Shown here: one piece after another, positions 1 to 64,000 of the stretch | Position numbering within the stretch: position 1 is the first letter of the stretch | How the letters are laid out: the number at the start of each line of letters is the position of its first letter | Origin: Candidatus Gastranaerophilales bacterium | GTDB taxonomy: Bacteria > Cyanobacteriota > Vampirovibrionia > Gastranaerophilales > Gastranaerophilaceae | DNA length: 64,000 bases | Direction of reading: 5' to 3' | Assembly (NCBI GenBank): GCA_944325885.1 | Contig: CALVBT010000001.1 | Coordinates: 186,001-250,000 of the forward strand | Made by a program: the position numbers and the translations under genes | Notes under the pieces: generated by a model | What the model saw: only the letters and a program-made list of their open reading frames with translations | What the model was told of the DNA's origin: nothing | Databases searched by the model: none

Positions 1-519
1 GATGAGGACAAACCAAAAGAAAGCATTGTCAAAAAAATCATACAGCCGATTTCTACAGTGGGTAGTCTGGCTGGTATCGGGATAGGAAACCCTGTTGCGG
101 CAATTTCTTCTATTATGGGCAGCAGTGTCCTTGGCTCAATGAGTGTAGATGACCATGATTTGAACTACAAATTTACAAAAGTAAATGATGCGGATATGGT
201 AGTTTTGATTAGAAAAATAGAAGAACTGCAAAGAAAAATCGTAAATTATTATCTTGATTATATGACGGCAAGAGAGGCTCTGATTCGCTCTGATGAGCTG
301 GTCGCAAAGAGAAGAAATCTGTTTTTTAAATCTCAAAATTTAACCGATGATCAGGTTATTATGGTAGATGCATTTTACCGTGAGGCATTAAACAAACAGA
401 GCAAATTAAGAGCAGATTATTTGTCAAAGCGTTCTGCTCTGGAGCAGGTTGTCGGGATGGAGACTCTGGCTCAGTTTGAGGATATTTTGACACAGAGAGA
501 AGCTCAGAATAATAAATAA
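1..519 (+). CDS. TolC-like outer-membrane efflux protein, C-terminal part (5' end outside window)
   Basis: The reading frame is open from base 1, so this is the last 172 codons of a gene that begins upstream; the GTG at 58 is probably internal. The visible part has a short glycine/serine-rich stretch and then two long amphipathic helices (from about base 200 to 500) rich in Lys, Glu, Leu and Arg. It ends with 'SALEQVVG', which resembles the end of the helical hairpin in TolC-family channels. I infer a TolC-like coiled-coil protein. A different periplasmic coiled-coil protein is possible because the diagnostic N-terminal half is missing. A complete TolC homologue lies nearby on the other strand. 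Confidence 0.5.
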   Translation, partial: DEDKPKESIVKKIIQPISTVGSLAGIGIGNPVAAISSIMGSSVLGSMSVDDHDLNYKFTKVNDADMVVLIRKIEELQRKIVNYYLDYMTAREALIRSDELVAKRRNLFFKSQNLTDDQVIMVDAFYREALNKQSKLRADYLSKRSALEQVVGMETLAQFEDILTQREAQNNK

Positions 520-585
520 AATTTTTGCAGGCAATTTTATTTTTGTTTTTGTTTTATAAATTTGAGCAGATTATAGCGGTGTGAA

Positions 586-1230
586 ATGTCTATTACTAAT
601 TTAACAAGAAAAGTTTTGCCTCAATTTTCATCAAAAGCAGCTGATAATCTGGCTGCAATGAATAAAATGCCGGAATTTCGCCTTCAAAATGCAATAAATG
701 CAGGTGATAAAAGTATAGTCCATGTGGGAATGAATGAGGCTGCCGCTGCAAAAATTACACCCGATGGCATAAATACTATTTATACGGATGCTCTGGCAAC
801 GTGTAATGCTGTAGCCGTAATTGCAAGAGCAAAAGACGGATATCCTGTTGCTGTTTTATCTCATTATACATCGCTTCCTCTTTCTGTTTCAGAGCAGGTA
901 AAGGCATTGGAAAAACATATAAAAGGTTACGAACCAGCTCTTGATACAGATACAGCACCAAAGGTTTTCTTTAATATTAGAGGGTATTCATCCCCTCAAA
1001 ATCCCGATGAATTAATATTCGGCTCGGCCCAGATACTGAACGGTGTCAGAAGAATGCTCGGAAAATTTTTCCCAAAAGGCATAGATGAAAAAGTTGTCCT
1101 TTATAAAAACAATAAACGCCCTGCGTATTTTTCTTCTGCTAATATTTATCAATTTGACACTGCCGATACCAACAAATTAAAAGTCACTACTGTTGGCGAA
1201 AAAGAGCATTTTATTGATTTGAAATTTTAG
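586..1230 (+). CDS. Unknown 214-residue protein with a possible CheD-like Cys/His pattern
   Basis: I do not recognise this protein with confidence. It is soluble, with no signal peptide or membrane segment. A central hydrophobic strand carries a cysteine ('LATCNAVAV'), followed 20 residues later by a histidine ('VLSHYTSLP'). This is reminiscent of the 'GSCVAV ... H..LP' catalytic arrangement in CheD-type glutamine deamidases, but the spacing differs slightly and overall similarity is not obvious by eye. The ribosome-binding site is weak (GGTG, 'tagcggtgtgaa'). Its TAG stop overlaps the TAA stop of the convergent tolC gene by 4 bases, so there is no room for a terminator between them. Confidence 0.75.
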   Translation: MSITNLTRKVLPQFSSKAADNLAAMNKMPEFRLQNAINAGDKSIVHVGMNEAAAAKITPDGINTIYTDALATCNAVAVIARAKDGYPVAVLSHYTSLPLSVSEQVKALEKHIKGYEPALDTDTAPKVFFNIRGYSSPQNPDELIFGSAQILNGVRRMLGKFFPKGIDEKVVLYKNNKRPAYFSSANIYQFDTADTNKLKVTTVGEKEHFIDLKF

Positions 1231-2645
1231 ATGTTTTCAGACGGTTTTTCTGTATTTTTTGTTATTGAATACAAATCCTGTCCGCCTACAGCCTTGTAAA
1301 GCCCTATTGTCGAAATCAGATAGTTGATTTTGCTGGCAGCTTCTTCACTTTGTGTCATAAGCTCCTGCTCTTTGCTGTAGAGTACGTCCAGATTTGAGGC
1401 TGCTCCGATTTCATTTTTGTGCTGCATCAGGACATATTTTTGGTTTTCGAGTCTGAGTCTTTCTGCATTTTGTTTATAGTTTTTCAGATTTGTTTTTACT
1501 TCTGCAGAGCTGTCGTTTACTTCCTGTATGCTTGATAAAATTGTTTTTTGATAATTATGCATTGCTTCTTCATACTGATTTTTGCGCAATCTTAGGATAG
1601 CCATTTTTCTGCCGCCTGAGAATAAGTCGAATGAAGGCATAATCCCTGCATTGGCCAGTTGTGAAGGTCTGTTAAAGATTTTGTCCCAGTGATATGCATT
1701 AAGCCCGATTTGGCCGTATATGATGAATTTCGGCAAGAAATCTCTTCTTGCTACACGTACGTCATAGCCTATTTTTTTAATGGCATCTTCTGCCTGAATG
1801 TAGTCCGGTCTTTGCTCGATTATTGTTGATTCGATTTGTTGAGGCAGGTCGCTTAGTACAGACAGATTTTCGCAGCTGATTCTTTTTATCTCTTTGTCAT
1901 TGTCAGAGAGATAAACTCTCAACTGATTTTCCAGCACTTCCTGCGAGTGTGTGAGATTGTTAAGGATTTCTTTTTGTGAGGTCAGAAATTTTTGTTCGTT
2001 CAACAAATCATTGACGGAACAAAGTCCGTTATCATATTTTTTTTGTGTTTTTAAAACAATTTCTTCCTGTACTTTTACTATGTCCTTTTGTAATTCAACA
2101 AGTTTGTCTGTTTTTACAAGATTGAAATATGTTGCGGCAAAAGCAGAAGTGAGTGCTATGTAGCTGGCTCTTTCCTGCTGTTGGATTATTTCCAGCTGTT
2201 TTTCTACACTTTTTGTTGTCAATCTGTTCTGGCCCCAGATATCAATCTCGTAGCTTGCTGTCAGCGGGAGTAAATATCCCCATTGTGCATAATCAGGTAT
2301 AACCATTGCGCCAAAATACTGGTCACTTGATTTCATTGTTCTGGCGAGATTTCCGTCAAAAGAAACCTGCGGGAGTTCGTTTGCAAATGAGATTTTTACA
2401 ATATTTTCGCCTTCTTTTACTTTGAGTGCTGCTATTTTTAAGTCATGGTTTTTTTCATAGAGTTCTTGAATATAACCGGACAGAAGGGGGTCATTGTATT
2501 TTTCCCACCATTGAATATTAAGATATTCTATTTTTTGTTGTTCTTTGTCTTTTTTTTGTTTTTTTGTTTTTGCCTGTGCTGAGTCTGCACAAAAAATTGA
2601 CATGGCAAATAAAAGTGTTATTAATGCGGCTAATATTTTTTTCAT
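1227..2645 (-). CDS. tolC: TolC-family outer-membrane efflux channel (NodT/OEP type)
   Basis: About 472 residues, the usual length for outer-membrane efflux channels that form the exit duct of tripartite pumps. Residues 1-25 are a signal peptide (MKKILAALITLLFA...SAQA). The mature part has the duplicated OEP layout: 'WWEKYNDPLLSGYI' near the start, long coiled-coil hairpins, and the paired motifs 'YEIDIWGQN' and 'SFDLFSGGRKMA'. The open frame extends 27 codons further upstream, but the ATG at 2645 has a GGAAG ribosome-binding site and starts the signal peptide, so I chose it. It is divergent from the marR-emrA-emrB genes and probably supplies their outer-membrane channel. Confidence 0.9.
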   Translation of the reverse strand: MKKILAALITLLFAMSIFCADSAQAKTKKQKKDKEQQKIEYLNIQWWEKYNDPLLSGYIQELYEKNHDLKIAALKVKEGENIVKISFANELPQVSFDGNLARTMKSSDQYFGAMVIPDYAQWGYLLPLTASYEIDIWGQNRLTTKSVEKQLEIIQQQERASYIALTSAFAATYFNLVKTDKLVELQKDIVKVQEEIVLKTQKKYDNGLCSVNDLLNEQKFLTSQKEILNNLTHSQEVLENQLRVYLSDNDKEIKRISCENLSVLSDLPQQIESTIIEQRPDYIQAEDAIKKIGYDVRVARRDFLPKFIIYGQIGLNAYHWDKIFNRPSQLANAGIMPSFDLFSGGRKMAILRLRKNQYEEAMHNYQKTILSSIQEVNDSSAEVKTNLKNYKQNAERLRLENQKYVLMQHKNEIGAASNLDVLYSKEQELMTQSEEAASKINYLISTIGLYKAVGGQDLYSITKNTEKPSENI

Positions 2646-2720
2646 AAAATTTTTACTTCCATTTTTTATTCTTGTGTTATTATAATAACACAAGAAAATT
2701 TTATAATAAAAAATTACACT

Positions 2721-3191
2721 ATGCAAGAAATCAAAACAAATAATTTGTTGAACAGAAGAGTTGGAGCCATGCTGGTTGCCACAGGTGTTTTGTCAAGGGT
2801 AATGGCACTGCAGGAATATGCCGTGCAAAAATTTGAAATCACACCGGAGCAGTATCTTGTTCTTTCAATTATTATGGATTCCGGCGGAGAGTTGTATCAG
2901 AGGCAGATTTCTGAAATTACTTATAAAGACAGACCCAATATAACTAGAATAATTAATATTCTGGAATCAAAAGGACTAGTCAAAAGAATTGAGGATGTTA
3001 ACAAAAGAAAAATCTATAAAATTGCAATGACAGAGGCAGGCGTTGCAATGCGAAATAAAATCCAGCCGACAATGTATAAATTAAGAGCTATTACAACAAA
3101 CGGCATAAGCGATGATGACTTGAGGCAGACGCTTATGATTCTGGAAAAAATGTTGTTGAATATGCATGATAAAGTTTCTTTACAGATATAA
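2721..3191 (+). CDS. MarR-family transcriptional regulator
   Basis: 156 residues with the winged helix-turn-helix of MarR regulators: helices around 'EQYLVLSIIMDSGG', a recognition region 'RQISEITYKDRPNITRII', and the wing 'LVKRIEDVNKRKIYKIAMT'. MarR proteins are dimeric repressors, usually released by small aromatic ligands, and often control adjacent efflux genes. Its position as first gene of the marR-emrA-emrB unit, 75 bases from divergent tolC, suggests it represses both directions from this intergenic space. No strong Shine-Dalgarno precedes the ATG, so the message may be nearly leaderless. The inducer cannot be read from sequence. Confidence 0.88.
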   Translation: MQEIKTNNLLNRRVGAMLVATGVLSRVMALQEYAVQKFEITPEQYLVLSIIMDSGGELYQRQISEITYKDRPNITRIINILESKGLVKRIEDVNKRKIYKIAMTEAGVAMRNKIQPTMYKLRAITTNGISDDDLRQTLMILEKMLLNMHDKVSLQI

Positions 3192-3215
3192 ATAATTAAA
3201 AAAGAGGAATACACA

Positions 3216-4370
3216 ATGAGCAACGAAACAAATAACGAAAACCAGAACAATGATTTTCAAAATAATAATTCCGAAAATCAAAAAATTGAAAATAAACAAG
3301 TTGTAACAAATTCACAGCAAGAAGACTTGGATGAAGACGATGAGGACAACCGCCCCAGCTATAAAAAGAAAAGGGTAATTGTCCCCGCAATAACAGCAGT
3401 ATTGTTTTTGCTGGCTGGGATATATTTTATGATTCACTCTATTTATTATCAGTCTACTGATGATGCTTTTGTAGAAGGTCATATTATCTCAATGGCACCA
3501 CGTGTGGCAGGTCCTGTTGTGCAAATGCTTATTGATGACAACATGCCGGTAAAAAAAGGACAGCTTTTGATTGTTATTGACCCTAGCGATTATGAAGTAA
3601 AACTTGCACAAACAAAAGCAAAACTCGATCAGGCAAAAGCTTCTTTAAATATTTCCGAAGAAGATATCAACAGATCAGAGTCTGGAGTAGAGGAATCCGC
3701 TCACGATGTTGCTTCAACAAGTTCTAAACTTGACTTTGCTCAAAAGGATTACAAAAGATATTCTGCAATGTATAAAGAAGGTATCTCTTCAAAACAGGAT
3801 TACGACTCCAGCAAAACAGGCCTGACAGTTGCTCAATCAAATCACAAATCCGCAATAGAAAAACAAAAAGCCGCAAAAGCAATGCTTGAGAGTGCAAAAG
3901 CAAAAAAAGAAGCAACTCTTGCAGATATTGAAAAACTGGAGGCAGAAGTTAAAGAATGTGAGTTGAATCTTTCATATACAAAGATTTATGCGCCGCAGGA
4001 CGGTCTTATTACAAACAGAAGCGTTGAACAGGGAAATTATGTACAGGTTGCCCAGCCGATGTTTGCTATAGTTCCTGAAAAAATGTGGGTTGTTGCAAAC
4101 TTTAAAGAAACTCAAATTACCAATATGAAGCCCGGTCAGCCGGTGAACATAAAAATTGATACCTATCCGGGTAAAAAATTCAAAGGAAGAGTCGACAGCA
4201 TTCAACGTGCAACAGGCGCAAAAGCAAGTCTGTTTCCGCCGGAAAATGCTGTGGGAAGCTATGTAAAAATTGTACAAAGAGTGCCTGTGAAAATTGTATT
4301 TGAAGAAGATATCTCAAAATACAATATCGTACCGGGGTTGTCTGTAGTTCCTGAGGTAAAGGTAAAATAA
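3216..4370 (+). CDS. emrA: EmrA/HlyD-type periplasmic adaptor of a multidrug efflux pump
   Basis: 384 residues. An N-terminal cytoplasmic tail rich in Asn, Gln, Asp and Glu (about 1-48) precedes one membrane anchor (about 52-72). A lipoyl half-motif follows ('YYQSTDDAFVEGHIISMAPRVAG'-like region), then a long alpha-helical hairpin (about 125-250), the second lipoyl half ('YTKIYAPQDGLITNR') and a beta-barrel domain ending in 'VPGLSVVPEVKVK'. This is the architecture of EmrA/HlyD adaptors that bridge an inner-membrane transporter to TolC. An AGAGG ribosome-binding site precedes the ATG. EmrB follows after 3 bases. The polar low-complexity tail is longer than in typical EmrA. Confidence 0.93.
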   Translation: MSNETNNENQNNDFQNNNSENQKIENKQVVTNSQQEDLDEDDEDNRPSYKKKRVIVPAITAVLFLLAGIYFMIHSIYYQSTDDAFVEGHIISMAPRVAGPVVQMLIDDNMPVKKGQLLIVIDPSDYEVKLAQTKAKLDQAKASLNISEEDINRSESGVEESAHDVASTSSKLDFAQKDYKRYSAMYKEGISSKQDYDSSKTGLTVAQSNHKSAIEKQKAAKAMLESAKAKKEATLADIEKLEAEVKECELNLSYTKIYAPQDGLITNRSVEQGNYVQVAQPMFAIVPEKMWVVANFKETQITNMKPGQPVNIKIDTYPGKKFKGRVDSIQRATGAKASLFPPENAVGSYVKIVQRVPVKIVFEEDISKYNIVPGLSVVPEVKVK

Positions 4371-4373
4371 ACC

Positions 4374-5945
4374 ATGGCTGCAATAGACTCACCTACAGTA
4401 ACAGGAAATCCGCTTTCGGAAGTGGATACTAAGAAAACGCCTATATGGCTGGTCGCAATATCAATTTTGCTGCCAACATCATTTGCAATGCTCGCTACAT
4501 CAGCAACAAACGTAGCTATACCGTACATTGCAGGATATTTTGGCTCTACGGTTGATGAAGCAAACTGGGTAATTACAATCTATATGATTGCAAATGCTAT
4601 TTTGATTCCACTGACCGGCTGGCTGGAAAATTATATGGGGCGTGTGCTTTTTCTAAAAGTGTTTATTGCAATTTTTACAGTCGGCTCTTTGTTATGCGCT
4701 ATGGCTCATAGTTTGAACATGCTTGTTGTAGGCAGATTGATTCAGGGGATTGGCGGCGGGCCGATGATGCCTATTTCTCAGGCTATATTGATAGCAAGTT
4801 TCCCTTATAACAAAAGAGGTCAGGCAATGGCATTGTTCGGGCTTGCTGTTATGGTGTTTTCTATCATGGGGCCGACTTTTGGCGGCTTTATTGTGGACAA
4901 TTCCGCATGGCAGTGGATTTATCTTGCTAATATACCTGTCGGTATTTTTTCTATAGTGCTTGTTCATTGCAATATTGAAGAGCTAAAAAACAGAGTAAAA
5001 CCTGAAAAAGTAGATTATGTCGGATTTATTGCTCTTGTTCTGTGGCTTATGTCAATGCAGATTGTTCTTGATAAAGGACAGCAGTACAACTGGTTTGATT
5101 GCACTTGGATTGCATGGCTTGCAGGTATTTCACTCTTTTCTTTTATATTCTTTATTGTCTGGGAGCTGGAATATCACAGCCCTGTAGTAAATTTGAGGGT
5201 ATTTAAGGACAAAAACTTTTTTATCGGAACCGTTCTGGGTGCTTCTGTAAATATGATTATTTATGTAACAATAGTGCTTTTGCCGAGCTTTTTGCAGAGC
5301 CTTATGGGTTACAATGCAATGCTCAGCGGTCTTGCTCTTGCACCACGTGTTTTTTCTTGTATTGTAATGCTGTTGATTATCGGGCCTATGGTAGAGTTTT
5401 TGGATAACAGGATATTGATTGGCGCAGGATTTTTCTTTTTAGGCCTGTCTACTATTATGTATGCAAATCTTAATTTGTTTATATCTTTTCAGTTTGCTGT
5501 TTTGCCTAACGTGTTGATGGGTATTGGTGTTATCCTCGTGTTTATTCCTGTATCAGGGCTTGTGCTTGGTACTCTGCCAAAGAGTGAGCTTTCTAACGGT
5601 GCAGGGCTGCATAGTTTGTGTAAATGTGTTATGACCGCATTTGTTATTTCTATGTCTTCTACTCTGGTTGCCAGATTGTCACAGGTTCATCAGACTTATC
5701 TGGTAGAAAATTTGTCAAACTTTAATCTGGCTTTTCAGACACGAATGCACTCCATGGCCGGTCATTTTATGCAGTTTGCCAGCAATTATGCGACACATAA
5801 AGCCGGCGGCCTTTTCTACAAACAGCTGCTTGTACAATCAAAACTCATGGCCTATGTCGACGTATTTGAAATGTTTGCACTGATAGCGTTTATTTTGATA
5901 CCGTTCGGATTTTTGCTTAAAGTGCCAAAGAGAGATACTAAATAG
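4374..5945 (+). CDS. emrB: EmrB/QacA-type MFS multidrug transporter (DHA2, about 14 TM)
   Basis: 523 residues, strongly hydrophobic, the length of 14-helix DHA2 drug:proton antiporters. Motif A-like loop 'GWLENYMGRVLFLKV' follows TM2, and 'VVGRLIQGIGGGPMMPISQA' is the motif B/C region of EmrB proteins. 'VDEANWVITIYMIANAI' near TM1-2 is also characteristic. The protein would use the proton gradient to push drugs into the EmrA-TolC conduit. The ATG is 3 bases after the emrA stop, with an AAGG site inside the emrA end, so the two are almost certainly translated from one mRNA. Its stop is directly abutted by the stop of the opposing gene. Confidence 0.93.
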   Translation: MAAIDSPTVTGNPLSEVDTKKTPIWLVAISILLPTSFAMLATSATNVAIPYIAGYFGSTVDEANWVITIYMIANAILIPLTGWLENYMGRVLFLKVFIAIFTVGSLLCAMAHSLNMLVVGRLIQGIGGGPMMPISQAILIASFPYNKRGQAMALFGLAVMVFSIMGPTFGGFIVDNSAWQWIYLANIPVGIFSIVLVHCNIEELKNRVKPEKVDYVGFIALVLWLMSMQIVLDKGQQYNWFDCTWIAWLAGISLFSFIFFIVWELEYHSPVVNLRVFKDKNFFIGTVLGASVNMIIYVTIVLLPSFLQSLMGYNAMLSGLALAPRVFSCIVMLLIIGPMVEFLDNRILIGAGFFFLGLSTIMYANLNLFISFQFAVLPNVLMGIGVILVFIPVSGLVLGTLPKSELSNGAGLHSLCKCVMTAFVISMSSTLVARLSQVHQTYLVENLSNFNLAFQTRMHSMAGHFMQFASNYATHKAGGLFYKQLLVQSKLMAYVDVFEMFALIAFILIPFGFLLKVPKRDTK

Positions 5946-6335
5946 CTATTTGTGTATTCTTGAGCTGATGAGTTTTCCGTCTTTAAAGAGTTTTAGTTTT
6001 GTATAATTGTCGTATGGATTACCGTTTTGATAAATTGTTGTATCAGAAGAATAAATACGGCTATTTTTTTCTACAACATTGCTGTAGGTTCTTGTGATTT
6101 GTGTGCCGTCCGGTTTAAAGACAATAAGGTCTTGAGAATTTGTATAATATTTTGATTTTGCAGCAGAAAAATCTATGCTGAGAGCTTTTGTTTTGTTTGG
6201 AAGATTTTTTTGTATAATATCTTGTTTTGAAACCATTCCTGTTTTTGTTATTGATTTTACATAAGCATTTGCGAGTCTTCCTGTTTTGGAAAACATATTT
6301 TTTAAATAAGTCATTTGATTAAATTGAATTTTCAC
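5946..6335 (-). CDS. Unknown 129-residue protein
   Basis: I do not recognise it. It starts with GTG preceded by a GGGGA site. The protein is basic and soluble; its second half is rich in short beta-strand-like units ('QDLIVFKPDGTQITRTYSN', 'KLKLFKDGKLISSR') that look like repeated strand-turn-strand elements, as in MORN- or toast_rack-like repeats, but no family can be assigned. There is no signal peptide. It ends exactly next to the emrB stop (convergent, zero gap). It has its own upstream space and is probably monocistronic. Confidence 0.6.
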   Translation of the reverse strand: MKIQFNQMTYLKNMFSKTGRLANAYVKSITKTGMVSKQDIIQKNLPNKTKALSIDFSAAKSKYYTNSQDLIVFKPDGTQITRTYSNVVEKNSRIYSSDTTIYQNGNPYDNYTKLKLFKDGKLISSRIHK

Positions 6336-6406
6336 GCTAATCCCCGATTCCCTTTCTAATTCTGTTTTGATTGTATGCCTTTATTCAAAAAATGCAAGTA
6401 TTTTAA

Positions 6407-6441
6407 GAAAAAGACACCTTTTTTGATAAGGTGCCTTTTTC
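6407..6441 (-). terminator. Rho-independent terminator after rubredoxin
   Basis: A 14-base stem (6407-6420 with 6428-6441, one A-C mismatch) around a 7-base loop. A and T runs flank both sides, so it could stop transcription leaving the rubredoxin gene on the minus strand and also from the opposite direction. Confidence 0.75.
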
Positions 6442-6464
6442 TTTTTTATTTATATCGTATTTTA

Positions 6465-6605
6465 TTATTCTTCTTCAGAAAAGTCTTCTTTTCCTACACC
6501 GCATAACGGGCAGGTATAATCTTCAGGCAGGTCTTCAAAAGCTACTCCGCCGTTTTCTGCCGGATCATATACATAACCGCATACATTGCATACAAATTTT
6601 TTCAT
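6465..6605 (-). CDS. Rubredoxin
   Basis: A 46-residue protein. It has the two iron-binding knuckles: C6-x2-C9-G ('[11 protein letters not shown]') and C32-x2-C35-G ('TCPLCGVGK'), with the usual aromatic 'YVYDP' after the first. It is shorter than the usual 52-54 residues because the loop after 'DPAENGG' is cut down, as in known short-loop rubredoxins. It carries one electron via an Fe(Cys)4 site, often to oxygen- or peroxide-reducing enzymes in anaerobes. A GGAG ribosome-binding site precedes the ATG. It follows the PerR/Fur gene by 17 bases on the same strand, suggesting a shared oxidative-stress transcript. Confidence 0.95.
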
Positions 6606-6622
6606 TTTTTTCTCCTTGTTTG

Positions 6623-7081
6623 CTATTTACTGTTTTTTTCTAAACACTTGTTACAAATTCCTCGAATTTGTACATTAATATCTTTTATTCTTCCAAATTT
6701 ATCCGCATTTTTTGGTATTGGTATTTCTTCTCCCGGTTCTAAAAATATGTCATAAACCTCATTACACTGTGTGCATAAGAAGTGATGATGAGGGGTTTTG
6801 TCAGCATCAAATCTGGCCTTTGGCAGTTGATTATCTACACGGAAAATCATATCCATTTCTTCTAAAGAGGATAATGTTCTGTAAACCGTATCCACGGAAA
6901 CATTAGGCATTTTGTGCTTTACTGCTTCGTATACTGTTTCTGCATCAGGGTGTTCGCAGGATTTTGCTACTTCTTTAAAAATAGCAATTCTCTGCGGGGT
7001 GACTCTCATGCCTTTGAGTTTGCACATTGTTTTTAAGTAATCTATTTTTTCTTCGAGAATCTGTTCTTTTGATACTTCCAT
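6623..7081 (-). CDS. Fur-family metalloregulator, probably PerR-like
   Basis: 152 residues with the Fur fold. A winged-helix DNA-binding domain contains '[15 protein letters not shown]' and '[16 protein letters not shown]'. The metal domain has '[14 protein letters not shown]' (C103, C106) and a C-terminal C143-x2-C146 pair, which together would form the structural zinc site. PerR and Fur cannot be separated by these motifs alone; linkage to rubredoxin and a PerR-box-like palindrome just upstream favour a peroxide-sensing role. An AAGG ribosome-binding site precedes the ATG. The gene is first in a two-gene unit with rubredoxin. Confidence 0.9.
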
Positions 7082-7093
7082 ATTTTACCTTAT

Positions 7094-7111
7094 TAAGAAT
7101 AATTATTATTT
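7094..7111. promoter_or_regulatory. Candidate PerR/Fur box
   Basis: A perfect 10-base palindrome AATAATTATT (7098-7107) within a wider imperfect palindrome, 13 bases upstream of the perR/fur start. It resembles the AT-rich PerR box (TTATAATNATTATAA). AT-rich intergenic DNA makes chance palindromes common, so this is a suggestion of autoregulation only. Confidence 0.35.
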
Positions 7112-7194
7112 GTAGTTTATCATATATTTTCTACTTTCGCAAGTCTGAAAAATAGTGTATTATAGAATCGGATAGAAAAAGAAAGGATGTTGCC

Positions 7195-8409
7195 ATGTGG
7201 GAAAAAGACGTTGATATTAGGCAAATTCAAGAAATCAGAGTTAAAACAAACGTTTTCTTTGGCGTTGGTGCTATTACAAAAATCGAAGACATAGCAAAAG
7301 ACTTAAAATCCAAAGGTATTGATAAAGTTATAGTAGTTTCAGGCCGTGGTGCATACAAAGTAACAGGTGCCTGGGATTATGTAGAAAAAGCTTTGAATAA
7401 TAACGGAATCGGATATATTAACTATGCAAAAGTTACTCCGAACCCGACAACAGCTGCTATTGACGAAGCTGTTACAGAAGCCAAAGCATTTGGTGCAAAG
7501 GCTGTTATTGCAATCGGCGGCGGCTCTCCGATAGATACAGGTAAGAGTGTCGCTATTCTGCTTGAATACCCTGAAAAAACTGCTGCTCAGCTTTATGAAT
7601 TTGAGTTTACTCCTGAAAAAGCAGCTCCTATTGTTGCTATCAACCTGACACACGGTACAGGTACAGAGGTAAACAGATTTGCTGTAGCAACAAATCTTGA
7701 AAAGAATTTCAAACCCGCAATTGCTTATGATTGCATTTATCCGTCTTATTCAATTGACGATCCTCAATTGATGACAAAATTGTCTTTGAATCAGACACTT
7801 TATACATCTATCGATGCTGTAAACCACGTTGTAGAAGGAGCTACATCTACTGTTGCTTCTCCATACTCTATTACGCTGGCAAAAGAAACTATCAGACTTG
7901 TCGCAAAATATTTGCCAAAAGCTGCTGCTGATTTGGAAAATCCTGAATACAGATATTATCTTTTGTATGCATCTTTGCTGGGCGGTGTAGGTTTTGACAA
8001 TGGTTTGTTGCATTACACTCACGCTCTTGAACATCCGCTGAGCGCAGTAAAACCTGAACTTTCACACGGGCTGGGTCTGGCAATGCTTTTGCCTGCAGTT
8101 ATAAAAACTATTTACCCTGCAAAAGCAGCTACTCTCGCTGATATCTTAGAGCCTATAGCTCCCGGTTTAAAAGGTACACCGGATGAAGCTGAAAAAGCTG
8201 CTGAGCTTGTGGAAAAATGGCTTGCTGATGTCGGCGTACCTCAGAAATTGACAGATGACGGTTTTTGTGAGGCTGATGTAGACAAACTCGTAAATCTTTG
8301 CTTTACAACACCTTCTCTTGACGGGCTGCTTGGTATAGCACCTGTAAAAGCAACAAAAGAGGTTGTTAAACAAATATATGAAGACTCAATGAAGCCTTAC
8401 ACAAAATAA
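7195..8409 (+). CDS. Iron-containing alcohol dehydrogenase
   Basis: 404 residues of the group III iron-dependent alcohol dehydrogenase family, NAD(P)H-linked enzymes that interconvert aldehydes or ketones and alcohols during fermentation. The nucleotide-binding loop is 'AIGGGSPIDTGKSVA'. The metal site is carried by an Asp in the region after 'PAIAYDC' and by histidines in 'SIDAVNHVVEG', 'HALEHPLSAV' and 'ELSHGLGLAML'. Length is typical. An AAAGGATG ribosome-binding site sits before the ATG. The gene stands alone with its own terminator, divergent from perR. The substrate is unknown; a butanol- or lactaldehyde-type dehydrogenase is plausible. Confidence 0.93.
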   Translation: MWEKDVDIRQIQEIRVKTNVFFGVGAITKIEDIAKDLKSKGIDKVIVVSGRGAYKVTGAWDYVEKALNNNGIGYINYAKVTPNPTTAAIDEAVTEAKAFGAKAVIAIGGGSPIDTGKSVAILLEYPEKTAAQLYEFEFTPEKAAPIVAINLTHGTGTEVNRFAVATNLEKNFKPAIAYDCIYPSYSIDDPQLMTKLSLNQTLYTSIDAVNHVVEGATSTVASPYSITLAKETIRLVAKYLPKAAADLENPEYRYYLLYASLLGGVGFDNGLLHYTHALEHPLSAVKPELSHGLGLAMLLPAVIKTIYPAKAATLADILEPIAPGLKGTPDEAEKAAELVEKWLADVGVPQKLTDDGFCEADVDKLVNLCFTTPSLDGLLGIAPVKATKEVVKQIYEDSMKPYTK

Positions 8410-8424
8410 TTATTTTGTATTAAG

Positions 8425-8462
8425 AAAAGCACTGCCCTGAAAATCAAGGCAGTGCTTTTTTC
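8425..8462. terminator. Bidirectional Rho-independent terminator
   Basis: A perfect 12-base stem (8425-8436 with 8448-8459) and an 11-base loop, with A-rich and T-rich flanks. It lies between the convergent alcohol dehydrogenase and 972-residue protein genes and can serve both. Confidence 0.9.
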
Positions 8463-11381
8463 TTAACCTGTAATAAGGTTTGGTATCAGTTCACACATTA
8501 AATAATAAACTATGTGTTCTTTCATAAATTCACGGGCATTTTCAGGCTGTGAATTGTCCTGTATAAAATCAACCGCACCTTTAAAGCATTTTAGATAATC
8601 AATTATATTTTCTGTTGGAATCTCATACATCAAAAGTCTTAAAAGTTCCATTTGATTTTTCAGAGCAATATCTTTGTGATATTCAAATTTGAAACCTTCT
8701 TTGCTGTCGTATAAATCCTCAATCTTTTGCTTAATCGTATTTTCAAAAAATTCTGATGCTTCACTATCATTTAATCCTTTAGAATAATCCCTGTAGCGTT
8801 TTTCTATAAGAGGCTTTTTATTAATTACCTCTGCCTCAATACCTTTATCTTTTATGTATTTGAGAGAATCTTTTCTTGTATTTTCCAATACTGTTAAATC
8901 ATGTGTAATGTCAAATATTGTTTGATTCAGTGCAAATTCATTGGCTTTTGATTCCAGCGGATATTTTTTATCAAATTCTTTGTTTATATTTGTAAATAGT
9001 TGTTTGATACCCTCTTTTACCTTTTCTGTTAAATCGTCTTGTTGTTTTAATTTATCTATCAGCTTTGATTCTATGCTTATAAAGGCGGTTAAGGTATTTT
9101 TATCTATGTCCGGATGATTCAAAATAAAGTCTGTTAGTTTTTCTTGAAACTCCGGACTATAGCAGCGCATTTCTTCTTTCAGAAGGATTCTTGCTGCATT
9201 TTTGACAGATTTTTCTGATGAAAGATTTAGATTATATTTTCTGTTTAAAACATTTTTTGTTTTGCCTGCTTTTTGATTTGCATCAGGACTTAATTGCGTT
9301 TTTTGCTCGGGTTCTTCTTGTTTTGAGTGATTCTTCATTACAAATATAAAATAATCTATTGCAATATGTTCAAGTATGTTGTTGTGCAGTTCAGGCTGTT
9401 TGTTTTGTTTTAAAAATTTTATGTATGCATTGTAATTTTGGATAAATTTTATACTTTCATTTCTGAATTTTGTGCTGTTTGCTATACCGTTTTCAATAGT
9501 TGACACGTTTATGTCAAAGTTTTCCGGCAGAGTATAGAATTCGGATTTGTGTGTGCATAGGTATTTCAGCATTTCAATAACTGCTTTATTCAAAAATTCA
9601 AGAGAATCGTTTGTGTTCATTGGTTTTGCCAGTTTTTTAAACTGTTGATTTAGGGTTTGTTTTGTTTTTATCAACTCTTCTTTGAGTTCCGGCACTGCTT
9701 TAATTTGGTCGTAGGCATCGCCTCTTTCTCCAAAAAATACTTTGGGATCTCTTGTGCTTTGGAATAAAAATTCGTTGAGCAAAAATTCATTTGTTTTTGC
9801 GAGCAGTGTATTTTGTTCATCAAATTTGTGGTTCAGGTCTTCTGATTTTTGGTGGAAATCATTTATTATTTTTACTAATTCATCATCATTTACCTTCAAA
9901 ATTTCTTTTGCATCCGGTCGTTGAAGAATTACTGAAAGCTGTTTTGTTTTAAAATCATTGTTTCTTGTCATGAACTCAAAAAGAGCCTTTGCAAAAGTAT
10001 CAGGATATATTTGTATTAATTTTAATTCATTTTGTCTGAACAGTTTATTGATATCTTTTCTTGAATAATTTTCAAACTTGAATAAATCAGATTGTTTATT
10101 ATTATTTGATATGTCGTTTTCTTTGTTTTTTTGTATTTCCTGCGGTTCTGCTGGTTTTGGGGCAAGTTTTTGCATTTCTTGTCTTTGGTGTTGTTTTATT
10201 TTTGCTTTTTCAAGAATTTTTGCTTTTAATTCCAGTGCAAGATTCAGCAGATTTTCGAGATTTTGCGGATTTTCTTTGTCGTAGTATGCAGTTTCAAAAT
10301 CGGAAATTGTATCCCTTGTGGCTTTTGAATACTGCTCTTTAAAATCTGGATCTTTGTTCCAGAATTCCAGCATAATTTCTCTTGATTTTTCAGCAAAGGT
10401 TGGAAAATCCTGATTAAATTCTTCGTCATTCATTTTGTCCGCAAAAATCTGGCTCAGCCTTTCTGAAAAGCCAATCTTTGCTGCAGCTATGGTCATAATT
10501 TGGCCCTGAAATTTTGTAAAGATAGAATCGGCAAATTCTTTGCCTTCCATCATTTTTTGGATTTGTTCTTCTCTTTCGATTTCGTTGAGGCCTGCCCACC
10601 ATTTTTTTGAGGCGATGCTTAGTTTTTCTTTTGTTTCTTCTGATACTGTTCTGGGTGTTTCAGAGGGCTTTCTTACAGGCGGAACATATTCTTTGTCGTT
10701 TCTTGTTGCAAGAAATGAGTTGTAGTAAGAAAGGTTCGGGTATCTTACGCCCATTGCCCTGAGAGTAGAGTCTGTAAAGTATCTTCCGTCTTTTATTCCC
10801 AGTTCTTTTTTTATTTCATCTGTAGCATCGTTGTCAAAGTCTTTGTTTATTTCGTCTATAGTTTTTCCTTCAATATAGACCTTTTTCAAAAGATAGAGTG
10901 CAAGGTCTTTTTCTTCTTTGTTTTTAAAGACAGGGGTGTTGCTTGTTTGTTTGTCCCATCTCAAAAGCAGCAGTATACCGTGTGAGGCCTTTGTATCATC
11001 GAATGATTTTAGATTTTTAAACAACGGCTCATCCGGATACATTTCTTTTACTTCATCAACAGTGTCGGCAATTTTTATGTATTCAAAAGCTTGTCTTTGC
11101 AATTGTGCCGGCGGCATGTGGCGTCTTGTTTCGTAGTCTTCAAAAAGATAGTTCCTGACGGTATCAGGCATATTATTTCTGTTAAATTCCTGTTCGTAAA
11201 AATTTTCAGGAGTTCTGTTGAGCCTTGCCTTAAAGCTCAGTGCATTTATGTCATAGTTTTGGTAGTCAAAGTAGCTGCCTGCTTTTATCGGCGATTGTAC
11301 ATAACTTTTATTTGTTTGATTCTTTTTATTGTTATTTTTTGAAAAATTAAAATTTAGTGCGTAATTTAGGCCTATTTTCAT
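8463..11381 (-). CDS. Large unknown protein (972 residues) with 'SFKA' N-terminal motif
   Basis: No full-length family recognised. The first 45 residues are Asn/Lys-rich low complexity, leading to 'ALSFKARLNRTPENF'. Around residues 240-280 a segment, 'SEETKEKLSIASKKWW' followed by 'AGLNEIEREEQIQKMM', resembles NUMOD3-type helical motifs otherwise found beside homing-nuclease domains, but there is no nuclease domain. The rest is mostly charged alpha helix with several coiled-coil-like stretches and no membrane segment or signal peptide. The short 'SFKA' element recurs near the N-termini of two other unknown proteins here (43479 and 44333 genes). An AGGAT site precedes the ATG. It could be a secreted or structural lineage-specific protein; function unknown. 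Confidence 0.85.
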   Translation of the reverse strand: MKIGLNYALNFNFSKNNNKKNQTNKSYVQSPIKAGSYFDYQNYDINALSFKARLNRTPENFYEQEFNRNNMPDTVRNYLFEDYETRRHMPPAQLQRQAFEYIKIADTVDEVKEMYPDEPLFKNLKSFDDTKASHGILLLLRWDKQTSNTPVFKNKEEKDLALYLLKKVYIEGKTIDEINKDFDNDATDEIKKELGIKDGRYFTDSTLRAMGVRYPNLSYYNSFLATRNDKEYVPPVRKPSETPRTVSEETKEKLSIASKKWWAGLNEIEREEQIQKMMEGKEFADSIFTKFQGQIMTIAAAKIGFSERLSQIFADKMNDEEFNQDFPTFAEKSREIMLEFWNKDPDFKEQYSKATRDTISDFETAYYDKENPQNLENLLNLALELKAKILEKAKIKQHQRQEMQKLAPKPAEPQEIQKNKENDISNNNKQSDLFKFENYSRKDINKLFRQNELKLIQIYPDTFAKALFEFMTRNNDFKTKQLSVILQRPDAKEILKVNDDELVKIINDFHQKSEDLNHKFDEQNTLLAKTNEFLLNEFLFQSTRDPKVFFGERGDAYDQIKAVPELKEELIKTKQTLNQQFKKLAKPMNTNDSLEFLNKAVIEMLKYLCTHKSEFYTLPENFDINVSTIENGIANSTKFRNESIKFIQNYNAYIKFLKQNKQPELHNNILEHIAIDYFIFVMKNHSKQEEPEQKTQLSPDANQKAGKTKNVLNRKYNLNLSSEKSVKNAARILLKEEMRCYSPEFQEKLTDFILNHPDIDKNTLTAFISIESKLIDKLKQQDDLTEKVKEGIKQLFTNINKEFDKKYPLESKANEFALNQTIFDITHDLTVLENTRKDSLKYIKDKGIEAEVINKKPLIEKRYRDYSKGLNDSEASEFFENTIKQKIEDLYDSKEGFKFEYHKDIALKNQMELLRLLMYEIPTENIIDYLKCFKGAVDFIQDNSQPENAREFMKEHIVYYLMCELIPNLITG

Positions 11382-11491
11382 TTAAAATTTATCCTCGCTG
11401 TTATTTTATATATTATATAATGTTTGTAAAAATATAATTTGCTAGTTTATATGCTATAATTTTTACAAATAATAAAAATGGAGTGTTTGTT

Positions 11492-11992
11492 ATGGAATAT
11501 AGAGGTAAGGCTTTCAAATTTGGTGACAATATATCAACTGACCACATTGCACCGGGAAGGCTCTTTCATTTGCGTTCTGATTTAAACGAGTTTGCAAAAC
11601 ATGTACTGGAAGACGCTGATGAAACTTTTGCCTCCAGAATGAAAAAGGGTGATTTTGTTGTTGCAGGCAACAATTTTGGCCTTGGCTCTTCAAGAGAGCA
11701 TGCTCCTCAGATTATAAAAATAGCGGGTGTAAGTGCTGTTCTTGCAAAGTCATTTGCCAGAATTTTTTACAGAAATGCTATCAATATCGGTCTTTTGTTA
11801 ATCGAATGCGATACAGACAAAATTAATGACGCTGATGAACTCGAAGTCGACATAAAAAAAGGTGTTGTGAAAAACCTTACTCAAGGTACTGAAATAACGT
11901 TTTCTCCGCTTCCTGATGTTATGATTAAGCTCTTAAACGACGGCGGTTTAATAGAACATTTGAAAAAACACGGCGATTTTGACCTTGTTTAA
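11492..11992 (+). CDS. leuD: LeuD-type small subunit of isopropylmalate dehydratase / aconitase-like hydrolyase
   Basis: 166 residues forming the swivel domain of the aconitase superfamily. Motifs: 'FKFGDNISTDHIAPG' and 'GNNFGLGSSREHAPQ', whose SSRE serine and arginine belong to the active site, and 'AKSFARIFYRNAINIG'. It would pair with a large Fe-S subunit to isomerise 2- to 3-isopropylmalate in leucine synthesis, but no leuC is in the window. The 'STDHI' element and 'RLFHLRS' specificity loop are a little aconitase- or homoaconitase-like, so a related substrate is possible. An in-frame GTG exists at 11483, but GGAG at the right distance favours the ATG at 11492. The stop overlaps the thioesterase stop. 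Confidence 0.82.
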   Translation: MEYRGKAFKFGDNISTDHIAPGRLFHLRSDLNEFAKHVLEDADETFASRMKKGDFVVAGNNFGLGSSREHAPQIIKIAGVSAVLAKSFARIFYRNAINIGLLLIECDTDKINDADELEVDIKKGVVKNLTQGTEITFSPLPDVMIKLLNDGGLIEHLKKHGDFDLV

Positions 11993-12405
11993 ACAGCAGC
12001 TTTTGCTGTATAGGCTTCTGTAATATAGGCAGGCAGTCGTCTGAACATTTTGTTTGTTTTTGTATCTACTGCCACACATGTTACTGTTGCAACTATATTA
12101 ACAATGCCTGTTTCTTTATTTTTTAATGTTTGTTTAAAAACTATTGCACTCGGTCTGAGTTCCTCTATTTCTGTTTCCAAAAGGAGGTTTTCATCGAGTT
12201 TTGCGGACACTTTGTATTTTATGTTCAATTCAACAACAGGGAGCAGGCAGCCGTCTTCTTGCATTTGTTTTAAATCCAGCCCCATAACTTTGTCCGTAAA
12301 TTCTATTCTTCCTGCTTCGAGCCATCTGAGATAAGCTCCATGCCATACTACACCGTATGCATCTGTGTCTGCGTAATATACTCTTATTTCATCAACGTGT
12401 TTCAT
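11989..12405 (-). CDS. YbgC/FadM-type acyl-CoA thioesterase
   Basis: 138 residues, a single hotdog domain. The N-terminal signature 'VYYADTDAYGVVWHGAYLRW' contains the catalytic Asp (D15) and the Gly/His/Tyr positions of the 4-hydroxybenzoyl-CoA/YbgC thioesterase family, which hydrolyse short or modified acyl-CoAs as tetramers. An in-frame TTG two codons earlier exists, but the ATG at 12405 has better spacing from AGAG. It is last in a possible minus-strand run behind the M16 proteases, PilZ and TPR genes. The stop overlaps the leuD stop by 4 bases. Confidence 0.88.
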   Translation of the reverse strand: MKHVDEIRVYYADTDAYGVVWHGAYLRWLEAGRIEFTDKVMGLDLKQMQEDGCLLPVVELNIKYKVSAKLDENLLLETEIEELRPSAIVFKQTLKNKETGIVNIVATVTCVAVDTKTNKMFRRLPAYITEAYTAKAAV

Positions 12406-12444
12406 TTTCAATATCTCTTGTGCTTTTGTGATGGCGATAGTTGT

Positions 12445-14046
12445 TTATGAATCAAAAAGCCCCTGAATCTTGTCTGTGATTTCCTGAGGGTCAAGTTCAT
12501 TTGTTACATTATTCAAATCCATTGCTATTTGATAAAGTTTTGCTGCTTCTACTTTGTCGCCTTTTATTGCTACGGAACGGCCAAGGTTGTAATGTGCCAG
12601 TGCGTAGTTTGGATTGTATTTTATTGCTTTTTCAAACAGTTCTATTGCCGGCTGCACTCTTCCAAGGTCGTCAAGATAAATTACACCGAGGTTGTTGTAT
12701 GCAATGTCATAAGTGGGGTCATATTTTATGGACAGTTCGTATTCTTTGATTGCCTCATCAATATCCCCTTTGCCCCAGTGTAAAAATCCGAGGTTGCAAT
12801 GTATTTTTGCATTTGTCGGATCCAGCTCCAATGCTCTTCTGTATACGGAAAGCGCATTGTTGTATTCCTGTTTGTCATAAAAGGCACTGCCTAGGTTTAT
12901 AAAGATATCTATATCAGTCGGGGTTAAAAGATATGCAGACTGGTAAGCACTAATTGCCGCATCTGTATTTTTTTCTGATTCCTGAAAAACAAATCCCAGT
13001 GTCTGCGCTATTACACTTGTCCATTCAGGACGGGGATTGAGTGTAATTGCATTTTGATAATGTGCAATTGCTTCCTGTGATTCTCCTTTTAGATACAAAA
13101 TATTAGCAAGGTTGCTGTGATATTCAGCTGCGTTGGGCTGAATTTCGATAAGTTTTTCGTAAGTTTCCACAGCACTGTCCAAATCGCCCAGCTCTTCGTA
13201 TACAGAGCATAATGAACGATAGGCTGTGATGTTCAGACTATCTATAATAATAGCCATTTTGTATTCAAGTATTGCATCTTCGTATCTGCCTATGGCTCTG
13301 TATATGTCACCCAGAAGGCAGTATAAAAGAATAAATCCGGGAGCTTTTTCAAGAGCTTCTCTATACAGGTCAATTGCTTCATTTATGCCGTTTCGGGCTA
13401 CCATTATCCAGCCTTTAAACAGCATTGGCAAAAATTGAAAATATGACAAAACTTTTCCGACGCTTTTTATTGCATGTTTGTCAAAAGGCAGTGTCAAAAT
13501 GGACAACAACAGTTCTTTGTGTCTGTTGAGTTTTGTTTTAAAGTTTTTGACAGACATTACCCTGTAAAGGTTGTATCTCAAAAAATGCGCTCTGGCTGAT
13601 GAAAATGGTCTTAGTTTTATTGATTTTTGTGCATAATCCATTGCATCAGGGAAGTGAGCCTTTTTTGTGTGGCAGCATGCCAGCATATAGTAGGATTGTG
13701 CATTTTTTGCATTTTTTTCTGTTGCAAGGTTAAAGTAGTTTATGGCTCTGTCTATTTCATTTTTATAATAAAAAGCCATTCCTATTTTGAAGTATAATTC
13801 ATCGGAGTTTATATAAGACTCCAAAGCTCTTTGATATTCTGTAATAGCCTCATCAATATACTGTCTGGCCTGATGGATATCAAGGTGCCATTCTATGAAC
13901 AAATCGCCGAGTTTTACGTGCAATTCGGCATTTGTCGGGTCTTTTGCAAGTTCAATCTGGCATTTTTCTATCTCTTTTTGCAGATTGTTTGTCGGCCCGT
14001 TATGTTTTTTAGTATTTTTTTCTCTGTGCTGTAATATCTTAAACAT
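12445..14046 (-). CDS. TPR-repeat protein (533 residues)
   Basis: Almost entirely tetratricopeptide repeats: about a dozen 34-residue units, recognisable by the W/L-G-Y-A-F-A-P pattern. Examples are 'AELHVKLGDLFIEW', 'ELYFKIGMAFYYK', 'ILLYCLLGDIYRAIGRYEDA', 'EYHSNLANILYLKGESQEA' and 'AKIHCNLGFLHWGKGDIDEA'. No signal peptide or membrane segment, so cytoplasmic. A basic linker at about 185-220 interrupts the array. TPR arrays are protein-protein scaffolds; the partner is unknown, although the PilZ protein encoded just upstream is a natural candidate. A second, shorter TPR protein is encoded at 61328. Confidence 0.9.
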   Translation of the reverse strand: MFKILQHREKNTKKHNGPTNNLQKEIEKCQIELAKDPTNAELHVKLGDLFIEWHLDIHQARQYIDEAITEYQRALESYINSDELYFKIGMAFYYKNEIDRAINYFNLATEKNAKNAQSYYMLACCHTKKAHFPDAMDYAQKSIKLRPFSSARAHFLRYNLYRVMSVKNFKTKLNRHKELLLSILTLPFDKHAIKSVGKVLSYFQFLPMLFKGWIMVARNGINEAIDLYREALEKAPGFILLYCLLGDIYRAIGRYEDAILEYKMAIIIDSLNITAYRSLCSVYEELGDLDSAVETYEKLIEIQPNAAEYHSNLANILYLKGESQEAIAHYQNAITLNPRPEWTSVIAQTLGFVFQESEKNTDAAISAYQSAYLLTPTDIDIFINLGSAFYDKQEYNNALSVYRRALELDPTNAKIHCNLGFLHWGKGDIDEAIKEYELSIKYDPTYDIAYNNLGVIYLDDLGRVQPAIELFEKAIKYNPNYALAHYNLGRSVAIKGDKVEAAKLYQIAMDLNNVTNELDPQEITDKIQGLFDS

Positions 14047-14133
14047 GTTTATTTTTATACTTCACTTTACTTTAATATTAAAATACTTGTCCTTTTTTTG
14101 CAAACTTGAAACATTGCATCGGACTGTTATTTC

Positions 14134-14748
14134 TCAATCCTTTCTGTTTTGGGATTGTTCTATCTTTATACATTTTTGTATAATTTTGTTTCTGTCTGCT
14201 TCGTCTATTTGTGTAAATTCCATAACATATTCGTTGGCTTTGTAGAAGTTTTTCTTTAATATTTGCCCCTGCATTTTTATCATAGGTTCAAAATTTGTCA
14301 AACGCAGCTGAGCATTAAAAATTTGTTCTGCCTTCAAGTTAGTATCTGTCAGAAATCTGACTCCGCCGCCTGAGAGGTCTACTGTTTGTGTTTTTATATT
14401 ACCCTCTTCTCTTACAAGGAAAAAGTCTGTAATATAAGGCATTCTGAAATATTTTCTGCGTTGTATTATCTGGTGCTGTTCGTTGTACTCAATTACGAGC
14501 TTTCCGTCAAAAGGCGCATCATACACTATTGACTCAAAAATCATAATACCTGTGAAACTGTACAAAAATGCTTTTATTTCTGTTCCTTCACTCAAATATG
14601 GCGCAAATTCGTTTTTTGAAGCAGGAAACGACAGTGTGAGTCTGTCAGAATCAGGCTCTAAAATATAGCAGTCTATTATAGTTTTTTTGCTGCCGGTTTC
14701 TACTTCTATCTGGACTTTTTGTCCTCTTTTTATGGGATTTTGTACCAT
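14134..14748 (-). CDS. PilZ-domain protein, YcgR-like c-di-GMP receptor
   Basis: 204 residues in two parts. The N-terminal YcgR-N-like barrel (about 5-90) starts 'PIKRGQKVQIEVETGS'. The PilZ domain (about 95-200) carries both c-di-GMP-binding motifs: R98-x3-R102 in 'QRRKYFRMP' and D124-x-S-x2-G in 'VDLSGGGVRF'. Both are intact, so binding of c-di-GMP is expected. YcgR-type proteins brake flagella or adjust secretion and polysaccharide systems; no flagellar genes are seen. The ATG lies 2 bases after the stop of the M16B gene, implying translational coupling with the protease pair. Confidence 0.9.
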   Translation of the reverse strand: MVQNPIKRGQKVQIEVETGSKKTIIDCYILEPDSDRLTLSFPASKNEFAPYLSEGTEIKAFLYSFTGIMIFESIVYDAPFDGKLVIEYNEQHQIIQRRKYFRMPYITDFFLVREEGNIKTQTVDLSGGGVRFLTDTNLKAEQIFNAQLRLTNFEPMIKMQGQILKKNFYKANEYVMEFTQIDEADRNKIIQKCIKIEQSQNRKD

Positions 14749-14749
14749 T

Positions 14750-15979
14750 TTATATCTCTTTCAGGTATTTTTCAGGTGCCAGTATCGTCAGAACATAAGG
14801 GCCGTTAAAACACAGGTTTGCAACCCTTTGTATATCTTCTATTGTGACTTCTTTTATCATATTGGTTAATTTTTCTTCAAAATCAGCACCTAGCCCCTTG
14901 TCTTCATAAAAAGCCATAAGGCTGGATTGTTGAAGGTTAGTTTCCGTAAAGAACTGTCTTTTTCCTATCAGGTTGTTTTTTGCGCTTTCCAGTTCTTCTT
15001 TTGTAACAGGTATGTTTTTTATTTTATCCAGCTCAACTTTAAATCCGTCAAGCGAGGTTTTAATATTTTTAGGTTCTGTTGCTATGTAAACGTTAAAAAG
15101 AGCTGATTTTTCTTTTGTTTCATAGCCGCTTCTTACTACATAAGCCAGACCCTTTTTGTCCCTCAGTTCAAGAAACAGTCTTGATGATAGGCCGCTGGAG
15201 CCTAAAAGGGTATTCATAACCATAATGGCCGGATAATCTTTGTCATACAAGCTCGGAACATGCCAGCCCTGAATAATTTGAGCCTGAGATGCATCGTCTT
15301 TTGTTATTTTTATTACTTGATTTTCTTTCAACTCCGGAACAGACAGCTTGCAAACCGCATCGGGGTTGTTAGGTATATCGCCAAAGTATTTTTTTAGCAG
15401 CCCGATTATTTTTTCTTCTTCAAAGTCACCGACTACGCTAATGACTTTTGATGATTCATTCAGCAGCTTTTTGTAGGCTTCTTCAACGTCTTGTTTTGTC
15501 AAATTGTCTATCTCTTCTGCTATTTTAGAGTCAGAGTTGCCATAAGGGTGGTCTTTGTATATGTTGCGGTAAAAACTGTCCAGAGCTTTTGCTTTTGGCT
15601 CATCCAGTTCTGCACTGATTTCTCCCTTAAGTTTTAAAACTTCCTTATCAAATTTTTCAAGGGTAGAATTTTTGATGATATCAGATAAAATTTCAAGCCC
15701 TTTTTCTATGTCTTCGTTAAGACACTGCAGTTTTAGCCTTATAAAGTCATATTTCATTTCCGAGTAACAATCAATAGCGTTTTCGTCCAGTTCTTTGACA
15801 AGTTGCTCGTCGTCACGTTTTTTTGTTCCCTGCAAAAACAACTTATTCAAAACAGAATAAAGTCCGGCTTTTTTCTCCTCTTCTTCTATTTTGAGATAAA
15901 AGCATACTGCGTATCTCGGAGTATTTTTGTTGCATTTTAAAACTACCGGTATGGTGTTTTCTAATATAATTTTTTTCAT
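14750..15979 (-). CDS. M16 peptidase family protein, non-catalytic partner
   Basis: 409 residues with the duplicated M16 (insulinase/processing peptidase) fold. The HxxEH zinc motif is absent: the equivalent region reads 'GLYSVLNKLFLQGTKK'. The late Arg/Tyr segment typical of the partner subunit is present ('GLSSRLFLELRDKKGLAY'). In bacterial M16B systems an inactive subunit of this kind forms a heterodimer with the active one. It follows the catalytic M16 gene by 24 bases. There is no signal peptide, so the complex may be cytoplasmic or exported by another route. Confidence 0.88.
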   Translation of the reverse strand: MKKIILENTIPVVLKCNKNTPRYAVCFYLKIEEEEKKAGLYSVLNKLFLQGTKKRDDEQLVKELDENAIDCYSEMKYDFIRLKLQCLNEDIEKGLEILSDIIKNSTLEKFDKEVLKLKGEISAELDEPKAKALDSFYRNIYKDHPYGNSDSKIAEEIDNLTKQDVEEAYKKLLNESSKVISVVGDFEEEKIIGLLKKYFGDIPNNPDAVCKLSVPELKENQVIKITKDDASQAQIIQGWHVPSLYDKDYPAIMVMNTLLGSSGLSSRLFLELRDKKGLAYVVRSGYETKEKSALFNVYIATEPKNIKTSLDGFKVELDKIKNIPVTKEELESAKNNLIGKRQFFTETNLQQSSLMAFYEDKGLGADFEEKLTNMIKEVTIEDIQRVANLCFNGPYVLTILAPEKYLKEI

Positions 15980-16003
15980 TGTTAATCCTTTTTCTTTAAA
16001 CTT

Positions 16004-17338
16004 TTATTCAGGCAGCAACACTGTTGTTACTGAATTGTTGTGTTGCAGGTATTTTTTTGCAGTGTTGTTGACATCATCGAGCGTGTAGTTTTCCAGCTCT
16101 TCTAAGTATTTTTCAACAAGGCTCAAATCCTCGCAAACAGTCATATAAAAACCGATATTGTCAGCAATTTCAGAAACTTTTTCCGCATTATGTGCAAATT
16201 CTGCTTTTAGTTTCTTTTTCGCTTTTTTTAATTCGTCTTCTGTGATGTCACCGGCAAGTATTTTGTCCATTTCTTCATTAATTTGTTTTAAAGCCTCATC
16301 TTTTTTGTCAGCTTTGAAATTTGCCTCTATAAAGAAATTGCCGCCGTCTTTAAAGTTGTAAAAATCTGTACCTACAATATTGAACACAGGATCGTTTTGC
16401 TTTGCTATGAGATTTTGGTATAATCTGGAGCTTTGACCGTCGCCTAAAATAACATCTATTATTTCCAATCCTATGTTTTCTTTTATATCTTTTGCAACAG
16501 GTCCCAGCCATCCTGTTATAACAAAGCCTGTATTTATTTTGCCTTTTAGTTCAATAAGTTTTGCGCTCTGTACAGGTGTATCCAGAGTGTGCTGAGGGTT
16601 TTGATAGTTTTCTCTGCCTTTAAAGTCAAATTTTTCGCAAACTTTTTTCAATACAGCTTCGTGATCAAAATCACCAACGAGTATGGTTGTAATGTTATTT
16701 GGTGTGTAATGAGTCCTGTAATAATTGAGAATAGTTTCTCTCGGTATAGAGGCAATAGTTTCCGGAAAACCGATAACATCTCTTTTATAAGGATGGTTTG
16801 TGTACATATTGTGGTTTGTAGAATTATATATCTTTGTCCACGGCTGATCCTGCCTCATTCTTATTTCTTCTATAACAACGTGGCGTTCTCTTTTTTGTGC
16901 AACATTGTCATCGCCCAGTTTGAATGCAGGGCCGATTTCTTCTTCAGGTATAACAGGATCGAGCATCATATCAGCATGGAGTTCGATTGCTTCTTTAAAA
17001 TAAGCTCCATCAGGCCCTTGCGGCAGTGTTACATAGTAGAATGTATAATCCTTCCATGTAGCGGCATTTACAATAGCACCTTTGCCTTCAAGAGTTCTGT
17101 CAAAATAGCCTGCTTTGTGTTTGTGCGTGCCTTTGAACATCAAATGTTCCAAAAAATGAGATATACCGTTATTTTCATCATTTTCGTTGATAGAACCTGT
17201 TTTTACCCAGCTTGATATGTTAACAAGCCCGCCTTCTTTGTGAGCAAGCACAATTTTATGACCGTTTTCTCTTTCATAAATTTCTATTGGTCTTGTTAAA
17301 AACGGATATTGTATATCTTTTTTTATTATATTTTTCAC
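16004..17338 (-). CDS. M16 zinc peptidase, catalytic subunit
   Basis: 444 residues. The inverted zinc motif H61-x2-E64-H65 is intact ('GISHFLEHLMFKGTHKH'), followed by 'AIELHADMM', which should carry the third ligand. These proteases take unfolded peptides into a clam-shell chamber. Translation appears to start at GTG (17336-17338), supported by an AGAGGT site 7 bases upstream and no better ATG. It is first of a minus-strand run: M16 active, M16 inactive, PilZ, TPR, thioesterase. No signal peptide is seen. Confidence 0.92.
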   Translation of the reverse strand: MKNIIKKDIQYPFLTRPIEIYERENGHKIVLAHKEGGLVNISSWVKTGSINENDENNGISHFLEHLMFKGTHKHKAGYFDRTLEGKGAIVNAATWKDYTFYYVTLPQGPDGAYFKEAIELHADMMLDPVIPEEEIGPAFKLGDDNVAQKRERHVVIEEIRMRQDQPWTKIYNSTNHNMYTNHPYKRDVIGFPETIASIPRETILNYYRTHYTPNNITTILVGDFDHEAVLKKVCEKFDFKGRENYQNPQHTLDTPVQSAKLIELKGKINTGFVITGWLGPVAKDIKENIGLEIIDVILGDGQSSRLYQNLIAKQNDPVFNIVGTDFYNFKDGGNFFIEANFKADKKDEALKQINEEMDKILAGDITEDELKKAKKKLKAEFAHNAEKVSEIADNIGFYMTVCEDLSLVEKYLEELENYTLDDVNNTAKKYLQHNNSVTTVLLPE

Positions 17339-17422
17339 CTGATTAACCTCTATAATAATTCTACCTGTTTATTGTAGCAGATAATATCCTATTTTACACG
17401 TATATACGGTGTAGATTCCGCA

Positions 17423-18877
17423 CTATTTTATGTTCCAAAAATCAGGATGAAGCATTGCCAGAATGGGTATCAATTCCAGACGGCCAATCAGCATATTAAA
17501 TATACAAATTAATTTTGATACCGGATGTATGATATCAAAGTTGCTCATTGGACCGACAGGCCCAAATCCCGGGCCGATATTGCCGAGAGTTGTTATGCTG
17601 CCTGTGACGCCAATTATTGTAGAGTTTTCTAATATAGCTATTATTAATGCACTTATTGCAAATATAAGTATATAAAATAATATAAATGCAAGTATTTGTT
17701 GTATAACTTCGGGCGGTAGCGTTGCTTTATTGATTTTAATCGGATAAACAGCATTCGGGTGAAGAATTTTTGCTATTTCTCTTTTTAGATATTTAAAAAG
17801 AAACAGCCATCTGACTACTTTCATGCCGCCGCCAGTTGATCCTGCACATGCTCCGCAAAAGAATAAACAGAACAAAAGCAGTTTTGCAGGTAATGACCAT
17901 AGGGCAAAATCTACTGATGCAAATCCTGCGGTGAGTATTGTTGTAACGACTTGAAATACAGAATCCGTAATCGATTTTATAAAATTGTGAGAATAGTCGT
18001 TGAAGTATAAAACTAATGCAATTGCGATAGAGAATATAGCAATGATGAATGTGTATGTCTTAAATTCATCATCTTTGAACAATACCAGTAAAGACTTGTT
18101 TTTGTAAACTTTGTACAAAAGAGCAAAGTTTAAACCGGCAATGAACATAAAAAATATCATTATCCAGCAGATAGTTGTTGAATGGTAGCCCATTATGCTC
18201 ATAGGATGAGGAGAAAATCCGCCGCCGGCAAGAGTTGAAAAAGAGTTGCAGCAAGCATCAAAAAGCGGCATACCCGCCAATTTTAAAAGAATGATTTCAA
18301 CAAGAGTAATAACAAGATATATTGTCCATACCGCACTGGCCGTGTGTCTTATTCTCGGGGTTATTTTGTCTTCCGTCGGCCCGGGAGCTTCTGCAAAAAA
18401 CATTTGGCGTCCTGCTACCGCAAATTGAGGCAGAATTGCAATAAACAATACAATAATACCCATACCGCCCATCCACTGGCTGAAAGATCGCCAGAAAAAC
18501 ATTGTTTTTGGATAATCAAAAGTTGTGAGTATAGTCGCTCCGGTTGTGGTTATTCCGGAAACTGACTCAAACAGTGAATTAATAGGACTTAGTCCGTAGA
18601 ATAGATAAGGTATCATACCTGCAATTCCGAAAAATACCCACGAAAGCGTTACTACGCATAGTGCTTCTGACTTTTTAATATCGTTCAGACTTTCAAAAGA
18701 GTCTGATTTTTTGTTGAAAATAAAACTTAAAACAAAACATATTAATGATGCTGTCACAAATGGAATTATTGATTTCCAGTCATTGTAGTATATTGCAACA
18801 AATACCGGTGCAAGCATTACTAGCGCAATGCATCTTAAAACCAGCATTAGTGATGTGAAGATATAAGTCAGCCTCAT
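17423..18877 (-). CDS. trkH: TrkH/KtrB-type potassium uptake channel subunit
   Basis: 484 residues with about 10-12 hydrophobic segments arranged as four M1-P-M2 repeats. Selectivity-filter glycines appear after each pore helix: 'SGITTTGATIL', 'TLAGGGFSPH', 'ILTAGFASVD' and 'GSITTLGNIGPGFG'. 'GACAGSTGGGMKVVR' is the conserved TrkH intramembrane-loop region. It takes up K+ as a dimer gated by TrkA. The ATG is 2 bases after the trkA stop, so the pair is co-translated. It is the last gene of the trkA-trkH unit. Confidence 0.94.
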   Translation of the reverse strand: MRLTYIFTSLMLVLRCIALVMLAPVFVAIYYNDWKSIIPFVTASLICFVLSFIFNKKSDSFESLNDIKKSEALCVVTLSWVFFGIAGMIPYLFYGLSPINSLFESVSGITTTGATILTTFDYPKTMFFWRSFSQWMGGMGIIVLFIAILPQFAVAGRQMFFAEAPGPTEDKITPRIRHTASAVWTIYLVITLVEIILLKLAGMPLFDACCNSFSTLAGGGFSPHPMSIMGYHSTTICWIMIFFMFIAGLNFALLYKVYKNKSLLVLFKDDEFKTYTFIIAIFSIAIALVLYFNDYSHNFIKSITDSVFQVVTTILTAGFASVDFALWSLPAKLLLFCLFFCGACAGSTGGGMKVVRWLFLFKYLKREIAKILHPNAVYPIKINKATLPPEVIQQILAFILFYILIFAISALIIAILENSTIIGVTGSITTLGNIGPGFGPVGPMSNFDIIHPVSKLICIFNMLIGRLELIPILAMLHPDFWNIK

Positions 18878-18879
18878 TT

Positions 18880-20208
18880 TTAACCTCTAAAAAAGTCTAT
18901 GATTTTTTGCGAATCTTCTTCTCTTGTAAATATTAATACAGAATCTCTCGGTTTTAGTGTTGTTATACCTTTTGGAATAATTACACTGTGATTGCGCTGT
19001 ACTATTGCTATTATAGCTTTTGCCGGCAGAGTGAGGTCAGTCAGGGTTGTTTCTTTAAAGTTATCCGGGATTTGTGCTTCGATAACACGCCCCTGTCCTC
19101 TTTCTACTGTGGCAAGGATTTCTACATCCGTTTCTATCAGATTGTTCCTTATTTCTGTGATAGAAGCTTCTTTTGGCGAAATTGCCACATCAATGCCTAC
19201 TTTTTCAAAAAGCCCGATGTTTGTTGATTTTGAAACTCTTGTTATTACTTTTTTTGCCCCCATTTGTTTGGTTAAAAGAGAACAAAGCAGGTTCTTTTCA
19301 TCGTTGTTTGTTACACTTATTACAACATCGCTTTCGCCAAAGCTTTCCTGCTCCAATAGCTCCATATTTGTTCCGTCGCCATAGAGGACAAGAGTGTTTT
19401 TTAATTCTTCCGTGAGGTCTTCGCAGCGTTTGTAATCTCTTTCAATAATTTTTGTTTTTATATTAATTTTTTCAAGATTTTGAGCTAGCATTAGCCCTAC
19501 ACTGCCGCCGCCTATTATTGCGGCTGTTTTTACTTTTGTTTTGCTCTGGAATATTTCTCTTGCAAGGATATCGAGAGATGTTGAATATCCCATAAATATA
19601 ACTTTGTCATTGAGCTTAAATTCTGTTTCTCCGTCAGGAATAAAAAGGTTTTCATCTCTGGTTATAGCAAGAACAAGCGTTCCTTCCGTGAATCTGCAGT
19701 CTTTAATTTTTTTGTTCAAAATTAAAGAATCTTCCTTGATTCTGTATTCCAGAAGTCTGGCTTTTCCCCCAGCAAAATATTCAACATCGACAGCTTCCGG
19801 AACGGTAATGATTCTGAAAATTTCTTGTGTAAGCAGCTCTTCCGGCCATATTACATAATCAATAACCTCATACTGCGTGTTTTTTACTAGTTTTAAAGAT
19901 TCTATATATTCCGGTTTGCTGACAAAACATACTGTTTTTGCCTGGCTTAAACGACTCACGGTAAGACAGGATACTATATTTGCTTCATCAAAGGTTGTGC
20001 ATGCAATAAAAACATCAGCATCTTCGATATTTGCCGCTCTTAGTGTATTTAAATTTGAACCGTTACCTGCAATATAGCTTATATCCAGTTTGTTCAGGGC
20101 ATCGGTTTTGTTTTCTTCTTTATCTATAATTGTAATGTCATGGTCTTCGAAAAACTCTGTGGCTATCAGACAGCCCATTTCGCTTGCACCAAATACGACT
20201 ATTTTCAT
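18880..20208 (-). CDS. trkA: TrkA potassium uptake regulatory protein
   Basis: 442 residues, the full-length TrkA layout of two RCK units. Each has an NAD(H)-binding Rossmann domain ('VVFGASEMGCLIA' at the start and 'AAIIGGGSVGLMLA' near residue 230) followed by a TrkA-C domain. The first Rossmann loop has GASEMG rather than the usual GAGxxG. It is the cytoplasmic gating ring for TrkH, responding to nucleotides. It is divergent from yidC. Confidence 0.94.
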   Translation of the reverse strand: MKIVVFGASEMGCLIATEFFEDHDITIIDKEENKTDALNKLDISYIAGNGSNLNTLRAANIEDADVFIACTTFDEANIVSCLTVSRLSQAKTVCFVSKPEYIESLKLVKNTQYEVIDYVIWPEELLTQEIFRIITVPEAVDVEYFAGGKARLLEYRIKEDSLILNKKIKDCRFTEGTLVLAITRDENLFIPDGETEFKLNDKVIFMGYSTSLDILAREIFQSKTKVKTAAIIGGGSVGLMLAQNLEKINIKTKIIERDYKRCEDLTEELKNTLVLYGDGTNMELLEQESFGESDVVISVTNNDEKNLLCSLLTKQMGAKKVITRVSKSTNIGLFEKVGIDVAISPKEASITEIRNNLIETDVEILATVERGQGRVIEAQIPDNFKETTLTDLTLPAKAIIAIVQRNHSVIIPKGITTLKPRDSVLIFTREEDSQKIIDFFRG

Positions 20209-20328
20209 TTTTCTTTCCTATTTTTTGTTCAATTATAATACATAATTTTAATTGGCAAAATATATTTTTGTTTTAAAATAATGTTTAAGACTAAAATATC
20301 GTTGTAAATAATACAGGGGAGAAATAAA

Positions 20329-21444
20329 TTGGATTTTACTACTTTAACAATAAATTTTTTGAAGGAATTGAGTAATATATTTGGAAGCTACGGACTGGGC
20401 ATTATTGCTCTTACCGTAATCATAAGACTGGCTATGTGGCCGCTAAATGTTTCACAGCAGCGTTCTATGAAAACTATGCAGCAGCTGCAGCCGAAAATGA
20501 AGGCTATTCAAGACAGATACAAAAACAATCCTCAGCTTATGCAGCAAAAAATGATGGAGTTCTACAAAGAGCATAAATTCAATCCTATGGCCGGATGTTT
20601 GCCTTTGTTGATACAGATGCCTATATTTATTCTTTTGTATTCTTCTTTGATGAGTCCTCAGTTTATTTCTATGGCAGGGCAGTCAAAATTCTTATTCATT
20701 AACAGACTGGATGCTACATTAAAAGGCAATGCAGGAATATCTAACGACGGAAAATTTTCCGTAGGTAACAGAGATACCTTCTCTTTGAATAAAAATATTA
20801 AGGTTTATATAGGTGACAAGGAACTTGAAAACGCAAAACTTTCAAATCCGAGAAACGCCGTAAAAGTTCAGGGCGATATTACTCCAGGACAGCCTGTTGA
20901 TTTGAAAATCAGCCTTGATGATTTTGATTTAAAATTCAGCCAGCTGGCTCAAATTACCAGTGCAGAAGCTACTGTTACCGACAACAATACAAGAGAAATC
21001 GAAAAAGTTAAGTTTGTAAAAAGCGGTGACAATTTGATTGCTTCTGTTCCGACAGCAGCTGCAAAATCTTCATTCAATTATGATGTTCTGCTGCTGGTTG
21101 TAATCTTTGGTGCATCGATGTTCCTTACACAAAAGATTATGATGGCTACAAACAAAATGGCTCAGGCTGATCCTGCTCAAGAGGCTATGCAAAAAACTCT
21201 AGGAACAATGATGCCTGTAATGCTGACAGCTACATTCTTGTTCATCCCTATACCGGCAGGTGTGCTGTTATATCTTATTGCCAGCAATATAATACAGGTG
21301 GCTCAGACTCTGGTTATTAACAAACAGCTGGAAATAGAAGATGATAAAAAGAAGAATAAGAAAATTCTGTCAGAAAAGGACGACTTGCCTGAAACAAAAA
21401 AGGTAGAAGCAAAAGAAATAAAAAATACGGAGAAAGATAAATAA
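20329..21444 (+). CDS. yidC: Membrane protein insertase YidC/Oxa1
   Basis: 371 residues. The Oxa1 core is clear: a first helix with the conserved intramembrane Arg ('TVIIRLAMWPLNVSQQRSM'), the cytoplasmic hairpin 'MQQLQPKMKAIQDRYKNNP', then 'FNPMAGCLPLLIQMPIFILL' and two more helices ending 'PAGVLLYLIASNIIQVAQT'. There is no N-terminal P1 domain. Instead about 120 residues are inserted after the second helix (about 115-240) as a predicted beta-rich extracytoplasmic domain. Translation starts at TTG; GGGGAG lies 7 bases upstream and no ATG is near. It ends with a Lys/Glu-rich tail. The gene overlaps carbonic anhydrase by one base. Confidence 0.93.
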   Translation: MDFTTLTINFLKELSNIFGSYGLGIIALTVIIRLAMWPLNVSQQRSMKTMQQLQPKMKAIQDRYKNNPQLMQQKMMEFYKEHKFNPMAGCLPLLIQMPIFILLYSSLMSPQFISMAGQSKFLFINRLDATLKGNAGISNDGKFSVGNRDTFSLNKNIKVYIGDKELENAKLSNPRNAVKVQGDITPGQPVDLKISLDDFDLKFSQLAQITSAEATVTDNNTREIEKVKFVKSGDNLIASVPTAAAKSSFNYDVLLLVVIFGASMFLTQKIMMATNKMAQADPAQEAMQKTLGTMMPVMLTATFLFIPIPAGVLLYLIASNIIQVAQTLVINKQLEIEDDKKKNKKILSEKDDLPETKKVEAKEIKNTEKDK

Positions 21445-22016
21445 TGATAGAAGCTGCTCAAAAATCTCTGGATATCCTTCTTGAAGGCAATAAAAATTTT
21501 GTAAACGGTGTATCTTCTGCAAAAAACAGAGATGTTGATGCATTGAAAAAATTACAGAACGGACAGGCTCCCATAGCTTGTATTGTTACTTGTTCTGATT
21601 CGAGAGTTATTCCTGAGATGATATTTGACAAGGGTTTTGGTGACCTTTTTGTTGTTAGATGTGCAGGTGCAGTTATTGGCGAAAATGTTTTGGAAAGCGT
21701 TGAATACGCTGTTGACCATCTCAAAGTGCCTCTTGTAATGGTACTCAGCCACGATGACTGCGGTGTTATGAAGGCTGCTAAAGCAATGTATCCAAAAGAA
21801 CCCGATCATTTAGAGCTTTTGATTCGTTCTGTTTATGAAATTATTGATTCCGAAACAGAATGCTATAACGAAATTGCAAGAAATTATACGCTTACTAAAA
21901 AAAGAAAACTGCTCAAACGTTCTAAAATTTTGAGAGAGGCACATCACGAAGGTAAATTTGAGATAGTTAGAGGTTATCTCAAATTTGATTCAGGTGCTGT
22001 TGAGATAGTTTCTTAA
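21444..22016 (+). CDS. Beta-class carbonic anhydrase
   Basis: 190 residues. Zinc ligands C50, H103 and C106 sit in 'VTCSDSRVIPE' and 'LSHDDCGVM', with D52/R54 forming the beta-carbonic-anhydrase dyad. It interconverts CO2 and bicarbonate; bicarbonate feeds carboxylases. The ATG overlaps the last base of the yidC stop (TAATG), so translation is coupled to the insertase, an unusual pairing. Cytoplasmic, no signal peptide. The C-terminal region between 120 and 165 is basic and a little different from standard enzymes. Confidence 0.93.
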   Translation: MIEAAQKSLDILLEGNKNFVNGVSSAKNRDVDALKKLQNGQAPIACIVTCSDSRVIPEMIFDKGFGDLFVVRCAGAVIGENVLESVEYAVDHLKVPLVMVLSHDDCGVMKAAKAMYPKEPDHLELLIRSVYEIIDSETECYNEIARNYTLTKKRKLLKRSKILREAHHEGKFEIVRGYLKFDSGAVEIVS

Positions 22017-22034
22017 TTTAGTTTGGTTAAATAT

Positions 22035-23093
22035 TTATTTAATAAGCATACAATCGCCGTAGCTGTAGAATTTGTATTGTTCTTTGATAGCTTCTTCGTA
22101 TGCTTTAAAAACAAAATCCTTGCCCGCAAATGCTGATGTGAGCATAATCAGTGTCGATTTTGGCAGGTGAAAGTTTGTTATGAGTTTGTCTACCACTCTG
22201 AATTTGAATCCGGGGTAAATAAATAGAGTGGAATCATCTATTGTTTCTAAAATTTCATCATATTTTTGCATGCAGGTTTCCAGTGTTCTTACTGTTGTTG
22301 TACCTACAGCCGTGATTTTTTTACCCTGTTTTTTTGCTTCTGTGATAATTTTTGCTGTTTTTGCAGGAATCTCAAACTGCTCGGAGTCCATCTGATGTTC
22401 TAGTATGTTATCAACTTTTACAGGACGGAAGGTGCCGAGTCCGACATTCAATGTGACGTCGCATATCTGAACCCCTTTGTCTTCCAGTTTTTTTAAAATT
22501 TCTTTTGTAAAATGCAATCCTGCTGTCGGTGCTGCAACCGAGCCTTCTTTTTGTGCATAAACAGTCTGATATCTGTCATAGTCAAGATTTTTCAGCTGTT
22601 CATCCGTCATATTTCTTTCAATATATGGCGGCAGCGGAATATTCCCGACTTTGTCCAGAATTTCATAAAAATCACCGTCATAATGAAGTTCAACAAGCCA
22701 CTTGCCTTCATTTTGCCTTGTCAGTACTTTTACATACATGTCAGGTGAAATTTCGATTAAAGACTCTTCTTTTACCCTTTTGGAAGGATTTATAAGAACT
22801 TCCCAAGTTTTTTCGCCTATTTGTTTTAGCAAAAATACTTCAATATGTGCGCCTGTATTTTTTCTTCCAAACAGTCTTGCCGGTATTACTTTTGTATTAT
22901 TCAAGACTATTACGTCGTTTTCATCAAAGTAATCTGTTATATCGTAAAAATGTTTGTGTTCTATTGTTTGGTTGCTTTTATCCAGCACCATCATACGGCA
23001 GTTTTCACGCTTTTCTGACGGCGTCTGAGCAATAAGTTCTTTTGGTAGTTCGTAGTCGTATTCTTTTATCGAAATTATTTCAGAGGTTTCCAT
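22035..23093 (-). CDS. queA: S-adenosylmethionine:tRNA ribosyltransferase-isomerase QueA
   Basis: 352 residues, standard length. Motifs: 'YELPKELIAQTPSEKREN' at the start, 'VIVLNNTKVIPARLFGRK', 'EGSVAAPTAGLHFT' and 'YPGFKFRVVDKLITNFHLPK'. QueA transfers the ribosyl group of SAM to preQ1 in tRNA to form epoxyqueuosine. It is last in the rpmH-rnpA-hisD-asd-queA string, 14 bases after asd. No other queuosine gene is in the window. Confidence 0.96.
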   Translation of the reverse strand: METSEIISIKEYDYELPKELIAQTPSEKRENCRMMVLDKSNQTIEHKHFYDITDYFDENDVIVLNNTKVIPARLFGRKNTGAHIEVFLLKQIGEKTWEVLINPSKRVKEESLIEISPDMYVKVLTRQNEGKWLVELHYDGDFYEILDKVGNIPLPPYIERNMTDEQLKNLDYDRYQTVYAQKEGSVAAPTAGLHFTKEILKKLEDKGVQICDVTLNVGLGTFRPVKVDNILEHQMDSEQFEIPAKTAKIITEAKKQGKKITAVGTTTVRTLETCMQKYDEILETIDDSTLFIYPGFKFRVVDKLITNFHLPKSTLIMLTSAFAGKDFVFKAYEEAIKEQYKFYSYGDCMLIK

Positions 23094-23107
23094 TTAACTG
23101 CACTTTC

Positions 23108-24124
23108 TTAAAACAAATCCATTTTGATTACACTTTCAGCAAGACGTACAGTGTTCAGTGCCGCACCGATACGGATGTTGTCAGCAACACACCAGAGGTC
23201 GATAGCGTTGTCAAATGCAATGTTTTTACGTATTCTGCCGACATAAACAGGATTTTTTCCTGCAGCATCACGCGGGGTCGGGTAAATGTAATTTTCCGTG
23301 TCATCCATTACTTCTACGCCCCAGGCTTTTTCTAAAATTTCTCTTGCTTTTTGCGGGGTAAGTTCTTTTTCAAATTCAATTGTTACAGCTTCCGAGTGGC
23401 CGTGGAAAACAGGCACCCTTACTGCAGTACAAGAAATCGGAGTTTCTGCATCGAGGTGCAAAATTTTCTTTGTTTCGTTAGTAACTTTCATTTCTTCTTT
23501 TGTGTATCCGTTTTCACAGAATACATCAATTTGAGGGATTACATTGTAAGCTATAGGTTTTTTGAATTTGACGTTTTCAAAAGGTTTTCCGTCATTTTCT
23601 GCTATTGTGTTTTCTTTAAGTTCATTAATCGCAGCCAGCCCTGCACCGGATACGGCCTGATATGTGCTTACTATCATTCTTTTGATTTTTGCATAGTCAT
23701 GCAAAGGTTTTAGCACAAGCATAAGCTGTGATGTAGAGCAGTTCGGGTTTGCAATGATTCCGTGATGATTTTTTAAATCTTCATCGTTTACGCCTGCAAT
23801 GACCAGCGGAACATCTTTTTCCATACGGTATGCACTGGAGTTGTCAATATAAACACAGCCTCTTTTGACTGCTTCGGGAGCCAGTTTTAGCGATGTAGAA
23901 CCGCCTGCTGAGGCAAGAACAATATTTGTACCTTCAAAGGCTTCCGGCGTTGCTTCGATGATAGTGTGTTCTTCTCCTTTAAACGTAATTTTTTTGCCTG
24001 CACTTTTTGCACTGGCTAAAAATTTAATTTCGTTATAGGGAACATTGTCCTCTACAAGAATTTTCAGTATTTCTCTGCCTACAACACCTGTTGCGCCTAA
24101 AACGGCAATATTGGGTTTTCTCAT
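23108..24124 (-). CDS. asd: Aspartate-semialdehyde dehydrogenase
   Basis: 338 residues. N-terminal NADP-binding loop 'VLGATGVVGREILKIL', catalytic cysteine in 'IANPNCSTSQLML', and the later His/Arg region 'CTAVRVPVFHGHSEAV'. It reduces aspartyl phosphate to the semialdehyde, the branch point to lysine/diaminopimelate, threonine and methionine. A GGGAG site precedes the ATG. It lies between hisD and queA in a minus-strand string that mixes amino-acid and RNA metabolism. Confidence 0.96.
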   Translation of the reverse strand: MRKPNIAVLGATGVVGREILKILVEDNVPYNEIKFLASAKSAGKKITFKGEEHTIIEATPEAFEGTNIVLASAGGSTSLKLAPEAVKRGCVYIDNSSAYRMEKDVPLVIAGVNDEDLKNHHGIIANPNCSTSQLMLVLKPLHDYAKIKRMIVSTYQAVSGAGLAAINELKENTIAENDGKPFENVKFKKPIAYNVIPQIDVFCENGYTKEEMKVTNETKKILHLDAETPISCTAVRVPVFHGHSEAVTIEFEKELTPQKAREILEKAWGVEVMDDTENYIYPTPRDAAGKNPVYVGRIRKNIAFDNAIDLWCVADNIRIGAALNTVRLAESVIKMDLF

Positions 24125-24176
24125 CGTTTCTCCCGTCTTTATTCTTAATTACAATAAAATTATAGTACAAAAATTT

Positions 24177-25418
24177 TTAACATCTAATGTCAGCTGCATT
24201 TTTATGGGCAAAAAGTCCCTCTTGTTCCGCCATGACCGATGCTGTTTTTGCAAGCTTTTTTGCACCTTCTTTGTCTACATACTGATAGGTTTGGATTTTT
24301 ATAAAATCAAACACGCTAAGTCCGCCAGTGTATCTAGACACCATATTTGTCGGCAGAGTATGGTTTGTGCCTGCACAGTAGTCACCAAAAACTTCAGCCG
24401 AATAGCTCCCGATAAAAACAGAACCGTAGTTGTAAAATTTGTCTGTATGATTTTGTACATCATTAAAAGCAAGCTCCAAATGCTCCGGCGCTCTTTTATT
24501 GGACAGCTCTGCTGCCTGTTCAATGTTTTTTACGACTATAGCAAAAGATTTTTCGTAAGCTATTTTTGCAATATTGGCGGTTTTTAGGTCTTTTAGCATT
24601 TCTCTGGCTTTTTCGTCAACAAGTTTTGCAAATTCTTTTGAAAAACATATTAAATACGCTCTTGCATCTTTGTCGTGTTCACATTGTGCCAGCATATCTG
24701 CTGCTACAAATTGCGGGTTTGCTGTTTCGTCAGCTACAATCAAAACTTCGGACGGGCCGGCAAGAAAATCTATACCGCAATCTCCATAGACCTGCTTTTT
24801 CGCCGCTGTGACAAATCTGTTTCCGGGGCCGACTATTTTGTCTACTTTTTCAATTGATTCTGTTCCGTATGCCATTGCTGCAACGGCTTGAACTCCGCCT
24901 ATTTTGTAAATTCTGTCAGCACCTGCCAAATCACAGGCAGCTATTGTAACATCCTTTATTTTTGGAGAGCAGGCAATTACCGTTTCCACTCCGGCTACTT
25001 TTGCCGGAACAATAGTCATTATCGCAGTGCTGGGCAGAGGGTAGTTTCCGCCTGGTATATAGCAGCCGGCTTTTTTTATCGGGATTATTTTGTGACCGAT
25101 TTTTATGCCGCTGATTTCTGTATCAAGAGATTGGATTGTAGAGAGTTGTTTTTGTGCAAACTCTTTTACGTTTTTTATTGATTGCTTTATTGCCTCAAGC
25201 GTCTTTTTATCTATGTTTTTATAAGCCTGTTTGATTTCTTCTTTTGTTACTTCCAGTGTATCCAGCATTCCGTCGCCAAATTTTCTGGAATACTTTACTA
25301 TGGCACCGTCACCCGACATTTTTACATCATTGATTATTTCATTTACGGAGGTTATTGTTTCAAATTCTATGTTGCAGAAAAATTCTTGCGGAACATTTTC
25401 GTATTCAAATATTTTCAT
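24177..25418 (-). CDS. hisD: Histidinol dehydrogenase HisD
   Basis: 413 residues. Motifs: 'AGCYIPGGNYPLPSTAIM', 'VDKIVGPGNRFVTAAK', 'DFLAGPSEVLIVADE' and 'AQCEHDKDA', with late histidines in 'RAPEHLELAF' and 'GTNHTLPT'. These supply zinc and catalytic ligands for the two-step NAD-dependent oxidation of histidinol to histidine. The ATG overlaps the rnpA stop (ATGA), so it is translationally coupled to RNase P protein. No other his gene is present here. GAGAGG ribosome-binding site. Confidence 0.95.
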   Translation of the reverse strand: MKIFEYENVPQEFFCNIEFETITSVNEIINDVKMSGDGAIVKYSRKFGDGMLDTLEVTKEEIKQAYKNIDKKTLEAIKQSIKNVKEFAQKQLSTIQSLDTEISGIKIGHKIIPIKKAGCYIPGGNYPLPSTAIMTIVPAKVAGVETVIACSPKIKDVTIAACDLAGADRIYKIGGVQAVAAMAYGTESIEKVDKIVGPGNRFVTAAKKQVYGDCGIDFLAGPSEVLIVADETANPQFVAADMLAQCEHDKDARAYLICFSKEFAKLVDEKAREMLKDLKTANIAKIAYEKSFAIVVKNIEQAAELSNKRAPEHLELAFNDVQNHTDKFYNYGSVFIGSYSAEVFGDYCAGTNHTLPTNMVSRYTGGLSVFDFIKIQTYQYVDKEGAKKLAKTASVMAEQEGLFAHKNAADIRC

Positions 25419-25777
25419 TTTATCCTCTCAATCAATTTGTAAAAAGATTTTTGAATGTCAGAAAGTTTTGCTTTGCAGATATCAGGGTTGTTTCTCGGCA
25501 TAACAATAAAAGACATATAGCTGTTTAGCTGTTTTAATTTATTTTCTTTTATGCCGAGCCTTACGCATTCTCTCATCAGTCTTTTTATGCGGTTTCTTTT
25601 TGTTGACCTTTTGTGAAATTTTTTGCTAACAACAAAACCGTAGCGTGTCAGCGTGTCCGGTGATTTTTTTTGTTTGCCTGTGTAAATAATCAACACGGAG
25701 TCTGATACAATTTTGTGGTTTTTATATGTAGCATCAAAGGCTTTTTGGTTTTTTAAGCGGTATTGTTTTGGTAGCAT
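25415..25777 (-). CDS. rnpA: Ribonuclease P protein component RnpA
   Basis: 120 residues, highly basic. The signature 'RYGFVVSKKFHKRSTKRNRI' followed by 'KRLMRE' is the RNR motif that binds RNase P RNA; the protein assists 5' maturation of tRNAs. It lies downstream of rpmH as in most bacteria, separated here by a terminator-like hairpin. Unlike the usual rpmH-rnpA-yidD-yidC order, the next gene is hisD, overlapping by 4 bases. Confidence 0.95.
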   Translation of the reverse strand: MLPKQYRLKNQKAFDATYKNHKIVSDSVLIIYTGKQKKSPDTLTRYGFVVSKKFHKRSTKRNRIKRLMRECVRLGIKENKLKQLNSYMSFIVMPRNNPDICKAKLSDIQKSFYKLIERIK

Positions 25778-25807
25778 AATGACTGTAAAAAGTTCTTCAT
25801 TATAAAT

Positions 25808-25841
25808 AAAAGGTCTGCTTAGTTAATTTAACAGACCTTTT
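25808..25841 (-). terminator. Hairpin between rpmH and rnpA
   Basis: A perfect 10-base stem (25808-25817 with 25832-25841), 14-base loop, followed on the minus strand by a T-rich run. It should terminate or attenuate rpmH transcripts before rnpA, lowering rnpA output relative to the ribosomal protein. Confidence 0.8.
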
Positions 25842-25879
25842 ATTTTATTTTTTAATAAAAATTTAAGTTAAGTACAAAA

Positions 25880-26032
25880 CTAAGCTCTTTTCTTTGCTTG
25901 AATAGCCAATCTATGACGGCCTTTAGCTCTTCTTCTGTTCATAACAGTTCTGCCGCCCGGTGTAGCCATTCTGGCTCTAAAACCGCTGACGTTTTGTCTT
26001 TTTCTTTTTGTTCCTTCTAATGTACGTCTCAT
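25880..26032 (-). CDS. rpmH: 50S ribosomal protein L34
   Basis: A 50-residue, very basic protein beginning [12 protein letters not shown]. It carries the L34 core '[20 protein letters not shown]' and ends '[13 protein letters not shown]'. It is slightly longer than E. coli L34 (46) because of the N-terminus. A GGAG site precedes the ATG. It is the first gene of the rpmH-rnpA-hisD-asd-queA string. Confidence 0.97.
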
Positions 26033-26135
26033 TTTATTGCTCCTTGAATTAATTTTTTTGCGTTATATCATGATAAAAAAGACATAGACGATTGTCAAAT
26101 TTGAATTATAGAGGAATTAATAAAGGTTTACACAT

Positions 26136-26948
26136 ATGGACAAAACAATTGGATTTATTGGCGCAGGCAAAATGGCTACGGCTATTATAAAGGGGCTTTT
26201 GAGTTCGGGTCTGTTCGACAAAGACCACATTATTGCATCTGAGCCGAATAAGGATTATGCCCACAAAATAGAAAAAGAACTCGGCATCAAAATGGTGCAT
26301 AACAACAGAGAAGCAGCTGCAGAAGCTGATATTATCCTGCTTGCCGTAAAACCGTTTGTTGTAAAAGAGGTGCTGACAGAAATCGAGGACAGAATCGATG
26401 ATACAAAATTGATTGTGACTATTGCTGCCGGTATTTCTTCAAAAAAGGTAGAAGATGTTCTTGAAAAAACAGCCCGTGTAGTAAAAGTTATGCCGAACAC
26501 ACCTGCTCTGCTGGGTGTTGGTATGAGTGCCGTTTGTAAAGGCGATCACGCTAGTGACGAGGATTTTGATGAAGTTGTTAAAATCTTTGAAAGTGTAGGA
26601 AAAGTTGTAAAAGTTAAAGAACAGGAAATTGATGCTATCACAGGGGTGAGCGGTTCAGGCCCTGCTTTTTATTACTACATTATCGATGAAATAGCAAAAG
26701 CAGGCGAAAAACTCGGACTTGATTACAATATGGCTCTGGAGCTTTCTGCTCAGACCGCACTGGGTGCTGCAAAAATGATTCTTGAGTCAGGTGTTGAGCC
26801 TTCACAGCTTATTACAAATGTTACCACACCCGGAGGAACTACAGCTGAAGGGAATAAAGTTTTGCAAGAAAGTAATATATCAGAAATACTTTTTGAAACT
26901 GTTAAAAAAACAGCGGAAAAATCAGCCCTAATGGGTAAGCAATTGTAG
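26136..26948 (+). CDS. proC: Pyrroline-5-carboxylate reductase
   Basis: 270 residues. The Rossmann loop 'IGFIGAGKMATAIIKGL' starts the protein. 'VKVMPNTPALLGVGMSAVC' and the C-terminal dimerisation signature 'VTTPGGTTAEGNKVL' are characteristic of ProC, which makes proline from pyrroline-5-carboxylate. An AAAGG site precedes the ATG. It is divergent from rpmH and followed closely by the GT8 gene (17-base gap). Confidence 0.96.
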   Translation: MDKTIGFIGAGKMATAIIKGLLSSGLFDKDHIIASEPNKDYAHKIEKELGIKMVHNNREAAAEADIILLAVKPFVVKEVLTEIEDRIDDTKLIVTIAAGISSKKVEDVLEKTARVVKVMPNTPALLGVGMSAVCKGDHASDEDFDEVVKIFESVGKVVKVKEQEIDAITGVSGSGPAFYYYIIDEIAKAGEKLGLDYNMALELSAQTALGAAKMILESGVEPSQLITNVTTPGGTTAEGNKVLQESNISEILFETVKKTAEKSALMGKQL

Positions 26949-26965
26949 GAAATAGGTATTTTGTA

Positions 26966-27883
26966 ATGAGAATTAATATTTGTATATCTGCAGATGAAAA
27001 TTATGCTGAATATCTTTGTGTAGCAATGGCATCTGTTTTAAAAAATGCAAATGATTCGGATGAACTGCATTTTTATATACTTGATGGCGGAATTAATAAG
27101 TATCAAAAGCAATGTATTTGTAATTTAAACAAAATAAAATCTTTTGATATAAAATTTTTTAACCTTGTTGATTCGGTATATACAAAGTTTCCTCCTATGG
27201 GACATATAACATCTAGTTCATATTTTAGATATGCGATGGGTGAATTGTTTTCTGATATTGACAAAATTATTTATATTGATTGCGATGTTCTTGTTGTATC
27301 AAGTTTGGCTGAATTATATACAATAAATATTGATGATTATTATATGGCTGGTGTTGAGGATGTAGGTTATGTGTGTCATAGAAAAACTGAACCTAAATTT
27401 CGTTATAAAGATATTCCTTACATAAATTCAGGTGTGCTGCTGGCAAATCTTGATTTGTGGAGAAAAAACAATTTAAAAGACGCATTAATTAAATATACAT
27501 TTGAAAATGCTGATAGTTTAGCGTGTGTAGATCAAGATGTAATAAATGCAGTTTGTCATAATAAAATATTACAGATAGATTACAAGTGGAATGTTCAGGA
27601 TTCGTTCTACCGGTATGACGATGAGCCGGCTGATAATATTAATAAAGATAAGATAATAGAGGCATCCAGAAAACCTGTAATTATACATTTTACCGGTCCT
27701 AGAAAACCTTGGAACTATAAACTCGATGCTCATCCTAAGGCTCATTTGTATTTAAAATATCTTAAATTAACTGATTTTAAGGACAGTTATAAACAGCTTG
27801 CTTTAAAAGCTTTCATGCGGTTTTTAGCTTATGCTTTTATTAATCCTTCAATTGCAAAGAAAAATGTTGCTTCATTTTTTTAA
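26966..27883 (+). CDS. Glycosyltransferase family 8
   Basis: 305 residues, GT-A fold. It begins with 'INICISADENYAEYL', has the DxD metal/nucleotide-sugar motif D105-C-D107 in 'IIYIDCDVLVV', and the later 'YINSGVLLANLDLWR' and 'IIHFTGPRKPW' motifs of LPS galactosyl/glucosyltransferases. It would add a hexose to an envelope glycan. It is more AT-rich in codon choice than proC next to it, which may indicate a different history, as is common for surface-glycan genes. A weak hairpin terminator follows. Confidence 0.92.
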   Translation: MRINICISADENYAEYLCVAMASVLKNANDSDELHFYILDGGINKYQKQCICNLNKIKSFDIKFFNLVDSVYTKFPPMGHITSSSYFRYAMGELFSDIDKIIYIDCDVLVVSSLAELYTINIDDYYMAGVEDVGYVCHRKTEPKFRYKDIPYINSGVLLANLDLWRKNNLKDALIKYTFENADSLACVDQDVINAVCHNKILQIDYKWNVQDSFYRYDDEPADNINKDKIIEASRKPVIIHFTGPRKPWNYKLDAHPKAHLYLKYLKLTDFKDSYKQLALKAFMRFLAYAFINPSIAKKNVASFF

Positions 27884-27984
27884 GCTGTAAAAATTTTTTG
27901 TATATTATTCTTAAGTTTATGCTAAGTGAATTAATTAACCTGTTCGGGTATTAAAACTTTTCTTTGTACAATTTATCTTTAAAT

Positions 27985-28006
27985 AAGCCTATAGGCTTTG
28001 TTTTTT
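27985..28006 (+). terminator. Short hairpin and T-run after the GT8 gene
   Basis: A 5-base stem AAGCC/GGCTT around TATA (27985-27998), then a T-rich run. The stem is short, so termination may be partial. Confidence 0.45.
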
Positions 28007-28035
28007 ATGAAAAAGATAATAAAGAAAGGTAAAAA

Positions 28036-29343
28036 ATGACTTTAAATCCATTAAAAGAAAAGGGTATTCCTGTAGAAAAACAGCTGCGCAGCTGGCATGA
28101 AATCGCAAGAAAACCTTTTAATAAAACAGAAATAGACTGCTATTCAAGAACCAGACAAATTTTGATGAACGGTATCGAAGTAGAGGCCTGGAATTTTAAA
28201 CATAATTTTTCAAGAAACTGTACTGATACAGAGGTAAATAAATTTATTGCCCAAACAAGACGTATAGAAGATATGCAGCAAACTACCGTAAACTGGCTTA
28301 CACCTGCAGACCAGTCGGTTCTGGAAACAACCCTCGGGTATGAGCAGGTAGCAGTTGATTTGACAGCATGGATGGCTCAAAATGAGCCTGACCCTTATGT
28401 AAAAGAAACTTTTGACTTCGGGCTTTTAGAGGACTTTGACCATCTGTACAGATACAGCCAGTGGGCATATTTTGAACATGGTATTAGTCCTAACGACATT
28501 GTTCAGGGACAAACAGATATTATGCTCAGCCGTCCTACCCAAAATCACCACAACGATAACCGCCTAAGGCTCAGAAAACCTTATGACAAAGCTGCTGCTG
28601 CCCCGCAAACAAAGGTTAATATTTACACCCTTGTTGCAGGTGAACAGCAGACGCACAATTATTATGCCGAACACGGCATGGAATACGGAAATCAGTGTAT
28701 CAGAGAAACTTATGCAGAAATTAAAGACGTTGAAGAAGAACACGTTTCCATGTACGAATCTTTGATAGACCCGACGGAATCATGGTTTGAAAAATTGCTT
28801 TTACACGAATTTGTCGAGGTTTGTACATATTACAACTGTATGGTTGATGAAGAAAACGAACGCCTCAAAAAAATCTGGCAAATGTTTATGGAGTACGAAA
28901 TCGGGCATTTGCAAATTGCTGCGGAGCTGTTTAAAAAACATGAAAAACGTGACCCCGAAGAGGTAATAGGTACGCAAATCGTTCTGCCATGCAGATTTGT
29001 GTCCCAAAAGCCTTATGTAACAAATATCCTTGAAAATGAAATACACAAACGTCTGGATACAGAAATGGGCTATACAACTATAGACAAACTCCCTGAAAAT
29101 TGGCCTAGTTATGATGTTCAGAAAAAAGTCGGAGAAGAAGGCTCACCTACAGAAATGGTTATACAGGTGATGGCTGCTGCAAAGGGCAGAGATCTTGTTG
29201 TTGCTGATAAAAAATTGAAGAAAAAAGAAGCTGAACTTCTGCAAAAAGGGCTTGAACCAGAGGCTCAGGCTCCGGACACCGTGAGCGTCGAACAAATGAC
29301 AGAAATGATGGCAGAAGAAGAAATAGAACACGAATGTGACTAA
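28036..29343 (+). CDS. Ferritin-like helical protein, probable diiron centre (435 residues)
   Basis: No named family recognised. The first 310 residues are helical with three units of an acidic helix followed by an (E/D)xxH helix: 'LETTLGYEQVAV' with 'LLEDFDHLYRY'; 'LVAGEQQTHNYYAEHG' with 'DVEEEHVSMYESL'; 'LLLHEFVEVCTYYN' with 'MEYEIGHLQIAAEL'. The last two pairs give the E ... ExxH, E ... ExxH ligand set of a ferritin-like/rubrerythrin four-helix bundle. The C-terminus is a Lys/Glu-rich charged tail. No CxxC rubredoxin domain and no signal peptide. AAAGG ribosome-binding site. An oxidative-stress or iron role is an inference from ligands. Confidence 0.7.
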   Translation: MTLNPLKEKGIPVEKQLRSWHEIARKPFNKTEIDCYSRTRQILMNGIEVEAWNFKHNFSRNCTDTEVNKFIAQTRRIEDMQQTTVNWLTPADQSVLETTLGYEQVAVDLTAWMAQNEPDPYVKETFDFGLLEDFDHLYRYSQWAYFEHGISPNDIVQGQTDIMLSRPTQNHHNDNRLRLRKPYDKAAAAPQTKVNIYTLVAGEQQTHNYYAEHGMEYGNQCIRETYAEIKDVEEEHVSMYESLIDPTESWFEKLLLHEFVEVCTYYNCMVDEENERLKKIWQMFMEYEIGHLQIAAELFKKHEKRDPEEVIGTQIVLPCRFVSQKPYVTNILENEIHKRLDTEMGYTTIDKLPENWPSYDVQKKVGEEGSPTEMVIQVMAAAKGRDLVVADKKLKKKEAELLQKGLEPEAQAPDTVSVEQMTEMMAEEEIEHECD

Positions 29344-29395
29344 ACATTTGCCTGTTTAGCGTATAGATGTAGTGGTATAGGGGGCTTGTTTGAGT

Positions 29396-29962
29396 TTATC
29401 TTCCGATAATCTCTTCAAGCTCTCTTTTGTTCTTTTTAAAGTTTATTTTCTTTGCCTGTTTGTCCAGTGTTTCGTTCTGTGTTTCCAGTGTTTTTATATA
29501 TGCGGATTTGTTTTGTTCGGAGAAGTTTTTTATTATGTATTCTTCTATATCTTCAGCAAATACAGCTTCTTTTACCGTGTCCTTATACTCTGATAGCAGA
29601 ATTTTTTTGATTAGCATAGATTTTATAAGAATTTCCGGCTCAATATTCTGTTTGTTTTCTGTTTTTTTGTAGTATCTTTTTAAAATTGTTAGAGGCTGTT
29701 TTATGGAAATCGGCTTGTTTATAGCATTCAGGTTGTTTTTGTGAGCTTTTAATAAAATATCCAAATCTTCCTGTAACAGCTTAAAGCAATCCGAATCATT
29801 CTTTTGTTTGAAACAAACAGTATTTACCTCATTATATCTGCTGTTATCTATATGCAGAGCCTTTTTGTTCAAAGCTATTTTTACATTGTACAAAAGAGGC
29901 GGAACAGAAAGGATAAATAGTATTATTAATATTGTAAAAATTTTTTTTTGAGTAATTTTCAT
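29396..29962 (-). CDS. Unknown membrane-anchored protein (188 residues)
   Basis: I do not recognise it. One N-terminal hydrophobic segment (about residues 8-28, 'IFTILIILFILSVPPLLYNV') is a signal anchor; the rest is a Lys/Glu/Asn-rich, mostly helical extracytoplasmic domain ending 'KNKRELEEIIGR'. Two cysteines (in 'VCFKQKNDSDCF') could form a disulfide. The ribosome-binding site is weak. It lies convergent with the ferritin-like gene (52-base gap) and divergent from the small gene at 30067. Confidence 0.65.
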   Translation of the reverse strand: MKITQKKIFTILIILFILSVPPLLYNVKIALNKKALHIDNSRYNEVNTVCFKQKNDSDCFKLLQEDLDILLKAHKNNLNAINKPISIKQPLTILKRYYKKTENKQNIEPEILIKSMLIKKILLSEYKDTVKEAVFAEDIEEYIIKNFSEQNKSAYIKTLETQNETLDKQAKKINFKKNKRELEEIIGR

Positions 29963-30066
29963 TATTTTTTCTTTGCAGTTATAATTGTGCCATACAAATT
30001 ATATTTTAATACGGCTTTTTGGATTATTTTGCCGTTTGTGTATAAAAATATTAAGGCAGAAAATTT

Positions 30067-30225
30067 ATGGAAAGTAAAGACAAAAATTTTTTCTCTAAAA
30101 AAAAGAAAGCACCTCAAATAAATATAAAAAATATGGGGGTCGATATAGATAAGAATGAGTATAGAGAAATAGTTCTATCTAATTCTGCCAGACCCGAAGC
30201 ATCATTTTATGACAGGTACAGATAA
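30067..30225 (+). CDS. Small unknown protein, 52 residues
   Basis: A short frame starting ATG with AAGG about 10 bases upstream and ending TAA. The product begins MESKDKNFFSKKKK, is basic then acidic, and ends 'SNSARPEASFYDRYR'. It is followed within 3 bases by a strong terminator that would otherwise have no gene to serve on the plus strand, which supports a real transcript. No membrane segment or family resemblance. Confidence 0.6.
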   Translation: MESKDKNFFSKKKKAPQINIKNMGVDIDKNEYREIVLSNSARPEASFYDRYR

Positions 30226-30227
30226 GA

Positions 30228-30259
30228 AAAAGCCCCCTATTTTGATAGAGGGCTTTTTT
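30228..30259. terminator. Bidirectional terminator between the small gene and dnaK
   Basis: A 13-base stem (30228-30240 with 30245-30257, one mismatch), 4-base loop TTTG, with A-run on the left and T-run on the right, suiting both the plus-strand small gene and minus-strand dnaK. Confidence 0.85.
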
Positions 30260-30281
30260 ATTAGGATAAGTGTAGTATTTA

Positions 30282-32129
30282 TTACTCTTTAGTATATTCA
30301 GCATCGATTACATCGTCATCGGAACCATTGCTGTTATTGTCTGATGAACCTGCATTGTCGCTGGAATTATTTGCATTTGCATTTTCTTCCTGCTGAACCT
30401 GAGAATAAGCAGCTTGAGAAATAGCGTACATTGTTTGCTGCAAATCTTCTGACATTTTTTTGATTTCGTCAGCAGGTTTGTTAGTTTTCAATGCTTCTTC
30501 AAGAGCTTTTCTCTGTTCTTCGAGTTTAGACTTGTCAGTATCAGAGATTTTGCCTTCAAAGTCTTTTACTATTCTTTCTGCAGAAGATATCAAGCTGTTT
30601 GCATTGTTTTTGATTTCAGCTTCTTCTTTGTGTTTTCTATCTTCTTCAGCGTTAGCTTCAGCTTCTTTAACCATTCTGTCGATATCAGCTTCAGAAAGGT
30701 TTGAAGAGTTTGTGATAGTGATTTTTTGTTCTTTGTTAGTTGCTTTATCTTTTGCAGAAACGTTTACAATACCGTTAGCATCGATATCAAATGTAACTTC
30801 AATTTGAGGCAGACCTCTCATAGCCGGCGGAATACCGTCGAGTCTGAACATACCTAAAGATTTGTTATCTTTAGCCATAGGTCTTTCACCTTGAAGTACG
30901 TGAACATCAACAGCAGTCTGGTTGTTTTCTGCAGTAGAGAATACCTGTGATTTAGAAACAGGTATTGTAGTGTTTCTGGGAACAAGCGGAGTCATAACGC
31001 CGCCAAGAGTTTCAATACCCAGTGTCAGCGGAGTAACATCCAACAATACAATGTCTTTTACTTCACCTGCCAGTACACCTGCCTGAACAGCAGCACCAAC
31101 TGCAACTACTTCATCAGGGTTAACGGACTGGTTAGGTTCCTTGCCTGTGTATTCTTTTACAAGAGCCTGTACGGCAGGGATACGTGTAGAACCGCCGACC
31201 AGTACCACTTCATCGATGTCGCCTTTTGAAAGACCAGCTTCTTGCAATGCATCAGCTACAGGTTTTTTACATCTTTCAAGAAGGTCGTGTGACAATTCTT
31301 CGAATTTTGCTCTTGTCAACTGCATGTCTAAGTGTTTTGGGCCGTTAGCATCAGCTGTGATGAACGGAAGGTTGATGTTTGTTTCGACAACTGAAGAAAG
31401 TTCGCATTTTGCTTTTTCAGCAGCTTCTTTTAAACGCTGCATAGCCTGTTTGTCGCTTCTTAAATCAATGCCTTCTTGTTTTTTGAATTCTTCTATTAAC
31501 CAGTCCATAATTTTCTGGTCAAAGTCATCACCGCCTAAGTGAGTATCACCTGATGTAGAAAGTACTTCGTGAACACCGTCGCCGATTTCCAGTACAGAAA
31601 CATCGAATGTACCACCGCCAAGGTCGAATACAAGAACTTTTTCGCTTTTTTCTTTTTCAAGACCATAAGCAAGAGCTGCTGCAGTCGGTTCGTTTACGAT
31701 ACGTAAAACATCAAGCCCGGCTATACGACCTGCATCTTTTGTTGCCTGTCTTTGCGCATCGTTAAAATATGCAGGGACAGTAATTACGGCAGAAGTAACT
31801 TTTTCTCCAAGATATGCAGAAGCATCATCAGCAAGTTTTCTCAAAATCATTGCAGAGATTTCTTGAGGAGTGTAGTCTTTGCCGTTTATATTTTTTTTGT
31901 AGTCAGTACCCATTTCTCTTTTGATAGAAATGATTGTTTTGTCAGGGTTAAGAATTGCCTGACGTTTTGCCAGCTGACCTACCAGCTTTTCACCTGTTTT
32001 TGAAAATCCCACAATAGAAGGGGTTGTACGTGAACCCTCAGCATTTGCAATAACAGTCGGTTTGCCGCCTTCCATTACTGCTACTACGGAGTTTGTTGTA
32101 CCTAAGTCGATACCAATCGTTTTTGCCAT
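30282..32129 (-). CDS. dnaK: Chaperone DnaK (Hsp70)
   Basis: 615 residues. The N-terminal ATPase domain has '[18 protein letters not shown]', '[20 protein letters not shown]' and '[14 protein letters not shown]'. The substrate-binding domain contains '[16 protein letters not shown]', and the C-terminus ends in an Asn/Ser/Asp-rich linker and an EEVD-like acidic tail ('[12 protein letters not shown]'). It is an ATP-driven folding chaperone. GGAGAG ribosome-binding site. grpE, dnaJ and hrcA are not adjacent, and no CIRCE inverted repeat is visible upstream, so heat control must use something else. Confidence 0.98.
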
Positions 32130-32247
32130 AGTTTTATCTCTCCTTTGAATTGATTTAATTCATCTTAACTATTTACCTATTTTATAACATCGTTTTCAAA
32201 CAAAAATTAAAAAATAAACAAAAAATTAATATTTGGAGCATGGCAGA

Positions 32248-32278
32248 AAAAAAGCACCAATTTTGTTGGTGCTTTTTT
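32248..32278 (-). terminator. Terminator after speD
   Basis: A perfect 13-base stem (32248-32260 with 32266-32278) and 5-base loop, with A and T runs on the two sides. It lies between the speD stop (minus strand) and the dnaK promoter region. Confidence 0.88.
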
Positions 32279-32301
32279 ATTATTTTTATTTTTTATTTTA
32301 A

Positions 32302-32748
32302 TTAAAACTGAGCTGCTATCTCAAAAGGAGTTTCTGAAACATGAGAAGCTGCATCAATTTTTCCTCTTTTTAATTCAGAGAAAGATGCTTTTGTAGAGTG
32401 GAAAGCGTTTTTCAAAAATTCGTAAGCAACTTTAGGGTCGCATTTGTCACCGCAGGTGAACAAATCTACAGCTGCATAGCCGAGTTCCGGCCAAGTGTGG
32501 ATAGCCAGATGACTTTCCGAAATAATAACTACACCGCTCACTCCGTGCGGACTAAACATATGAAAACATTTTTGTACAATTGTTGCACCACACTCGAGTG
32601 CTGCATCAATCATAAGACTCTCAACTTTTTGTGCATTGTTCAAAATATTGGGATCACATTCAAAAAATTCAGCCAAAACGTGCTGTCCAAGATACTTTGC
32701 ATTTGTATCAACGTGATAAACGTTAGGGGCTGTCATAGATTTAGTCAA
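32302..32748 (-). CDS. speD: S-adenosylmethionine decarboxylase proenzyme
   Basis: 148 residues from the chosen TTG start. The self-cleavage site is E78-S79 in 'VVIISESHLAIHTWPE'; Ser79 becomes the pyruvoyl cofactor. The catalytic His/Cys region continues 'AAVDLFTCGDKCDP'. It makes the aminopropyl donor for spermidine. Start choice: GGAG ends 9 bases before the TTG (32746-32748), whereas the in-frame ATG (32734-32736) is about 21 bases away. An out-of-frame ATG-AAT-TGA mini-frame sits between GGAG and the TTG. speE is not in the window; mtnP, which recycles the by-product methylthioadenosine, is at 37166. Confidence 0.94.
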   Translation of the reverse strand: MTKSMTAPNVYHVDTNAKYLGQHVLAEFFECDPNILNNAQKVESLMIDAALECGATIVQKCFHMFSPHGVSGVVIISESHLAIHTWPELGYAAVDLFTCGDKCDPKVAYEFLKNAFHSTKASFSELKRGKIDAASHVSETPFEIAAQF

Positions 32749-32944
32749 TTCATTTATCTCCTTTTCTTTTGTACTGTTACCAGTGTAATTGTTACAATTA
32801 AAAATATATTACTATAAAAATTTAAAAAAATTAATTTTTGCGAGTTTTTGTATTATATCTTAAAATTTCTAAATATTATAGATTACAATTTGCTTTTTGT
32901 TTATTATACAAATAGACGAATCCTTTTTATTACAGGTGTTTTAT

Positions 32945-33658
32945 ATGAGCAAAATTCTGGTAGTTGACGATGACGAAGCAATCAATGAACTTATAAAAAT
33001 AAATCTTGAACTGTTCGGTTGCGATGTGATTTGTGCTTTTGACGGTATTCAAGGGTTTACTCTTGCAAAACAGGAGCTTCCTGATTTGATTATTCTTGAT
33101 GTCATGATGCCTGATGTTGACGGCTATACAGTAGCAAAAAGAGTGCGTGAAAACGAAAGCACAAAAAATATTCCCATATTGATGCTCACAGCAATGGGGC
33201 AGCTTGAGGATAAGGTGAAGGGGTTTGATATAGGTGTTGATGATTATCTTGTAAAACCCTTTGAAATGGAAGAGCTAAAGGTTCGTGTCAGAGCTTTGCT
33301 AAAACGTGTCAGCGCAATACCTGAATCTCTTGCAACAAAAGAAATCCTTACAGCCGGTGATATTACCTTGCTGCCGGAAACTTACAGCGTGAAAATTAAA
33401 GACAAAATAGCAAAGCTTACTCCGATAGAGTTTGATATTTTGAATCTTCTTGTACAAAACCATGACTGTATGGTTTCTTCATCAAAGCTTTTGCAAGATA
33501 TATGGGGGTATGCTCCGGGTGATGATGTCGAAACAATAAGAGTGCATATCAGACATTTGAGAACAAAAATAAAAAAAATTTCTGACGGTAAAGAGTATAT
33601 AGAAACTATTTATGGCGGCGGTTACAGACTTTTGCCGGAGGGCAAACCTGCAAAGTAA
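32945..33658 (+). CDS. OmpR/PhoB-family response regulator
   Basis: 237 residues. The receiver domain (1-120) has acidic residues D8-D10, phospho-acceptor D52 ('LIILDVMMPD'), T82 and K104 ('LVKPF'). A winged-helix DNA-binding domain follows (about 140-232: 'KLTPIEFDILNLLVQNHD', then 'DDVETIRVHIRHLRTKIKKI'). The open frame runs 16 codons further upstream, but the ATG at 32945 with AGGTG starts the receiver correctly. No kinase gene is adjacent, so it is an orphan regulator. Cyanobacterial RpaB-like regulators have the same layout, but I cannot assign orthology. Confidence 0.92.
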   Translation: MSKILVVDDDEAINELIKINLELFGCDVICAFDGIQGFTLAKQELPDLIILDVMMPDVDGYTVAKRVRENESTKNIPILMLTAMGQLEDKVKGFDIGVDDYLVKPFEMEELKVRVRALLKRVSAIPESLATKEILTAGDITLLPETYSVKIKDKIAKLTPIEFDILNLLVQNHDCMVSSSKLLQDIWGYAPGDDVETIRVHIRHLRTKIKKISDGKEYIETIYGGGYRLLPEGKPAK

Positions 33659-33716
33659 TCCTTTTTTATAAACTCCGGTATGATTGATTAAATTTTGATT
33701 AAGAAGTTTAATATTA

Positions 33717-35000
33717 ATGACTGCTATGTATAAGAAAATATTTTTTAAAGTTGTATATATTATTATCATTTTTGTAATAAGCCTTGGCTTGTACAATTTT
33801 TTGGCTTCTCAAAATGCTTCTAAAGGGGCAAAACAGCCTGATTTTGATAATGCATATCTTATCAACAAGCAGTCTACTGACCCGAAGAGATTGTTTTTGA
33901 AAACATGGAGAATCGTAAAAACAAAATATTATGACCCGACCTTGAACGGGCAGGACTGGTCAAGATGGAATAAAAGATATGTTGACCAGATAAAAACAAA
34001 AGACGATGCCTATGTTGCAATAAATTCCATGCTCGCAAGTCTGGATGACCCGTATTCAAAATTTTTGAGTCAGGAAGAATACGCAGAGCAAACAACAAAT
34101 ATAGATGCAAAAATTGTTGGCATCGGTGTAAATATCATGTCGCTTGCCGGAAAAATTATTATAGTGAGCGTGGTAGAAGGTACACCGGCCTATGCTGCAG
34201 GTATAAAAGCGGGCGATATTATTCTAAAAGTTGAAAAGACCGATGTGAGCGGCAAAACAATCAGTGATGTTGCTTCTTTAATTAGAGGTGAGATGGGTAC
34301 CTCTGTAAATTTGCTGCTGCTTCGTGACAAGAAAAAACTATACAAGACAATAAAAAGAGATGAAATAAAAATAAAAAATATAAAAGCCTCAATAATAGAT
34401 AAAAATATCGGTTATATACAGATTGTCAGCTTTTTAAGCTCTGATATGACAAAGGAGTTTGTTGACGCATTGAACAAAACCCAGAATTGTCCGGGGCTTA
34501 TTATTGATTTGCGAGGCAATACAGGCGGTTTGATGCCTAATGCAGTTGTTATTGCGGATATGTTCCTTACTCAGGGGCATATAGTGAGCGTTGTTGACCG
34601 TGACAGACAAAAGTCTGATATTGATGCTCAGTCAAAGCCTTATGCAATTAACAAACCTCTTGTTATCCTTATAGACGAAGGTACTGCGAGTGCTTCGGAA
34701 ATCTTAAGCGGTGCGCTCAAGGACAATCAAAAGGCAATTCTTGTTGGAGAACGTACTTTTGGTAAAGGTATGATTCAAAAAATTTACCCTCTGCCAAATC
34801 AAACAGGCATGAACCTTACAATAGCAAAATACCTTACTCCCAAAGGTACAGATATTAATAAAAAAGGAATTACGCCTGATTATGAGGTTGATTATACACA
34901 GCAGGACTTTTTAAACGATAGAGATCCTCAGATGGATGAGGCTAAAAAAATTATCAAAAAACTTATTGAAAACCAGAACCAAATTGCTAAAGCAGGTTAG
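33717..35000 (+). CDS. ctpA: C-terminal processing peptidase (S41, CtpA/Prc type)
   Basis: 427 residues. A membrane anchor at about 8-27 is followed by the 'RLFLKTWRIVKTKYYDP' domain, a PDZ domain ('GIGVNIMSLAGKIIIVSVVE' and 'GIKAGDIILKVEKTDV') and the serine protease core. The catalytic Ser is in 'DEGTASASEILSGALKDN' and the Lys in 'VGERTFGKGMIQKIYPL'. These periplasmic enzymes trim or degrade tail-specific substrates, often envelope proteins. It is 58 bases after the response regulator. The stop overlaps the obg stop by 4 bases. Confidence 0.94.
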   Translation: MTAMYKKIFFKVVYIIIIFVISLGLYNFLASQNASKGAKQPDFDNAYLINKQSTDPKRLFLKTWRIVKTKYYDPTLNGQDWSRWNKRYVDQIKTKDDAYVAINSMLASLDDPYSKFLSQEEYAEQTTNIDAKIVGIGVNIMSLAGKIIIVSVVEGTPAYAAGIKAGDIILKVEKTDVSGKTISDVASLIRGEMGTSVNLLLLRDKKKLYKTIKRDEIKIKNIKASIIDKNIGYIQIVSFLSSDMTKEFVDALNKTQNCPGLIIDLRGNTGGLMPNAVVIADMFLTQGHIVSVVDRDRQKSDIDAQSKPYAINKPLVILIDEGTASASEILSGALKDNQKAILVGERTFGKGMIQKIYPLPNQTGMNLTIAKYLTPKGTDINKKGITPDYEVDYTQQDFLNDRDPQMDEAKKIIKKLIENQNQIAKAG

Positions 35001-36268
35001 TCATAATAGTCAAATTCAATATGGCCTATTTTAACAATGTCGCCTTCTTTGATTCCGGCTTGTTTTAGTGCCTCGTAAACGTTCATTGAGGCAAGAATGT
35101 TCTGGAACCTGTACAGCTGGTCAATGTTTCTTGTATCGGTTACATTTGCCAGTCTAATAAGTTTTCCTCCTTCAACGCTGAAGGTGTTTTTGTCGATTTT
35201 GTAAACAGCATAATCACTGTCATCATTGTCAAAAGCTGCCAAATCTTCTTCTATATCAATTTTAAATTCCGGTTTCGGTATTTCTTCGACCTTCTGGTTT
35301 ACAAAATCCATAAATGGTTTCAGGTTCTGTTTTGTTGCTGCGGATATCAAAAATACATCATCAGCAAGCTTTTTAAACGTATCAAAAATTTCCTGCTGTT
35401 TTTCTTCTTCAACAGCATCGATTTTGTTAAGTGCAACGATTTGATATAAAGAGCCGAGTCTTTCAGAGTGTTTCTTTAATTCTTCATTGATTTTGTTGTA
35501 ATTTTCTATAGCATTTTCCTGCGTTATATCAACAACGTGAATCAAAAAACGGCATCTTTCAACGTGTCTTAAAAATTCATGCCCGAGGCCTATACCTTCG
35601 CTTGCACCTTCTATAAGCCCCGGTATGTCAGCCACAACGTACCCGTCGCCGGATGGTTTTTTGACTACGCCGAGGTGAGGAACAAGAGTAGTAAAGGGGT
35701 AATCCGCTATTTTGGGTTTTGCCTCGCTTATGACACTGATAAGAGTGGATTTGCCTGCATTTGGCATACCAAGAAGCCCGACATCAGCAATGAGTTTTAA
35801 CTCAAGTTCTAAAGCTCTTTCAATCCCAGGCTCCCCCGGTTCACAAAACTGTGGCGCTCTTTTTTGAGAAGTTGCAAATCTTGCATTGCCTCTGCCTCCT
35901 CTGCCGCCTTTGGCAACAAGTACTTTTTGCTCGGGTTGTGTCAGGTCTGCTATGATTTTGTCATTTTCCGGATCTTTTATTACAGTACCAAGAGGAACTT
36001 TTATATAAAGGTCTTTTCCGCCTTTGCCGTGCTGTGTTTTGGGGCGTCCGTTTTCTCCGTTTTCGGCTTTAAAAATAGACTGATACTGAAAATCCATCAA
36101 TGTAGTCATATCTTCGTCAGCAACAAAATATACGTCACCGCCTCTGCCGCCATCACCGCCGGCAGGGCCGCCTTTGTCTACATATTTTTCTCTTCTCCAT
36201 GCAACTATGCCGTTTCCGCCTTTGCCGGAGAGAATTTTTATTTTAGCTTTATCTAAAAACATAGCCAT
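34997..36268 (-). CDS. obg: Obg-family GTPase with C-terminal OCT domain
   Basis: 423 residues. The glycine-rich Obg domain (1-158: 'GKGGNGIVAWRREKYVDKGG', 'GGRGGRGNARFATSQKRAPQ') precedes a GTPase domain with G1 'GMPNAGKSTLI', G3 'DIPGLIEGA', G4 'ALNKIDAV' and G5 'SAATKQN'. The C-terminal OCT domain (about 350-420) ends 'EGDIVKIGHIEFDYYD'. It is an essential GTPase acting in 50S ribosome assembly and stress control. An in-frame ATG two codons later (MFLDKAK) is an alternative start. Confidence 0.96.
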   Translation of the reverse strand: MAMFLDKAKIKILSGKGGNGIVAWRREKYVDKGGPAGGDGGRGGDVYFVADEDMTTLMDFQYQSIFKAENGENGRPKTQHGKGGKDLYIKVPLGTVIKDPENDKIIADLTQPEQKVLVAKGGRGGRGNARFATSQKRAPQFCEPGEPGIERALELELKLIADVGLLGMPNAGKSTLISVISEAKPKIADYPFTTLVPHLGVVKKPSGDGYVVADIPGLIEGASEGIGLGHEFLRHVERCRFLIHVVDITQENAIENYNKINEELKKHSERLGSLYQIVALNKIDAVEEEKQQEIFDTFKKLADDVFLISAATKQNLKPFMDFVNQKVEEIPKPEFKIDIEEDLAAFDNDDSDYAVYKIDKNTFSVEGGKLIRLANVTDTRNIDQLYRFQNILASMNVYEALKQAGIKEGDIVKIGHIEFDYYD

Positions 36269-36302
36269 AGTATTTATTAGATTACCATAAAATTACAAAT
36301 AT

Positions 36303-36339
36303 AAAAAAAGAGTTAATTTTTTAATCTTAACTCTTTTTT
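36303..36339 (-). terminator. Terminator downstream of the 36338 gene
   Basis: A stem of about 13 bases (A-run plus GAGTTAA at 36303-36316 with TTAACTC plus T-run at 36327-36339) around ATTTTTTAATC-type loop sequence. The right arm runs into the stop codon of the 36338 gene. Confidence 0.7.
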
Positions 36340-36718
36340 AATCTATATAAAAGAAATCTTCGTTTTCGTCTTGATAATCTTCCCATAGAGGAATTTTATC
36401 TTCCAGTTTCTTTTTGATATCTTCTTTTTCTGCAGCTTTTTCTTGTGCTTTTAGTTCTGCATCTTTTTTCTTTTTTATTATGTTTGCAACATTCATCATT
36501 GCTAGAGAATTCAGTGTTGCATTTAGCTGAGCGCTTCTGTCAACAAATTGAGATTCTGCAAATTTTGGGGCTTCTTCTTGCATTTCCTGCTGGAAATATT
36601 CCATCCCGGGGCTTTGTCTGTCGTCAGCTGTTTTTGCGGCAGTGCCGGATATGTCGCCGCTTTTAAAATTAAAGCTGCCACCGATTCCGAAAAATCCAGC
36701 TGAACGATTGTCTACCAC
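36338..36718 (-). CDS. Unknown charged coiled-coil protein (about 126 residues)
   Basis: I do not recognise it. The best start is GTG at 36718, 10 bases after an AGGAG site; the frame itself opens earlier at a TTG (36766) without a matching site. The N-terminus is Gly/Phe-rich ('SAGFFGIGGSFNFKSGD'). The middle is polar, and a Lys/Glu/Ala helix with coiled-coil character follows ('KKKKDAELKAQEKAAEKED'), ending in the acidic tail 'DENEDFFYID'. No signal peptide or membrane helix. Confidence 0.6.
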   Translation of the reverse strand: MVDNRSAGFFGIGGSFNFKSGDISGTAAKTADDRQSPGMEYFQQEMQEEAPKFAESQFVDRSAQLNATLNSLAMMNVANIIKKKKDAELKAQEKAAEKEDIKKKLEDKIPLWEDYQDENEDFFYID

Positions 36719-36883
36719 TTTGAAAAATCTCCTGTGTTTTTCTCTCTTTTGTTTATATAATATCAAGACACACTAAAACCTTGATATTATATTAAAACCG
36801 TGCAGAAATTTTTTTGCTAGGTCATTAATTTTATTTTAATGTATATTAACAATTGTTTACATCCGTCTTTTGATGTAGGTTTG

Positions 36884-37150
36884 CTACAATCCTAGTATCA
36901 CGAGTAATCTTACAATTGCAAATTGTACAAATTGCAGAAATAAAAGCGCAAATATCGGCGAAAAATCAAGTCCGCCCATTGGCGGAATGATTTTTCGAAA
37001 AGGCTCGAGTACAATATCCGATATCAAAGCCAGTGTTTTATATGGCTGTGAGTACCAGTTTATTGAAGGAATCCAGGTCAAGAAAATTCTAATAATAATC
37101 AGCCAAAAATATAAATTTAACAGACTATTAACAAAATAAGCTATGCTCAC
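36884..37150 (-). CDS. YggT-family membrane protein
   Basis: 88 residues with two hydrophobic helices (about 12-30 and 62-85) separated by the conserved loop 'SDIVLEPFRKIIPPMGGLDF', the YggT hallmark. The N-terminal region 'LIIIRIFLTWIPSIN' also matches. YggT proteins are associated with cell-division or photosystem genes in many bacteria and cyanobacteria, and with osmotic stress in some; the molecular role is unclear. It lies 15 bases downstream of mtnP. Confidence 0.9.
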   Translation of the reverse strand: MSIAYFVNSLLNLYFWLIIIRIFLTWIPSINWYSQPYKTLALISDIVLEPFRKIIPPMGGLDFSPIFALLFLQFVQFAIVRLLVILGL

Positions 37151-37165
37151 TTTTTTTCTCCGTTA

Positions 37166-37969
37166 TTATGCTCTTGAACCTGCAACTGTTTTTGCACATT
37201 CGCAGTGATTTCTTTCTAAAGGCAGTTTTTCAATAAGGTTGAACAACAGAGCCTTTAATTTTGAATTGTTGTCATTAAATACTTTAATAACTTCTGCGTG
37301 TTGAACCGGAGGAACTTCGCCTACCAGACCAGCATCATAATCTGTTATCAAAGATATATTTAATGGACACATATCCATTTCTTTAACAAGGTAAGCTTCA
37401 GGAAACTGTGTCATATTGATAACTTCCCAGCCCTGAGAAGTAAAGAATTTTGATTCTGCTTTTGTGGAGAATCTCGGGCCGTTTATTACAACAACAGTAC
37501 CTGTTTCATGTACAGTAATACCCAGTTCTTTAGCTGTTTCAATAGCCATCTGTCTCATTTCTTCGCAGTAGGGGTTTGCTGCACTTACGTGAGTTACAAT
37601 AGGTCCGTCAAAGAAGGTTGATTTTCTTCCGTCTGTCCAATCAACAAACTGGTCGCAGATTACAAAGTGTCCCGGTGCTACGTGCTTTTGCAGGCTGCCT
37701 GCTGCACATGGCGAAATTACTCTCTTGCATCCGATTGATTTCATTGCCCATACATTGGCTCTGTAATTAATCAAATGAGGCGGGAGTGTGTGGTTTCTGC
37801 CGTGTCTTGGCATAAATGCCACTTTGTGTTTACCTATTTCGCCTATAAATACGCTGTCAGAAGGCGCACCGTACGGTGTTTCGACTCTTACTTCTTCTAT
37901 ATTGTCAAGAAATTTGTAAAATCCTGAACCGCCAAATACGCCTATATCTGCTAAATTTTTATTTTCCAT
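37166..37969 (-). CDS. mtnP: S-methyl-5'-thioadenosine phosphorylase
   Basis: 267 residues of the PNP/MTAP family. 'IGVFGGSGFYKFLDN' carries the phosphate-binding glycine loop; 'FMPRHGRNHTLPPHLINYRA', 'ISPCAAGSLQKHVAPG' and 'INMTQFPEAYLVKEMDMC' are the conserved phosphate and purine/methylthioribose-binding segments. It splits methylthioadenosine, the by-product of spermidine synthesis, into adenine and methylthioribose-1-phosphate, complementing speD at 32302. Inosine phosphorylase activity is a possible alternative. Confidence 0.93.
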   Translation of the reverse strand: MENKNLADIGVFGGSGFYKFLDNIEEVRVETPYGAPSDSVFIGEIGKHKVAFMPRHGRNHTLPPHLINYRANVWAMKSIGCKRVISPCAAGSLQKHVAPGHFVICDQFVDWTDGRKSTFFDGPIVTHVSAANPYCEEMRQMAIETAKELGITVHETGTVVVINGPRFSTKAESKFFTSQGWEVINMTQFPEAYLVKEMDMCPLNISLITDYDAGLVGEVPPVQHAEVIKVFNDNNSKLKALLFNLIEKLPLERNHCECAKTVAGSRA

Positions 37970-38004
37970 TTTCTCTCCCCGTGTCTAGTCTATTTTATTT
38001 TATA

Positions 38005-38709
38005 TTATTTTACCTGTGTCTGGTCAAGCATCCACTGGTAAGCTCTTGTTTGGTTTGTTGCGTTTCCTGTTTGTGATTGTGTATCTGGAACTGTAACTTT
38101 TCCGTCTTTAAAGATTTTTACTTCATAGCCGCTTGATTTTCCAACGCAGTTTGGGTCAATGACTATATTGAAGGTTCCATCTCCGTCATTGCCATCGAGC
38201 ATATTGTAAAAGCATACACCGGTTGAAATTTTGAAGTTCATTGCTGTATTGTTGTCGCAATTGATATTTCCTACAGTGTTTAAGCTGTCAGCAAGGAAAT
38301 AACATAATGCGTTTGCCTGTGTAAAGGTTTTATCACAGCCTGTTTTGCACACTGTTTTTACTTTACCGTTTTCATCCGTATATGATGCTTTTGCTGTATC
38401 CATCGGTTTTGTAGAAAAATCCATTCTCAGGTTAGCTTTTTCTTCTGCTGTCATCAAATTTAATTGCTGCGGAGAATAATAGTTCTGATCATATTTTGTA
38501 CCGTCATTCATAATATCAGCTACAACAGCTTCTACAGCATGGTATGATTTTATGAATAGCACTTTATCTTTATCAGGGTTTACACGGCTCAATGCTCTGA
38601 GCATCAACGCCATAACAACACCTATGATAGCAAGTGTAAGTAACGTTTCTGCCAGAGTAAAAGCTCTGTTTGAATATTTTTCATTAGTATGCACTTTTAT
38701 ATGCTTCAT
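38005..38709 (-). CDS. Type IV pilin/pseudopilin-like protein (second of tandem pair)
   Basis: 234 residues. A short basic leader precedes the prepilin motif 'RAFTLAETLLTLAIIGVVM', with the Glu five residues after the expected cleavage site before Phe; the hydrophobic helix extends to about residue 45. The globular domain has paired cysteines ('VCKTGCDK', 'ALCYFLADSLNTVGNINC') and ends 'AYQWMLDQTQVK'. It is paralogous to the gene just upstream (38729), 19 bases away. No pilus assembly genes are adjacent, although a PilB-like ATPase gene is at 58882. Confidence 0.88.
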   Translation of the reverse strand: MKHIKVHTNEKYSNRAFTLAETLLTLAIIGVVMALMLRALSRVNPDKDKVLFIKSYHAVEAVVADIMNDGTKYDQNYYSPQQLNLMTAEEKANLRMDFSTKPMDTAKASYTDENGKVKTVCKTGCDKTFTQANALCYFLADSLNTVGNINCDNNTAMNFKISTGVCFYNMLDGNDGDGTFNIVIDPNCVGKSSGYEVKIFKDGKVTVPDTQSQTGNATNQTRAYQWMLDQTQVK

Positions 38710-38728
38710 AATTATTCTCCTTTGTTGA

Positions 38729-39478
38729 TTATTTTATTTGTGTTTGGTCAGAGTCCATCCAGCCGTAAGCAGTTGATTGTTTGGAATATTTTGTATCTGT
38801 TTTTGGTACTGTCATTTTGCCCTGTGTAACAACATAAACAACATATTTGTCTGTTGATGCATTATCAGGCGGGCATTTCGGCATTATAGCAAATTTCAAT
38901 GTATTATCTGATATATTGTTGTTCATATCAGCAAGACATACGCCGGAAGATAATTTCATATTTGCACCGGCAATAGTTTGTCCTCCTATTGTAATGCCGT
39001 TATTATTTTCACAGTTTACAGGACCTATAGTGTGCATTGCATCTGCAGTAAAGTAACATAGCGCATTTTCTTTTGTAAGTGTTTTGCCTCCATCGCAGCT
39101 TACAGTAGGGTCTTTTTCTGCTTGTGTCTTATCCGCACACACTGTGACCATTGTTCCGTTATCGGAATATCTCGCTTTTGCAGATGATAGCGGTGGAAAT
39201 CTCATATCAATATGTAAATCAGCTTTTTCTTCAGGTGTCATTTGATTGATTTCGTCATCTGTTAGTGATGTTTGTTCATATCTTGAGGGGTCGTTTATTA
39301 TTGCTTCCACTACACCCTCCATTGAATGATAGGTTTTTAAAAACATTATTTTGTTTGTATCCGGCATGATTCTTTCAATTGTTTTTATCAGCATAACCAT
39401 GACAACACCAATGATAGTAATAGTTACGAGAATTTCTGCCAGTGTAAACGCTTTGCTTTTTATAGAATTTATTTTCAT
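38729..39478 (-). CDS. Type IV pilin/pseudopilin-like protein (first of tandem pair)
   Basis: 249 residues. Prepilin motif 'KAFTLAEILVTITIIGVVM' after a basic leader, then 'TIERIMPDTNKIMFLKTYH', which is closely parallel to 'NPDKDKVLFIKSYH' in the next gene. Shared globular features include 'NALCYFTADAMHTIGPVNC' and the C-terminal 'AYGWMDSDQTQIK'. The pair is a clear tandem duplication with diverged middles. They would be inserted in the inner membrane, processed by a prepilin peptidase, and assembled in a type IV pilus or type II secretion pseudopilus. Confidence 0.88.
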   Translation of the reverse strand: MKINSIKSKAFTLAEILVTITIIGVVMVMLIKTIERIMPDTNKIMFLKTYHSMEGVVEAIINDPSRYEQTSLTDDEINQMTPEEKADLHIDMRFPPLSSAKARYSDNGTMVTVCADKTQAEKDPTVSCDGGKTLTKENALCYFTADAMHTIGPVNCENNNGITIGGQTIAGANMKLSSGVCLADMNNNISDNTLKFAIMPKCPPDNASTDKYVVYVVTQGKMTVPKTDTKYSKQSTAYGWMDSDQTQIK

Positions 39479-39625
39479 AAATTAGCTCCTGTTTTCATCA
39501 ATTATATTCTATATTCCACTATATGGCAAAATTTATTCAATTTTATATAAAATTGTAACTTTTAGGCAATTTTTTTTAATAAATTGTTTTTATATAAATA
39601 GGTAGTAAAGTAAGGTTACACAATT

Positions 39626-39865
39626 ATGGTAAACGGAATTTCTTCATCACAGGTTCCATATCAGGGATATCCTGCCAATGCTGTAGGCGCAACCCGTGTT
39701 ACTAAAGATATAGCCAGCTATTGCTATGACACGCAGCGCACAAATATCGGAAAAACTTATGCTTATCTGACTACTGAAGAAAAGCATAACTATACATGGC
39801 CTGTGGTTGGTCTTGTTACTTCCTTCCTGTCATTGCTTGCAGTAAGAATGATGACGAGAAAATAA
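39626..39865 (+). CDS. Small membrane protein of unknown function (79 residues)
   Basis: I do not recognise it. AAGG lies upstream of the ATG at suitable distance. The N-terminal half is polar with several Tyr ('VPYQGYPANAVG'), followed by one hydrophobic C-terminal helix ('WPVVGLVTSFLSLLAVRMM') with a basic tail, an N-out/C-in or tail-anchored arrangement. It is divergent from the pseudopilin pair. Confidence 0.65.
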   Translation: MVNGISSSQVPYQGYPANAVGATRVTKDIASYCYDTQRTNIGKTYAYLTTEEKHNYTWPVVGLVTSFLSLLAVRMMTRK

Positions 39866-39879
39866 TAAGGCAGGCTCAA

Positions 39880-41094
39880 CTATCTTGTTGTGCAGTATTG
39901 TGCCAGAAATACAAATAAATTCATAACAGCAGGAACATTTTGCTCCCCTGTTTCGGCCAGACCCTGCTCTAGCCCAAGAATGCAGGCCGGACAGGTTGTG
40001 AGTATTATATCTGCTCCTGTTTTTATAAACTGCTGTGCTTTTCTTCTTGAGATTTCTCTTGATATTTCTTGATTTTGCAGTGCAAATTTTCCTGAAAAGC
40101 CGCAGCATTTGTCGTAATCTTGGGCCTGTATGTATTCGATATTTTCAACATTTTTTATAAATTCCGCTATATCAAAATTTTCGTGACAGGGTTTGTGGAG
40201 AGTTATTCTTAAGTGTTTTTTTGATTTGAAATTTGTTTGCGAAATCAGTTCGACCGGTGTTATTACTTTTTTTGCAATATCCTTAGCCAGTTTTGTTTCT
40301 ATATATTCTTCATAATTTTTTAGTACATCAAAGCAAGATGCGCAGTCGGTTATTATATAGTCTGCGTCTGTATCAAGCTTTTTAATATTTGTTTGTGCCA
40401 GCTTTTTAAAGTTTTCTATATCTCCGTCGTGCAAATAACTTATGCCGCAGCATTCAAAGTCTTTTTCTATAAAGTCCACTCCTGTTGCATTTAACAAGTC
40501 TTTTACGGCCAGTTCCGTATCATTATTTATATATTGATTAAAGCAGCCTTTAAAATATATGGCTTTTTTTGAGTTTTGTTTATTTTTTTTGTTTTTCTTT
40601 GATTTTTTAATATTTTTTGATGCCAGAGAGTTCAGCAGTATCAGTCTTTTGCCTAAAATACCTGTTTTTAAAATCAGTGGTCTTAGTATATTAACAATTT
40701 TGTCCAGTTTAAAAATTCTGTATATAGCAAAAAATATACGTGACAAAAATAAAATAGTTTTAAAGACTTTATAAGAGTTTGCAAAACGTAATAAAATCGG
40801 CTGTGAGTTTTTTTTGTAATATTCATTTTTTGCAGCGATAAATATTTTTCTTGCATCGATTCCGCTCGGGCAGAAATTTTTGCAGGCATTGCACTGTGTA
40901 CATAAGTCCAGATATTTTTTTGCCTGCCTTGTCATAGCCAGTTCGCCTTTTATTATGCCGTTTAGCATATTAAATTTTCCTTTGGAAACACAGCATTCAT
41001 TTAATGTCACTTTATAAATAGGACAAACAGACTGGCACAAGGCGCAGCGTGAGCATTTATATATATCTTCTTCAAAATCTTTTAAGCTTTTCAT
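39880..41094 (-). CDS. Iron-sulfur oxidoreductase with two [4Fe-4S] sites and two CCG domains (GlcF/HdrD-like)
   Basis: About 404 residues. The N-terminus has two ferredoxin motifs ('CSRCALCQSVCP', 'CTQCNACKNFCPSG'). A basic linker then leads to two cysteine-rich CCG domains ('FECCGISYLHDGD' and 'YDKCCGFSGKFALQ'). This is the layout of the iron-sulfur subunit of glycolate/lactate oxidases and heterodisulfide-reductase D proteins, which pass electrons from a flavin partner to quinone or thiol acceptors. No flavin subunit (GlcD type) is adjacent. An in-frame GTG at 41106 exists, but the ATG at 41094 with AGGTG fits better. Confidence 0.88.
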   Translation of the reverse strand: MKSLKDFEEDIYKCSRCALCQSVCPIYKVTLNECCVSKGKFNMLNGIIKGELAMTRQAKKYLDLCTQCNACKNFCPSGIDARKIFIAAKNEYYKKNSQPILLRFANSYKVFKTILFLSRIFFAIYRIFKLDKIVNILRPLILKTGILGKRLILLNSLASKNIKKSKKNKKNKQNSKKAIYFKGCFNQYINNDTELAVKDLLNATGVDFIEKDFECCGISYLHDGDIENFKKLAQTNIKKLDTDADYIITDCASCFDVLKNYEEYIETKLAKDIAKKVITPVELISQTNFKSKKHLRITLHKPCHENFDIAEFIKNVENIEYIQAQDYDKCCGFSGKFALQNQEISREISRRKAQQFIKTGADIILTTCPACILGLEQGLAETGEQNVPAVMNLFVFLAQYCTTR

Positions 41095-41215
41095 AATGTT
41101 ATTCACCTGTTACGGCTGATTATATGAAATATTATATTCACAAAGAACAATTTAGTGATAGAATTTTTATTATTAAACTTTAGGGATGAAAAAAATTAGG
41201 TTTTAGAGATTAAAT

Positions 41216-42244
41216 ATGAAAGCAGCAATAGCAGAAAATCAAAAGATTTCCATACAGGACATGCCGCAGCCTCAGTTGAGCGATTATAATAATGAAGGTG
41301 CAATTGTAAAAGTTCTCGGATGCGGGCTTTGCGGTTCTGATATAGTGAAGTTTTTGCATAACAGTGAACAAAAAGTCCTCGGGCATGAGGTTGTAGGCGA
41401 GATTGTCGACATAAGACCGAGGTTCCTTTCAAAATTTAAAATCGGCGACAAGGTTGTTCTCGGGCATCATGTTCCTTGCATGAAGTGTGATTATTGCGAG
41501 AACAAAAATTATTCTATGTGCAGACAGTTTAAAGAAACCAACATATTCCCCGGAGGTTTTGCGGAGTATATTTATGTATCGCCAAAACATTTAAAAAATA
41601 CAGTATTTAAAGTGCCGGAAAATCTCGATGATATGGAAATTTCTTTTATGGAACCTCTGGCATGCTGTATTAGAGCGGTAGAAAGAGCCGAAGTAAAAAG
41701 AGGTACATCTTCTCTGGTTATCGGACTCGGCTCTATAGGCCTTTTGATGGGACAGGCAATAAAGGCTTTTTACGGTGATGTTATCGGTTGCGACCTTATT
41801 GAAGAAAGAGTCGGACTGGCAGGTAATTTGAATTTTGATGCAGCTATCAAATTTGAGGATAATGATACAACCTCTGCAAAGATAAAGGAAATGACCTGCG
41901 GTTTGGGAGCTGATATTGTCTTTATGACTTCTGGTTCTGACAAGGCTATAGAATTTGCGCTTAAGTCTGTAAGAGATGGCGGTACAATCCTTGTATTTTC
42001 TTCTGTTCCTAATGATACGGCAGGTTATACAAACAATGATATTTATTATAGAGAATTAAAAATTCTGGGCAGCTATTCACCGTCGCCTATGGATTTGGCT
42101 CTGGCACACAAACTTCTTGCAAAGAAAAAAGTCGTTGTAAAATATTTATCAACGGTCTATTCTTTAGATGATATTGGGGATGCAATTCAAGATACAATAT
42201 CAAATAAAACATTAAAGGCTTATATAAAAATAGATAAAGAATAA
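41216..42244 (+). CDS. Zinc-dependent MDR alcohol/polyol dehydrogenase
   Basis: 342 residues of the medium-chain dehydrogenase family. Catalytic zinc ligands lie in 'LGCGLCGSDIVKF' and 'LGHEVVGEIV'; the structural zinc lobe is 'CMKCDYCENKNYSMC'. The Rossmann loop is 'SLVIGLGSIGLLMGQA'. It probably oxidises a sugar alcohol or similar hydroxyl compound with NAD(P). One base separates it from a second MDR gene, so the two are co-expressed and may act in sequence or as a heteromer. The substrate cannot be deduced. Confidence 0.9.
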   Translation: MKAAIAENQKISIQDMPQPQLSDYNNEGAIVKVLGCGLCGSDIVKFLHNSEQKVLGHEVVGEIVDIRPRFLSKFKIGDKVVLGHHVPCMKCDYCENKNYSMCRQFKETNIFPGGFAEYIYVSPKHLKNTVFKVPENLDDMEISFMEPLACCIRAVERAEVKRGTSSLVIGLGSIGLLMGQAIKAFYGDVIGCDLIEERVGLAGNLNFDAAIKFEDNDTTSAKIKEMTCGLGADIVFMTSGSDKAIEFALKSVRDGGTILVFSSVPNDTAGYTNNDIYYRELKILGSYSPSPMDLALAHKLLAKKKVVVKYLSTVYSLDDIGDAIQDTISNKTLKAYIKIDKE

Positions 42245-42245
42245 T

Positions 42246-43286
42246 ATGGGTAGAATGAAAGCGATTAGATATTATGCGCCTCAGGATATCAGATACGAAG
42301 AGGTGGATATAAAAGAACCAAATGAAAATGAGGTTCTTGTAAGAATACAGGCTGCTTTGACCTGCGGAACCGATATAAAAACTTTTAGAAGAGGTCATCC
42401 GGTATTAATAAAAAAAACACCGTCCGGATTCGGGCATGAGTTTTCCGGTATTGTCGAAAGGGTCGGAGCAAATGTCGTAGGTTTTAAGCCGGGTGACAGA
42501 GTCGTTGCAGCAAATTCTGCTCCTTGCGGAAAATGTTTTTACTGTTTGAAAAAACAGTACAATTTGTGTGAAAATTTGGATTTGTTAAACGGTGCGTATG
42601 CTGAGTTTATTACTATCCCGCAGCGAATTGTTGAAAAGAATCTGTTAAAAATTCCAACAGGATTGAGTTTTGAAAAGGCTGCTTTTGCAGAACCTCTTGC
42701 AAATGTAGTTCATGGCGTAGAACGCACAAATATACAGCCCGGTGATACAGTCGGCGTTGTCGGTATCGGGCCTATAGGGCTGATGTTTGCCAGACTGGCA
42801 AAGCTAAAGGGAGCAAGAGTTATAGCTGCAGGCCGCAATCCTCTTAAGCTGCAGCTTGCACGTGAGTTTGCGCATGCTGATGAAGTTGTTGATTTGAAAA
42901 AATATCAGCATCCTGAAAAGATATTCAGAGATTTTTCTGACGAAGGCAGAGGTCTGGATGTTGCTGTAGAGTGTGTCGGGCTGCCGGAAGTGTGGGAAAA
43001 AATGTTTTCTCTCGTCAGAAAAGGCGGCAAGGTGCATTTGTTTGGCGGGTGCAAGTCCGGTACATCTGTAAATATTGACACAAGACGTCTTCATTACGAT
43101 GAGGTGCAAATTATCAGTGTATTCCACCATACACCTCAATATTTCAGACAGGCGTTGGATTTGATTGCTGACGGTCATATTGATGTTACAAAACTTATTA
43201 CAAAAACTATGCCCTTATCTCAGGCAAAAGAAGCAATACTTGCGCATGAAAAAGGCGAGGCTGTTAAAGTTTTGCTAACACCGTAG
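42246..43286 (+). CDS. Second zinc-dependent MDR dehydrogenase
   Basis: 346 residues. Catalytic zinc site 'LTCGTDIKTFRRGHP' and 'GFGHEFSGIVERVG'; structural zinc lobe 'CGKCFYCLKKQYNLC'; Rossmann loop 'VGVVGIGPIGLMFARLAKLK'. It is about the same size as its neighbour but clearly diverged, so an old paralogue. Both retain all visible zinc residues. An alternative start lies three codons on (MKAIRYY). Sorbitol-, threonine- or inositol-type dehydrogenase activities are possible. Confidence 0.9.
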   Translation: MGRMKAIRYYAPQDIRYEEVDIKEPNENEVLVRIQAALTCGTDIKTFRRGHPVLIKKTPSGFGHEFSGIVERVGANVVGFKPGDRVVAANSAPCGKCFYCLKKQYNLCENLDLLNGAYAEFITIPQRIVEKNLLKIPTGLSFEKAAFAEPLANVVHGVERTNIQPGDTVGVVGIGPIGLMFARLAKLKGARVIAAGRNPLKLQLAREFAHADEVVDLKKYQHPEKIFRDFSDEGRGLDVAVECVGLPEVWEKMFSLVRKGGKVHLFGGCKSGTSVNIDTRRLHYDEVQIISVFHHTPQYFRQALDLIADGHIDVTKLITKTMPLSQAKEAILAHEKGEAVKVLLTP

Positions 43287-43478
43287 CAGTTTGTAAAGTT
43301 ATGTTAAGTTTATAATATTTCTTTCTATCGCTTTTGTCATGGGCTTTTGCACAGTTTCATCATGTGAAAGCTGTATTGAATTGAAAATTTAATATGCTAA
43401 ACTAGCAAGTAATGAAATTTACAGACTTAGTACAAACAGGTAAGTAAATTGAATTAACAAGACTTGTGAAAGAGGACA

Positions 43479-44336
43479 ATGAAAAATTTACAGACTACAA
43501 CGGTAAATAATGTTCCCTTTATCCAGGATTACAAATTTAAATCCAAGGATTATAACAGTCATTTCGGGCATGCCGGTGAGTCATTAGTTCCTTTATCAAA
43601 GGACATGTCAGGTGATTTATCTATTCACAAGTGTACTGTTTCTAATAATAAATTTAATAGTTTTTATAAAAAGACCGCTAAAGATATTTCATTTAGCGGT
43701 CTTTCTATATCCGAAGTTAATAAGATAAAAAATTCGTTTGCGTGGAAATTGTTTAACAAAAAATGGTTCAATAATTTTATTGCAAAAGCAGATTCGAGCC
43801 AGACAATTTTTGATGCGTTGTTTGCGCTGGGTATTACCTGTGCATTAAGACCGGCTGCAATCATGGCTCAATCAAGCGAAAAAACTAAGAAAAAAGATCT
43901 CAAAGCAGCAGAGCATTCTATAGCATCGGGTGTAATAGGGTATGGGTTCGCAATACTTGTATTTTCACCGATAAAAAATGCTCTGGATAAAATCAAAAAA
44001 CATCCGGAGTATTTTTCTAAAAAGGCTGCAGGATTCTTTAAATATGCTGATAAAAAAATGAACAAATCAATGAGTGCATCAAAAAGAATGCAAACTTATA
44101 CGATGTTGTTTAACAAATCAATGGAAATTCTTGTGGCAGGGCTTCGTTCTTCTTTGACCATAGGGATGATTCCTTATATTGATAAATATGTATTTGGCAA
44201 ACTGTTTGGAACAAACAATGCTGAATTAACTAAAAAACAGCTGCAAAATCCAGCTTACAGATATTCGATAGTAAACTTTAAAAACAATCAAGAATCGAAT
44301 AAAGTATTCCAGAACTTTACGGGATTGATGAAATGA
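43479..44336 (+). CDS. Unknown polytopic membrane protein (285 residues) with 'SFSG' motif
   Basis: No family recognised. After a polar 65-residue N-terminus comes 'KDISFSGLSISEV', similar to the 'SFKA' element of other unknown proteins in the window. Hydrophobic segments occur at about 112-133 ('FDALFALGITCALRPAA'), 150-170 ('GVIGYGFAILVFSPI') and 217-236 ('AGLRSSLTIGMIPYI'), separated by Lys-rich loops. GAGG precedes the ATG. It overlaps the next gene by ATGA and the two share general layout. Confidence 0.75.
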   Translation: MKNLQTTTVNNVPFIQDYKFKSKDYNSHFGHAGESLVPLSKDMSGDLSIHKCTVSNNKFNSFYKKTAKDISFSGLSISEVNKIKNSFAWKLFNKKWFNNFIAKADSSQTIFDALFALGITCALRPAAIMAQSSEKTKKKDLKAAEHSIASGVIGYGFAILVFSPIKNALDKIKKHPEYFSKKAAGFFKYADKKMNKSMSASKRMQTYTMLFNKSMEILVAGLRSSLTIGMIPYIDKYVFGKLFGTNNAELTKKQLQNPAYRYSIVNFKNNQESNKVFQNFTGLMK

Positions 44337-45280
44337 TGAAAATAAATGCCTGTACATCTCAATATATGCCTAGCCGCAGCAGGACTGACCGACAGTCTTT
44401 TAAAGCTGTCAATGCTTCTTCTGTAAAGAAAGTTATTTCTCATTCTTATGACAGATCAACAAGCTGGCTCGCTTTTGGTATTGGCAAACTCGCTTCCTTC
44501 AAACCCGTGCAGAATGTTATAGACTTTTTTAAAGATAAAAATTATCAGGAACATCTGGCAGCAATAACAGGGTGTGTGTTGTCAGGATTTTATATGATTG
44601 ATACGGCAAAATCCAAAAGTATAGAAAAAGATCAGAAACTGCCTCTTATTTTGAATCAGGGTGCTGTTTGTGCAATTTCTACTGTTGGTGCGTACACTTT
44701 GAACAATTATTTGAACAAAAAATTAAACAATCTCGCTGAAACTTTCCATATTTCCAAAATTGAAGACGGAAAGATGCAGGATGAGTTCTTGAAGTGTAAA
44801 GCTGATTATTCTTATATTGAAGAATTGCAAAAAAGAGCAAAAACTGATGAAAAATTGAAGCCAGTTTTCTCTGATTTGGACAAAAAGTTTGAAGTTACAA
44901 AAGACGTAAAAGTTTATGTCAAAGATGAATTGAAAAAATACAAAGACGATGTTGTGGCAAAACAATTCCTTAAAGAAGTAAAAAAACTGAAAAAAACTGA
45001 CAATAAGGAAAAAGCAGATGTTGTTAAAGAATTCTTTATGGAAAAAATGAAAAACAGCAAAGCTTTGAAAGCTGCATATAACAGAGCCTCTATGAATAAC
45101 GCACTGACAAAACTGTCAGGAATGAAAAATGCTGGCAAACTGCCGAATATGATTAACGGATTTAAGACAGCACGTTCATTGATGGTATTTGCTTTGATAT
45201 ACAGATTTGCATCTCCTGTGTTTGCTACTCCTCTTGCAAACAAAGTCAGTGAAAAAATTGAACAAAGAAATAAACAATAA
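44333..45280 (+). CDS. Unknown membrane protein (315 residues) with 'SFKA' motif and long charged helix
   Basis: No family recognised. 'RQSFKAVNASSVKK' lies at about residues 20-33. Two hydrophobic segments follow (about 78-95 'AAITGCVLSGFYMIDTA' and 107-124), then a 130-residue Lys/Glu/Asp-rich helical region, and a final hydrophobic segment 'SLMVFALIYRFASPVFATP'. Overlap with the upstream gene (ATGA) implies coupled translation and perhaps a complex. A hairpin follows the stop. Confidence 0.75.
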   Translation: MMKINACTSQYMPSRSRTDRQSFKAVNASSVKKVISHSYDRSTSWLAFGIGKLASFKPVQNVIDFFKDKNYQEHLAAITGCVLSGFYMIDTAKSKSIEKDQKLPLILNQGAVCAISTVGAYTLNNYLNKKLNNLAETFHISKIEDGKMQDEFLKCKADYSYIEELQKRAKTDEKLKPVFSDLDKKFEVTKDVKVYVKDELKKYKDDVVAKQFLKEVKKLKKTDNKEKADVVKEFFMEKMKNSKALKAAYNRASMNNALTKLSGMKNAGKLPNMINGFKTARSLMVFALIYRFASPVFATPLANKVSEKIEQRNKQ

Positions 45281-45283
45281 AAA

Positions 45284-45312
45284 AATCCCGCAGCACTGAT
45301 GCAGCGGGGATT
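45284..45312 (+). terminator. Possible terminator hairpin after the 44333 gene
   Basis: ATCCC/GGGAT arms extended by GC-rich imperfect pairs (45284-45312) right after the stop. The usual T-run is lacking (GGTTAGGTTTTAG follows), so it may be an RNA-stabilising hairpin rather than an intrinsic terminator. Confidence 0.4.
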
Positions 45313-45412
45313 GGTTAGGTTTTAGTTGGTTTATAATAGGTTATTTGTTTAATTTGAAAATAAACCTTTCTATACGGTTCAACATAAATTTTTCAGTATA
45401 AGTGATGACAAA

Positions 45413-46705
45413 TTAACCTTGCATTTGTTGTAACAGTTGAGCCAATTTGTCGCCGCCTTTGGCGTTTGAACCGATGCTGTAACCATTGCTTAATGTTTCC
45501 GGAGTGTGAGTTGTATAAACAATTTCTCCGTTTCTCATTAAGTCTGGTCTTATATTCATCATATTTTTGTTTACATTTGCTAATTCAGGTGTTCCCATTG
45601 TGTAAACCTGACCTGAAGAAGGAAGGTTCAATGCAGCCTGCTGTTTAGCAATAGCTTGAGCCTGTCTGGATGTTTGAGCTGTATGTGTACCTGCCGGAAG
45701 GTATCCTGCTATCCTTGAAGATTCAGGCGCATTGAGATATCTTTGTTGAGGTAATGTAAAATTATTTTTTGTTTGGTCTTGGATATATTTATCAACAATT
45801 TGTTTGTAATTTTGAGCGTTGGAAGCAGCTTCTGCTTTTACCAGACCTGTTCCATTGTTGTTTGCTGCTTCAAGAAGCAAGTTTCTTTGTTTGTTTTCCA
45901 AAAGACCTTTTACTGCATTATCATTTGATGATATTGCTCTATAATACGGAGTACCATTTTCTCCAAAGAAACGATTAAGAACGTTTCCGTTTTTATCTGT
46001 AATTATATCGGGTGATAAAATAGAAGAATTATTAGCACCGTTGTTACCTTTACCTACAAGAACAGGTAAATTGTTTGTAGTTGTTGCAACATTGCTAGTG
46101 TTTGCTTGTACCGGATGATTCAAACCATACATAATTTGTTGTTTGATTTTATCTGCATCTGTTACACCTGTGTGTCTATTTATATATTTAGGTGCAACAG
46201 TCGGAAGATTGCCGCTTTGTGCTATGGTAGGAGCAGTTGCCGGAGCCGGAGTTGGGGCTGTCGGTGCAGGTGCTGGTGCTGTCGGTGCAGGTGCAGCAGG
46301 TGTATGACCTGTTTTTGGAGCTTTTACTCTTTTGCCTTTAAGAAGAGCTGCAATAAGAGCAGCTGTACCGAGTGCTGTACCGAGAATACCTAACATTGTT
46401 CCTGTTTCGTTTTCTTTTTTATGAACAGGGATTGGTCTAGCATAGTAGTTATTTTTTTGATCCTCACCCTTGAGAAGGTAGTCTGCATTGAATTGGTCGA
46501 TACCTACATTCATCATAGGCCCCATAAAACCTCCCATATAGCCGTAAGCTCCGTTTCCAAATCCGTAACCGCCGCCGTAGATGCCGTTGCCTATTCCTGC
46601 ACCGCCGTTGCCGTAGAGGTTTGCGTTATAATTTGCCTGAATATTATACATCGGACTCATCAAGCTTTGAAAACTTGTGCTGTAAGTATCAAAATTCATA
46701 GACAT
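45413..46705 (-). CDS. Unknown Gly/Asn/Tyr- and Pro/Ala-rich protein (430 residues)
   Basis: No family recognised. The N-terminus (about 20-65) is Gly/Asn/Tyr low complexity ('GGYGFGNGAYGYMGGFMG'). One hydrophobic helix follows near 103-121 ('MLGILGTALGTAALIAAL'), then a basic stop-transfer and a Pro/Ala/Thr linker made of PAP/TAP repeats (about 130-160), then a polar Asn/Gln-rich domain. The composition suggests a surface or envelope-spanning protein. GGAG precedes the start; a second ATG two codons later is an alternative. Confidence 0.75.
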   Translation of the reverse strand: MSMNFDTYSTSFQSLMSPMYNIQANYNANLYGNGGAGIGNGIYGGGYGFGNGAYGYMGGFMGPMMNVGIDQFNADYLLKGEDQKNNYYARPIPVHKKENETGTMLGILGTALGTAALIAALLKGKRVKAPKTGHTPAAPAPTAPAPAPTAPTPAPATAPTIAQSGNLPTVAPKYINRHTGVTDADKIKQQIMYGLNHPVQANTSNVATTTNNLPVLVGKGNNGANNSSILSPDIITDKNGNVLNRFFGENGTPYYRAISSNDNAVKGLLENKQRNLLLEAANNNGTGLVKAEAASNAQNYKQIVDKYIQDQTKNNFTLPQQRYLNAPESSRIAGYLPAGTHTAQTSRQAQAIAKQQAALNLPSSGQVYTMGTPELANVNKNMMNIRPDLMRNGEIVYTTHTPETLSNGYSIGSNAKGGDKLAQLLQQMQG

Positions 46706-46904
46706 AACCTAATCTCCAAACTAACTTATTAATCTAACCTTATATTTATAAAAACATTCTGTTTTTCAAAATTGCCTTAAAGTTTTAATTATATTAAGAA
46801 ATGTTAAAAACAAATAGTAATGAATACTGTTAATTTCTTTGTCAGCAGATACAATAGATATAAAGGTTAAATCTTATTTATTTAGTAATTTTGAGGAGTA
46901 AGAG

Positions 46905-48290
46905 ATGCTAAAGTTCGACTATAAGAATGTTACAGCCGAAATTTTGGGCGAATACAACGGTCTAAATCTTGAGCAAGAATTTGACTGTTATCATGAACGT
47001 ATTGCCAGAATTATAAGTGACTTGAACTCTAAAAAAGATAAACCCGGCCAGTGGCTGCAGTGGATGAATCTTGGCTACAGCGAAGAAACTGTCTGGCTTG
47101 TAAAAGAATATGCAGCTATGACTCAGGGTCTGTTTGAAAATATTCTTGTCCTCGGTATAGGCGGCTCTGCTCTTGGCGGTATGGCTATTTGCGAGGCTTT
47201 GTTAAAACCTTACTGGAACGTTCTTACAGAAGAACAGAGAAATAAGTTCCCCAGAATATTTTTCCTCGACAATATTGATCCGGATCAGATTAACGGGCTG
47301 TTAGATATTTTGGATTTGAAAAAAACCCTTGTTAATGTAATTACAAAATCAGGTTCTACTGCAGAAACAATGTCGCAGTTTATGATTTTGAAAAACAGAC
47401 TTCAAGAAGAAATCGGCGACAATTATGTAAGACATATTGTTGCTACAACTGACCAGAATGCTGGTATCTTAAGACAAATATCAAATGAAGAAGGCTACAA
47501 AACTTTTGTTATACCGGATGATGTAGGCGGCAGATTCTCCGTATTTTCTGCTGTCGGGCTGCTTCCGTTTGCGCTTGTCGGTATTGATATAGAAGAGATG
47601 ATGCAGGGTGTAAAGGATATGGATCTTGCACTCAAAAATACAGATGTAAGACACAATATTGCCGCACAAAATGCTCTTATTCATTACCTTATGGATACTC
47701 AAAAAGGCAAAAATATGACGGTTATGATGCCTTATTCTTCAAAATTGAGATATGTTTCCGACTGGTTTGTACAGCTGTGGGCAGAGAGCCTCGGCAAAGA
47801 AAAATTTGTTGACGGTAACAAAATCAATATTGGACAAACTCCTATAAAAGCAATTGGTGTTACTGACCAGCACTCTCAAATTCAGCTTTACAATGAAGGC
47901 CCTAATAATAAGATTATTAATTTTATAAGAGTAAAAGATTTTGACTCTACTGTTGATATTCCAAAAATCTTTGAATTTACCGGTGTAGGTTATCTTGGCG
48001 GTAAAACAGTAAACGAACTCATAAATGCCGAAGCAGATGCAACGAAGGTATCTCTTGTTGATTATCAAAGACCGAATGTAACTATCACTATGGATAAAAT
48101 AAACCCCTATAATATGGGTCAGCTTTTGTATATGTTCGAGGTACAAACTGCTATTGCCGGTGAACTGTACGGCATAGATACATTTAACCAACCGGGTGTT
48201 GAACAGGCCAAAAATTATACCTATGCTTTAATGGGCAGAGCCGGTTACGAAGAATCAGCAGAAACTTTAAAGCAAAAAATGTCTTTGTAG
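46905..48290 (+). CDS. pgi: Glucose-6-phosphate isomerase
   Basis: 461 residues, the shorter bacterial form. Conserved segments: 'ENILVLGIGGSALGGMAIC', 'VNVITKSGSTAETMSQF', 'DDVGGRFSVFSAVGLLP' (PGI signature 1 region) and a catalytic lysine segment near 'PGVEQAKNYTYALMG'. It interconverts glucose-6-phosphate and fructose-6-phosphate. GAGGAG ribosome-binding site 7 bases before the ATG. Single gene, about 200 bases from its divergent neighbour. Confidence 0.96.
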   Translation: MLKFDYKNVTAEILGEYNGLNLEQEFDCYHERIARIISDLNSKKDKPGQWLQWMNLGYSEETVWLVKEYAAMTQGLFENILVLGIGGSALGGMAICEALLKPYWNVLTEEQRNKFPRIFFLDNIDPDQINGLLDILDLKKTLVNVITKSGSTAETMSQFMILKNRLQEEIGDNYVRHIVATTDQNAGILRQISNEEGYKTFVIPDDVGGRFSVFSAVGLLPFALVGIDIEEMMQGVKDMDLALKNTDVRHNIAAQNALIHYLMDTQKGKNMTVMMPYSSKLRYVSDWFVQLWAESLGKEKFVDGNKINIGQTPIKAIGVTDQHSQIQLYNEGPNNKIINFIRVKDFDSTVDIPKIFEFTGVGYLGGKTVNELINAEADATKVSLVDYQRPNVTITMDKINPYNMGQLLYMFEVQTAIAGELYGIDTFNQPGVEQAKNYTYALMGRAGYEESAETLKQKMSL

Positions 48291-48419
48291 CAGAAAAATA
48301 TTTAATAATATTTAATGTTTGTATTATTATAGAATATGTAACATAAAGTTACATTCTTATACATGTAATTATATGTTTGATACAATAGACTAGGAGCTTT
48401 TTAATTAGAGAGCAGTTTT

Positions 48420-51086
48420 ATGGCAGAAATAAATTATTTTGAAATAATACAAAACAAACTTGATGCACTGGTTGAAAAAATTATCCAAAAAGAAAATTCT
48501 GACGAGAATTTTCGTATTACTTATGCACAAATCCTTGAAAAAATTAATACAAAAATGGATTTGTTCGCCAACAATGATGCATCAGAGCGTATTAATATTC
48601 TAGGCTCAGAAATCGGCAAACTGATGAGAGAACGTCAGGAAGTCGTTGATGCAAAGTTTGCTACCGTAAAAGGCGAGTTCGATAATTTAAATCAAATACT
48701 TGCCGAATCTTTAAAAACACCGGAACTGCTTGCTGCTTTTAATAAGATTCAAAACCAGATTCATTATTTTTCTGAAGAACAGGAAAATCAAAAATTTGCT
48801 TTTAATTCTATTGTTGCTCATATAGAAAAATTCGGCACTCTTGAAGAAACAAACGACAGCATGCGAGCCAATTTTGCTATTGTAAAAGAGCAAAATACAA
48901 TAATAAATGAAAATGTTAACAAGCAAATGGATTTGCTAAAACAGTTTAATGAATCTGTTGAAACTCATAACAAACAGGCTCTGGAAGATCTTAATACTAT
49001 CATTTTCAGCCTGAAGGAATTTTCAGAATCTGTTAATGATGATGCAAAAGAAGTAAAAGAGTTTGTTAATTCAAAAGTAGATTCTATTATTAAAAAGATT
49101 CATGAAACAGATTCTTTTATTGAAGTTTTGAATACAAATTTAACCACTCTCGTTCAGGTTGTGGGCAATATATTTGATGATGAAGAATTTGCTTCTTTAA
49201 GAGATGATGTTGCTGATGTTCTTGTAAAGATTAATATTCTTTCAGAGGCATTGAACAATATTGCCACAAAATCTGAAATGCTTGAAAATTCAGAAAAAAA
49301 TAAAGAAGAAATCAAGCAGCACAACCTGGAATTGATTACAAATCTCGAAACAAAAATTCTTTCAAAACTTGATTTTTCTGATTTGAATCAAATAAAAGAT
49401 TGTACAGAAAAAATGTTTTTCCAGGGTACGGAAGTTCTGAAAGAAGAAATGTGGTCGCTTAAGGACTCTGTTTCTAATATTGAAAAGATTTCTGTTACAA
49501 AAGAAGATTTTGATAAAAAACTGGAAGAATTAAATACACTGATATCAGAGCAAACCAACCTTTTAAGAGATGATATAACAGATGTTATTTCAGAAGAAAG
49601 CGTTGCCGCATCAAATCAAATAGCAGAAATTTCTGATGTTTTATCAGGTTTCAAATCTGATTTTCAGGCATCTATCGCAGACGAAAATGCAAAAGCCTCT
49701 CAAAAAATGGAAGAGGTTTCAGATTCTCTGGATATATTAAAATATGACATCAAAGAAATTGTATCTGCAGAGGCCCAAAATTCTTATGACAGAATAAGTG
49801 AAATCTCTGCTACTATTGATACACTCAAAAAAGATATTTCCGACATTATTTTGAATGAGCAGAATGAACAAATCTCTGATGCATTGAAAAATCTTCAGAA
49901 CAAATTTGTCACACAGCTTATTCAAATTGCGGACAATATTTCTTTCTCTGCTGAGGCAGAGGATATCAATGACAGTATCTTGAACTGTTCTGATGAAATT
50001 AAACAAAAAATATCTGAAGACATTCAGGATATAAAACAGGAAATAGAACTCTTAAAGGGTGTTTCTGATACAGAAAACGAAAATATCGTAAATCTTTTAA
50101 CCAGAATAGACGATGCTTTGCAGTCTGATATTTCAAAAGATTTGAAAACCCTTATTTCCGGCTTTAAGCTTTTGACTAACGGTCTTAAAGAAGAAAAAGA
50201 CTATGTCTACACTCTGCCGGATATTGAATCTGATTTGTCTAAAATCAGACTCGATTTGAGTAATATACAAAAAACACTTGTCAATGTTGACGGTATTACA
50301 GAAGAAAACAGTACTGATATTAGTTCAAAAATCAATAATATCAAACAGGCTATAGACAAACTGAGCGAAAGTCCGATAACTGCAGAAGTTTCGGAAATCA
50401 AGGCACTGTTTGACGGCCTGAACGAAGATATTGCCAGCATCAGCAAACGTACGAACAAACTTATTATTGCGTCTGATGAAACAAATAAGGTATTGAGAGC
50501 AAATATTCAGTCTTTCACTTCTTTGATAAATGCTTTTGAAAAACAGAGCCGTGAATTTTACAACTCTGCATTTTTGCGTGATACAAGTGCCAGAGTAGAT
50601 AACATTGCACAGTCCGTAAATGCAATTTTAAAATCAGATCAGGTTCTAAACGAAGCATTTATGTATATGGGTGAGTGGATTGATTCTGCCAGTGATTCTT
50701 TTGATGAAATTAAAAATGATTTAACAAAAATCAAAAGAAATCTAATGTCAGATGAAGAAACTCCTATAGAAAAACTTGAAATGAGCTTTAGAAACCTTTG
50801 TAAAAAGGTTGAGTTTCAGGATGCAAGAATCGAAGCTATCGATGACAAACTCAATAAAATAATTTCTCAGCAGAATGAAACAAAAGAACTCAAATCTTTA
50901 ATAGAGTATGTTGCATCTCAGGTTAGTGTAACTAACGAAAAAATTATTGAAAATGAAAAATTTGCTCAAAAAATAAATAATATGGAAAAACAGCTCAAAA
51001 AGATTGAAAAAAATGTTGCTGTAATTACAGAATTCATTGACGAAGAAGAGTCCGATGAATTCGAAGAAGAAGATATGATGAATTAG
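48420..51086 (+). CDS. Large coiled-coil protein (888 residues) with 29-residue repeats
   Basis: No family recognised. No signal peptide or membrane segment; nearly all of it is predicted amphipathic helix, rich in Glu, Lys, Ile, Ser and Asn. Three tandem 29-residue repeats occupy residues 385-471 (49572-49832), each starting with D-[IF] and containing an 'ISEIS/EEVSD' core; a fourth partial unit follows. The C-terminus is very acidic ('DEEESDEFEEEDMMN'). It could be a cytoskeletal or scaffold protein of the tropomyosin/crescentin type in form. The stop overlaps that of a small opposing gene. Confidence 0.85.
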   Translation: MAEINYFEIIQNKLDALVEKIIQKENSDENFRITYAQILEKINTKMDLFANNDASERINILGSEIGKLMRERQEVVDAKFATVKGEFDNLNQILAESLKTPELLAAFNKIQNQIHYFSEEQENQKFAFNSIVAHIEKFGTLEETNDSMRANFAIVKEQNTIINENVNKQMDLLKQFNESVETHNKQALEDLNTIIFSLKEFSESVNDDAKEVKEFVNSKVDSIIKKIHETDSFIEVLNTNLTTLVQVVGNIFDDEEFASLRDDVADVLVKINILSEALNNIATKSEMLENSEKNKEEIKQHNLELITNLETKILSKLDFSDLNQIKDCTEKMFFQGTEVLKEEMWSLKDSVSNIEKISVTKEDFDKKLEELNTLISEQTNLLRDDITDVISEESVAASNQIAEISDVLSGFKSDFQASIADENAKASQKMEEVSDSLDILKYDIKEIVSAEAQNSYDRISEISATIDTLKKDISDIILNEQNEQISDALKNLQNKFVTQLIQIADNISFSAEAEDINDSILNCSDEIKQKISEDIQDIKQEIELLKGVSDTENENIVNLLTRIDDALQSDISKDLKTLISGFKLLTNGLKEEKDYVYTLPDIESDLSKIRLDLSNIQKTLVNVDGITEENSTDISSKINNIKQAIDKLSESPITAEVSEIKALFDGLNEDIASISKRTNKLIIASDETNKVLRANIQSFTSLINAFEKQSREFYNSAFLRDTSARVDNIAQSVNAILKSDQVLNEAFMYMGEWIDSASDSFDEIKNDLTKIKRNLMSDEETPIEKLEMSFRNLCKKVEFQDARIEAIDDKLNKIISQQNETKELKSLIEYVASQVSVTNEKIIENEKFAQKINNMEKQLKKIEKNVAVITEFIDEEESDEFEEEDMMN
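49572..49832 (+). repeat. Three tandem 87-bp (29-codon) coding repeats
   Basis: Units at 49572-49658, 49659-49745 and 49746-49832 encode 29 residues each. All begin with Asp and share the pattern of a small residue run, 'Q/R-I/M-x-E-I/V-S', then 'L-x-x-x-K'. DNA identity is moderate, so the duplication is old; a fourth partial unit may follow. Confidence 0.7.
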
Positions 51087-51286
51087 TTATTGCTCAATAC
51101 GAGCTTTAATGTTGCAAGATTTTTGATAGCAAACATTTTGTTTTTCATATTTTGTTGTTCATTTATTTTAAATATTCTTATTATGCGTTGAATTTCTTCT
51201 ACATTTTTTCTTGAAGATATATCGTATACATTTTTAATAGGATCAGAAACTACATCCATTATTGTGTTCAATTCATGTTCTTGCAT
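51083..51286 (-). CDS. Small unknown protein (67 residues)
   Basis: Helical, basic C-terminus ('MKNKMFAIKNLATLKLVLSNN'), acidic N-terminus ('MQEHELNTIMDVVSD'). AGAGG lies 8 bases before the ATG, which supports a real gene. Its stop overlaps the 888-residue gene by 4 bases. No family recognised. Confidence 0.6.
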   Translation of the reverse strand: MQEHELNTIMDVVSDPIKNVYDISSRKNVEEIQRIIRIFKINEQQNMKNKMFAIKNLATLKLVLSNN

Positions 51287-51489
51287 AAATACATTCCTCT
51301 AAAAACTCTATACTTCTATAAAGTGATTTGAGTTTGAAAAATTGCCTAAATTGTTTTTAATTGTTAAGAAATATATACAAAATATATATCAATGCCTTTC
51401 GAAATGTTAATATATACTTGAAATAGTGGATAAATTGATTTGCATTTAGTATATAATAATAGACATAATCCATGATATAAGGAGAGAAT

Positions 51490-51744
51490 ATGTTACCAAT
51501 AATAACCGAAGAACACGCCTCTTTAGCATTTGCAGAGATTTTTCAGGATGTACACGGCTGGCGTAAAAAGATGATTCACTATATTAAGGACGAAAATCCG
51601 GAGATTAATAGTGCTATTATTGAGGCTGCCAATAATACTGACCTTGACCCAAAGGCTGTTGCTCTCGGTGCTTATATGACATATTTGCTGCTTGAAATGG
51701 CTGCAAAAGACGATGACGGCGTCGGATATGACTTTGACGAATAG
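51490..51744 (+). CDS. Small unknown acidic protein (84 residues)
   Basis: Good AAGGAGAG ribosome-binding site. Mostly helical, no membrane segment; ends with an acidic tail 'AKDDDGVGYDFDE'. 'FQDVHGWRKKMIHYI' is the only distinctive stretch. No family recognised. Stop directly abuts the stop of the opposing gene. The roughly 200-base space shared with the divergent 51083 gene contains A/T-rich sequence with TATAAT-like elements around 51450. Confidence 0.7.
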   Translation: MLPIITEEHASLAFAEIFQDVHGWRKKMIHYIKDENPEINSAIIEAANNTDLDPKAVALGAYMTYLLLEMAAKDDDGVGYDFDE

Positions 51745-52104
51745 TTATTGAACAACTTTTATCTTAAAATTTTGAATAGGCTGGTTAGTCAGGAGTTTTT
51801 TCTGATTTTCCAGCGTATTTTTTATGGAAAATATCCATCCGGTTTTCGGGTTTACAAATAAAAAGAATGCCGCCTGACTTTCCAGTATGCGCTGGGCTTT
51901 GTCTATAATCAATTCGCCCTTGTCGGACAGTTCAAAAACAGTGAATGACATAGGCGTTGTCAGGTTGCTGTCTATATAACAGTCATACATTGTTTTTGAC
52001 AGCCTTGTTGTGTCTTTTAGGACTGGCTGTTCTTTATATGTTGTACACCATTTGTAGAGCTTGGTTATAATTTCATCTATTTTATTTTGGTTGCTGTTTG
52101 TCAA
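51745..52104 (-). CDS. Unknown 119-residue protein coupled to the GGDEF/HD-GYP gene
   Basis: Starts with TTG overlapping the upstream TGA stop (TTGA, 52101-52104), with AAGGA 7 bases ahead. No family recognised; alpha/beta composition, soluble, one central strand-rich part ('AAFFLFVNPKTGWIFSI'). Translational coupling to the diguanylate cyclase/HD protein suggests a partner or regulatory function in the same pathway. Confidence 0.7.
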   Translation of the reverse strand: MTNSNQNKIDEIITKLYKWCTTYKEQPVLKDTTRLSKTMYDCYIDSNLTTPMSFTVFELSDKGELIIDKAQRILESQAAFFLFVNPKTGWIFSIKNTLENQKKLLTNQPIQNFKIKVVQ

Positions 52105-54032
52105 ATTTGATCCTTATTTTTTTCCTGTTTCTTTTCGTTTACAAGACCAACAAATTCATCCACAAGCTTTTCATTCCATTTTTTGCCGGATTCTAGTCTT
52201 ATGATTTCAACGGCTTCGTCTTTTGAGCGGGCAATTCTGTAAGGTCTGCTCTGTGTCAGTGCAAAATATGCATCTATCAGCAGTATAATCTGTGATGAAA
52301 TCGGAATGTCTTCTCCGCTGAGCATTTGAGGGTATCCTGTGCCGTCCCAGTTTTCGTGGTGGGCTTCTATTATCGGAACAATATCAGCTATTGCCGTTAT
52401 TGGTTTTAGGATTGTACGTGCAGCAATGAGCGGGTGTTCTTTGATTTTTTGCTTTTCTTCATCGGTCAGAGGCTCTTTTTTGTTTAAGATTTCCTCAGGA
52501 ATCATAAGTTTGCCTATGTCATAGAGCATCATTGCAATTTTGAGTTTGTCTATATCTTCTTTAGAAAGCTCCATTTTTTTTGCAAGCCCAATAGCCATAG
52601 AAACTTTTGCTTTTGTCAGACCTCTCTGGTAGTGCGCATTATATATTTGTGCCAGTGTATCCGCAACAGAAAAAAGAGTGTCCTTGGTTTCTACTGTGTT
52701 TATTGATTTTAGTTTTGAAGTGACTTCTTTTGCAATTTTGTCGGGTATCGGCACTTTTTGTTTTGTCAAAATGTCCATAAATGCGCCAAAAGCTACTTCA
52801 TGCCATTCTGCTTCGTCATCCATAGCCTTGGCCATTGTTACACGGTTTCTGCCGTTAATTTTTGATTTATACATAGCCTGATCAGTCATGTCGAGAAGTT
52901 CATCGAGTTTTATTGAATGTTCGGGAAATGTTCCCACACCTACACTCGCTGTAATGTGGCCTATCGTGTCGAGTTCCTGTGCTTCTATTGCTGCACGTAT
53001 TCTTTCTGCAGCTATCATAGCACCTGAAGAATCAACACCGGGCAAAAGTACAGAAAACTCTTCTCCCCCAAGACGTGCAGGCACATCTATTGAACGGGCA
53101 TTTTTCTTAAGAATATTCGCAATGGTTTTTATTGCAAGGTCGCCAAAGAAGTGTCCGTATGTGTCGTTAATCTTTTTTAAATAGTCCAAATCCAGACTTA
53201 TAAGTGAAAATGGCTGATGAAGCCTTTGCGCACGTTCTGCTTCTTTTTGAAGAGCCTGATTAAAGTATCTTCGATTATACAGTTCTGTAAGAGAGTCTGT
53301 CACGGCCTCTTTTTTCAGATTTTCAAAGAGGTTTGCAATTGTTATTGCCATTTCTACCTGATTTGCAAACAGTGTTAAAAAGTTCAGTTCTTTGTCCGTG
53401 ACCTCGCTTCTTGGTGAAAATATCATCATAACACCAAACGGCACATTCGACGGGTACAGCGGAATACAAATTATGCTCTTACTAACCCCGAGTTTGTTGA
53501 TTTCTACAATATTTTCCGGAGTAAAATCATATAAAAGACTGTTAATGACCTCCAGATATGCCTGTGATGAGAGTATGTTTCTTTCTTCCAGTGCCTGAGT
53601 GATGAGCATGTTTTTGTCATATTTCAGGTGGTATTCGTGTATATCTATGTTTTTTTCAGCCAGAAAATTTTCCAGCTTTTTTAAAATCGGGCTGTCAGAA
53701 TATGCTTTTACCTTGTAGTATTTCCCTTTTTCATCGTTACATAGCTGCAGAATGGTACTGTTTATATAGCCCATCTCTCCGTGCAGAGAGTTTACGAGCT
53801 TTTGCAGTACACTGGATAGCGGCTCTGCGGAATTCAACAGCTCCCACACGTGTTTTAATGTTAAGAAGGCCTTGTTTGCCTGATCAAGTTCCTGTGTTCT
53901 TTGCACTATTTCTTTTTCCAGTGCAAGATTACGTTCATATATCTCAATAAATTCTTTTTTGTTGTTTGAGATGCTGTATTCTATTTCATTAACTTTGCGA
54001 GTATATTCTTTGAATTTTTTAAAGAAATCCAT
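52101..54032 (-). CDS. GAF-GGDEF-HD-GYP signalling protein with altered HD motif
   Basis: 643 residues. A coiled coil (about 1-55) is followed by a GAF domain (about 60-245), a GGDEF domain and an HD-GYP domain. The cyclase active site is intact as G322-G-E-E-F ('RLGGEEFSVLLPG'), and an RxxD inhibitory site (RSID) sits exactly five residues ahead, so c-di-GMP synthesis with product inhibition is expected. In the HD-GYP half, 'AHHENWDGTGYPQML' is intact, but the HD signature reads 'LYDIGK' (Y504-D505) instead of 'LHDIGK', losing a metal-ligand His. The phosphodiesterase may be inactive or altered. Cytoplasmic; input probably through GAF. Confidence 0.92.
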   Translation of the reverse strand: MDFFKKFKEYTRKVNEIEYSISNNKKEFIEIYERNLALEKEIVQRTQELDQANKAFLTLKHVWELLNSAEPLSSVLQKLVNSLHGEMGYINSTILQLCNDEKGKYYKVKAYSDSPILKKLENFLAEKNIDIHEYHLKYDKNMLITQALEERNILSSQAYLEVINSLLYDFTPENIVEINKLGVSKSIICIPLYPSNVPFGVMMIFSPRSEVTDKELNFLTLFANQVEMAITIANLFENLKKEAVTDSLTELYNRRYFNQALQKEAERAQRLHQPFSLISLDLDYLKKINDTYGHFFGDLAIKTIANILKKNARSIDVPARLGGEEFSVLLPGVDSSGAMIAAERIRAAIEAQELDTIGHITASVGVGTFPEHSIKLDELLDMTDQAMYKSKINGRNRVTMAKAMDDEAEWHEVAFGAFMDILTKQKVPIPDKIAKEVTSKLKSINTVETKDTLFSVADTLAQIYNAHYQRGLTKAKVSMAIGLAKKMELSKEDIDKLKIAMMLYDIGKLMIPEEILNKKEPLTDEEKQKIKEHPLIAARTILKPITAIADIVPIIEAHHENWDGTGYPQMLSGEDIPISSQIILLIDAYFALTQSRPYRIARSKDEAVEIIRLESGKKWNEKLVDEFVGLVNEKKQEKNKDQI

Positions 54033-54082
54033 TTTTTACCAAATAATCAAATCGTGTGCTGTGAAGTTATTATACTACTTTT

Positions 54083-55156
54083 TTAGTTCAAATGTAAGAT
54101 ATTTTGTATAAGCTGCTGCAGCTGTTCAGGTTTTACAAGCTCGCAGCACTTGTTTTTGTTGTCTTTTCGCCTGCAATTCTTTTTCAAACAAGGACGGCAA
54201 TCCAGCTGAGGTGCCAACACATAGCAGTTTGGCCCGAAGGGCGCGCTTCTCTTTTCTGCAGTGGCAGAAAAGATGGTTATTACAGCTGGTTTTGATACAG
54301 CCCAGGCAATGTGTGCGCTGCCGGAATCAGGTGAAATCACTACATCCGCACGTCTAAAAACTTCTGCAAGCTCTTCAAGATTTGTCCGGCCTGCCAGTAT
54401 AAGTGCGTTTTTGCAGCCTGTTCCGTTTAAAATTCTTTCTATAAGAGCTTTATCACCATCCATTCCGGTAAAAATTATATTTACACTGTCTTTTATACCG
54501 TCAATTACCTTTGACCAGTATTCTTCTTTCCAGTGTTTATTTTCCCAGGTTGTGGCAGGCGATATTACTACTGTTTTTTTGTTTTTGTCGACAGGCTCTA
54601 ACAGTCTGTCAATTTTTTCTTTTACCTCTTGTGATGCATCTTTTAGGATAATTTTAACTTCTGATGTGTCAGCCCCTATATGCTTTGCAAATTCAAGATT
54701 TCTGTTTACTACGTGATAGTAAGGGTCAAAGAGCTTGTGCGTTTCCGGATAAATTTCGTTCGAAAACAGCCAGTAAAACTCTCTTCCGCCTGTTAGCGTG
54801 ACTTTTCTTTTTATGTTTAAAAACGGCAGCAAACAGGCACTTTTAAACAACTGCTGTGTATCCAGAACTACGTCGTAATTTTCTTTGTTTATGTCATTAA
54901 TAATACTTTTGAACTCTCTTATATTTTGTAGAGAAAACAGCCCTCTTTTTTTCCATTCCTTTTTGGGGATTACGTAGCAGTGGTCAATTAGAGGATTGCC
55001 TTTTATGAACAGCTGGGCTTTGTCTTCAACCACCCAGCCTATTTGGACATTTGGCCATGTCTTTTTTATTGCATAAGCTGCCGGCAGGGTGTGGATTGTG
55101 TCACCGAGTGCGCTCAGCCTTAGTATTAGAACTTTTTTTATTTCTGTATTTGTCAT
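54083..55156 (-). CDS. Glycosyltransferase family 9, heptosyltransferase-like
   Basis: About 357 residues from the ATG at 55156 (the frame stays open 53 codons further, but those residues look non-coding and the family begins here with 'KKVLILRLSALGDTIHTLP'). C-terminal donor site: 'VISPDSGSAHIAWAVSKPA' and 'PFGPNCYVLAPQLDCRPCLK', as in WaaC/WaaF ADP-heptose transferases. It would build LPS inner core or a related surface glycan, supporting a Gram-negative envelope. No strong ribosome-binding site is seen, so the start is uncertain. Confidence 0.88.
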   Translation of the reverse strand: MTNTEIKKVLILRLSALGDTIHTLPAAYAIKKTWPNVQIGWVVEDKAQLFIKGNPLIDHCYVIPKKEWKKRGLFSLQNIREFKSIINDINKENYDVVLDTQQLFKSACLLPFLNIKRKVTLTGGREFYWLFSNEIYPETHKLFDPYYHVVNRNLEFAKHIGADTSEVKIILKDASQEVKEKIDRLLEPVDKNKKTVVISPATTWENKHWKEEYWSKVIDGIKDSVNIIFTGMDGDKALIERILNGTGCKNALILAGRTNLEELAEVFRRADVVISPDSGSAHIAWAVSKPAVITIFSATAEKRSAPFGPNCYVLAPQLDCRPCLKKNCRRKDNKNKCCELVKPEQLQQLIQNILHLN

Positions 55157-55258
55157 ATTGGAATTATAACATTTATAAAAGAACCATACGAAAGATTTAC
55201 TCTTCTTCATCTTTTTTACTTTTTTTGATGGATTCATGAAATTTATATATTTATTATT

Positions 55259-55600
55259 ATGAAAAAGTTGAAATCGTCGATAAAAAAGACAGAATACTCC
55301 AACCCCAGCTATCATATATATAAACAGGAAGGCCGTTTACTAATGAGCAGTAAGAAAGTCCTTAAGCTCCGTCAATCAATTTTAAAGTACAATACAGAGT
55401 TGCTCCAGCTAAAAGACAGACTCGCAGAATCAGAAGAAGCTAATTTGAGATACAACCAAATTGTCATAAAAAAAGCTATCTGTAAAAAAGAGCTTGATGA
55501 GGCCAAATTGTCGCTCGTTCAGCGATTTTTAAAGAAATTTTCCGACAAACAGCGAAAATCCTGCTCTGAAAAAAAGCTTATCTGTGATTATTTTAAATAA
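55259..55600 (+). CDS. Small unknown coiled-coil protein (113 or 85 residues)
   Basis: Basic helical protein with heptad-like 'LKLRQSILKYNTELLQLKDR' region and a Cys/Lys-rich tail. The ATG at 55259 lacks a ribosome-binding site; an in-frame ATG at 55343 follows AGGAAGG by about 10 bases and may be the true start. No family recognised. It ends 3 bases from the opposing thymidine kinase stop. Confidence 0.5.
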   Translation: MKKLKSSIKKTEYSNPSYHIYKQEGRLLMSSKKVLKLRQSILKYNTELLQLKDRLAESEEANLRYNQIVIKKAICKKELDEAKLSLVQRFLKKFSDKQRKSCSEKKLICDYFK

Positions 55601-55603
55601 CGA

Positions 55604-56218
55604 TTATTTTGTAAAATTCAGCAGTCTAAAGGCTTTTTTCTTGTTTTCAGCTTCTTTATCAGGAAGCTCATAACATTTTATGCATCTTGCTTCGTATGTT
55701 TCGTCGCCGCCTATCATTATGAGTGGAGATGATTTGTCCGCAGGAAACCCGTTAATGAGTCTTTGGGTTCTTGTTGCGTGGTCTGAGCCGCATTTCATAC
55801 AAACTGCCGTGAGCTTGTCCACTCTGTCTGCAATGCACAGCAATTCCGGCATACAACCAAACGGCTCACCTTTAAAATCCAAATCAAGCCCTGAGGCTAT
55901 TACTCTTTTTCCGTGTTCAACTAGCTTTTTTATTACAGGGACAATTTCCGAGTCAAAAAATTGAATTTCATCTATTGCTACAACTTCATCCTCGGGAGAA
56001 ATTTTGTTTATTATTTCACGGGCATGTCTTACTGTGATTGCATCCAGCCACAGACCGTTTCGTGATTCGATATAATCGCCTTTTGTTCTGGTATCAATTT
56101 CCGGAGAAATTACCTTTACTCTTTTTTGAGCAATGATACATCTTTTGACTCTTCTTAGCAGTTCTTCTGTTTTTCCGCAGCTCATCGGCCCTGTGATTAT
56201 TTCAAAGGTATAACCCAT
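55604..56218 (-). CDS. tdk: Thymidine kinase (type II)
   Basis: 204 residues. P-loop 'GPMSCGKTEELLRRVKR', Walker B region 'VVAIDEIQFFD', and zinc-binding cysteines in 'VCMKCGSDHATRTQRL' and 'EARCIKCYEL'. It phosphorylates thymidine for salvage. Single gene with its own upstream region containing an inverted repeat shared with the divergent kinase gene. Confidence 0.95.
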   Translation of the reverse strand: MGYTFEIITGPMSCGKTEELLRRVKRCIIAQKRVKVISPEIDTRTKGDYIESRNGLWLDAITVRHAREIINKISPEDEVVAIDEIQFFDSEIVPVIKKLVEHGKRVIASGLDLDFKGEPFGCMPELLCIADRVDKLTAVCMKCGSDHATRTQRLINGFPADKSSPLIMIGGDETYEARCIKCYELPDKEAENKKKAFRLLNFTK

Positions 56219-56266
56219 AATCCCTGTATTCTCCCCAAAAAAATTATAATTTTTTATCTACATTTA

Positions 56267-56288
56267 CATGAAAACAAATATTTTCATG
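56267..56288. promoter_or_regulatory. Inverted repeat CATGAAAA-n6-TTTTCATG
   Basis: A perfect 8-base inverted repeat with a 6-base spacer between divergent tdk and the histidine kinase gene. Size and symmetry fit a dimeric regulator's operator; no T-run for a terminator follows. The protein that binds is unknown. Confidence 0.4.
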
Positions 56289-56366
56289 ACAATCTTCCTT
56301 TAATTATATGATAAAGTTTTATGAAAAATCTAAAAATTCTTAAAAAAATAGCCCTGTTCTTTACAG

Positions 56367-56378
56367 CATGTTAACATG
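56367..56378. promoter_or_regulatory. 12-base palindrome at the kinase start
   Basis: CATGTTAACATG, a perfect palindrome ending 5 bases before the histidine kinase ATG, occupying the place where a Shine-Dalgarno would be expected. It may be an operator or an RNA element that hides the start. Confidence 0.35.
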
Positions 56379-56383
56379 TCATC

Positions 56384-58480
56384 ATGGCTAAGATATTGTT
56401 GGTATCGGATAACAATGAACAGAACCTCAGAATAGAGCAAACCCTAAAGAAGCTTGCTCTGGCTGTTATTGTCTGTACTGATGAAAAAGAGATATTAAAC
56501 TATGCGGAAAAATCTCTTGTTTCTTTGATTATCGTTGACGAGGCGGTAAAATCTCTTGATGCTCTTATACTTTGTAAAAAACTCCCGTCTTATACGGTAA
56601 AAGAAAATATCTGTGTAGTATCTCTTGTGGACGCCGATACAACCAATCAGGAGATATTAAAACTCACAGCCTCTTATGTTACAAAACCCTTGAACGATTT
56701 GATTTTAGGCTCTTGCGTACTGTCTAATCTCAAACTTAAAAAGGCTGTTGATACTCTGTCTATGAACAATAGCGAGCTGGCAAAAAGCCTTTATCAGCTG
56801 GATGTTTTGTACAACACTTCTACTCAGCTTGCAGGTTCTTTGGACAAACAAAAACTGATAAATATTATGATAGACGGTCTGGAAAAGAGTTTGAGCTTTT
56901 CTTTGTCTTCTACTCTTGTATTTAATGACGAGCATCATGTTGATTTGATAATCAATTCGCTATACGAGATTTCTCCACGTTTGGAACATTCTTTAAAACT
57001 CCGTGCTATATTGAGCTACAGAGCTTTGTTTGACAAAAAAAGAATTCCCTATGATTTAAATGTCAATGATATTACGGTTATAAAGAACATAAAGCATCCG
57101 ATAGAAGAATATGACCTGAATATTTTGAAATTTGACAATCTTTTTGCGCCGATAAATGTAGGTGAAAAGTTTTTCGGGCTTATTGAAGTCTTTAGAGAGT
57201 CGGATTTTTCACAAGAAGATACAACCTGCTTTCAAACACTGGCAAGACAGGTGTCTTTGCCTTTGGAAAATGCCGAGCTTTATGAAGAAATAAAAAATAC
57301 CAATACAAAGCTTGAAAAACTTGAGCGGCTTAAATCAGAGTTTATATCCATTGTTTCTCATGAGCTGAGGACACCTTTGACTGCGATAAAAAATTCTCTT
57401 GAAATTTGTTTGAGCGGCAAGGCAGGCGAGGTCAGCTCCATAATGGACAAGTTCTTAAATATGGCTCGTCGTAATGTTTCCAGACTTTCAGGCATTATAA
57501 ATGACCTTCTTGATTTGTCTAAAATTGAAGCCGGCAAAATGGACTTTAAATTTGAAAAGGCAAATATTAACGTACCTGTAGAATTTATAAAAAATACTTT
57601 TGAAAATGTAGCAAAAGACAAGAATATAGACCTTGTACTGGATAAGGACGATGATATTTTTGATACTTATATAGACAATCAAAGAATAGAGCAGGTTGTG
57701 TCCAATCTTGTCTCAAATGCTATAAAATTCACTAACGAAAACGGCAAAATAACGGTAAAAACCGAAAAAATAAAGCAGTCTGATATTGATAAGTCAAAAC
57801 TTGTCGGGGTAGAAAATCCTGTATTTTATGAAAATTACGTAAAGGTTTCTGTTGCAGATAACGGTATCGGTATTGCACAAGAGGATTTGAAAAAGGTATT
57901 TGATCAGTTCCAGCAGATAGAAAACTCCTTGAACAGGCAAAACGGCGGCACCGGACTCGGTCTGCCTATTGCAAAACAATTGATAGAAGCGCATAAGGGT
58001 TTCATCTGGGTAGAAAGCGAACTCAACCGGGGGACTACTTTTGCATTTGTTATCCCTGTTTTGAGTGAAAAAGAAAAATTTCTCATTGATATGGACAAGG
58101 ATATTTTAAAAGCAAAAAATTGTGATCAGAGCCTTTTGTTGCTCCTTGTTCAAGAGAATGAAGATGCAAAACCATCTTTCCTTGATGATGTTAGAGCAGA
58201 GCGTGTTTCTATAATGCGAAAAACTGCAAACACAAGAGAAGTCTATTTTAATGAGGACGGTAAAAATTATCTGGCTATTCTTGTACCGGAGGCGGATAAA
58301 TTTGCCCAGAGCTTTATCGAGAAGAAAATAGAAGGCACTATTTCTCCTGTTGAAGAAACAGAGAGCAAAAAGTATGATATATTGTATTCTACAGAGCTGT
58401 TTCCCGACAACGGAAAAGACGCAAATGAATTGATGTCAAATGCTCGTAGTGCATTAAATAAGAATTTGGCGGAGGTATAA
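56384..58480 (+). CDS. Histidine kinase with N-terminal pseudo-receiver, GAF and C-terminal GGDEF-like domains
   Basis: 698 residues. Residues 1-115 form a receiver-like domain with D9, D52 and K101 ('SYVTKPLND') but only part of the acidic pocket. A coiled linker and GAF-like domain (about 145-300) follow, then HisKA with H326 in 'IVSHELRTPLTAIKN' and a complete HATPase ('NLVSNAIKFTN', 'VADNGIGIA', 'GGTGLGLPIAKQL'). After residue 560 the chain resembles a GGDEF fold without catalytic residues: 'GKNYLAILVPEADKFA' and 'FPDNGKDANELMSNARSALN' align by eye with GGDEF core elements. No membrane segment, so it senses a cytoplasmic signal. A CheY-like gene follows after 3 bases. Confidence 0.9.
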   Translation: MAKILLVSDNNEQNLRIEQTLKKLALAVIVCTDEKEILNYAEKSLVSLIIVDEAVKSLDALILCKKLPSYTVKENICVVSLVDADTTNQEILKLTASYVTKPLNDLILGSCVLSNLKLKKAVDTLSMNNSELAKSLYQLDVLYNTSTQLAGSLDKQKLINIMIDGLEKSLSFSLSSTLVFNDEHHVDLIINSLYEISPRLEHSLKLRAILSYRALFDKKRIPYDLNVNDITVIKNIKHPIEEYDLNILKFDNLFAPINVGEKFFGLIEVFRESDFSQEDTTCFQTLARQVSLPLENAELYEEIKNTNTKLEKLERLKSEFISIVSHELRTPLTAIKNSLEICLSGKAGEVSSIMDKFLNMARRNVSRLSGIINDLLDLSKIEAGKMDFKFEKANINVPVEFIKNTFENVAKDKNIDLVLDKDDDIFDTYIDNQRIEQVVSNLVSNAIKFTNENGKITVKTEKIKQSDIDKSKLVGVENPVFYENYVKVSVADNGIGIAQEDLKKVFDQFQQIENSLNRQNGGTGLGLPIAKQLIEAHKGFIWVESELNRGTTFAFVIPVLSEKEKFLIDMDKDILKAKNCDQSLLLLLVQENEDAKPSFLDDVRAERVSIMRKTANTREVYFNEDGKNYLAILVPEADKFAQSFIEKKIEGTISPVEETESKKYDILYSTELFPDNGKDANELMSNARSALNKNLAEV

Positions 58481-58483
58481 TAA

Positions 58484-58855
58484 ATGAGCGGCAGTAAGAA
58501 AATCCTTATAGTTGATGATGAGCAGGATATTGTAGAAACTCTTAAATTTATGCTCGAAGCACAGGGCTATGAGTGTTTTTGTGCATACGACGGGGAGAAC
58601 GGCCTCAATATGGCAAAAGAACTTATTCCTGATTTGATGATTCTTGATGTTATGATGCCAAAAATCAACGGCTATAAGATAAGCAGACTGCTCAAATATG
58701 ATAACAAATATAAAGATATCCCGATTATTATGATTACTGCACGTTCTCAAGAGGAAGACAAAGTAATAGGTCAGGAAACCGGCGTGAATGAGTATATTAC
58801 AAAACCCTTTGAACTGGATGAAGTCATAAACAAAGTAAATGAGTATCTGGCATGA
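58484..58855 (+). CDS. CheY-like single-domain response regulator
   Basis: 123 residues with the whole phosphorylation pocket: D11-D12, phospho-acceptor D55 ('LMILDVMMPK'), T85 and K107 ('YITKPFE'). No output domain, so it works by protein contact. GGAGG ribosome-binding site; the gene is 3 bases behind the histidine kinase, its likely phosphodonor, and 26 bases ahead of the PilB-like ATPase gene, a possible target. Confidence 0.94.
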   Translation: MSGSKKILIVDDEQDIVETLKFMLEAQGYECFCAYDGENGLNMAKELIPDLMILDVMMPKINGYKISRLLKYDNKYKDIPIIMITARSQEEDKVIGQETGVNEYITKPFELDEVINKVNEYLA

Positions 58856-58881
58856 GTTTTGTTTAAGGCGGAGAAACTAAA

Positions 58882-60276
58882 ATGGAGTTTGTAAGAAATA
58901 AAACTTTAGAAAAATTAAAATATGACCTTGTCAGGGACAATCTCATTAAATACGAAGATTTGGAAACAGCAGAGCAGGTTGCTGAGGCTCAGCATGTTAA
59001 TATAGGGCAGGTGCTAATTTCTTCCGGACTTATTTCAGAAGAAACTCTGCTTAAATTTTTAGAAAGCAAACTCCACATTCCTTATGTAAACCTTGAGGAT
59101 TATTCTCTTGATAAAAAGTGTCTCAGTTATATAAATTTAAACAATGCACAGAAATATAAGGTTATACCTCTTTTTGAAATCGAAGGGATTTTGACTGTTG
59201 CAATGTCTGATCCTTTGGATTTGTTTGCTATAGACAAAATTGTAGAAGATGCAAAATGTGAGATTGAGCCTGTAATTTCGTCGGAAAATGCGATTTTGAA
59301 AAAGATAGAGGAGTATTACTCCAGCGGCAGTTCTGTAGGGCAGATTTTTATTGACGAAAACAAGCCAAAGTACGACTGGCGTGAGGTTTTGAATAATGAA
59401 GAACTCACAAACAGCCTTTCTGATGAGCATATCCAAAAATTAATAAGAGCAATTTTAAAACAGGCAATTTCGGATGATATCCATGAACTCTTTTTTGAGC
59501 ATATACCTAACGGGTTGAGCGTTACATTCAGAAAAAACGCACAGAATGTATCTACGGGTGAGATACCGGCAATGCTTGTGTCTTCTTTTATTGCAAGGTT
59601 AAAAACGCTTTCGAATCTCGACCCTACTGTTTCTGAACTTCCACAGCTGGGCAAATTGAGTTTTAAGGTGGATGATGTTGCCTTGATAGCCAGTATATCA
59701 GCATTTCCGACTATACATGGCGAGAGAATTTCCATAAAAATATACAAACCGCCCAAAAAGCTTTCTGATACAGGACTGGATGAAAAGAAAATAAACACTA
59801 TCCGCAAAGCTATGTCAACACCGGGGATTGTTCTTGTTTGCGGTGCGTCATTGAGCGGCAAAACTCATATGATTTATTCCATCCTTTCAGATATAGCTAC
59901 TCCTGACAAAAACGTTATGACTATTGAGTCTATAACAAAATATAATCTGGAGAATGTAAATCAGTGTGAGCTTAACGAGCATATAGGCTTTAATCTGGAC
60001 AAGGCTATGAGATTTATAGAGTTCCAATCTCCCGAGGTATTGTATTTTGAGGGAATAAGTACAAAAGAGGGGCTGGATTATTTTATTTCTCTTGTATTTA
60101 AAAATAAGGTCTTGATAACGGAGTTTTTGGCAGAAAATATTGCTGATTTGATGAAAAAAATGTCTATGAGCGAGTTCTCTATGTTTAAATCTTTGTTAAA
60201 TTGCTTAATTTTTCTCCATAACAAAGACAGCGTCGAGGTTTTTGACAAAAAAGCTCTGGAAAAATACTTCGCTTAA
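58882..60276 (+). CDS. GspE/PilB-like ATPase with degenerate motifs and MshEN-type N-terminus
   Basis: 464 residues. The N-terminal domain (about 1-150) matches MshEN/GspE-N: 'IGQVLISSGLISEETLLKFL', then 'KYKVIPLFEIEGILTVAMSD'. The secretion-ATPase core follows, with Walker A 'GASLSGKT' (K327). The rest is altered. The Walker B region reads 'PEVLYFEGIS', with the usual G-E of 'VGEIRD' inverted to E-G and Arg/Asp lost. The His box (normally LSTLHTN) reads 'LITEFLAEN'. The tetracysteine zinc motif of PilB/GspE is absent. It may bind nucleotide and c-di-GMP but probably does not power pilus extension normally. GGAG ribosome-binding site. Confidence 0.85.
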   Translation: MEFVRNKTLEKLKYDLVRDNLIKYEDLETAEQVAEAQHVNIGQVLISSGLISEETLLKFLESKLHIPYVNLEDYSLDKKCLSYINLNNAQKYKVIPLFEIEGILTVAMSDPLDLFAIDKIVEDAKCEIEPVISSENAILKKIEEYYSSGSSVGQIFIDENKPKYDWREVLNNEELTNSLSDEHIQKLIRAILKQAISDDIHELFFEHIPNGLSVTFRKNAQNVSTGEIPAMLVSSFIARLKTLSNLDPTVSELPQLGKLSFKVDDVALIASISAFPTIHGERISIKIYKPPKKLSDTGLDEKKINTIRKAMSTPGIVLVCGASLSGKTHMIYSILSDIATPDKNVMTIESITKYNLENVNQCELNEHIGFNLDKAMRFIEFQSPEVLYFEGISTKEGLDYFISLVFKNKVLITEFLAENIADLMKKMSMSEFSMFKSLLNCLIFLHNKDSVEVFDKKALEKYFA

Positions 60277-60387
60277 GTTAATATTTTGTAAAATTATATT
60301 AACAATTTTTATATTCCGGTAAATTCTGTTGCTTAAAAATTTTTTATTATTATATAGGAAACCGAAGGAAAAAAGGAATATAAAGTT

Positions 60388-61365
60388 TTGGCACTAGAGA
60401 AAGTTACGCTTCAAAATGCCGGAGGTTCACAAACGGTTGAGCCAAAAGCACAGGGAAGTCAAAATAGCTTTAATACTTCTTTTGGCAATCTGTTCGTAAA
60501 CGAACAGACGGTAGCTCAACAGCCGCAGCAAAATTCTAACGGATCTGCAGGCAGTTCAGCTCTGTTCGGTAATGGTATTGTTCAAGAAAATGAAGTAAAA
60601 CCTCAAAATACCGAAACAGCAGTACAAAAAAATAATGCTTCGGGCCTTGGTGTTTTTTCAAATTATTTTAAGAGCATAATTCCTACTTTTAAAGAAGCTA
60701 ATGATAAGGCAAACCAGTACAATGCAGCTGTTAACAATGCATTGAAATATATCCCGAGTCCTTATGATTTAGATATACTTGCTAATTCAAACCCAAGAAT
60801 CAAGGCTATTCTTGCAGAAAACGGTCTGCCTGTAAAAATGAATTATGATAACTTAAAAACAATAAAACATACGCACCTCGCAACAACAACAGAGTTTGCT
60901 ACAGCTATTGGTGAAGAACTCGGATTGAGTTCTTCGGAAATAGAAACAATGAAAAAAGGTGCTGCTTTACATGATTTGGGCAAGTCGCTTGTCCCTGCCG
61001 AAATATTAAATAAAAACGGCAGACTAACACCGGAAGAAAGAAAGATTATCAATTTGCATTCTGTTTTGGGATATGAATTGTTAAAAGGTTTGAATCTCGG
61101 TACAAATGTTGCAGAAATCGCGAGAGATCATCACAATCCGAACTCTACAAACAAATATGCTCAAATAGTCAGGGCTGCTGATGTTTATTCTGCAATGAGA
61201 GAACAACGTTCTTACAAACCGGCAAAATCTCATGAAGAAGCTATGGCTGTTCTCAGGGATATGAATATCAAACCGCAAATCTTAAATGCACTGGATAAAG
61301 TATACGGAAATCCGAAAAAAGATACTGTTACTGTGCCTTTTCATACTCAAACTGCAGTTGCTTAA
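60388..61365 (+). CDS. HD-domain protein related to HD-GYP but lacking the GYP motif
   Basis: 325 residues, TTG start with AGGA upstream. The first 100 residues are Gln/Asn/Ser-rich and disordered-looking. The HD domain has H195-D196 in 'AALHDLGKSLVPAEILNKNG', then 'NLHSVLGYELLKGLN' and 'AEIARDHHNPNSTNKYAQIV', then 'RAADVYSAMREQRSYKPA'. In HD-GYP phosphodiesterases the segment after HH is 'ERWDGTGYP'; here it is replaced by the shorter NPNSTNKYAQ. Metal ligands appear present, so hydrolysis of a phosphodiester or phosphate substrate remains possible. It overlaps the opposing TPR gene by 38 bases. Confidence 0.88.
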   Translation: MALEKVTLQNAGGSQTVEPKAQGSQNSFNTSFGNLFVNEQTVAQQPQQNSNGSAGSSALFGNGIVQENEVKPQNTETAVQKNNASGLGVFSNYFKSIIPTFKEANDKANQYNAAVNNALKYIPSPYDLDILANSNPRIKAILAENGLPVKMNYDNLKTIKHTHLATTTEFATAIGEELGLSSSEIETMKKGAALHDLGKSLVPAEILNKNGRLTPEERKIINLHSVLGYELLKGLNLGTNVAEIARDHHNPNSTNKYAQIVRAADVYSAMREQRSYKPAKSHEEAMAVLRDMNIKPQILNALDKVYGNPKKDTVTVPFHTQTAVA

Positions 61366-62251
61366 TGTCGGTTGATAGTGTTTGATAATTGTTCATTGCC
61401 TCTTTGAGGTGGTGCAGGTATTGTTTTGTGTCATTTACCTGCTTGTAAAAATTGGCAATTGTGTAGTGAACATCTCCGTTGTAGGGGTTGTTTTGCAGAG
61501 CCTTTTTTAAAAGGTTTATTCCGTCTTTAAATTTGTCTTCTTTTGCATAGATTTTTGCAAGTATTATTGATGCATTGTCGTCTTTCGGGTTTAATTCCAG
61601 TGTTTTTAGAAGGTATTTTTTTGCTTTTTCTGTTTCACCTTCTTCAAAGAATATTGCTCCAAGGTTGAAATATGCCCAGCTGTAGTCCGGTGACATCTCC
61701 AGCACTTTTTGATAGTATTCTTTGCACAAATCACGTTTGCCTGTTTTGTCATACTCGTAGGCAAGATAAAAATGAGCGAGGTAATCCTCAGGATTTAGTT
61801 CAATTGCTGCTTTCAGACAAGTGATAGAGAGGTCATGCTCTTCTTTTTTTGAATACAGATAGCCAAGGTTAAAATAGCTGTTTGCGTCATTTTCTTCAAG
61901 CTGTAAGACTCGTTTGAAAAATGGTATAGCCTTGTCAAAATCTCCATTTTGCAGATAAGCATAGCCCAGATTGTATAAAAAGTCAGGTTCATCTGGGTTT
62001 ATGTTCAGTGCATTTTGATAAGAAATTATTGCTTTATCAAATTTTTTAAGGTTTTCGAGAACAATACCAGCGTTATAGTGTAATCTGGAGTCTTCGGGAA
62101 AACGTTTTAGTAAATAATAGAGCTGCTTTAGAGCTTCTTCATTATAACCGTTTTCCATAAGTTCTATGGCAAGTTCTCTTCTTATTTTGAAGTTTGTCGG
62201 GTCTTTTTCCAGATTGTCTGTGAGTTCGTTTATTTTTTCTGTATTGTTCAT
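61328..62251 (-). CDS. TPR-repeat protein (307 residues)
   Basis: About eight tandem tetratricopeptide repeats, for example 'SRLHYNAGIVLENLKKFDKA', 'PDFLYNLGYAYLQNGDFDKA', 'ANSYFNLGYLYSKKEEHD' and 'SWAYFNLGAIFFEEGETEKA'. No signal peptide, so a cytoplasmic scaffold. Its last 38 bases overlap the end of the HD-domain gene on the other strand, an unusually long convergent overlap for this window. The partner is unknown. Confidence 0.92.
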   Translation of the reverse strand: MNNTEKINELTDNLEKDPTNFKIRRELAIELMENGYNEEALKQLYYLLKRFPEDSRLHYNAGIVLENLKKFDKAIISYQNALNINPDEPDFLYNLGYAYLQNGDFDKAIPFFKRVLQLEENDANSYFNLGYLYSKKEEHDLSITCLKAAIELNPEDYLAHFYLAYEYDKTGKRDLCKEYYQKVLEMSPDYSWAYFNLGAIFFEEGETEKAKKYLLKTLELNPKDDNASIILAKIYAKEDKFKDGINLLKKALQNNPYNGDVHYTIANFYKQVNDTKQYLHHLKEAMNNYQTLSTDIKQLQFEYEKAQ

Positions 62252-62408
62252 AGTTAAATTTTAATGCTTTTTTAATGCTTTGGCAAAGATTTTATTTTCA
62301 ATAATTGCTTGACAATATTGCGATTTTACCGGATTATATATATACGTTATGTCAAGCTGGTTAGGATGTAAAAAGACTTCCTCAGTAATAATGCAAATTG
62401 AAAATTAA

Positions 62409-62449
62409 ATACACGTAAGTTGAAAATTAAATAATTTGCCCTGGTGGCA
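62409..62449 (+). repeat. 41-bp direct repeat, copy 1 (tRNA-Leu remnant)
   Basis: Identical over 41 bases to 62535-62575. The last 11 bases equal the first 11 of tRNA-Leu (GCCCTGGTGGC). Just downstream AGGGGCAA (62460-62467) resembles the tRNA 3' end, so this looks like a truncated, internally deleted tRNA copy. Confidence 0.8.
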
Positions 62450-62473
62450 GGAACCAAAGAGGGGCAAATGCAA

Positions 62474-62500
62474 GCAAAAACAATTAAGTATTGTTTTTGC
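62474..62500. other. Perfect 11-bp hairpin
   Basis: GCAAAAACAAT (62474-62484) pairs completely with ATTGTTTTTGC (62490-62500) around TAAGT. It could be an RNA structure or the imprint of a small mobile repeat. Confidence 0.65.
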
Positions 62501-62503
62501 CAA

Positions 62504-62532
62504 GGCGGTCAGAACACACGAAGTGTTCCGCC
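62504..62532. other. Second hairpin (GGCGG...GAACAC/GTGTTC...CGCC)
   Basis: GAACAC (62512-62517) pairs with GTGTTC across ACGAA, and flanking GGCG/CGCC arms extend the stem past a bulge. With the adjacent hairpin it makes a structured unit between the two direct-repeat copies. Confidence 0.6.
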
Positions 62533-62534
62533 AC

Positions 62535-62575
62535 AATACACGTAAGTTGAAAATTAAATAATTTGCCCTGGTGGC
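62535..62575 (+). repeat. 41-bp direct repeat, copy 2 (enters tRNA-Leu)
   Basis: Second copy of the 41-base repeat; its last 11 bases are the 5' end of the intact tRNA-Leu gene. Start-to-start distance to copy 1 is 126 bases. Confidence 0.85.
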
Positions 62576-62650
62576 GGAATCGGTAGACGCGTCGGACTTA
62601 AAATCCGATTGGACTCACCTCCAGTGCCAGTTCAAGTCTGGCTCAGGGCA
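62565..62650 (+). tRNA. tRNA-Leu (anticodon UAA)
   Basis: An 86-nucleotide class II tRNA. The acceptor stem is GCCCTGG with TCAGGGC (one G-U), discriminator A, no encoded CCA. The anticodon loop CTTAAAA gives UAA (62599-62601), flanked by stem TCGGA/TCCGA. The D-loop has the GGTAGACGC pattern of leucine tRNAs, and the T-arm contains 'GTTCAAGTC'. A long variable arm precedes the T-arm. Confidence 0.97.
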
Positions 62651-62656
62651 ATCTTT

Positions 62657-62684
62657 AAAGGAACTCGAAAGAGTTCCTTTTCTT
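62657..62684 (+). terminator. Terminator after tRNA-Leu
   Basis: A perfect 10-base stem AAAGGAACTC/GAGTTCCTTT with a GAAA tetraloop (62657-62680), followed by a T-rich run, 6 bases after the tRNA. Confidence 0.9.
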
Positions 62685-62721
62685 GTTTCTATGGTAATTT
62701 ATAAAAATTTTATCTAAAAAA

Positions 62722-62747
62722 TGAACAAAAATTTTTTTTATTCGTTA
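62722..62747 (+). promoter_or_regulatory. Candidate ECF-sigma promoter (TGAAC-n16-CGTTA)
   Basis: TGAAC at 62722-62726 and CGTTA at 62743-62747, 16 bases apart, 25 bases upstream of the anti-sigma gene. The spacing and the AAC/CGT cores match typical ECF sigma promoters (GGAAC ... CGTC), which usually drive the sigma factor's own operon. The two short boxes alone are weak evidence. Confidence 0.4.
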
Positions 62748-62771
62748 TAGTAAATGTAAGGAATAAAAACA

Positions 62772-63128
62772 ATGGAAAATCAAAGCGAAAAAAAATGTAA
62801 CGGATACGAGGCAATGTTCACTTTCTTGAGTGAAGAAGACTTTAAAGAACATCTCAAAGTTTGTGAAGATTGTGCAAAAGAGCATGCAAGAATGGAAAAG
62901 GTGTCTGCTCTTATACAGGAAGCCAAACCCTATATAAAAGAAAAGAAAAAGAACTTCAGGGTTCTTGTTACGGCTGCAGCCTTCTTTGTTGCTGTTTTTG
63001 CGACATTGAGCGTGCCATTGTGCATGGTCGGTGTTGATATGTATGACAATATGGTGGCTCAAAATACGCCAAGCGTAGAAGAGCTTGGGCTGCCTGTTGA
63101 TGAATATGGGTTGTTATATATAGAATAG
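62772..63128 (+). CDS. Membrane anti-sigma factor with zinc motif
   Basis: 118 residues. An N-terminal cytoplasmic zinc anti-sigma motif H27-x3-C31-x2-C34 ('KEHLKVCEDC'; a further Cys at 9) is followed by one membrane helix (about 62-88, 'VLVTAAAFFVAVFATLSV') and a short periplasmic tail. ZAS-type anti-sigma factors hold ECF sigma factors inactive until stress. AAGGA precedes the ATG. It is encoded just ahead of the sigma gene (4-base gap), the reverse of the usual sigma-first order. Confidence 0.85.
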   Translation: MENQSEKKCNGYEAMFTFLSEEDFKEHLKVCEDCAKEHARMEKVSALIQEAKPYIKEKKKNFRVLVTAAAFFVAVFATLSVPLCMVGVDMYDNMVAQNTPSVEELGLPVDEYGLLYIE

Positions 63129-63132
63129 AAAT

Positions 63133-63630
63133 ATGGACTTAAAAGAAATAATCTCAAATCACGGCTCTACCGTGAGGAATATCATAAAACGCATTACAAA
63201 TGAACACAATGAGGATCTTGAACAGGAGATCTACACAAAAATCTGGAAAAATTCTGATAAATATCAGGAAAAAGGTTCTATTCAGGCATGGATAAGGACT
63301 ATAAGCGCAAATCTGTCAAAAGACTATCTAAAGTCTTCTCAAAAAAAACTATCTGACAATTCTACAAATGACGAAACTGTTCTGTCATTTGTACAGGATT
63401 CAAAAGATACACCGGAATCTCTTTTGATAAAAAGAGAACGCCAGAAAATGATTTCTGCGGCTATAAACAATCTAAAGCCTAAGTTTAGAGAAGTTATTAT
63501 GCTATACGAAATCGAAAACCAGTCGTACGAAGATATCTCACAAAAGTTAAAATGTCCTATAGGTACTGTAAAATCTCGTTTATATAATGCAAAAAAAGAA
63601 CTGGCTTTTGCATTACAAGAATTAATGTAG
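63133..63630 (+). CDS. ECF RNA polymerase sigma factor
   Basis: 165 residues with only region 2 (about 25-70: 'EDLEQEIYTKIWKNSDKYQE', then 'GSIQAWIRTISANLSKDYLK') and region 4 (about 110-160: 'NNLKPKFREVIMLYEIENQS', then 'KLKCPIGTVKSRLYNAKKEL'), as in ECF sigmas of the RpoE/SigW type. Region 4 contains the helix-turn-helix for the -35 element. It is encoded between its likely anti-sigma and a Spy-like periplasmic protein, so envelope or metal stress is the probable cue. Confidence 0.94.
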   Translation: MDLKEIISNHGSTVRNIIKRITNEHNEDLEQEIYTKIWKNSDKYQEKGSIQAWIRTISANLSKDYLKSSQKKLSDNSTNDETVLSFVQDSKDTPESLLIKRERQKMISAAINNLKPKFREVIMLYEIENQSYEDISQKLKCPIGTVKSRLYNAKKELAFALQELM

Positions 63631-63645
63631 AAAGGATAAATTAAT

Positions 63646-64000
63646 ATGAAAAAATCTTTGGTAATTGCAGGTTTAGCTGCAGCAGTTATGATGTCAACTT
63701 CTATGTCTTATGCTCAAACAGTAGCTACACCAACAGAAAAAGCTCCTGCTAAAGCAGAAAAGCAGCTCCCTGAAAAAGGTGATTTTAAAAAGCACAAAGA
63801 AGGCAAAATGAAGCCGCAAAGACCTAATCTGGATGAACGTCTTAAATTAACCGAAGAACAAAAACAAAAGGCTCACGAAATCAGAATGGACGGCCATAAA
63901 AAAATGAAGCCTGTTTTTGAAAAAATGAAAGCTAAAAAGGCAGAAATAAAAGAAGTTAAAAACAGCAATATGTCTGAAGAAAAGAAAGCAAAGAAAATTG
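63646..64000 (+). CDS. Spy/CpxP-like periplasmic stress protein (3' end outside window)
   Basis: 118 codons visible from ATG, running off the window. Residues 1-23 are a signal peptide ending SYA. The mature part is Lys/Glu/Met/His-rich, with an LTxxQ motif at residues 68-72 ('LKLTEEQKQKAHEIR') followed by a second helix, as in the Spy/CpxP/ZraP family of periplasmic chaperones and metal-stress sensors. AAAGGA precedes the ATG, and the gap to the sigma factor is 15 bases, so it should share the ECF operon. The LTxxQ family is degenerate, so the exact subfamily is open. Confidence 0.82.
   Translation, partial: MKKSLVIAGLAAAVMMSTSMSYAQTVATPTEKAPAKAEKQLPEKGDFKKHKEGKMKPQRPNLDERLKLTEEQKQKAHEIRMDGHKKMKPVFEKMKAKKAEIKEVKNSNMSEEKKAKKI

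Follow-up and report, generated by a model that had tools for sequence, protein, structure and literature searches.

The window, i.e. the whole 64,000-nucleotide stretch analysed here, comes from a host assembly of 2.17 Mb in 19 contigs that is about 97% complete. Its minus strand carries an ATG-initiated gene (52101..54032) for a 643-residue GAF-GGDEF-HD-GYP protein, classified below as type A, of which full-length orthologues exist. On the same strand Pfam places a GAF match at residues 144-230 (53343..53603; PF01590, E 8e-6), a GGDEF match at residues 243-397 (52842..53306; PF00990, E 2.2e-44) and an HD_5 match at residues 478-618 (E 4.7e-33); the HD-GYP domain as modelled with AF2 spans residues 425-636 (52125..52760). 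The full-length model has a pTM of 0.38, and its domain arrangement is therefore left uninterpreted.

A 119-aa ORF with a TTG start (51745..52104, minus strand) overlaps the stop of this gene; it has no match in Pfam or NCBIfam, a similar sequence adjoins the tandem at 31 of 62 orthologous loci, and it is possibly a co-translated partner of the tandem protein. The plus-strand gene at 48420-51086, found at 24 of the 62 loci, encodes an 888-aa coiled-coil protein of no known family that evolves faster than its neighbours (36-61% identity, as compared to 80-87% for PGI). On the other side lies a type II/IV secretion ATPase (58882-60276, plus strand) that begins with an MshEN domain, of a kind known to bind c-di-GMP; its neighbours are a histidine kinase (56384-58480) and, at 58484-58855, a response regulator. 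A 325-aa ORF at 60388-61365 (plus strand; HD_5 E 1.9e-19) has an HD domain in which H, HD, H and HH are intact and the GYP loop is missing, the sequence reading HHNPNSTNKY and then a deletion.

The cyclase half of the tandem protein carries DLDYLKKIND, an RxxD inhibitory site, RSID (residues 313-316; 53085..53096, minus strand), the GGEEF active-site motif (residues 322-326; 53055..53069, minus strand) and a Lys/Arg pair, K391 and R395. Five residues separate RSID from GGEEF, which we take to be the usual I-site spacing. With residue roles that are assumed after PleD, the domain combines its profile match with a GG[DE]EF signature, the metal-binding Asp, an Asn/Asp for base recognition and Lys/Arg phosphate contacts. 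On the strength of the intact signature and I-site the protein is predicted to be an active-looking diguanylate cyclase. The base-recognition position is Asp298, whereas GGDEF domains that make cGAMP are described with Ser at this site (PMC12943098), and the product of the window cyclase should thus be c-di-GMP.

The reference for the HD-GYP half is PmGH, whose metal ligands are E185, H189, H221, D222, H250, H276, H277 and D305, with K225, D183 and D308 as supporting residues; single mutation of the eight ligands abolished activity, E185 and D305 excepted (PMC4159591), so that H221 is essential in PmGH. The seven ligands scored here are these eight less E185, and the window protein has five of the seven. 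At the H221 position, the H of the HD signature, stands Tyr504 (codon TAT, 52521..52523, minus strand) within LYDIGK (residues 503-508); at the H189 position the H of GHSxxV is gone and the protein reads GLTKAKV, the alignment placing Leu472 (52617..52619, minus strand) there. The D308 position is Phe, and alignment to canonical relatives puts a Tyr at the E185 position, which matches the Y/F subfamily of HD-GYP proteins (PMC4159591). The counterparts of D222, K225, H250, H276, H277 and D305 are retained, and the HD-GYP profile match (HD_5) is accompanied by the loop HHENWDGTGYP (residues 558-568; 52329..52361, minus strand), which holds the counterparts of PmGH H276, H277 and Y285. The original prediction had described an intact GGEEF with an exactly spaced RxxD, an HD signature altered to LYDIGK and a preserved GYP loop, and all three descriptions hold. 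It had also ascribed the defect to the loss of a single histidine; Tyr504 is real and replaces a residue essential in PmGH, but the damage exceeds one codon because the H189 position is lost and the D308 position is Phe as well.

Tyr504 is the rule among orthologues. Across 64 distinct Gastranaerophilales orthologues, which align over more than 500 residues with an identity of 40% or more, the position is Tyr in 56, His in five, Asn in two and Phe in one, so that the majority of histidines which the original prediction had named as counting against it did not appear. The five His-bearing orthologues are altered elsewhere: D222 or H250 is replaced by N, HH by YR, D305 by N or S, or K225 by S or N. 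The draft state of the genome, in 19 contigs, might suggest a sequencing or assembly error or a decaying gene; however, 27 sequences of the genus and its near relatives encode this Tyr by either of two codons (TAT 23, TAC 4), and since these genomes were assembled separately, an assembly error does not explain it. A sequencing error is ruled out by the Tyr frequency together with the use of TAT and TAC, full-length ORFs occur in many genera, and the dN/dS of the domain is about 0.08 (8 pairs only); error and decay together are left with a negligible probability.

The same genome encodes, outside the window, one further GGDEF plus HD-GYP tandem, the only other one seen, termed L002 (G000:C8:16047-17756); it is a 627-aa open frame, 34% identical over residues 173-631. 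Its HD-GYP domain has 7/7 scored ligands (GHS, LLHDIGK, KQHP, HHE, DAY), and its GGDEF domain is degenerate, with DINNISQIN, GGDEI, Ser in place of the FK/LK Lys and Tyr where the window protein has R395. The FK/LK Lys and the R395 counterpart are presumed, after PleD, to bind GTP phosphates. The losses are thus reciprocal: GGEEF with 5/7 ligands in the window protein vs GGDEI with 7/7 in L002. It follows from these opposite losses that synthesis and hydrolysis would sit in separate members of the family, each still carrying the domain for the partner's reaction in a dead form.

This division extends to the 141 tandems that were aligned, from 184 loci. Type A (GGEEF, incomplete HD-GYP) comprises 68 Gastranaerophilales rows and 19 rows of families f8 and f13, the latter in most cases forming the C-terminal part of ORFs of about 1200-1420 aa (L095-L109, L111, L136, L147, L149); type B (degenerate GGDEF, 7/7 ligands) comprises 41 rows, and type C, with both halves intact though two rows have Glu for D305, comprises 12 rows of f8 and f13. 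One outgroup row, L166, is unplaced and was left out of the group counts because of its very long branch and odd letter make-up. GGEEF is intact in 86 of the 87 type A rows, the remaining row being masked. Near-identical rows of the genus were thinned, leaving 108 of 142 and then 45 rows for the trees, and 120 in alignment A2, from which L080, L091, L111, L160 and L166 are absent; L091, with masked bases, is also absent from alignment A1. When the motif columns are left out, two changes suffice to account for the three states on the 108-row tree (mean of 42.6 when shuffled), and on the unrooted 45-row tree each of the four groups falls on one side of a branch with support of 100/98 or better. 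Whether HD-GYP catalysis was lost once, at the base of type A, or twice is undecided (support 81/69), since joining type C to the f8/f13 type A rows, or to the Gastranaerophilales type A rows, was not rejected (p-AU 0.22 and 0.23). With unrooted trees, an intact common ancestor of the tandems is an assumption.

All seven scored ligands are present in 41 of 41 type B rows vs 0 of 87 type A rows. That the type A HD-GYP domain still works as an enzyme is very unlikely, its loss of catalysis being well supported by sequence, although residual activity or some metal binding in the window protein is possible since five scored ligands and K225 remain. A phosphodiesterase acting on c-di-GMP, another cyclic dinucleotide or pGpG might work with a reduced mono- or binuclear site made of D505, H533, H558, H559 and D587. 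These are largely kept by type A across the order (66, 64, 61, 62 and 60 of 68 rows, respectively), the best solved sequence relative is a 3'3'-cGAMP phosphodiesterase, and RpfG, called an active phosphodiesterase, is without H189 and E185 (PMC4159591). That proposal is nonetheless improbable: the position that is Tyr here is H221, whose mutation killed PmGH activity (PMC4159591), and D505, H533, HH or D587 is missing in turn from other type A orthologues, with nearly all of these residues gone in the f8/f13 type A proteins, so that the reduced site is not a family trait.

Two further observations are a lead towards a basic residue that might replace the metal: K476 is invariant in the order (68/68 rows), the alignment being locally unsure owing to a two-residue gap just before it, and the f8/f13 type A rows have Arg at the H189 position in 19/19. 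The f8/f13 rows also have Asn for the HD Asp in 18/19.

Conservation in type A lies instead in the residues that line the c-di-GMP pocket. The contacts were taken from two published structures with our own mapping, PmGH (Y285, R314, K317, the K235 carbonyl, A309, L310) and DvhD (Y523, L577, K582, Y621, M646, R650, Y652, E668, and in addition R653, mutated jointly with Y652). Despite the ligand loss the canonical contacts are kept: in the type A rows of the order, K518, L522, R596, Y598 and R599 are each found in 68/68, A591 in 67/68 and Y567, the GYP Tyr, in 66/68. R596, Y598 and R599 lie in RPYR (residues 596-599; 52236..52247, minus strand), which corresponds to PmGH R314 and K317 and to DvhD R650, Y652 and R653. 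Only partly kept are the counterparts of DvhD E668 (E614, 28/68, with Asp in 24/68) and of Y523 (Y468, 36/68). K/R at residue 527, the counterpart of DvhD K582, was dropped as a mark of a receptor; 10 of 12 intact type C rows are also K/R there.

Over the 68 rows of Gastranaerophilales, mean entropy is 0.55 at the 11 contact sites vs 1.33 for the domain, a value as low being reached by 12 of 20000 random site sets, which take no account of pocket residues being buried; at the seven ligand sites it is 0.88, reached by 1690 of 20000. The 19 distant type A rows have ligands at chance (10182/20000) and conserved contacts (45/20000). In the 41 type B rows the ligands are invariant, with entropy 0.00, and in the small set of 12 type C rows the contacts do not stand out (6445/20000). 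In type A, then, the alignments show the putative nucleotide-contact residues to be more constrained than the metal ligands, and this pocket conservation is the main new support for a nucleotide-binding, non-catalytic role that the HD-GYP domain may have.

These data bear also on whether the HD-GYP domain binds no nucleotide and has a purely structural or protein-interaction role, in dimerisation or partner docking. Such a role would explain the ligand loss and an evolutionary rate above that of GGDEF, the pairwise dN in HD-GYP being about 2.2 times as high. Median dN/dS is 0.023 for GAF (3 pairs), 0.033 for GGDEF (20), 0.104 for the linker (56) and 0.077 for HD-GYP (8), which is weak evidence, as the majority of the 210 genus pairs had dS outside 0.1-1.5 and were excluded. 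Inactive HD-GYP proteins are, moreover, thought to act on other c-di-GMP enzymes by interaction (PMC12570481). A domain without a nucleotide would not, however, be expected to hold L522, R596, Y598 and R599 in 68/68 rows and the GYP Tyr in 66/68 while its ligands vary, and a purely structural role appears unlikely, if less so than a surviving enzyme.

The AF2 model of residues 425-636, built from the 120-row alignment, has a pLDDT of 93.6, and its best Foldseek match is c-di-GMP-bound DvhD. VIA gives a Z of 22.7 to DvhD 9rbz (rmsd 2.6, 191 aligned), which is tied with 22.2 for PA4781 and 22.1 for PmGH. The predicted fold is that of HD-GYP, but fold alone cannot tell a receptor from an enzyme. 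In DvhD SQ stands for HD and Met-Asn for HH, no metal was seen in the structure at 1.8 A, and c-di-GMP is not hydrolysed (PMC13090378); its PAS/HD-GYP fragment binds c-di-GMP with an effective Kd of about 99 nM and 3'3'-cGAMP with one of about 501 nM, and c-di-GMP binding splays the stalk helices that lead into the HD-GYP domain. The binding of 3'3'-cGAMP, and with it the loose specificity of HD-GYP pockets, would allow the window domain to sense another ligand, e.g. 3'3'-cGAMP or pGpG, rather than c-di-GMP. With a fused cyclase whose Asp298 points to c-di-GMP as its product (cf. PMC12943098) such a choice of ligand is quite improbable, on a par with the reduced catalytic site or slightly below it.

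The explanation that we favour, with somewhat better than even confidence, is that the protein is a diguanylate cyclase with a dead HD-GYP phosphodiesterase, a domain that would most likely serve as a c-di-GMP-binding regulatory module. Like DvhD, the HD-GYP domain would bind c-di-GMP with no functional metal centre; binding may then shift the helix that joins HD-GYP to GGDEF, comparable to the splaying of the DvhD stalk, and the shift may tune c-di-GMP synthesis. The proposal of the original prediction that the HD-GYP half has become a c-di-GMP sensor thus gains pocket conservation and the DvhD precedent in its favour and is plausible. The I-site alone could supply the feedback, since RxxD already offers product inhibition.

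The other c-di-GMP proteins of the genome give this cyclase its setting. There are seven GGDEF matches and eight HD_5 matches, and the genome has no EAL match, so that HD-GYP proteins alone would carry the phosphodiesterase branch. By motif L002 and L193 are complete, and L002 is therefore not the sole candidate phosphodiesterase; L194 has Arg for the first His, and the aligned part of L196 keeps the ligands and ends GYF. The window protein and L192 are degenerate, L192 (G000:C5:30783-31280, in a 418-aa open frame) having LLQNIGK, HKE for HHE and GEP for GYP.

In a class sample of 194 genomes, type A is found in 97/97 genomes of the family (f1; E below 1e-170) and type B in 96/97 (E below 1e-200), the exception, G197, being 99% complete; A and B thus occur together in 96 of the 97, and the L002 type is single-copy in nearly all. 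A sample of 59 genomes of relatives includes 22 further members of the genus; 21 of these have type A, and the one without it, G004, is 80% complete. Motifs define the type in the 141 aligned rows only, and elsewhere it is inferred from E-value and coverage. A strict A/B pairing throughout the class was rejected: six f9/f15 genomes have one tandem each, with type B motifs (E 1e-40). Match counts, together with the motifs read for L097 and L113, give only type A in G095 (f8) and only type C in G128, and G135 has one tandem by match counts. Outside Gastranaerophilales, B thus occurs without A in f9 and f15, and A and/or C in f8 and f13. Because the pairing breaks outside the order, having both A and B characterises Gastranaerophilales, the only group to show it, and neither protein requires the other.

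A more speculative extension is that one GAF-GGDEF-HD-GYP family has split in Gastranaerophilales into two single-copy partners, which have lost opposite activities and in which each dead domain senses the reaction of the other: the cyclase would read c-di-GMP through its metal-free pocket and the phosphodiesterase would read GTP, or its partner, through its dead GGDEF, the two forming a c-di-GMP homeostat and possibly a complex. We regard this scheme as rather unlikely in its entirety.

HD-GYP domains are commonly labelled phosphodiesterases from a profile match, and a domain-based tally of cyclases and phosphodiesterases misleads for the window protein and L002 alike. The pair, lineage-wide in gut bacteria, offers a natural case in which to test how opposing domains of one chain come to be shared out over two proteins, and whether a dead domain is retained as a nucleotide sensor. 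In the open-licence PMC papers searched, no paper on the c-di-GMP proteins of this lineage and no order-wide reciprocal pair was found, and in the same literature DvhD (2026) was the sole case found of an inactive HD-GYP structure with bound c-di-GMP; a fused cyclase would extend a DvhD-like receptor role to feedback on synthesis. Since tandems with one dead half and an inactive HD-GYP receptor are already published, the window protein taken singly represents no new kind; what is new, as far as these papers go, is the reciprocal pair across the lineage.

One of the closest known systems is DvhD of Desulfovibrio vulgaris (PDB 9rbz, 9rc0), in which the HD motif is likewise lost and the GYP Tyr and R650, Y652 and R653, whose counterparts the window protein keeps, are present. 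DvhD is a proven non-catalytic c-di-GMP receptor, whereas the window protein is likened to it from sequence and predicted fold. DvhD is also without HH and D222, whereas the window protein keeps D505, H533, H558, H559 and D587; and DvhD is a dCache-PAS-HD-GYP membrane protein without GGDEF that acts on a periplasmic protease. Pfam gives GAF-GGDEF-HD for the window protein, not dCache-TM-PAS-HD-GYP, and because of this different architecture it does not count as a DvhD, even if it may act in a similar way. PmGH of Persephonella marina (PDB 4mcw; PMC4159591) shares the GAF plus HD-GYP arrangement and the pocket of R314, K317, Y285 and A309, and differs in having all eight metal ligands, in being active and in having no GGDEF. 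NosR of Burkholderia pseudomallei (PMC12570481) has a degenerate HD-GYP domain that is thought to affect the c-di-GMP level indirectly; the NosR-family model matches the window protein below the model cut-off, and NosR differs in being a response regulator that has no GGDEF and reads HG-GTP, so that its GYP motif is altered too. For L002 a precedent is CC_3396 of C. crescentus (PMC12943098), in which a degenerate GGDEF senses GTP and activates the fused phosphodiesterase; that enzyme is, however, of the EAL and not the HD-GYP kind, and GTP sensing by L002 is hypothetical only, by analogy. Tandems of GGDEF-EAL or GGDEF-HD-GYP with one inactive half are stated to be typical (PMC6205966), and the window protein resembles these in carrying opposing domains, one of them dead, on one chain; unlike the tandems of that account, it is one of two paralogues per genome with opposite dead halves, an arrangement that is order-wide.
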